A stretch of DNA of 33,909 nucleotides from Cyanobium sp. N.Huapi 1H5 (GTDB lineage Bacteria > Cyanobacteriota > Cyanobacteriia > PCC-6307 > Cyanobiaceae): positions 1-33,909 of the forward strand of contig NZ_JAGQBH010000012.1 of NCBI RefSeq assembly GCF_024345535.1. Reading direction: 5' to 3'. Below, piece after piece: positions 1-33,909 of this stretch. The notes below the pieces were generated by a model. The model was not told the DNA's origin. It made no database searches and saw only the letters and a list, made by a program, of their open reading frames with translations. The translations under genes were made by a program, and so were the position numbers. Within the stretch, counting starts at the first letter, position 1, and each line of letters opens with the position of its first letter.

Positions 1-2624
1 CCTCCCTGAGCAATCACATACACATCGTCCCCAGTCCCGCCGTTCAGGCTGTCATTCCCACTGCCGGACACCAGCCAGTCCCGGCCCGCGCCGCCATGCA
101 GCACGTCATTGCCGCTGCCACCATCGATCCAATCCTGACCATCGGTGCCCAACAAATAGTTGGACTCTGATGATCCCTGGAAAAGCCGATGCTCTGAAGC
201 AAGCCGAAGGAGGATGTTACCTCTCGTTGGATCGGAAATAAATGATTCCTGCAACTTGGCTAGAATCAGAACTCCAGAGTCTCCGATAGATCGAAAAGAT
301 CGAGTCAGCTTATACAATCCTAGGAAGTCTGATGACTGGAAGAAGTTTGCATCAAGGTAGCTGCCGATCCATTGGAGGCTCTGGTGTGGTGGCGGCAAAT
401 GAATCTCACCATCTGCTGCCACAAGCCGTTGCAGAATTGGCCATGCATCCGTCTGGAGAATGAGCTGATTCTCCAACTGAAGACGGAAATTCTCATAGGC
501 CTGATGGAGTAGTCGGACCGCCGGACCAATGGGCCAAGGGTTCGTCCACCCCTGACGAAAGGCCTGACCAAGCAGGCGCTCCATAGCTGCGAGCCTTCCA
601 TCGATCGCATCCCAGCCAGGCATGAGCTGCTCTGAAGACACCCCGACCCAACGAAAGATCAATGGATCAATCAGGGCTTCCCGCTGTACGGTATTTCCCT
701 GGATCCAGCTTTCCAAAAGCAGTCGCAGCTCTCCGGATGGATCCGCAGCCATGGCTTGATGCAGGTCAGGCACCATGCCCATGCCTTTCAGATCTGGAAG
801 TGTCGAAAGACCTGCATCAATCGAGACAGGATGAAGCCACTTGGTCCGAGCCTGGTCGACCCGAAACCAGACATCATTCATGGATTGAAGAGTTCCATCA
901 GAGGCCTGGAAGCTACCAATCTGCAGATGTCGATTTCCGTGAGAATCCACAAAGTCTGATGCTGCATAGTCAACACCAAGCCGGAGCAAGCCGGCTTCAC
1001 CGAGGCTGAGAATCTCGCCTTGATCGGTCCTCGCATTGCTGTTTCTGTCAATCCATATGCTCAATGTCGACCAAGCCGGATCGCGCTGGTCGATCCAGCG
1101 ATCTCCATTTACATCAAGTTCCTTCAGAGCCTCAAATCCATTGGCCGCCTTTGTTCCATTGGATAGCAATGTGTTATTGCCGAAGAGTTCACCACCATGG
1201 TCAATGAGACCATTACCATCAAGATCATGTACAAGTATTCCGTCCGTTGGACTGATCCAACCTGTGCGTTCGGCAAATCCTTTTCCGTCATGGTCAAAAT
1301 GAATAGCAGAACTGTGCTCAGATGATGTGACCACTCCATTGCGGTCAAGATCAAGCACGAGGGGGCATGAGTAGGTTCTTTCCGCCTCCTCAAACTGGTT
1401 TCTCAATGCTCCCAGCCCCCGATCCCAGAGATCGGCGAGGTGCCCTGCCAAAAACTCTGCAGCTTCATCGGAATAGGCACTTCCGAGCATGGAGGCCGAC
1501 AGGACCAGTCCACTTGCAGCCAACCAGCCCAGAGGCCCCGCAGCCAGCAGGGGTGCCACCGCCAGTGAGGCCAGGCGACCCGCAAGAATTGCCCCGGCAT
1601 TCTCAAGTGCCCATTGGGTCATCATCCGCTGTGCAGTTTCAGGATCGCCTGCATCCATCGCCGCTTTGGCATCATTGGCGACGGCCGCAAGGCTGACAAC
1701 GTCAGCAATGTGACCCAGTTGATCCATCGCCTTGAGCCATCGCGATGGAGTCGGTGGAGCCTGATTGAGAAGATCCTGCTTGTAGTGAACAGCCAAATTG
1801 TCCTGGGCTAAGCGGATCTCTCTCAGCGCTTCACGATGGGCAGCCACCCTCTCCTGGGGAATGAAGTCCGCCATGGACCGCATCGGAGTATCGGGGGGAG
1901 GAGCATTCCCATCGATCGCCTTGGAGTCTTCAAAGAAACTTCGAGCATCAAGGATATAGTGTTGATCTACCTGAAAAGGATTTCCATATTCGTCCACAGA
2001 TATTCTCAGCCTTGACGCCCTCACTTCAGATGCTGCAGTGATTATCTTAAATGCGTCCTCCAAAGCCATTCCGTGGAATACCTCGATAGGTATTCCATCA
2101 ATACTTGTCACTCTTGGGTTACTCAGAATAAGCGGGAGCTCAGTCTGAAAGAAGACTCGACTTACGGATGCCCCACCCGTGAATGTCACCACCTCTCCAA
2201 CAGCATCTGCCACATAACGGGCAGAAACCATGTCCCAAACTCCATTATTGATGCGCATGCCATCAACAACTTCGCCATCCATAAAGCTTTGCAACCCAGT
2301 TTTGTCTTCTCCAAAGATCTGCTTCAGTTTGTCGACAAACTGTTTATTGTAGTTACTCGAGTTTTTTGTCATATTCATAAACTTCCCGACCTCAGATTGG
2401 TCAATAGTGCGGACATCGTTGCCAGATTCATGTAGCGCCTCCGCCATGGCGCCAGAATGCACGATCTTGTCTCCTACAGATGTGTATCTTCCCGTAATTC
2501 CACTATAAAGAACCGTAACCGAGCCCTGGACTCGGTGATCGACCTTTTCGATAAGCTCTAGGAGCTGTTCCTTCGTCTCAATTGTATCCAGCAGAAGGTT
2601 AGCCTGCTCAGCAGTAAGCTTCAT
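1..2624 (-). CDS. RTX-type protein with FrpC-like self-processing module (C-terminus beyond window)
   Basis: The minus strand is open without a stop from ATG at 2624 to the left edge (874 codons seen), so the gene is C-terminally cut by the window. Residues 1-340 are an unrecognised, mostly helical region. Residues 343-382 form a Gly/Ala-rich hydrophobic stretch, possibly membrane-inserting. Residues 421-597 match the calcium-dependent self-processing module of Neisseria FrpC ([63 protein letters not shown]). Residues 832-874 are RTX Ca-binding nonapeptides ([17 protein letters not shown]). FrpC cleaves an Asp-Pro bond at the start of the module; here it is Cys420-Pro421, so cleavage may be lost. 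No N-terminal signal is seen, as usual for type I secretion. No TolC/HlyB/HlyD genes are in the window. A GGA lies close upstream of the start. The role is probably a secreted adhesin or toxin; target unknown. Confidence 0.85.
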
Positions 2625-2657
2625 GATTCCAATATGCGTGTATACCGTGAATAGCGA

Positions 2658-3167
2658 CTAAAACTGAAAAATTACAATTGGCTCGAAAGGCCCCCGTCTC
2701 TCCTCTCCATCAAGCCCAAACACGGCCAAGGCACCACGGAGAACAGACAAGACATCCTTCATATCCAGGCCACCAAGATCCCTAGGCTGGATATGAGACA
2801 CTTCTTTCCACGCTATCGTCGGAGCATCCACAAGAGATCCACTATCAACATGATCTATATTTAGCGATACGTCCAACAGGGTATCTCGAGTAAACAGCCA
2901 GAACCTTCCTTCAGGAACGTATTCCCTGGAATAGTTTTCAATGATCCCCCCCCACAAGTAACAATCCAGCTCCCTATCCCTCGTCCAGTAACGGCCATCA
3001 CCGGGCTTGAACGGCAGGTTGTATCGGGCAATGTCTTCATCCGAGACCACTTCGTTCACGAAGCCCATCTGGGTTGCCTCAAACACTGTGGGACACAACG
3101 GTTGGAAGCCATGATCCGCGTTGGTGGCGTTGCCTTCACGCGACTTCCTGGACATCAGGAGCTGCAC
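2658..3167 (-). CDS. Hypothetical protein upstream of the RTX gene
   Basis: A 169-aa soluble protein with no signal peptide or membrane segment. It ends 33 nt before the RTX start on the same strand, so the two are probably co-transcribed. The GTG start at 3167 has a TAGG about 8 nt upstream; an in-frame ATG at 3155 (residue 5) is an alternative. The sequence is acidic and aromatic-rich (VSDEDIARYNLPFKPGDGRYWTR is split here as VSDEDIARYN and LPFKPGDGRYW). The C-terminus has a helical KDVLSVLRGALAVFGLDG segment. I do not recognise a family with certainty. Small proteins paired with RTX or polymorphic toxins are often immunity or accessory factors, but that role is inference from position only. 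Confidence 0.65.
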   Translation of the reverse strand: MQLLMSRKSREGNATNADHGFQPLCPTVFEATQMGFVNEVVSDEDIARYNLPFKPGDGRYWTRDRELDCYLWGGIIENYSREYVPEGRFWLFTRDTLLDVSLNIDHVDSGSLVDAPTIAWKEVSHIQPRDLGGLDMKDVLSVLRGALAVFGLDGEERRGPFEPIVIFQF

Positions 3168-3693
3168 GTTGAGAACCTAACGATGGACAGGGGGATCGGC
3201 CAGCACTGACGAAACGTCAAGCGCATGCAGGTCCTGTTCCAGGCTTCCCGGCGGCGGTCACGGGGTCCATGGCTCCACGCGTCAGTGCATCGGGAGACCG
3301 CCTTGGAAGAAGCCAGCGCGCTTCAGAAATAGCCGTCCAGCCAGGGCGGCATCCAGCGCACGAACAGAGTCGTCAAGCGTCAGGGCACATGGCTGACAGC
3401 GGGGCGCCCGAAACCGGATCAGAGCTGCCTGGCCATGCAGGACACGCCCCTGTCTCCACGCTGCGTCGTGATCCAGGCCGTCATCGAAGCGGCGGCGGGT
3501 GACCTTCGTACCACCTTTGGTGGCCATAAAACTGCCATATAGCTGCCATGCTCGACGGCAGGCCCACGAGGTTCATTGCTGGGATCTGGGCGCCAGAGCC
3601 GCCTCGTGGCTGGAGCACCCAGATCGAACAAGACGAACCATCACCCGTCTTCAGCGGCGAAAGCCCCGCTGCCTAGCTTGAAATCAAGCCGCC
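3168..3693. other. Gene-poor stretch between the RTX pair and the TPR gene
   Basis: About 525 nt with only short overlapping open frames on both strands (for example 3282-3527 minus, 3269-3502 plus). None has a recognisable motif or convincing start. It separates a minus-strand unit (RTX pair) from a plus-strand unit (TPR gene), so it should hold both promoters, but I see no clear -35/-10 pair. It may be decayed coding DNA. Confidence 0.4.
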
Positions 3694-5649
3694 GTGCTTG
3701 CCGTGGTCCGTCCGTGGTTCAGCCGATGCCTGCCAATGGTTGCCCTGCTCCTGGGGCATGCCATCGGGACAGCCGCGCCCGCCATGGCCCTCGCCCAGCG
3801 GGTTCCCGCTGCAGCGAGTGACCTTTGGAGCTCACAGGCACGGCCGCAGAAGAACAACCAGCTGCCGCCGCAGGTGAGCGACTGGATCCGCCAGGCCAGC
3901 GCACTGGAAGACAAGGGCGCCAACCGCGAGGCCCTGACCCTGCAGCAGAAGGCCGTGAACTGGCTACGGGCGAATTCCCAGCAAGGCGATGCCACCGCGG
4001 CCGGAATCCTCCATGGCTTCGGGCGGCTGCTCTGGATGAACGACAAGCCCGTTGAGGCGCTTGGCCCAGTGGCGGAAGCCGTGGCGCTGCGCCGAAGGCT
4101 CATGGGAATCAGCAGCGATGCCGCGGCGGATCTGGCGGTATCCCTGAGACTGCAAGCCACCCTCTATGCAGCCCTGGGGCGTAGGCAGGATGTGCTTCCA
4201 CCCATCCAGGAGGCCGTGGCAATCCATCGCCGGGTGGCCGAACGCGACTCAAGCCTGACCGTCCAGCTCGCCCATTCCCTGAACATCCTGGGACTCATCT
4301 ACAGCGCGCTTGACCGCCCTGCAGAGGCGCTGCCACCCACCATCGAGGCGGTAAAGATCCGTCGATCACTGGCCATCAAGGATCCCGATGAGATGGCCAA
4401 CCTGGCCCATGCCCTGAATGATCTGGGAAATCGCTACGGCGAACTCGGCCGACTCGAGGACGCGCTCGCTACCTACCTGGAAACAGTGCAGATCCTCAGG
4501 AGGATGGCTCCCGCCAATCCTGCCTCCCCCAGCGTTCTGGCAGGCACCCTCGACAACCTGGTCACGGTCTACCGCGAACTCGGGCGACCCTCCCAGGCCC
4601 TGCCCCTAAGCCTGGAAACGATCCAGCTCCACCGCCGATTGGCAGGCACCGACCCCACCACGCAGAGCCGGCTCGGTGATGCACTTCATCAGCTTGGTCT
4701 CATCCACAGGGAGATGGGACATCCTTCTGATGCACTGCCAGCCCAGGTCGAAGCCATTTCGATCTACCGCAGACTGTCGGCAGTCAGCACCGAGAACCTC
4801 GATGGCCTGGCCAGCACATTGAACAACCAGGGGAACTGCCTGAGTGACCTTGGACGCCATGAAGCGGCTCTCCCTCCAAGCCAGGAAGCGGCGAAGATCT
4901 ATCGAGGCCTCGCGGAGCGAGACTCGATCTTCCAAAAAGATCTTGCCCTCTCGCTCACGAACCTGGCCCTTCGCTTCAGTGCCCTCGGACGCGACGCAGA
5001 ATCCGTGTCGCCCAGCCTTGAAGCAGTGGCGCTGTACCGCAGCCTGGCGAAGGGCAATCCCTCTGTTCGGGAGGAGTTGGCTGGTGCCCTGGTCAACCTG
5101 GGCAGCTACTACAGCCGATTGGATCGAGAACAAGAAGCGATCCCTCCCACCGTCGAAGCCGTGACGATCGTTCGCAAGCTGGCGGCAGAAACACCCCAGG
5201 TAAGGGGCAATCTGGCCCTTGCCCTCAACAACCTGGGTGCTTATCACGGCGACTCAGGAGATCCATCGAAAGCGCTTCCCTTCTTCCAGGAAGCGGTGGC
5301 GATGTACCGCCAACTGTTGGTCACAGAGTCCGCCTACCTCGCATCGCTGGCCAGCTCCCTCATCAACCTAGGGATCTCCCTCAGTCAGCTCGGTCGCCAT
5401 TCTGAGGCACTGCCAGCTACCACCGAAGCTGTGCAGATCTACCGCCAACTGGCGGCCAGAGATCCTGCCTTTCAGGAGGGTCTCGACCGAGCGCTTAACA
5501 GGCTGCACCAAATCCACAGACAGCTGGGGCGCCCGGAAGAAGCCTTGCCCAGCACCGAACCGTCCTTGAGCCTTCAGGGCTCCAGTCTCTTGCCATCGCG
5601 CAGGAGACACCCCATAGGGGTAGAAGAGTGGAGCTGCTTGGGAGGTTGA
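3694..5649 (+). CDS. Secreted tetratricopeptide-repeat protein
   Basis: A 651-aa protein. The GTG start at 3694 gives a signal peptide with a basic n-region, a hydrophobic core (LPMVALLLGHAIG) and an Ala-x-Ala-like site near residue 33 (PAMA). ATG at 3736 is an alternative but weakens the n-region. From about residue 100 to 620 there are some eleven repeats with a 46-residue period, of the form EALP..EAV.IYR.LA...P....LA..LNNLG..YS.LGR. These are kinesin-light-chain-like TPRs that stack into a helical solenoid for protein binding. Cyanobacterial proteins of this kind often end in a CHAT protease domain; here there is only a short 30-residue tail, so it appears to be a pure scaffold. Export to the periplasm or cell surface is inferred from the signal. 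The autotransporter gene follows 230 nt downstream on the same strand. Confidence 0.8.
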   Translation: MLAVVRPWFSRCLPMVALLLGHAIGTAAPAMALAQRVPAAASDLWSSQARPQKNNQLPPQVSDWIRQASALEDKGANREALTLQQKAVNWLRANSQQGDATAAGILHGFGRLLWMNDKPVEALGPVAEAVALRRRLMGISSDAAADLAVSLRLQATLYAALGRRQDVLPPIQEAVAIHRRVAERDSSLTVQLAHSLNILGLIYSALDRPAEALPPTIEAVKIRRSLAIKDPDEMANLAHALNDLGNRYGELGRLEDALATYLETVQILRRMAPANPASPSVLAGTLDNLVTVYRELGRPSQALPLSLETIQLHRRLAGTDPTTQSRLGDALHQLGLIHREMGHPSDALPAQVEAISIYRRLSAVSTENLDGLASTLNNQGNCLSDLGRHEAALPPSQEAAKIYRGLAERDSIFQKDLALSLTNLALRFSALGRDAESVSPSLEAVALYRSLAKGNPSVREELAGALVNLGSYYSRLDREQEAIPPTVEAVTIVRKLAAETPQVRGNLALALNNLGAYHGDSGDPSKALPFFQEAVAMYRQLLVTESAYLASLASSLINLGISLSQLGRHSEALPATTEAVQIYRQLAARDPAFQEGLDRALNRLHQIHRQLGRPEEALPSTEPSLSLQGSSLLPSRRRHPIGVEEWSCLGG

Positions 5650-5879
5650 GCTCCGGGGGATGGGCCAAGCGTCAAGCCTTCATGGCTTCATCGTCCATTT
5701 CTGCGGACTATCCTGCTGAGGCAGAACGACCCAAGACTCCCAGAGGTGGCGGGGCCAGACAGACGATCAATCAGACGGTAAAATAGTGCCCCACGAAAGA
5801 AGCTTCACGAGATTCATGGTAGACTCTTTCGCAATTCCAGGTTCAAGACAGTGATACCGATAGGCTTGAGTCAAGCGCT

Positions 5880-8615
5880 GTGATCCATCCCCAGACCAGG
5901 CGACGCGCGAGGGTCCTCCTGTGTTCAACCGGGCTCATCGCAGCACTGCTTCTCATCAGCCCAGGCCAGGGGAAGGCCGACGTCGTCATCGTCAATACGC
6001 CCAACAACACACCCGGTGGGTCGTTGCTGATCGACGGGAGTGGACTCATCAGCGCCCCAAAATCGCTGATCTTCACCACGGGCAGGATTCCAAGTCAGAT
6101 CAACACGCTGACGTTGGGCTTGAACCCTTTCAGCATTGCAACGCCACTGCCACTCACCACCAGCCTTGGGGTCTCGATCTGGTCCACCACGTCAAACGGC
6201 GCCAACCCGGTGCCGTTATCAGCCCTGACAGCCTCTCAGCGCCTGAATGTCACCATCGGCGCGCTGCGACAGCTCTACACATTCGACTCCAGCAGCCTCG
6301 GCAGCCTCAGCACCTTCACCCTCATTCCAGACACCACCTACGGGCTGACCCTCTCTGGCCTTGTCGATGTCACGATCAACGACCAGCCGAAATTGGGCAA
6401 CACTGGCAACACGGGGGCGGGAGGAACCGAGCCCACGGGCTTCAATGGCTTCACCTACAACTCCTTCGCCATCAGTGCCGACGGCGGGCTCACTTGGTGC
6501 ACGGCGCAACCAGCCGCTAACCCCTGCGGCTCTCCCTACAACGCGATCCTCCTGGATGTGAGCTTCCTGGGCGTCACTCCAGGCACCACCACCCCGGCCA
6601 GCTCCCCCTTCAGCTCTCTGCTGGCGGGCGGAACGGTGATCGTTGACCAGCCCGGCACGTTCCACACCGATTACATCCTGAGCAGCCTGGGTGGAACCAT
6701 CGATCTCAATGGCAAGATTTCGACCTTTACAGGGTCCTTTTCCGGCAATGGCCCCCTGACCTTCTCCAACAGCGCCAGTGGCGGCCAGACGAGTCTGACG
6801 GGTCTGAGCACCTACACGGGGGCAACGACGGTGCAGCAGGGGGCCGCCGTATTCGTGAACGGTTCGATCGCCCCATCCTCAGGGTTGCTGGTGCAATCCG
6901 GTGGACTGATCGGTGGGTCCGGCCAACTCCCTGGCACCTCGATCGCCTCCGGTGGTGTGATCGCCCCGGGCAACTCGATCGGCACCCTGACCGTCAACGG
7001 CAACTACAGCCTGAACGGCGGGACGCAGGCGATTGAGATCCAGGGCCCGCAGAGCGACGCCATCGTCGTGACCGGGAACGTCACCAGCTTTTCTGGGACC
7101 ACAGCTCTGAGCTCCTTCGGCGGCGGCACGGCCTGGCCTGGATTCCGTTACACGCTCCTCACCGCCAGCGAGCCCTTCACGACGCCCTTTGCCCTGGGGC
7201 TGAATCCCTCGTCGATCACCCCATCGGCGCTGCTGCAGTTCGGCACGGCCCTGATTCAGGAAACCGATGGCAATCCCCGCACCTTCGATGTGCAGTGGCG
7301 CCCCAGCAACGGCAGCGGTGCCGTGGCTTCGGCGCTGCAGGCCCTGGGGGCTGCCGGTGGCAACGGCCTCGCTGCCGCCGGCGTGTTCGATGCGGCCTTC
7401 AACCGCCTGGCGATCGCCTCAGCGGGCAATGCCAACGCCATCGGGGCCCCGATCGGCAGCACGGGCTTCACCACAGGCCAGGCCATCGCGGCGGGGCTCA
7501 GCCCCGATGTCGTGCTGCGCCTGGCCAATCTGCTGGCCCTTCCCTCCGGGGCCGCTCTGGAGCAGGCGGTGAAGGCGATCACGCCGGAGTCCTATGCCGC
7601 GTTCCAGAGCGTGGGGCTCAATGTCCTGCGGCAGCAGCGGCAGACCCTGATGGCCCAGGCCGGCGGCTGCCGCGAAACGGGTTGGGTGGTCGGTGGCACC
7701 ACCCGGCCGACCGACGCGTCCTCCGCAGACGGGAAGAACGGCACACCGGTGTGCCTGTTCGCGACCGGCGGCCAGGCCACCGCCAGCATCGATGGCCGTG
7801 ATGGGCTGTCGGGGTATGACTACTCTCTGGCCGGCGGCTTCTACGGGATCGAAGTGCAACCCAGCCAGCGCTGGACACTGGGGGCGGCCTATGGCAACGG
7901 CTCGGCCGCGTTGAGCAACCTCGGTGCCGGCAGCAACAGCGTAAGCGCGACGATCAACAGTGGCTCGCTCTACGGCGTCTACAAGCCAGGGGGAGCCTGG
8001 ACGATCAAGGGGCTGCTGGGCTACGGCAACTACAGCGTCCAGGGCCTCCGGCGCCTCGGGGCGGTGGGCAATGGCAACCCGATCACGGGCAGCACCACGG
8101 CCCATGGCTATACCGCCGGGCTGCTGGCCGACTATGCGATGCCGCTCAGCAAGCCCACCTCCAGGGTGCCGCTCACCCTCAAGCCGCAACTGGGTGTGGC
8201 CTATGGGGCCTACCAGCAGAACGGATTCAGCGAAAGCGGTGACCCGACCATGGACCTGAACGTGGCGGGACACACCAGCCAAAGCCTTGTTGGCTCCGTG
8301 GGCGCCGAGCTGATGGCGGCGATTCCCCTGAATCCCGACAGATCTCAGCTGCTCAGGCCGCGCCTGGCTGTGGCCTATCAGGTGGATGCGCTGGCGGATG
8401 GCAACGGCAACCGTTCGCTCAACGCCAGCCTGCCGGGAGCGGGCGTGAGCTTCAGCAGCGCCGGGCAGAATCGCGGCCTCAACGATCTGACGCTGAGCGG
8501 CAGCCTGGAATATGTGGTCGCTGAAAAGGCGTCCCTGTATGTCTCGGCCTCCTATGAAGCCTTCTCGACGGGTCGTCAGTTCGCCTATGGGGGTGGGGTG
8601 AAACTCAGCTTCTGA
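5880..8615 (+). CDS. Type V autotransporter (beta-helix passenger + C-terminal beta-barrel)
   Basis: A 911-aa protein with GTG start at 5880. The signal peptide has RRRAR, a hydrophobic core and a GKA cleavage site near residue 33. The passenger is Ser/Thr/Gly-rich and contains an autotransporter-associated beta-strand motif around residues 306-377 (STYTGATTVQQGA, GGSGQLPG, GGVIAPGNSIGTLTVNGNY), typical of right-handed beta-helices. From about residue 640 to the end, alternating amphipathic strands (YDYSLAGGFYGIE, WTLGAAYGNGSA, SLYGVYKPGG, LYVSASYEAF) form the outer-membrane barrel. It ends in VKLSF with a terminal Phe, the Bam recognition signature. The passenger should be displayed on or released from the cell surface; its ligand cannot be read from the sequence. 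It has few cysteines apart from paired ones (CTAQPAANPC). The DNA is GC-richer than the RTX gene. Confidence 0.9.
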   Translation: MIHPQTRRRARVLLCSTGLIAALLLISPGQGKADVVIVNTPNNTPGGSLLIDGSGLISAPKSLIFTTGRIPSQINTLTLGLNPFSIATPLPLTTSLGVSIWSTTSNGANPVPLSALTASQRLNVTIGALRQLYTFDSSSLGSLSTFTLIPDTTYGLTLSGLVDVTINDQPKLGNTGNTGAGGTEPTGFNGFTYNSFAISADGGLTWCTAQPAANPCGSPYNAILLDVSFLGVTPGTTTPASSPFSSLLAGGTVIVDQPGTFHTDYILSSLGGTIDLNGKISTFTGSFSGNGPLTFSNSASGGQTSLTGLSTYTGATTVQQGAAVFVNGSIAPSSGLLVQSGGLIGGSGQLPGTSIASGGVIAPGNSIGTLTVNGNYSLNGGTQAIEIQGPQSDAIVVTGNVTSFSGTTALSSFGGGTAWPGFRYTLLTASEPFTTPFALGLNPSSITPSALLQFGTALIQETDGNPRTFDVQWRPSNGSGAVASALQALGAAGGNGLAAAGVFDAAFNRLAIASAGNANAIGAPIGSTGFTTGQAIAAGLSPDVVLRLANLLALPSGAALEQAVKAITPESYAAFQSVGLNVLRQQRQTLMAQAGGCRETGWVVGGTTRPTDASSADGKNGTPVCLFATGGQATASIDGRDGLSGYDYSLAGGFYGIEVQPSQRWTLGAAYGNGSAALSNLGAGSNSVSATINSGSLYGVYKPGGAWTIKGLLGYGNYSVQGLRRLGAVGNGNPITGSTTAHGYTAGLLADYAMPLSKPTSRVPLTLKPQLGVAYGAYQQNGFSESGDPTMDLNVAGHTSQSLVGSVGAELMAAIPLNPDRSQLLRPRLAVAYQVDALADGNGNRSLNASLPGAGVSFSSAGQNRGLNDLTLSGSLEYVVAEKASLYVSASYEAFSTGRQFAYGGGVKLSF

Positions 8616-8646
8616 AAGGGAGGAAGAGGGTGAGCGCAAGCTTATA

Positions 8647-8674
8647 CCCCCTCGCCCATTCAGCTCCAACCACT
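8647..8674 (-). pseudogene. Short relic of the 3' end of the 121-aa membrane protein gene
   Basis: About 28 nt here align with the 3' end of the intact gene at 19363-19390 with only two mismatches. Read on the minus strand it encodes KWLELNG, against KWLELDG at the intact C-terminus. It lies just after the autotransporter stop and directly before the DUF1460 gene, so it marks a probable recombination junction. It is short, so chance or convergence cannot be excluded, but the flank is the same one that recurs at 14033 and 15917. Confidence 0.55.
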
Positions 8675-8757
8675 TGCCAACCGCTTCCCATCCCGGTGGG
8701 GGGGGAGCCCTTGGGGATCAGACGCCGAAACTCGTGGGGGAAACGCGGGTGCTGGCG

Positions 8758-9537
8758 ATGGAGGCGATCGACGCCACCGCCTGGGCGCCGATGAACCAGG
8801 CGCTGGTGCAACTGGCGCGCCGCTTCCTCGACTACCCCTTCAAGGGCTTCTCCCTCGATGGCGGCCCGAAGGAGCAGCTGGTGCTGGATCTCAGCAACTT
8901 CGACTGCTTCCTGTTCGTGGAGCAGCTGCTGGCCCTGAGCAACAGCCGCAAGGTCGACACCCTGGACGAAGGGATGGAGCGCTTCACCCAGAACGTGCGG
9001 CGGCTGCGCTATGTGGATGGCGAGGTGGACTACTGCCGGCGGCAGCATTACTTCAGCCGCTGGGCCGAGGCGGCCGAGCGCAACGGCTACGTGGTGAACC
9101 TCACGCCGTTCCTGCCGGGGGCCAGCAGCCGCACGGTGGCGCTCAACTTCATGAGCAACCACATCAAGAGCTACAAGCCGATGCAGCTGGCCCGCAACAA
9201 ACAGTGCATCACGGAGCTGGAGAAGGACCTAGTGCTGAACCAGCCCTACATCCCGCTGGCGGCGCTGAGCGGGGTGCTGCCGTCGCTGCGCAACGGCGAC
9301 ATCTTCGCGCTGGTGACGAAGGTGCCGGGGCTGGATGTGACCCACGTGGGCTTCCTGGAGAAGCGCGACGGGGGTGTGAACGCGATCCACGCGGCGGAGG
9401 GGGCGGGGGTGATTCGCAGTGAGAACTGTGCTGCCTACGAGGGGCGGGGTCAGGACGTGATCGGGGGTGGCGATTTATCGGCCCCGGCCGAATGGGGGGG
9501 GAGGGGGGGGGTATGCCTATTTTCTCAAGCGATATAA
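8758..9537 (+). CDS. DUF1460 / NlpC-P60-like amidase family protein, C-terminus frameshifted
   Basis: Matches the DUF1460 family (N-acetylmuramoyl-L-alanine-amidase-like cysteine hydrolases). It has the nucleophile motif LSNFDCFLFVEQ (Cys50 from the ATG) and the catalytic-His region DVTHVGFLEK. Family members act on peptidoglycan in the envelope. I chose ATG 8758 (MEAIDATAWAPM), where family-like sequence begins; TTG 8674 and GTG 8734 are in frame and some family-like residues may precede the ATG. No signal peptide is visible with any start, so the original N-terminus may have been lost at the adjacent junction (8647-8674). Near the end, a run of five G (9463-9467) breaks the frame: dropping one G gives DVIGVAIYRPRPNG, which resembles the usual family ending, whereas the frame as written ends in unrelated residues at 9537. 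It is either a pseudogene, phase-variable, or a sequencing error. Confidence 0.75.
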   Translation: MEAIDATAWAPMNQALVQLARRFLDYPFKGFSLDGGPKEQLVLDLSNFDCFLFVEQLLALSNSRKVDTLDEGMERFTQNVRRLRYVDGEVDYCRRQHYFSRWAEAAERNGYVVNLTPFLPGASSRTVALNFMSNHIKSYKPMQLARNKQCITELEKDLVLNQPYIPLAALSGVLPSLRNGDIFALVTKVPGLDVTHVGFLEKRDGGVNAIHAAEGAGVIRSENCAAYEGRGQDVIGGGDLSAPAEWGGRGGVCLFSQAI

Positions 9538-9658
9538 TCGACACCATGAAAACGAGGAATTTGCTAGTCTCCAACGGCGACAAAGGCAATCGTCAGTCGA
9601 AAACAGAGTTAGCACAGAAAAGGCAGTCGGTTTTCAGTACAATGAATGAACGACGCCA

Positions 9659-16593: not shown

Positions 16594-19359
16594 ATGTTCC
16601 TCAAGGGAAAGTCAAATCGCACGAATAGCGCCAGTACTGGCCAGATTACCGAAAGCTACGTAAACCATATCGACAACCTTGAACTGAACGATAACCAGAA
16701 GAGCTACCTCAAGGGTCGCTGGCTTGCTGAGTTCCTCCAAGTCACAGAGCAACACAGAGTTGCGGAGCAACGCTACAAATACTCAAGACTGCTGATTCTC
16801 TTTGGCAGCATCCTTGTGCCGGCCATGATTTCTTGGAAGACGCCGGACAAAATCGAGGACCTGAAAATTGAAGGCACCGCCCTTACAATAAACATTGATT
16901 GGGATGCATTGAGGAGTTCCCTGGCAGTGATCATCAGCCTATCGGTAGCCGGTGCAGCCGCCATTGACGACTTTTTTGATTTCGGCGAACGCTCAAGGGT
17001 GCGCTTCAAAACAAAGGAAAAAATGGAGAGTGAATACTGGAGCTTTATTGGCGGAGCTGGCTATTATCGAACCTATGCCATCAAGAAAGCAAAAGCTGTT
17101 CACCCAGATCTGGTTGACATCACATACATCTACAAACCGGCAGAAGCTTACGACATCTTCCCTGGGCGAATAGAAGCCATTGCAAAAGAGGATTTTCGCA
17201 ACCAGATTGAAATCCTTTCCGAGCAACTCAGGCAAGATGCGAAAGAAGAGGCCAGAAAACTAGTGTCTCAAGCCTATGAGAACCTCGATACGCCCCTTGT
17301 AGCACCAAACCAACCAGCAGCAACAACAGACATCCCGAAGACTGGAAGCCCTACCGTTCTAGACAATCCCCCGCCCCAAAGCCCCTCTAGCGGTAACGAT
17401 GTTCCCAAGGTCATTGAACCCAGCAAGCCGGAGCCCTCTGGAGACGGACTGGAGGTGCTCAATCAGATTGAAGTGCCAACCAAGATCAATGAATTAGAGC
17501 CGAAAGCCAAGAAAGCATTGGCGGAGGGACTGATTAAGATTCAACTCCTGGAACCGGACCATGCCACTGATGACATCAAGCTCCTTCAGGCATGGAATCA
17601 ATTCAAGCTCAGTGAAAAGCAAAGTGATCCTGATTCCATCGGACCGGGGAGCGTGTCTCTCCTTAAGGAAAGACTCATCAGCGAGAAAGAGCATGCCGAT
17701 CGCATCAAGAAACTTGCTCCTCTGCATACGATAAAGCAACAGTTGAAAATCAATGCCCTTTCTCAGGATGTTCAGAACGCCTTGAAGTTTGGCCTCAAGG
17801 AGCTCAATATTAATGTAGAAACTCAGAACCTTCAAGACGCATGGTCGGAGTTCAAGCAAAAGGAATCGCTTGGTCAGCTTGAATTCATTGGGCCTGGAAG
17901 TGCGAACCAGCTCCTGCGCCTGCTTGGCAGCCTTCCAAGCCACGCTGGTGCAAAACTGACACCCAAGCTACAAGCCTTGCCCTTTGAGGCGCAAAGCGTC
18001 AGTATCCCCCTCAGTGGAAGCGTTGGAAAAGGTGGTGAGAACAACCCTGATGATGTTGCCATGGTGAGGCGGCGCCTCAAAGAGCTGGGGTACAGGGTTT
18101 CATCAGGAAATACGATTACCAATGACGACACCGATTCGATCAGGCTGTTCCAATCCATCATTGAGCCTTCACCAGGAGTCCTCGGTGGCGATGGAAGGGT
18201 CGATAAAAATGGGCTCACGCATCAATATTTGCAATCTGCAAATGCACCTCATTGGATCCTGATGCCGATCGAAGGCGAGGGATACATCAATATTGAGAGG
18301 AAAGAGGAACTACACGACGACCACGACTACGGGACAAGCTGGCTGGCAGAAGTGATCGAAGCCGCAGGATCTTTGTATGAAAGCGATTATCGACGCCAAA
18401 ACAAACAAAGTGCAAAAATCGGAGTCAATGATGCCAGTCGTATCTATGGCGGAGATACAGACGATCATTTTGGCCACGAATGCGGAAACGTCTGCGATTT
18501 CACCCTCCCTAAACTTAATGGCGACTTTGGTGGCATCGAATTCTCCAACAAGATGTATGACAGAAGTGCAGCCAGAGCGATGCTGAAGGCCTTCCGCAAG
18601 CAATCACAGATAACAAAGATTAATGTCACTAAAATCTTGTTTAATGACCCAATGCTGATTAGCGAAGGACTCTGCACTCACGCAGGTGGGCACGCCGACC
18701 ATTTCCATGTTGAGATTGGACGGAAAGAACTTCAAAATCCAACCTCAAAAGTTATCTTTGCTTCCATCACATCGGACGACGAACCTGGCCTCTTAACCCA
18801 GAAGTGTGATTTGCTTCAATCTCTCAAGGACTCCAATGAACTTGTGGCTATTGCCGTGGGATATTCCGAAGGAAACCGGACATTAAATGGTGGCAAGAAT
18901 ACCAGCTTCTCTGGACATATTGACCCAGGCAACAAGCAACGAAATGTTGGCTCGTTCAGCTCTCAAGTGCACCTTCACAAGATCAGCAATCCTGAAGAGG
19001 CCGATGCCCTATGGCTGACCAAGCTACGAAATAATTTACTTCCCAAATACAAGCAAGCGGCACTCGATGCCGATCTTGATCCCAATCTTGCGTTCCTCTG
19101 GCTGTCCGCCTGTGACCTGTATGTCCAATCCCCAGCAGCTGTTAATGAAAAGGCTGGACTGCTGGATCGTTTTTCAACAGACATCAACAAAGGAAGACTT
19201 TCCTTTGATGCGATGGTGCAAGCCAGGGTCAGTAGCTACTTTGAACCGAATTCCGGCAAGTTGAATGCTCCAGGCTTTGGCAATAATCTTGCCAGGCTCA
19301 AAAACGACCAGATCAGAAGATCTCGCGCCATCGAGCTCGCCATCAAAACGCTGCTGTGA
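16594..19359 (+). CDS. DUF4231/SLATT-like membrane protein fused to peptidoglycan-binding and LAS-type peptidase domains
   Basis: A 921-aa protein from ATG 16594 (AAGG upstream). Residues 36-160 are DUF4231-like: YLKGRWLAEFLQ, two TM segments (65-80, 107-123) and a conserved FGERSR...SEYWSFIGGAGYY block. Residues 232-290 are a Pro-rich linker. Two related helical units end in SIGPGSVSLL (348-357) and FIGPGSANQLL (431-441). Residues 472-548 resemble a PG_binding_1 fold (VAMVRRRLKELGY, DGRVDKNGLTHQYL). Residues 570-710 carry an LAS/MepA zinc centre: His628-x6-Asp635 (HECGNVCD) and His703-x-His705 (HADHFHV), expected for murein peptide cleavage. Residues 750-921 form a further unassigned domain (GYSEGNRT, SGHIDPGN, NVGSFSSQ, QSPAA). 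It is probably an inner-membrane-tethered wall hydrolase. SLATT relatives are conflict-system effectors, so a self-lysis or toxin role is possible. No immunity gene is evident. Confidence 0.75.
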   Translation: MFLKGKSNRTNSASTGQITESYVNHIDNLELNDNQKSYLKGRWLAEFLQVTEQHRVAEQRYKYSRLLILFGSILVPAMISWKTPDKIEDLKIEGTALTINIDWDALRSSLAVIISLSVAGAAAIDDFFDFGERSRVRFKTKEKMESEYWSFIGGAGYYRTYAIKKAKAVHPDLVDITYIYKPAEAYDIFPGRIEAIAKEDFRNQIEILSEQLRQDAKEEARKLVSQAYENLDTPLVAPNQPAATTDIPKTGSPTVLDNPPPQSPSSGNDVPKVIEPSKPEPSGDGLEVLNQIEVPTKINELEPKAKKALAEGLIKIQLLEPDHATDDIKLLQAWNQFKLSEKQSDPDSIGPGSVSLLKERLISEKEHADRIKKLAPLHTIKQQLKINALSQDVQNALKFGLKELNINVETQNLQDAWSEFKQKESLGQLEFIGPGSANQLLRLLGSLPSHAGAKLTPKLQALPFEAQSVSIPLSGSVGKGGENNPDDVAMVRRRLKELGYRVSSGNTITNDDTDSIRLFQSIIEPSPGVLGGDGRVDKNGLTHQYLQSANAPHWILMPIEGEGYINIERKEELHDDHDYGTSWLAEVIEAAGSLYESDYRRQNKQSAKIGVNDASRIYGGDTDDHFGHECGNVCDFTLPKLNGDFGGIEFSNKMYDRSAARAMLKAFRKQSQITKINVTKILFNDPMLISEGLCTHAGGHADHFHVEIGRKELQNPTSKVIFASITSDDEPGLLTQKCDLLQSLKDSNELVAIAVGYSEGNRTLNGGKNTSFSGHIDPGNKQRNVGSFSSQVHLHKISNPEEADALWLTKLRNNLLPKYKQAALDADLDPNLAFLWLSACDLYVQSPAAVNEKAGLLDRFSTDINKGRLSFDAMVQARVSSYFEPNSGKLNAPGFGNNLARLKNDQIRRSRAIELAIKTLL

Positions 19360-19365
19360 GCCCCC

Positions 19366-19731
19366 TCACCCATCCAGCTCCAACCACTTCCGCGCCTCCA
19401 CCGCCGCCTTCTCCTGCCCCTGCCGGTGCCCGAAGGCAAACGCCGCCACACACACCAGCGTGATCGCCGCCGGCACCGTCCCCGACGGCAGCCGGTTGCG
19501 GCTGGCCAGGTCGTCCGGCAGGCCCCCCAGCGTCAGCACCAGGAAGCCCACCGCCCCCAGCGCCGTCAGGCCATAGAGAAAGGGCGTGATCGTGCGGCGC
19601 GTCAGGGCGTGCAGGAGCAGCACCGCCAGCCCCACCCAGGGCAGGCTCGAGCCCAGGGCCCACAGCCAGCGTTCGCCCGGTCCGTCGCCCAGCCGCCGGC
19701 GGCAGGCCAGTTCGCGCTGCAGGCGGCTCAT
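19366..19731 (-). CDS. Small membrane protein downstream of hisIE (121 aa)
   Basis: A 121-aa protein with a basic N-terminus ([12 protein letters not shown]) and three hydrophobic segments: residues 23-41, 47-68 and 86-103. Its ATG overlaps the hisIE stop by 4 nt (ATGA), so translation is coupled to hisIE. No family is recognised; it looks like a conserved picocyanobacterial hypothetical. This gene is the intact parent of relics at 8647, 14033 and 15917. Its stop lies only 6 nt from the convergent DUF4231/peptidase gene, so the 3' end forms the island-core boundary. High GC, like hisIE. Confidence 0.75.
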
Positions 19732-20456
19732 TCGCGCCTGGGCGCCCCGCGCCGCTCGGCCAGCACCTCCTGCACCCGGCGCCAGTCGACGCCATGGTGG
19801 GCCAGGGCCACCTGCAGATGGAAGATCAGATCGGCCGCCTCACCGGCGATCGCCTCCGGGTCGTCGTCCTTGCAGGCCATCACGAATTCGGCGCTCTCCT
19901 CGCCGATCTTCTTGAGGATCCGGTTGTCGCCGCCCTCCAGCAATTTGTTCGTGTAGCTGCCCGGCTCCGGGCGCTCGCGGCGCCCGGCGATCACCCGCGC
20001 CAGCTCGGTGCACACATCCGCCGGCGGCGGCAGGGCGTCCGGCCCCCCAGCCGTGGCCGTCTCGCCTTCCTCGTAGAAGCAGCTGCGGGCGCCGGTGTGG
20101 CAGGCCACCTGGCCCACCTGCTCGATCGTGAGCAGCAACACGTCGGCGTCGCAGTCGTAGCGGAGGCCCCTGAGCTTCTGGAAATGGCCGCTGGTGGCCC
20201 CCTTGTGCCACAGCTCCTGCCGCGAGCGGCTCCAGTAGTGCACCTCGCCCGTGGCCAGGCTGCGCTCGATCGCCTCCCGGTTCATCCAGGCCACCATCAG
20301 CACCGCCCCATCCAGCCAGTCCTGGGCCACCGCCGGGATCAGCCCCGCCCCGTCGAAGCGCAGGCTGGCGATCAGCTCAGGGCCCGCCAGCTGGCCCCCC
20401 CCACCGGGCGACGGCGGATGACAGGATCCAGGGGAAGCGGCGGATGGAGCCCCCAC
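19728..20456 (-). CDS. hisIE: Bifunctional phosphoribosyl-AMP cyclohydrolase / phosphoribosyl-ATP pyrophosphohydrolase
   Basis: A 242-aa fusion catalysing steps 2 and 3 of histidine biosynthesis in the cytoplasm. HisI (residues 30-130): [30 protein letters not shown], the Mg/Zn site YDCDADVL (Asp101, Cys102, Asp103, Asp105) and [10 protein letters not shown] (Cys119, Cys126). HisE (148-236): [20 protein letters not shown] (metal-binding Glu) and [14 protein letters not shown]. Length matches the fused family. GTG 20456 is used as the start; the first 25 residues are poorly conserved and the true start could be slightly downstream. Divergent from the queD-like gene across only 33 nt, so promoters overlap. 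A decayed copy of its HisE end lies at 15917-16214. Confidence 0.95.
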
Positions 20457-20489
20457 GGGACGCGACGTCAGCTGCAGTGATCCTCACCC

Positions 20490-20993
20490 ATGTCCACCCC
20501 CGCGGCCCACACCTGCAGCAAGAGCTACGGCGGCTTCCCCTGCTGCCATCGCCAGTGGCGCCACCCGGGCCACTGCCGTTTCGTGCACGGCTACAGCCGC
20601 AGCTTCACCTTCTGGTTCGCCGCCCACCACCTCGACCTCCACGGCTTCGTGGTCGATTTCTCCAGCCTCCAGCCCCTGCGGGCCCGCCTCGAGGCCCAGT
20701 TCGACCACACCTTCCTGGTCAACCACGACGACCCCCTCCTCGCCCAGTGGCAGGCCCTGCATGAGCAGGGCGCCCTCGACCTGCGGGTGATGGCCAACGT
20801 GGGCATGGAGGCCAGCGCCGAGCTGGCCTGGGGCTGGGCCAACGAGCTCCTCCACCCCCGCGACGGCGGCCGCAGCTGCTGCTGGCGCGTCGAGGCCCGC
20901 GAGAACGAGGCCAACGCCGCCCGCTTCACCGCCATCCCCGCGTGGTTCGAAGCCGGCGCCACCACCAGCCCGGAGCCCTGGCCGGCGCCGTGA
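20490..20993 (+). CDS. queD: 6-carboxytetrahydropterin synthase / 6-pyruvoyl-tetrahydropterin synthase family (QueD-like)
   Basis: A 167-aa protein. Recognisable motifs: GFPCCHRQWRHPGHCRFVHGYSRSF (split: GFPCCHRQWRH, then GHCRFVHGYSRSF), FVVDFSSL, FDHTFLVN, LRVMANVGMEASAE and VEARENEANAARF. These follow the PTPS/QueD T-fold layout with Zn-binding His, the catalytic Cys region and a C-terminal substrate-anchoring Glu. The usual HGH of the family is HGYS here, as in a distinct bacterial subgroup, so QueD activity is likely but the precise substrate is not certain. QueD makes 6-carboxytetrahydropterin for queuosine. The stop overlaps the start of the next gene (GTGA), so it heads a coupled operon with zinc-linked genes. 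Confidence 0.85.
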   Translation: MSTPAAHTCSKSYGGFPCCHRQWRHPGHCRFVHGYSRSFTFWFAAHHLDLHGFVVDFSSLQPLRARLEAQFDHTFLVNHDDPLLAQWQALHEQGALDLRVMANVGMEASAELAWGWANELLHPRDGGRSCCWRVEARENEANAARFTAIPAWFEAGATTSPEPWPAP

Positions 20994-21958
20994 TCCTCAC
21001 CCGTCTGGCCACCGCCTGGGCCCTGTTCCAGGGGCTGCTGATCGAGGCGCTGCCCTTCCTGCTGATCGGCGTGCTGATCTCCGCCGGCGCCCGCTGGTTC
21101 GCCCCGGGGGGGCGCTGGCTGCGGCGGCTGCCGTCCCACCCCCTGCTGGGGCCCCTCACCGGCGCCGCCCTCGGTTTCGCCCTGCCCGCCTGCGAATGCG
21201 GCAACGTGCCGGTGGCCCGCCGCATGCTCAGCGGTGGCGCGCCCCTCGGCGCCGGCCTCGGCTTCCTGTTCGCCGCCCCCGTGCTCAACCCGATCGTGAT
21301 CGCCAGCACCTGGGCCGCCTTCCCCGACCAGCCGTGGCTGCTGCTGGCCCGGCCCCTGGGCGCCGTGGTGGTGGCCGTCGGCCTGGCCCTGCTGCTGGGC
21401 CTGGTGGGCGAACCCCAGCTGCTCCAGGCCGACCTGCTGGCCGAACGGCGCCTGCACCAGCCCCTGGCGGCGGTGGGGCTGCTGGAGCGCTCCAGCGGCC
21501 TGGTGGGGGCCCCTCCGCCCTCGGCCCTCAGCGCCGATAGCGCCCCGGTCCGGCCGCCCCTGGCCGAGCTGATGAAGCACGCCAGCCAGGAGTTCCTCTA
21601 CCTGGCCCTGCTGCTGGTGATGGGCAGCGTCATCGCCGCCCTGGTGCAGTCGTTCGTGCCCCGTAGCTGGCTGCTGGCGGTGGGCGGCGCCCCCACCCTC
21701 TCGATCCTGGCCCTGATGCTGCTGGCCCTGGTGGTGTCGGTGTGCTCGAGCGTGGATGCGTTCCTGGCCCTCAGCTTCGCCGCCCAGGTCACCCCCGGGG
21801 CCCTGCTCGCCTTCCTGCTCCTGGGCCCGGTGATCGACCTCAAGCTGGTCAGCCTGCTCGGGCTGCTGTTCCGCCCCCGCGGCCTGGTGCTCACCACCGC
21901 CGGCGCCGCCCTGATGGTGCTCCTGATCGGCCAGTGGGTGAACCTGTGGCGCCTGTGA
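20990..21958 (+). CDS. Multi-pass permease (DUF318 / ArsP-like family)
   Basis: A 322-aa protein starting at GTG 20990, which overlaps the queD-like stop as GTGA; the frame is open further upstream but that would overlap queD by 50 nt. It has two halves of about four TM segments each. The first holds LPACECGNVPVARRML (residues 65-80) and LFAAPVLNPIVIAS. The second holds VSVCSSVDAFLALSF and LLLGPVIDLKLVSLLG. These conserved Cys, Asn-Pro and Asp motifs mark the DUF318 permease family, in the inner membrane. The pairing with a TIGR03943 protein is a known tandem. Zinc or other metal transport is suggested by the downstream zur, but the substrate is not established. Confidence 0.9.
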   Translation: MILTRLATAWALFQGLLIEALPFLLIGVLISAGARWFAPGGRWLRRLPSHPLLGPLTGAALGFALPACECGNVPVARRMLSGGAPLGAGLGFLFAAPVLNPIVIASTWAAFPDQPWLLLARPLGAVVVAVGLALLLGLVGEPQLLQADLLAERRLHQPLAAVGLLERSSGLVGAPPPSALSADSAPVRPPLAELMKHASQEFLYLALLLVMGSVIAALVQSFVPRSWLLAVGGAPTLSILALMLLALVVSVCSSVDAFLALSFAAQVTPGALLAFLLLGPVIDLKLVSLLGLLFRPRGLVLTTAGAALMVLLIGQWVNLWRL

Positions 21959-22662
21959 CTCCCCCCCTCCTGCAGCGGGCCGCCCTCTGGCGCGCCGCCA
22001 GCCTCGGCCTCTGGGCCCTGGTGCTGCTCATCAGCAGCGTCGACGGCCGCCTCGACCTGCTGCTGCGGGCCGTGTTCCACCCCCTGGTGGCCCTGGCCGG
22101 CCTGCTGCTGCTGCTCGTCGCCCTGCTGCAGCTGCGCCTGGCCTTCGGGCCCGGCCGGCAGGAGCGGGGCGACCGGCGCCAGGCCCGCACCCTGCTGCTC
22201 ACCGCCGCCATCGCCCTGCTGGTGCTGCTGCTGCCGCCGGCCCCCTCCTTCGCCGACCTGGCCGGCCAGCGCCCCCGCGACGAGACCGCCGAAAGCGAGC
22301 TCAGCTTCGTGCTGCCGCCCGCCCAGCGCAGCCTCACCGACTGGGTGCGGCTGCTGCGCAGCCAGCCCGATCCCAAGCTGTTCGCCGGCGATCCGGTGCG
22401 CATCAGCGGCTTCGTGCTGCCGATGGAGGGCGAATCTCCCCAGCTGGCCAGGCTGCTGGTGCGCTGCTGCCTGGCCGATGCCTCCCCGGTGGGGCTGCCC
22501 GTCCACTGGCCCGCGGGCCAGGCCCCCTTCCCCGCCGACCAGTGGCTGGCCATCGACGGGGTGATGGGCCTCAGGCCCGCCCCCGGCGGCGGCGAGCGGC
22601 TGGAGGTGGTTCCCAGCCGCATCCGGCCGATCCCCCGGCCCGCCCGGCCCCTGGAACCATGA
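21955..22662 (+). CDS. TIGR03943 / DUF1980 family membrane protein (permease partner)
   Basis: A 235-aa protein starting at GTG 21955 that overlaps the permease stop as GTGA. TM segments near residues 15-27, 41-62 and 80-95 are followed by an extracytoplasmic domain (about 100-235). This domain has DPVRISGFVLP (145-156) and VRCCLADASPVGLPV (169-183), the Cys-Cys motif typical of the family and a possible metal site. It probably works with the preceding permease as a complex in the inner membrane. Translational coupling on both sides places it in one operon with the queD-like, permease and Big_5-like genes. Confidence 0.88.
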   Translation: MTPPLLQRAALWRAASLGLWALVLLISSVDGRLDLLLRAVFHPLVALAGLLLLLVALLQLRLAFGPGRQERGDRRQARTLLLTAAIALLVLLLPPAPSFADLAGQRPRDETAESELSFVLPPAQRSLTDWVRLLRSQPDPKLFAGDPVRISGFVLPMEGESPQLARLLVRCCLADASPVGLPVHWPAGQAPFPADQWLAIDGVMGLRPAPGGGERLEVVPSRIRPIPRPARPLEP

Positions 22663-24029
22663 GCCCGCTCTCCCGCCTCCCCGGGGCCGGCCCCCTGCCG
22701 CTCACCCTGGCCCTGGCCGCTCTGCTGGCCCTCGTCCAGCAGCAGCTGCTGCTGCGCCAGCCGCCCCGGCTCGAGCGGCTGACGCCGGTGGCCGCCAGCT
22801 CCGGTCCCGCCGCCCTGCAGGCCCGCTTCAGCCGGCCCATGGACCCGGCCAGCCTCCAGGCCGCCAGCACCCTCAACCCGCCCCTGGCCCACCGCTGGCT
22901 CGGCGACGGCGACACCCTGCTGCTGAACCTCTCCCCCGACCAGCGGATCAGCTCCCCCCTGCTGCTGGAGCTGGCCGGCCGCGACCGCCGCGGCCTGGCC
23001 CTGCCCCCCCAGCGCTGGCAGTGGGATCCGCGCCCCCGGCTGCTGGCGGTGGTGCCGGCGGGCGGCGGCGAGCAGCTGCAGGTGCGGGAGCACGACGGCC
23101 GCTGGCGGCCGATCTCGCCGGTCTGGCCGCGCATCACCATGGTGGAACCGCTCGGCGGTGGCGAGGCCGTGGCCGTGGTGTCACGCTCCGAAAACGGCCG
23201 CTTCCGGGTCTGGAGGGTGCCGCTGCGCCAGCAGCCCCTGCGCCCCCTGGGCCGCGGGCGCCCGGCGTCAGCGTCCCCCGTGCAGGCCGGTGCCCCCGAG
23301 GCCATCGGCGCCGGCGAGATGGTCTTCGCCCACATCAGCGGCAACCGCCGCGGCGACCTGCTGGTGCAGGCCGGCGGTGAGCAGCCCGACCAGGTGAGCA
23401 TCAGCCTCTGGCCCGCCCGGGGCGGCCCGCGGGTACTGCCGCTGGAGGCCAGCGGCGCCGTGCGGCTGCTGCCCGAGGGGGGCGCCCTGGTGGTGCCCGA
23501 GATCGACGGCCTCAGCCTGCGCGACCTTCCCCCCCGGCCGCCCCGCCGCCAGACCCTGCCCGGCAGCCGCGACCTGAGCAGCTTCTGTCCCCGGGCGGGG
23601 CGGGCCCTGCTGGTGCGCCACTGGCCCGATTTCCGCCGCTCCCTGGAGCTGGTGGAACCCGGCGTGGCCCCCCGCCAGCTCTGGCTCGGCCCCCAGGCCC
23701 TGGCGGCCACGGCCTGCAGCCGCGGCGGTGAGCGGATCTGGGCGCTGCTGATCGAAGGGGTGGGCCGCCCTGTCCTCACCCTGGTGACCCTCGACCGGCG
23801 CGGCACCGTGCTGGCCTCGCGGCGCCTGGCCGGCTGGGAGCTCGAACCCGGCACCGGCCTCAGCTACGACCCCACCAGCGACCGGCTGGCCCTGGTGCTG
23901 CGCCCCCTGGGGGACCGCCCGGGGGCACCGCCGGCAGCCCCCCAGGCGGTGCTGATCGAGGCCTCCAGCCTCACGCTCCAGCCCCTGCCCCAGGAGGCCC
24001 TCCAGGCCATCTGGCTGCCGGCAGGGTAG
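22659..24029 (+). CDS. Secreted protein with N-terminal Big_5-like domain and beta-propeller-like repeats
   Basis: A 456-aa protein starting at ATG 22659, which overlaps the TIGR03943 stop as ATGA. A signal or anchor segment (LPLTLALAALLALVQQQLLL) covers residues 13-32. Residues 38-110 resemble a bacterial Ig-like Big_5 fold (LQARFSRPMDPASL, RWLGDGDTLLLNLSP). The remainder has repeated four-strand blocks with ERIWALLIE, SYDPTSDRLALVL and similar, suggesting a WD40/PD40-type propeller, but motifs are weak. Its place between a permease pair and zur suggests a periplasmic partner in metal handling; this is inference. Very high GC. Confidence 0.7.
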   Translation: MSPLSRLPGAGPLPLTLALAALLALVQQQLLLRQPPRLERLTPVAASSGPAALQARFSRPMDPASLQAASTLNPPLAHRWLGDGDTLLLNLSPDQRISSPLLLELAGRDRRGLALPPQRWQWDPRPRLLAVVPAGGGEQLQVREHDGRWRPISPVWPRITMVEPLGGGEAVAVVSRSENGRFRVWRVPLRQQPLRPLGRGRPASASPVQAGAPEAIGAGEMVFAHISGNRRGDLLVQAGGEQPDQVSISLWPARGGPRVLPLEASGAVRLLPEGGALVVPEIDGLSLRDLPPRPPRRQTLPGSRDLSSFCPRAGRALLVRHWPDFRRSLELVEPGVAPRQLWLGPQALAATACSRGGERIWALLIEGVGRPVLTLVTLDRRGTVLASRRLAGWELEPGTGLSYDPTSDRLALVLRPLGDRPGAPPAAPQAVLIEASSLTLQPLPQEALQAIWLPAG

Positions 24030-24039
24030 AAACGGAATC

Positions 24040-24441
24040 ATGCAGGCCCCCTCCGTACCCGATCTCCCGCCGCGCCAGGCCTCCCTGCTGGCGGAACTGC
24101 GCGACGCCGACGGCGAACTGAGCGGCCAGGACCTCCACGCCCGGCTGCGGGGCGGCCCCTCCGCCATGGGGCTGGCCACCGTCTACCGCCACCTGCGCCA
24201 GCTGCAGCAGCGGGGCCTGGTGCGCTGCCGCCACCTGCCCAGCGGCGAGGCCCTCTACGCCCCGACCGAGCGGGACGAGCACCACCTCACCTGCGTTGAC
24301 TGCGGCGCCACCATGGTGCTGCCCCACTGCCCCGTGCACGGCCTGCACCTGCCGGGGGAGGAACTGGGCGACTTCCTGCCGATGTACCACACCCTGGAGT
24401 TCTTCGGACTCTGCGGCCGCTGCCGGGGCGCGCGGTCCTGA
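24040..24441 (+). CDS. zur: Fur-family zinc-responsive repressor
   Basis: A 133-aa Fur-family regulator. Winged helix at residues 10-70 with the recognition segment MGLATVYRHLRQLQQRGLV (43-61). The dimer domain has HHLTCVDCG (Cys85, Cys88) and LCGRC (Cys125, Cys128), the structural CxxC zinc pair. PHCPVHGLHL and YHTLEFFGLC are close to cyanobacterial Zur (FurB) rather than Fur or PerR. Zur represses zinc uptake and mobilisation genes when zinc is sufficient. It starts 10 nt after the Big_5-like gene, so it likely shares the operon and may autoregulate it. cobW lies about 5 kb away across the conflict module. I found no clear Zur box by eye. Confidence 0.87.
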   Translation: MQAPSVPDLPPRQASLLAELRDADGELSGQDLHARLRGGPSAMGLATVYRHLRQLQQRGLVRCRHLPSGEALYAPTERDEHHLTCVDCGATMVLPHCPVHGLHLPGEELGDFLPMYHTLEFFGLCGRCRGARS

Positions 24442-24451
24442 GCTCCGGTCC

Positions 24452-24859
24452 TCAGGACTTCAGGCTGTCGCGGTGCAGCACCGCCATCACATCGAGGATC
24501 TGGCCGCAGCGCTCCGCCGGCACGCTGATCAGTTCCCCCAGCCGTTGCAGCATCGCCTGCTCCACCGGCTTGAGGCTGCGGTTGGTGTGCACCAGCAGGG
24601 CCGCCATCGCATAGGCCGTCTCCTGCTGGGGTGGGGTCAGCACCGGTGCGGCCTCCACCAGCAGCTGCTCCCAGCCGCCGCTGCGCAGCCGCCCCAGCAG
24701 GCCATCGAACATCGCCCCCATCACCGCTTCGCCGAGGTTTGCGTAGGGCGAGCGCACCTCCAGCAGCTGCCGCAGCATGGCGGCCTCCTCACCGTCGAGG
24801 GCGCCATCGCAGGCCACCGCGGCAAGCCCGATGGCGGCGAAGGCTTCGCTGGAGTTCAT
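24452..24859 (-). CDS. TerB-like tellurite-resistance-family protein
   Basis: A 135-aa all-helical protein with the TerB-family pattern of paired acidic helices: FAAIGLAAVACDGALDGEEAAML (split: FAAIGLAAVACDG, then ALDGEEAAML, residues 7-30) and MAALLVHTNRSLKPVEQAMLQRL. The Asp/Glu cluster in the first helix pair is the presumed metal-binding site of the fold. No signal or TM. It is convergent with zur (11 nt between stops) and lies 180 nt downstream of the STAND gene on the same strand. TerB domains occur in membrane-linked stress and conflict systems, but this may be a housekeeping copy. Confidence 0.7.
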   Translation of the reverse strand: MNSSEAFAAIGLAAVACDGALDGEEAAMLRQLLEVRSPYANLGEAVMGAMFDGLLGRLRSGGWEQLLVEAAPVLTPPQQETAYAMAALLVHTNRSLKPVEQAMLQRLGELISVPAERCGQILDVMAVLHRDSLKS

Positions 24860-25036
24860 GGACCTGGTTCGGAGATTGCCATTCCAGCAGCCGCGGCGGC
24901 ACTGGTGGGGTCATCAGGGCCATTCCAGAAGACGGCCAGAGGGATCCGACAGGCGAAAACCTGGTTGGCGAATTCGGGATCCTGCCAACAGTTCGTCGGT
25001 TTGTATGACCCAGCATTGGATCCAAAACACCGGTGA

Positions 25037-28000
25037 TCAGGAATCACTTTCCAGCAGGGTGGCCTCCGGCTCAACCTGATTCACCTCGCACAACTCCACA
25101 TAGAGAGCCCGGATCATGGCGGCCAGTTCCGTGTGGTCACCAGACGCTCGCCGAACCAAATCCACAGCGATCTCCAGGGATTCGGTGCAAACCTCCAGAG
25201 CTTCGTGGGTCTGTTCGTTCTGGCAGAGGCAGCGGGCCATGGTGTCCAGAGCATCCGCCAAAGCGGGACGGAAGGCATCAGGTGCAGCCACCGCCAACAC
25301 CCGATAGATCTCCACCACCTCATCGATCGCCTTCAGCGCCCCAGCCCGATCCCCCCCAACCGAGAGGCAGCTCGACAGGTTATTGAGGGTCTCCGCCAGG
25401 TTGCTACGGAAGGCGGCGGGGGAATCCTTTGCCAACTTCCTGTCGATCTCCACCGCCTCCTGGATCACCTGCATCGCACCAGCCCAATCCCCCTCATCCG
25501 AGAGACAGCTCGACAAGTTGTTGAGGCACATCGCAAGCTCGGGACGGAAGGCGTCGGGTGCCACGGCCGACAACTCCCGATAGACATTCACCGCTTCCTC
25601 AATCGCCTGCAGTGCCCCAACCCGATCTCCCTTATCCGCGAGCCGCAGCGACAGATTGTTGAGGCTCATTGCAAGCTCGGGACGGAAGGCGTCGGGTGCC
25701 ACGGCCGACAACTCCCGATAGACATCCACCGACTCCTCCATCGCCTGCAGGGCCTCCGCCTGATCCCCTCTATCCGTCAGGCGGTTCGACAAGTTGTTGA
25801 GGCACCTCGCCAGAGCGGGACGGAAGGCGTCGGGTGCCACCGCCGCCAACTCCCGACAGACATCCACCGCCTCCTGGATCACCTTCAGCGCCCCAGCCCG
25901 ATTCCCTGCATCAGACAGGACATTCGAATAGTTATTTAGGCTCGCAGCCAGGTCGGGACGGAAGGTGTCGGGCGCCGCCGCCGTCAATTCCCGGTAAAGA
26001 TCCACCGCTTCCTCGATCGCCTTCAGCGCCCCAGACTGATCCCCGGTATCCCCTCGCCGCAGCGACAGATTGTTCAGGCACCTCGCCAGAGCGGGACGGA
26101 AGGCGTCGGGTGCCACCGCCACCAACTCTCGTCGGATGGTCACCGCCTCCTCGATCGCCCTCAGCGCCCCAGCCCGATCTCCGTTATCCGCTAGCCGCAG
26201 CGAAAGATTGTTGAGGCTCATCGCCAGGTCGGGACGGAAGGCGTCAGGTGCCGCCGCTGCCAAATCCCAATAGTGCTCAAGCGCTTCCTCAACCGCCCGG
26301 AGCGCCCCCACCCGATCCCCTCCATCCGAAAGGCGGTTAGAGAAGTTATTGAGGCTCATCGCCAAATCGGGCCGAAAGGCTTGGGGTGACGCCGCCGCTA
26401 ACTCCCGATAGAGATCAAGCGCTTCCTGGACAGCCTGGAGTGCCCCCGCCCGATCCCCTCCATCCGAACGGCGGTTCGCCAGGTTGTTGAGGCTCATCGC
26501 CAGGTCGGGCAGGAACGCGTCGGGTGACGCGGCCGCCAACTCCCGATAGAGATCAAGTGCTTCCTCAATCGCCTCCAGCGCCCCAACCCGATCCCCCGTA
26601 TCCCCAAGCCGCACCGACAGGTTGTTGAGCAGCCGGGCCCGCATCGCTGGCGGCATCCCCGCTTCTCCTTCCAGGGCCCTACTGGTGAGGCTCACGGCCA
26701 TAGGTGCCAGTACCAGAGTCCTCTGGGGCACCACCTCCAGCAGCCGGTTGGCCTCTGCGGGATCAACGGAGTGCTCCTCCATCTGGCGCTCGATCGCGGC
26801 CACCAGAGGAGCTCCGGCCCGGGGAGCGGCAGCCAGGGCAAGGGGCAGGATCCGAATGGCCTCTGAACCCAGCAGCTGATCCAGCCCCGCGGCGGCGGCC
26901 GCCCAATCAGCCTGGCCGAGGCGGCCAAGACCATTGAGGGCCGTTGCCAGCTGCCCATCGTCGGCATGGTCGGACAGACCTGAGAGACAGAGGGCGAAAT
27001 CACCGTCTTCCCGGCAGAGCTGGGCCAGCAGCGCATCGGCCAACCGATCGGGTTTCAGCGCCGGCCAGTGTTCCTCACCGGGGTACAGGTTCCGCAGCCA
27101 TACCTCCACCTTGCGGCGGTCGCGCTCGGGGGCGTCCCTCAGCCAGGGCAGGGCCCTGAGCACCTCGCGGCCAGCCTCTGGGCTCTGGGCCCCGCAGAGG
27201 CTGGCGAGGCCCACCAATTGGGCGAGCTGGGGGCGCTCCTCGCTCAGAACCGCCTCGATCGGTTCCTTCCGGTGCTGCCAGTAGATCCTCTCCCGCCCCA
27301 GCAGGGCGCTCCACAGCGAGCCCGAGGGCTGGGGGTGCCCTGGCTCGGCTTGGTCTGGGGAGCTCAGGCAGCGCAGCAGGGCCTCCGCCTGCAGCGTGAG
27401 GATCGCCTCGAAGCCGCTCAGCCTCCCCTCGGCTTCCTGAGTGGCCGGCGGGTTCCGCCCCAGCACCATGGAAAAGGCGGCCGCAGCCCTTTGGAACGCT
27501 TCAGGCCGGTCGGCCACTTCGGGCAACAGCGGTTCCAGGACCAGCCGGCGAGCTCCCTGCATCGCCAGATGCACGGCCACCTCCTCCATCCCCTGGAGCT
27601 CCAGCTGCTCCCACCAGTCCCTCTCCGTGCGGGCCACCAGCACCAGCCGGCAGGGCGCCGGGGCCTCGCGGCCGGCCAGGGCAGCCAGAAAGGCCACCAA
27701 CTCCTCGGTGGGGCGCCAGTGGGCCTCATCCAGCAACAGCAGCAGGGGCAGGCCACTGGCTCGATGGGGAGCCAGCGCTTCGGCACGCAACGGACCGCTC
27801 CCGGGTGCCGGCAGCCAGCCGGCCAGCCACCCGGCCCGGCCGGCCCGCTGTGCCAGCTCGCCGATCAGGCGGGTCTTGCCATTGCCGCCGCCCCCCGTCA
27901 GCAACCACAGGCGGAACGGACTCTCTCCTCCCAGCCAGGTTTCCAGCGCCTCCAGTTCCCTCTGGCGACCTTCGAAGGGCACCACGCCGTATTCCGGCCG

Positions 28001-28747
28001 CAGCAGCACCGCCGGAGATCGGGCCGCCTCCGATGGCAGCGGTTCATGCGGGGCTCGCAGCAACCCCCAGGGGTCATTCCAGAACAGGGGCCGGCTGGTT
28101 CTGCTGAGGGCTTGACAGAAGCCCGGATCAGCCAGCACATCCTGCAGGGGCTGCACCGTGAGGGAGCTGCTGCCCTCCCGCAGCTCATGCACCACCACCA
28201 CCCCCACCAGGCAATCCCCCACCAGCACCGCCGTGCCGGAGATCCCCGGCCAGGGGGAGTTCTGATGGGGCTGCGGCGGCAGGGGGTTCTGATCGAGCTG
28301 CAGCTCCCAATGCCCTGTGGCCAGATTGGCCCCCAGACGCAGCTCGCCCTTGAGCTGGGCGCTGTCGCGCACACCGGCCGGGAAACGCTCGCTCCCATGC
28401 CGTTCCTTGAAGTCGGGAAAGCCCACACCGTCGCAGACATGGCTGGTGATTCCCCTGCCCAGCGGGGCCAACCGCACCAGGTCCTCAGAGTCCTCCCCCT
28501 GCTGGAAGCCCTCCAGACGGACCAGGGCCAGGTCCTGGCCCCCGCGCCACAACACCGTGGACTCCCGCCAGCTCCGGCAGGGGTCGCAGGGATCCAGGCA
28601 CGCTTCCAGTGAAGCCAGGCCGTCCACCACATGGGCGGCGGTGAGCACAACGGCGCCACACACCCGGTAGCCGGAGCCGAACCGGCAGCGGCCATCCGGG
28701 AGAACCCCGCGCAGCTTGGCCAGCCTCTTCACCTGGGGGCCGCCCAT
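25037..28747 (-). CDS. Trypsin-like protease / STAND NTPase / TPR conflict-system protein
   Basis: A 1236-aa protein from ATG 28747, 5 nt after the Trypco2 stop; the frame is open to 29008 but that would overlap Trypco2. Residues 1-215 are a trypsin-like serine protease with a visible triad: His39 (LTAAHVVD), Asp72 (GGQDLALVRL) and Ser170 (WPGISGTAV). Residues 255-500 are a STAND P-loop NTPase: RQRELEALETWL, Walker A TGGGGNGKT (284-292), Walker B LLLLLDEAH (335-343) and VLVARTERDWW. A helical region follows, then ten 46-residue TPR units (719-1178). No signal peptide or TM is seen, so cytoplasmic. In such systems the repeats sense a ligand, NTP binding drives oligomerisation and the protease is the effector; this is the family model, not shown here. 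Defence or programmed cell death is the likely role. Confidence 0.88.
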   Translation of the reverse strand: MGGPQVKRLAKLRGVLPDGRCRFGSGYRVCGAVVLTAAHVVDGLASLEACLDPCDPCRSWRESTVLWRGGQDLALVRLEGFQQGEDSEDLVRLAPLGRGITSHVCDGVGFPDFKERHGSERFPAGVRDSAQLKGELRLGANLATGHWELQLDQNPLPPQPHQNSPWPGISGTAVLVGDCLVGVVVVHELREGSSSLTVQPLQDVLADPGFCQALSRTSRPLFWNDPWGLLRAPHEPLPSEAARSPAVLLRPEYGVVPFEGRQRELEALETWLGGESPFRLWLLTGGGGNGKTRLIGELAQRAGRAGWLAGWLPAPGSGPLRAEALAPHRASGLPLLLLLDEAHWRPTEELVAFLAALAGREAPAPCRLVLVARTERDWWEQLELQGMEEVAVHLAMQGARRLVLEPLLPEVADRPEAFQRAAAAFSMVLGRNPPATQEAEGRLSGFEAILTLQAEALLRCLSSPDQAEPGHPQPSGSLWSALLGRERIYWQHRKEPIEAVLSEERPQLAQLVGLASLCGAQSPEAGREVLRALPWLRDAPERDRRKVEVWLRNLYPGEEHWPALKPDRLADALLAQLCREDGDFALCLSGLSDHADDGQLATALNGLGRLGQADWAAAAAGLDQLLGSEAIRILPLALAAAPRAGAPLVAAIERQMEEHSVDPAEANRLLEVVPQRTLVLAPMAVSLTSRALEGEAGMPPAMRARLLNNLSVRLGDTGDRVGALEAIEEALDLYRELAAASPDAFLPDLAMSLNNLANRRSDGGDRAGALQAVQEALDLYRELAAASPQAFRPDLAMSLNNFSNRLSDGGDRVGALRAVEEALEHYWDLAAAAPDAFRPDLAMSLNNLSLRLADNGDRAGALRAIEEAVTIRRELVAVAPDAFRPALARCLNNLSLRRGDTGDQSGALKAIEEAVDLYRELTAAAPDTFRPDLAASLNNYSNVLSDAGNRAGALKVIQEAVDVCRELAAVAPDAFRPALARCLNNLSNRLTDRGDQAEALQAMEESVDVYRELSAVAPDAFRPELAMSLNNLSLRLADKGDRVGALQAIEEAVNVYRELSAVAPDAFRPELAMCLNNLSSCLSDEGDWAGAMQVIQEAVEIDRKLAKDSPAAFRSNLAETLNNLSSCLSVGGDRAGALKAIDEVVEIYRVLAVAAPDAFRPALADALDTMARCLCQNEQTHEALEVCTESLEIAVDLVRRASGDHTELAAMIRALYVELCEVNQVEPEATLLESDS
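25214..26593 (-). repeat. Ten tandem 138-bp coding repeats (TPR units)
   Basis: Ten in-register units of exactly 46 codons in the STAND protein, without a single length change. The consensus is DRAGAL.AIEEAVD.YREL then AA.APDAFRPDLA and LNNLS.RL.D.G. Some neighbours are almost identical at the DNA level: the units near 25540-25625 and 25678-25763 share a long exact block. This points to recent duplication or gene conversion, and copy number could vary between strains. Confidence 0.92.
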
Positions 28748-28752
28748 CGTGT

Positions 28753-29100
28753 TCAGTCCGGCATCGCTTGTGCGGCGCCCCGTTCGCTGGCCACCTCCAG
28801 GGCCGTGCGATGGCCGGCGGCATCGATCTCCAACGGCTCCAGTTCCAGCTGGATCGTCTGGGTCACCTCCGAGGCCAGGCTGGCGTTGGCGCCGGCCTCG
28901 ATCACATACCAACGCACCTTGCCTTCGGCGCCCCCTACCCGTTTCGCCACCGCCTGAAGGGTGAGCTGGATCGGCTTGAGGCGAAAGCGCAGCCTGCTGC
29001 CGCCCCAATCCCGTTCGTCGATCGCCGCTTCCAGCTCGGCCCGCAGCCCGCGGATGGCATCAGCCAGATCCAGGAATCCGTCGGTGGAAGGGAGGGCCAT
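28753..29100 (-). CDS. Trypsin-co-occurring domain 2 (Trypco2)-like small protein
   Basis: A 115-aa protein from ATG 29100 (GTG at 29103 directly precedes). The pattern LADAIRGLRAELEAAIDERD, then LRFRLKPIQLTLQAVAK, GGAEGKVRWYVIEAGA and QTIQLELEPLEID, matches the Trypco2 domain (initial helix, then beta strands) described as genetically linked to trypsin-fused NTPase conflict proteins. It ends 5 nt before the trypsin-STAND gene, a two-gene operon. Its role in such systems is thought to be regulation or adaptor function for the protease; the partner here is the STAND protein. The gene diverges from cobW with about 100 nt between. Confidence 0.8.
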   Translation of the reverse strand: MALPSTDGFLDLADAIRGLRAELEAAIDERDWGGSRLRFRLKPIQLTLQAVAKRVGGAEGKVRWYVIEAGANASLASEVTQTIQLELEPLEIDAAGHRTALEVASERGAAQAMPD

Positions 29101-29206
29101 CACCAGCGCGCTGACTGAACTGATTTCATGATGGCCATCGCTGGCTACCCAGGCCAGATCCGCCTCACCTCAGTGCCTATCGTCAGAGAATGGACCGCAG
29201 CTTCCG

Positions 29207-30400
29207 ATGACGATCACCAGTTCCAACCCGGCCAGTGGCTCCGCCCCAGCCCAGGCGAAGGATCAGGAAGCCCGGCCCATCGCCGTGCCGGTGACGATCC
29301 TCACGGGCTTCCTCGGGGCGGGCAAGACCACCCTGCTCAACCACATCCTCAGCAACCAGCAGGGCCTCAAGACCGCCGTGCTGGTCAATGAGTTCGGCGA
29401 GATCGGCATCGACAACGAGCTGATCGTGGCCACCGCCGACGACATGGTGGAGCTGAGCAACGGCTGCATCTGCTGCTCGATCAACGGCGAGCTGCTGGAG
29501 GCCGTCTACCGGGTGCTGGAGCGCCCCGAACCCGTCGACTACCTGGTGGTCGAGACCACCGGCCTGGCCGATCCCCTGCCCGTGGCCATGACCTTCCTCG
29601 GCAGCGACCTGCGCGACCTCACCCGGCTCGATTCCATCATCACCCTGGTGGACGCGGAGAACTTCGGCCCCGAGACCCTGCAGGGCGAAGTGGGCCGCTC
29701 CCAGATCGTCTACGGCGACATGATCCTGCTCAACAAGTGCGACCTGGTCAGCGAGGAGCGGCTGGAGGCCCTCGAAAACGAGCTGCGGGCGATCAAGAGC
29801 GAGGCCCGCATCCTGCGCTCGGTGAAGGGCGAGGTGCCCCTGCCCCTGCTGCTGAGCGTGGGCCTGTTCGAAAGCGACCGGGTGGTGGCCCAGCAGCAGG
29901 CTCCCGCCGCCGGCGACCACCACAGCCATGACCATGACCACGGCCATGACCACGGGGCCGAGGACCACAGCCACTGCGACCACGACCACGGTCACTGCGA
30001 GCACGAAACGGCGGCGGGCCATGACCACGCCCACGATCACGGCCATCACCACGATCACGCCCATGACCATGGCGGCCATGCCGACCACCAGGCCATCGAG
30101 GGCTTCACCTCCCTTTCCTTCAGCAGCGACGGCCCCCTCTCCCTGCGCAAGTTCCAGAACTTCCTCGACAACCAGATGCCGGCGGGGGTCTTCCGGGCCA
30201 AGGGCATCCTCTGGTTCAACGAAAGTGAGCGCCGCCACGTGTTCCACCTGGCCGGCAAACGCTTCTCCATCGACGACAGCGACTGGCCGGGGGAGCGCAA
30301 GAACCAGCTGGTGCTGATCGGCAAGGATCTCGACCACAAGCGCCTGCGCCAGCAGCTCCAGGCGTGCGTGGCCGGCGAGGCGGGCAAGGGCTTCGCCTGA
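29207..30400 (+). CDS. CobW/COG0523 metal-chaperone GTPase
   Basis: A 397-aa G3E-family GTPase. Motifs: Walker A GFLGAGKTTLL (34-44), NEFGEIGIDNE, the metal-binding CxCC motif GCICCSI (Cys87, Cys89, Cys90), ETTGLADP, base-recognition NKCD (176-179) and the C-terminal CobW_C domain (about 298-392). A His-rich stretch at residues 237-294 alternates His and Asp and probably buffers zinc. COG0523 proteins insert zinc or other metals into client enzymes, often under Zur control. zur and a metal-type permease pair lie upstream across the conflict module, so a zinc role is favoured over cobalt. Start ATG 29207. Confidence 0.92.
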   Translation: MTITSSNPASGSAPAQAKDQEARPIAVPVTILTGFLGAGKTTLLNHILSNQQGLKTAVLVNEFGEIGIDNELIVATADDMVELSNGCICCSINGELLEAVYRVLERPEPVDYLVVETTGLADPLPVAMTFLGSDLRDLTRLDSIITLVDAENFGPETLQGEVGRSQIVYGDMILLNKCDLVSEERLEALENELRAIKSEARILRSVKGEVPLPLLLSVGLFESDRVVAQQQAPAAGDHHSHDHDHGHDHGAEDHSHCDHDHGHCEHETAAGHDHAHDHGHHHDHAHDHGGHADHQAIEGFTSLSFSSDGPLSLRKFQNFLDNQMPAGVFRAKGILWFNESERRHVFHLAGKRFSIDDSDWPGERKNQLVLIGKDLDHKRLRQQLQACVAGEAGKGFA

Positions 30401-30485
30401 TCGGCAAACCGCCGGTCCGTTGTGCTGCATCCACTACGGAACCACCGGCTGGCGCCGCTAGGGTGACGCTCTACGTACTGCTCCC

Positions 30486-30629
30486 ATGACCGAGTTCCTC
30501 CTGATGACGGGCGTGCTCGCCCTTCTCGGTCTGGTGCTGTGGATGGCGATGGATTCCGACGACGACAACGGTGGCGGCGGCCTGATGCAGCCCGCCCTGA
30601 TCCCCGTGCGCCGCTCCAGCTCTTACTGA
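30486..30629 (+). CDS. Tiny single-TM membrane protein (47 aa)
   Basis: ATG 30486 opens 47 codons. The product has a membrane helix, FLLMTGVLALLGLVLWMAM (residues 4-22), an acidic and Gly-rich hinge (DSDDDNGGGG) and a polar tail ending in RRSSSY. No family is recognised. Its composition and codon use match its neighbours. It sits 86 nt after cobW and about 120 nt before futA on the same strand. Short single-TM proteins are common in picocyanobacterial thylakoid complexes, but a role is not assigned. Confidence 0.6.
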   Translation: MTEFLLMTGVLALLGLVLWMAMDSDDDNGGGGLMQPALIPVRRSSSY

Positions 30630-30747
30630 GCGAACGCCTCAGGAGTGAGTGCCCGGCACGTAAGCATTGTTACCTGGCTTCGCGTCGTTTGTTCCGACCA
30701 CCCCTTCGGAGCCTTCATAGGGTCCGGGCAGACACCCGTTCTTCCCG

Positions 30748-31839
30748 ATGCCCTCGTCCAGGTTCCTTCGTCGTCGCCTGCTGCTGCCTGCCGGCGGATC
30801 CGCGGCCCTGGCCGCCATCCTGATTGCCGTCTTCGGCGGCGCCTCCCAACCGGCCATCGGCCAGTCGCAGACCAAGGCCCCCGCCATCGCCCAGGCCGGC
30901 ACCACCATCGGTGTGTACTCCGGCCGCCACTACAACACCGACAAGGAGCTCTACCGCCAGTTCACCGCCCGCACCGGCATCAAGGTGAACGTGCTCGAAG
31001 CCAAGGACGACGCCCTGCTGGAGCGCCTCAAGAGTGAGGGCAAGAACAGCCCCGCCGATGTGCTCGTCCTGGTCGATGCCGCCCGCCTCGATGCCGCCAC
31101 CGACCAGGGCCTGTTCCGCCCCACCCGTTCGGCGGCCCTGCAGCGGGACGTGCCGGCCAACCTGCGTGATTCCCAGGGCCGCTGGTATGGCCTCACCCGC
31201 CGGGTGCGCGCCATCGTGGTGAATCCGAAGCTGGTGAATCCCGCCACGATCCGCACCTACGCCGATCTGGCCAAGCCGGCCCTCAAAGGCAAGCTCTGCC
31301 TGCGGGATCGCAAGAGCCCCTACAACCAGTCCCTGGTGGCCAGCCGCATGATCCTCAACGGTGATGCCGCCACCCGCACCTGGATCCGGGGCATGGTGGC
31401 CAACGTCAGCCAGCCCTTCTTCACCTCCGACACCCCCCTGGCCCGGGCCGTCGCCCGCGGCGAATGCGGCGTGGGCGTGGTGAACACCTACTACATCGCC
31501 CGCATGCTCTCCGGGGAGGGCGGTGCCCAGGACAAGCAGCTGGCCGAACAGCTGCGGGTGGTCTATCTCAATCCCTCCCACGTCAATATCACCGGCGCCG
31601 GCGTCACCCGCCACGCCAGGAATCCCCAGGCGGCGATCCGGCTGATCGAGTTCCTGGCCTCCCCCACCGGCGGCCGCGGCTACGCCGAAGCCAACAACGA
31701 GTATCCGCTCAGGGGCTTCGGTGACAATCCGATCCTGAAGCGGTTCGGCACCTTCCGGGCCGATGGCGTCTCGGTGGAGCAGATCGGATCCAGGAGCCGG
31801 GCGGCCACCCAGATGATGGAATCGAACGGCTGGAAGTAG
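30748..31839 (+). CDS. futA: Ferric-iron ABC transporter substrate-binding protein (FutA/IdiA-like)
   Basis: A 363-aa periplasmic binding protein. The N-terminus SRFLRRRLLLPAGG plus a hydrophobic stretch to residue 30 is a Sec or twin-Arg-like export signal. Binding-site motifs of the family are present: GVYSGRHYNTD (Tyr57, His61, Tyr62) and NTYYIARM (Tyr248, Tyr249), with conserved YNQSLVASR and NNEYPL. Cys184 and Cys240 might form a disulfide. It captures Fe(III) and delivers it to FutB. Start ATG 30748. futB follows 8 nt downstream. No ATPase (FutC) gene is in the window. No obvious Fur box is seen in 30630-30747. Confidence 0.92.
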   Translation: MPSSRFLRRRLLLPAGGSAALAAILIAVFGGASQPAIGQSQTKAPAIAQAGTTIGVYSGRHYNTDKELYRQFTARTGIKVNVLEAKDDALLERLKSEGKNSPADVLVLVDAARLDAATDQGLFRPTRSAALQRDVPANLRDSQGRWYGLTRRVRAIVVNPKLVNPATIRTYADLAKPALKGKLCLRDRKSPYNQSLVASRMILNGDAATRTWIRGMVANVSQPFFTSDTPLARAVARGECGVGVVNTYYIARMLSGEGGAQDKQLAEQLRVVYLNPSHVNITGAGVTRHARNPQAAIRLIEFLASPTGGRGYAEANNEYPLRGFGDNPILKRFGTFRADGVSVEQIGSRSRAATQMMESNGWK

Positions 31840-31847
31840 GACACCGG

Positions 31848-33410
31848 ATGGCGAGCGCGGCAACGGCGCAGCGGGCAGTCGCCACCCGGACGGGCCCGCC
31901 GATGCGGCGGGCCTCCCTGGCGGTGGCGGTTCTGGCGGTCTGCGCCCTGGCGGTGCTGCCGTTCCTGGCCCTGGCCGGCTTCGCGGTTCGCGATGCCGGC
32001 ACCAGCGGCCTCTGGCTGGGGGCCGAAGGCCTCGAGCAGCTGAGCAACACCCTGGTGCTGGTGGTCGGCGTCGGCCTGATCGGGGCCCTGCTCGGCACCG
32101 CCAACGGCTGGCTCACCGCCTGCTGTCAGTTCCCCGGCCGCCGCTGGCTGCGGCTGGCCCAGGTGCTGCCCCTGGCAGCTCCGGCCTTCGTGCTCGCCGC
32201 CGTTCTGGTCGACCTCGGCAGCCGCTGGGGCTTTCGCGTGCATGGCATCGGCTGGGCCGTGCTGCTGCTCAGCCTCACCACCTACAGCTATGTCTTCCTG
32301 CTCTCCACCGAGAGCTTCTCCGGCAGCGGCCAGCGCCAGTTGGAGGCCTGCCGCAGCCTGGGGGTTGGCCCCTGGGGCAGCTTCCGGCGCGTCGCCCTGC
32401 CCCTGGCGCTGCCCTCCATCGGCGCCGGTGTCGCCCTGAGCGGCATGGAGGTGGTCAATGAGCTCGGCGCCGTGGAGCTGCTGGGGGTGCCCACCCTCTC
32501 AAGGGGGATCCTGCAGCGCTGGCAGGCGGAGGGCGACCTGCCGGGGGCCGTGGGGCTGGCCCTGATCGCCCTGGTGCTGGTCAGCCTGCTGGTGGGGGCT
32601 GAACGCTGGATGCGCCAGCGCAGCCGCCGCTGGAACCTGGGCCAGGGGGACGCCGGCACGCTGCAATGGCCGCTGCAGGGCTGGCGGTCCGTGTCGGCCC
32701 AGCTGCTCACCGTGCTGCCGCCCCTGCTCAGCCTCGGGCTTCCCCTCACCTGGCTGGTGGCGAGCCGGGACCACTTGCAGAGCGATCCGCTCGAGGACCT
32801 GCTGGCCCTGACGCTGCGCAGCCTGGGGCTGGCCCTGGCCGCCGCCCTGCTGACCGTGGCGGGGGCCTTGGTGCTGGCCATCAGCCGCCGCTGGCTGGCC
32901 AACCGGCTTCTGGGACGGCTCACCTTCTTCGCCGGCATGGGCTACGCCGTGCCGGGCACCGTGCTGGCCCTGGCCCTGATGCTGATCGGCGGGCCACTGC
33001 AGCTCAGCCCCCTGCTGCTGCTGCTCTGGGGCTACGCCGACCGCTTCCTGGCCGTCGCGAAGCAGGGACTCGACGCCTCCTTCGAGCAGATTCCCCCCAG
33101 CCTGGACGAATCGGCCACCAGCCTGGGCTGCGGCTGGCTGGCGGTGCTGCGCCGCATCCACCTGCCGCTGCTGCGTGGTCCGCTGCTGGTGGGGGGCTTG
33201 CTCGTCTTCGTCGACGTGGTCAAGGAGCTGCCCCTCACCTTCTCCCTGCGCCCCTTCGACTTCGACACCCTCTCGGTGCGTGTCTATCAGTACGCCAGTG
33301 ACGAGCGGGTGGGGGCGGCCCTGATTCCGGCCCTGCTGATCCTGGCCCTGGGCCTGGCCGCCTCGATCGCCCTGATGCCGAGCCTCGAACGCCAGGGCCG
33401 GGGCGACTGA
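31848..33410 (+). CDS. futB: Ferric-iron ABC transporter permease (FutB-like)
   Basis: A 520-aa inner-membrane permease with two homologous halves of about six TM segments each. Each half has a BPD/EAA loop that docks on the ATPase: EACRSLGVGPWGSFRRVALP and DESATSLGCGWLAVLRRIHLP. The layout of fused halves is typical of Fut/Sfu-type iron permeases. It ends in TGA at 33408-33410, followed by a strong hairpin (33442-33464). Operon with futA. The ATP-binding subunit must be encoded elsewhere. Confidence 0.92.
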   Translation: MASAATAQRAVATRTGPPMRRASLAVAVLAVCALAVLPFLALAGFAVRDAGTSGLWLGAEGLEQLSNTLVLVVGVGLIGALLGTANGWLTACCQFPGRRWLRLAQVLPLAAPAFVLAAVLVDLGSRWGFRVHGIGWAVLLLSLTTYSYVFLLSTESFSGSGQRQLEACRSLGVGPWGSFRRVALPLALPSIGAGVALSGMEVVNELGAVELLGVPTLSRGILQRWQAEGDLPGAVGLALIALVLVSLLVGAERWMRQRSRRWNLGQGDAGTLQWPLQGWRSVSAQLLTVLPPLLSLGLPLTWLVASRDHLQSDPLEDLLALTLRSLGLALAAALLTVAGALVLAISRRWLANRLLGRLTFFAGMGYAVPGTVLALALMLIGGPLQLSPLLLLLWGYADRFLAVAKQGLDASFEQIPPSLDESATSLGCGWLAVLRRIHLPLLRGPLLVGGLLVFVDVVKELPLTFSLRPFDFDTLSVRVYQYASDERVGAALIPALLILALGLAASIALMPSLERQGRGD

Positions 33411-33441
33411 AAGAGCTCAGCTGAACTGGAACCACGAAAAA

Positions 33442-33464
33442 GGGCCCCGGCTCGACCGGGGCCC
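33442..33464 (-). terminator. Rho-independent terminator, strongest for the minus strand
   Basis: A perfect 9-bp GC stem (gggccccgg / ccggggccc) with loop ctcga. On the minus strand it is followed by five T (complement of 33437-33441), so it fits the miniprotein gene at 33481-33624. It lies 31 nt after futB and could also stop that transcript, although the plus strand has no T-run. Confidence 0.8.
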
Positions 33465-33480
33465 CTGGTTCAGCGTGACC

Positions 33481-33624
33481 TCAATCGCGGCCGCAGCAGC
33501 ACTTGCCGCCTTTCCATTTGGAGCATTTCTTCTGGCGGCAGCCCTTCTTCTTGGCCTGGGGCTGGGGACCGCGGACGCTGATCGGAGCGGGGACGTCGGG
33601 AAGGCTGCCGAGGGAGGGGGCCAT
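33481..33624 (-). CDS. Cys/Lys-rich miniprotein (47 aa)
   Basis: ATG 33624 opens 47 codons ending in TGA at 33481. The N-terminal half is Pro/Ser-rich (MAPSLGSLPDVPAP). The C-terminal half is strongly basic with six Cys: KKKGCRQKKCSKWKGGKCCC. A perfect terminator follows immediately on the same strand, which supports it as a real gene. Cys/Lys clusters suggest metal or nucleic-acid binding, but no family is assigned. A frame-shifted overlapping reading at 33470-33697 is less convincing. It is upstream-adjacent to the Crp-like gene on the same strand. Confidence 0.65.
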   Translation of the reverse strand: MAPSLGSLPDVPAPISVRGPQPQAKKKGCRQKKCSKWKGGKCCCGRD

Positions 33625-33674
33625 GGGGGCGAAGGGAAAGGAAGGGAAGGGGAATAAGGAGAAGGAAGGGGGCG

Positions 33675-33909
33675 TCAGGCCGCCAGGGGAGCGCCATCCA
33701 CCAGGGCCGGTGCCAGGCGCAGGCTGGTCTCGCCGCTGGGGACCTGCAGCAGGTCGGCGGCCCGGATGCGGGAGATCAGCCTGGTGGTGGTGACACGGGT
33801 GGTGCCGATCAGCTCACCGATCCGCTCATGGGTGAGGCGGAAGGGGAGGTCGCACCAGGGGCCGCAGCGGCGGCCCAGACGGCGCACCAGCAGCGAGAGC
33901 AGGGCATGG
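33675..33909 (-). CDS. Crp/Fnr-family transcription regulator, C-terminal HTH (N-terminus beyond window)
   Basis: The frame is open through the right edge (78 codons seen), so the N-terminal cNMP-like sensor domain is missing. The visible part is the winged helix: HALLSLLVRRLGRR, LPFRLTHERIGELIGTTRVTTTRLISRIR (split: LPFRLTHERIGELIG, then TTRVTTTRLISRIR) and LLQVPSGETSLRLAP. This is the NtcA/Crp-type recognition helix (T-TRVT-TRL). In Synechococcus elongatus the Crp-type IdiB sits near idiA and activates it under iron stress; proximity to futAB makes an IdiB-like role possible but unproven. Confidence 0.85.
   Translation of the reverse strand, partial: HALLSLLVRRLGRRCGPWCDLPFRLTHERIGELIGTTRVTTTRLISRIRAADLLQVPSGETSLRLAPALVDGAPLAA

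Follow-up and report, generated by a model that had tools for sequence, protein, structure and literature searches.

A Trypco2 gene paired with a protease-STAND NTPase-TPR gene as a strain-specific insertion in Cyanobium, and the divergence of Trypco2 with its neighboring peptidase

Trypco2 was named in 2020 and has been termed a trypsin-co-occurring domain (PMC7159879) or an adapter (PMC10907252). In the account of Kaur et al. 2020 (PMC7159879) it is placed in the MoxR-vWA-VMAP ternary systems, where a Trypco2 gene is described beside the gene of a trypsin-domain protein. Other described systems resemble this arrangement in part. The trypsin-linked AVAST (Avs1-type) and Hachiman systems carry an N-terminal trypsin-like protease fusion with a partner gene directly upstream, and in AVAST the defence protein bearing the fusion is a STAND protein (PMC12799240). 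For CARD-NLR and LypABC, a trypsin-like protease and an NTPase with TPR repeats are described (PMC13236601).

The DNA analyzed here, henceforth the window, is the whole stretch of 33,909 nucleotides that forms positions 1 to 33,909 of contig NZ_JAGQBH010000012.1 of Cyanobium sp. N.Huapi 1H5. Eleven matches to phycobilisome families were obtained in this host, a cyanobacterium. The features of the locus are as follows:

24040..24441, plus strand: zur/fur-family regulator, conserved neighbor (FUR, E 3.7e-13)
24452..24859, minus strand: terB-like gene, left flank (PF05099 (TerB), E 0.026, under cut-off)
24912..29206, no strand: inserted segment of about 4.3 kb (both flanks aligned with relatives; 16 empty sites)
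25037..28747, minus strand: trypsin-like protease / nSTAND5-type NTPase / helical region / TPR protein, 1236 aa
25250..26629, minus strand: ten TPR units of 46 aa (138 nt) each, residues 707-1166, then a degenerate eleventh
27533..27997, minus strand: STAND NTPase core, residues about 251-405 (Walker A G290-K291, Walker B D340, Arg373; PF25199 under cut-off, residues invariant)
28073..28747, minus strand: serine protease domain, residues 1-225 (His39, Asp72, Ser170)
28753..29100, minus strand: Trypco2 protein, 115 aa (PF19631, E 1.7e-21, over cut-off)
29207..30400, plus strand: cobW-family GTPase, right flank (cobW, E 1.8e-56)

Compared with the MoxR-vWA-VMAP systems as described, the module has the same adjacency of Trypco2 and trypsin-domain genes, but its protease protein has no VMAP-C and carries a STAND NTPase and a TPR array instead, and the adjacent genes are not MoxR or vWA but the terB-like gene and cobW. 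The VMAP-C model had no match in the own genome; 14 control genomes were equally silent, while it does match in loci L083 and L119. The preliminary description's placing of the association among described conflict systems was supported, with two refinements: the MoxR-vWA-VMAP partners are absent beside the module, and the nearest architectural kin lie among actinobacterial plasmid units. The likeness to AVAST and Hachiman is in the N-terminal protease fusion and the partner gene directly upstream; however, the partner is Trypco2 rather than an MBL-fold nuclease, and the downstream gene is terB-like. With PADLOC models no convincing match to the module was obtained (only one with E 0.013 in the NTPase), and L131, a distant plasmid relative, gave weak matches to RT-Protease_XI, HamA and LmuA. 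Concerning CARD-NLR and LypABC, the CARD-protease and the NTPase-TPR are described as separate proteins, whereas the window has them in one protein with a Trypco2 partner; in its structural model the protease fold begins near residue 1 (the first strand spans residues 9-15), with no N-terminal CARD-like domain. The module is a new variant, outside the described VMAP, AVAST and CARD-NLR systems.

The nearest architectural kin of the module are two-gene units on actinobacterial plasmids. In Streptomyces and Nocardia the gene order is that of the window, and the 680-residue protease-NTPase part is matched over 81-88% of its length with 28-31% identity in the 15 records fetched, which were the best 15 of 48 matching records and included the near copies H17 and H18. 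A trypco2 gene was directly upstream in every one of the 15, and transposase or recombinase genes were close to the pair in six. The annotations read 'trypco2 family protein' followed by 'tetratricopeptide repeat protein' (14 records) or 'trypsin-like peptidase domain-containing protein' (one record), the TPR parts being taken from these product names except in L141 and L149, where they were read directly. These units differ from the window module in their distant sequence and in their location on actinobacterial plasmids, as against a cyanobacterial contig with conserved zur, terB and cobW. In addition, 13 plasmid records had a Trypco2 match, and among the seven fetched a protease gene came next in six, the remaining one (L139) having no annotated peptidase gene directly downstream. 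The gene pair Trypco2-protease recurs in cyanobacteria, on actinobacterial plasmids and on two alphaproteobacterial plasmids. No description of a two-gene unit of Trypco2 and protease-NTPase-TPR was found in the literature searched.

Concerning the integrity of the module, neither gene is disrupted, and the catalytic and Walker residues do not vary. The identification of the small protein as Trypco2-like was borne out by a Pfam profile search (PF19631, 76.6 bits versus a cut-off of 24.2), and Trypco2 was its sole family match in the Pfam scan. Its length would be 116 aa if the start were GTG 29103; the equivalent Met is the start in most Trypco2 homologues. Its structure model had low confidence (pLDDT 47) and was left out of use, and a sequence search of solved structures matched neither this protein nor the 1236-aa protein. 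The triad H39, D72 and S170, as well as G290, K291, D340 and R373 of the NTPase, were unvaried across 19 aligned rows, in agreement with the intact protease and STAND NTPase of the preliminary description. The protease domain has a predicted chymotrypsin/HtrA-like fold (fold match over residues 1-221), and the matches of the 1236-aa protein to a viral fold library were mostly in this domain. Pfam scores were under cut-off both for Trypsin_2 (19.6 versus 27.6 bits; relatives P0011, P0012 and L071 are over it) and for PF25199 on the NTPase core (24.5 versus 34 bits). The ten TPR units reported earlier were found again, followed by the degenerate eleventh. DNA identity among the ten regular units is 65-84%, so the array bears no sign of very recent change and a fresh expansion in the window copy is not supported. 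In a pair of sister plasmids, the difference amounts to just one 46-aa TPR unit and one substitution.

The suspicion that the module had split a zur and cobW gene set by insertion was confirmed. Sixteen congeners have zur, terB and cobW side by side; their terB orthologues beside cobW are 77-92% identical, and 84-103 bp separate terB from cobW (for 10 of these genomes a partial match was extrapolated to place the cobW start, on which the gap length depends). These 16 empty sites show that the module is a strain-specific insertion. Its left edge lies at about 24911/24912, while the right edge is uncertain, at about 29165 to 29270 (cobW codon 22). The site comparison covered 30 loci, the own one included, from the 39 matching genomes; the other 13 (L028-L040) have a distant terB, with zur and cobW absent within the fetched stretch, and are no test of the site. 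A housekeeping operon is ruled out because the site is empty in those 16 congeners where the three genes are seen together. In gene-order comparison the module was neither syntenic nor universal: Trypco2 was found in none of the other 41 congeners (incomplete drafts among them) and in one of 400 genomes of the family, that of the window itself, which has a single Trypco2 match, the window's copy. A profile built for the Trypco2 subfamily to which the window copy belongs matched two of 292 phylum genomes, the own one and one with a weak hit, and two scans of named genomes, with a reach of close relatives only, gave no confirmed relative. It is likely that the two-gene insertion was horizontally acquired. 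GC3 is 0.79 and 0.81 in the module genes versus 0.90-0.94 in three genes on each side, a weak sign here, as contig genes left of 20 kb range from 0.45 to 0.88. Phage-borne cargo is unsupported: neither phage records nor viral contigs gave a match, a weak negative because the viral scan used only two Trypco2 peptide patterns. A promoter and terminator scan of the locus found nothing, and no gene for a nuclease, gasdermin or pore was seen linked to the module.

The relationship between Trypco2 and its neighbors was studied in other cyanobacteria. Outside the own genome, 37 Trypco2 places scored over cut-off, and contig ends cut six of them (G065:C35, G312, G288, G218, G335 and G139:C30). In 27 of the 31 testable loci a peptidase gene came directly after the Trypco2 gene, trypsin-like in 11 (four of them, L067, L072, L074 and L077, under the Pfam trypsin cut-offs) and CHAT in 16. 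The four loci without one were L069, L117, L121 and L122, the last two being weak Trypco2 matches inside solute-binding-type proteins. Conversely, nine of 11 other protease-domain matches to P0001, the 1236-aa protein, adjoin Trypco2. P0009 and P0011 were treated as presumably one locus, the only ground being that both derive from a 10,730-bp JGI contig.

The Trypco2 tree divides by peptidase class with one change (support 100/99), the partners of P0004-P0009 being labelled trypsin by assumption in the full tree; P0003 is possibly the cluster containing the window's own Trypco2. With observed partners only (12 versus 16), in a repeat count made also without four long-branch rows, there was again one change. 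What is new here is the placement before a peptidase gene in 27 of 31 loci together with this split, in which fused NTPase or repeat parts vary while the tree follows the peptidase class. Partial Mantel analysis of the nSTAND5 set (15 pairs) gave 0.60 (p 0.0005) for Trypco2-protease and 0.30 (p 0.034) for Trypco2-NTPase. This subset is the only fair control, because the NTPase distances of the full set of 27 pairs mix unlike NTPases. Excluded were two plasmid loci, L147, in which the annotated genes are separated by a long gap, and L149, which nearly duplicates L141, together with five cyanobacterial ones, of which L070, L076 and L077 are truncated at contig ends and L073 and L074 have unclear Trypco2 ORF ends. 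The divergence of Trypco2 follows that of the peptidase more closely than that of the NTPase. The split of the tree by the kind of adjacent protease suggests, among the cyanobacterial relatives examined, that the protease is what Trypco2 controls.

Of the explanations considered, the one favored, at about even odds, is that the module acts as an NLR-like abortive-infection switch, or intracellular infection alarm, in which Trypco2 gates the protease. The TPR array would likely sense an intruder, presumably a phage, upon which the STAND NTPase would assemble into an oligomer. Assembly would switch on the serine protease, whose proteolysis would probably kill or arrest the infected cell. Trypco2 would likely be the dedicated gate of the protease; we propose that it binds the protease domain, keeping it quiet until assembly, and that it may be displaced or cut on activation.

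An unlikely alternative, by analogy with the AVAST and Hachiman systems in which a trypsin-like protease cuts and activates a pro-nuclease, is that Trypco2 is the substrate of the protease and the real effector, so that cleavage would free a toxic fragment. The gene position is alike, immediately preceding the gene of a protein that begins with a protease domain (PMC12799240), and the C-terminal tails differ between trypsin-linked and CHAT-linked Trypco2. However, trypsin-linked Trypco2 proteins are mostly only 100-128 aa long, the window copy has no other family match, and the same Trypco2 family also serves CHAT peptidases, so a common cut site is not expected. Rather improbable is also that Trypco2 is an adaptor through which the assembled protease would receive substrates or effectors from genes elsewhere, in the manner of EAD domains in other conflict systems. 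This would agree with the very diverse architectures beside Trypco2 (NB-ARC, NACHT, EAD9, VMAP, CHASE2) and with the word adapter as it is used in the PNAS 2024 paper (PMC10907252), but the only Trypco2 match of the own genome is that of the window, and Trypco2 follows the peptidase class more closely than it does the other parts of the protein. That the module is a regulator that employs the STAND switch, for instance over host lysis or a mobile element, rather than a defence, as LypABC is described to control gene transfer agent release (PMC13236601), seems very unlikely: its kin are associated with plasmids and transposons, but among the 16 window ORFs the Pfam scan detected neither gene-transfer-agent nor prophage families, and the patchy presence (1 of 400 genomes) fits defence cargo better.

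Returning to Trypco2 as a gate, its tree, in splitting by peptidase class, makes its role a testable protein-protein question, namely whether the protease is bound and held. The two-gene form is small enough for transfer into a laboratory host, and the 16 strains with empty sites offer natural comparisons for fitness or phage sensitivity. In a wider and more tentative reading, to which we lend somewhat less credence than to its contrary, Trypco2 may be a general gate of immune peptidases that split early into trypsin-like and CHAT (caspase-like) lineages, each staying with its protease while NTPase, repeat and adaptor parts were swapped. The window module would then be a self-contained two-gene form, comprising gate, protease, switch and sensor, that moves between phyla and is now found in a small-genome cyanobacterium.

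The two genes of the module are both on the minus strand:

29100 (ATG) to 28753, minus strand: Trypco2 protein of 115 aa, matching the Trypco2 profile far above the cut-off
28747 (ATG) to 25037, minus strand: frame of 1236 aa, opening 5 nt past the Trypco2 gene

The profile match and the 5-nt spacing bear out the preliminary description of a small Trypco2-like protein just ahead of the 1236-aa protein. The module is real and intact; its function is putative. The window makes up all of contig C4 in a genome of 3.14 Mb and 12 contigs, which belongs to a cyanobacterium because it contains 11 phycobilisome-family matches; calling the carrier a picocyanobacterium would be in keeping with genome size and kinship. 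Elsewhere in this genome there are two CHAT-domain (caspase-like peptidase) frames (C5:58086-58964 and C1:218890-219771), despite which its sole Trypco2 match is that of the window.

It had been proposed that the module splits a zinc gene set, suggesting insertion. The insertion is supported by 16 congeners with a terB orthologue between zur and cobW, where the terB-to-cobW gap is 84–103 bp (cobW start extrapolated in 10 of the 16), versus about 4.3 kb in the window, but the immediate left neighbour of the module is a terB-like gene, not zur. On the left, homology to the relatives ends near 24911. The right edge is not exact, since similarity there weakens ahead of cobW and within the first 21 cobW codons. 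An imperfect 16-nt direct repeat spans the left junction, with one copy (24878-24893) belonging to conserved empty-site DNA and the other (24919-24934) near the insert start; the 10-mer common to both occurs nowhere else in the window (0.17 expected).

GC3 is 0.79 in the large gene and 0.81 in Trypco2, compared to 0.90–0.94 in three genes on either side (22542, zur, terB; cobW, SBP, 31848) and 0.96 in an ArsP-type permease further left. Low GC3 alone is no proof of foreign origin, because other contig genes left of 20 kb span 0.45 to 0.88. The contig has a second foreign-looking stretch (9659-19359), which includes:

9659-10636: low-GC ORF, GC 0.44
13151-13969: class-3 lipase, GC 0.48
16594-19359: 921-aa DUF4231 protein, GC 0.49

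The DUF4231 gene occurs in 1 of 42 genus genomes, the window's own, and its protein gave no PADLOC match. Also on this contig, at 3694-5649, is a 651-aa TPR_10/TPR_12 protein that shares 36% identity with the TPR region of the large module protein.

Synteny and universality in the clade, which would have spoken against the preliminary description, are not seen: Trypco2 was found in none of 41 other congeners (some incomplete drafts), in just one of 400 family genomes (that of the window) and, own included, in 35 of 388 genomes of the class. The window's Trypco2 subfamily is rare, with 8 matches among 5.8 billion proteins searched, and its profile matches 2 of 292 phylum genomes, the own one and another weakly. 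The large protein has its nearest kin in P0011, with 51% identity across the N-terminal 680 residues, and in P0039, with 44% across 94% of residues 1-420. The 388 class genomes gave no further full-length relative of this 680-residue part, and partial matches there were 24–52% identical. The module is a strain-specific insertion, rare in its clade. A 68-aa Trypco2 relative, P0010 (contig of 266,163 bp), shares 83% identity with the window's copy across half its length and lacks the N-terminal part; it may be what is left of the module in a different genome.

Trypco1 and Trypco2 were defined as neighbours of trypsin-bearing VMAP genes (PMC7159879), and Trypco2 was called an adapter, with one locus beside a CHAT protein (PMC10907252). 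In the portions of the literature covered, which also included PMC12799240 and PMC13236601 for comparison, no further paper naming Trypco2 was found (the two-gene form may be listed in supplementary files); 'trypsin-co-occurring' appeared in PMC7159879 only, and Trypco1, Trypco and VMAP gave no further Trypco-naming paper among the matches listed.

The class search gave 37 non-own Trypco2 places over the cut-off, six of them cut by contig ends. The next long ORF of the remaining 31 carried a trypsin-like domain in 11 (E at most 0.001; four fell short of the Pfam cut-offs), a CHAT domain in 16 (all above cut-off) and neither in four. Cyanobacterial Trypco2 is thus commoner ahead of CHAT genes (L079-L085, L106, L108, L109, L111, L113, L114, L118-L120), where its C-terminal part is longer, than ahead of trypsin-like genes. 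In reverse, 9 of 11 non-own matches to the protease part of the window's protein adjoin a Trypco2 gene. At L066 (6748-7932), a Trypco2 gene close to a contig end is preceded by an AIPR-family gene of the same orientation, and at L121 and L122 a weak Trypco2-like match starts proteins of 637-666 aa with TIG, CARDB and SBP_bac_5 domains.

In the Trypco2 tree, one change parts trypsin-linked from CHAT-linked rows (support 100/99), a split unchanged with observed partners only (12 vs 16) or without four long-branch rows (10 vs 15); the trypsin clade takes in partners fused to NACHT, NB-ARC, nSTAND5 or EAD9. Among 15 pairs with nSTAND5-type NTPases, Trypco2 distances correlated with those of the protease, corrected for NTPase, with partial r 0.60 (p 0.0005), and with those of the NTPase, corrected for protease, with 0.30 (p 0.034), shared ancestry not being fully removed; for all 27 pairs, with NTPases of unlike types, the values were 0.52 and -0.24. 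Trypco2 distances track the protease more than the NTPase.

The 680-residue part matches 48 plasmid records, 40 from Streptomyces. In each of the best 15, one pair of near copies included, the gene immediately upstream is annotated 'trypco2 family protein'. Of these 15 units, two are flanked by Tn3 transposase and recombinase genes, two more have other transposases beside them and another two have recombinases. The module shares its architecture with such actinobacterial plasmid units. On two alphaproteobacterial plasmids, genes for Trypco2, a protease (trypsin-like or serine) and MoxR stand one after another, resembling the published ternary type (MoxR-vWA-VMAP). The near-identical sister Streptomyces plasmids NZ_CP108499.1 and NZ_CP130723.1 share one Trypco2 protein accession, and, annotated start aside, one TPR protein is set apart from the other by a single exact 46-aa unit plus a single substitution, which offers a natural example of change in the putative sensor array.

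The module would share with NLR-type alarms a design of repeat sensor, STAND switch and N-terminal effector, in which the TPR repeats may sense, the NTPase may switch and the protease may act. The leading rival takes Trypco2 for a substrate of the protease, by analogy with AVAST and Hachiman, whose trypsin-like protease cuts and activates a pro-nuclease (PMC12799240). We prefer Trypco2 as a gate of the protease, because its divergence tracks the peptidase; relative to NLR-type alarms, Trypco2 is the unusual part of the module.
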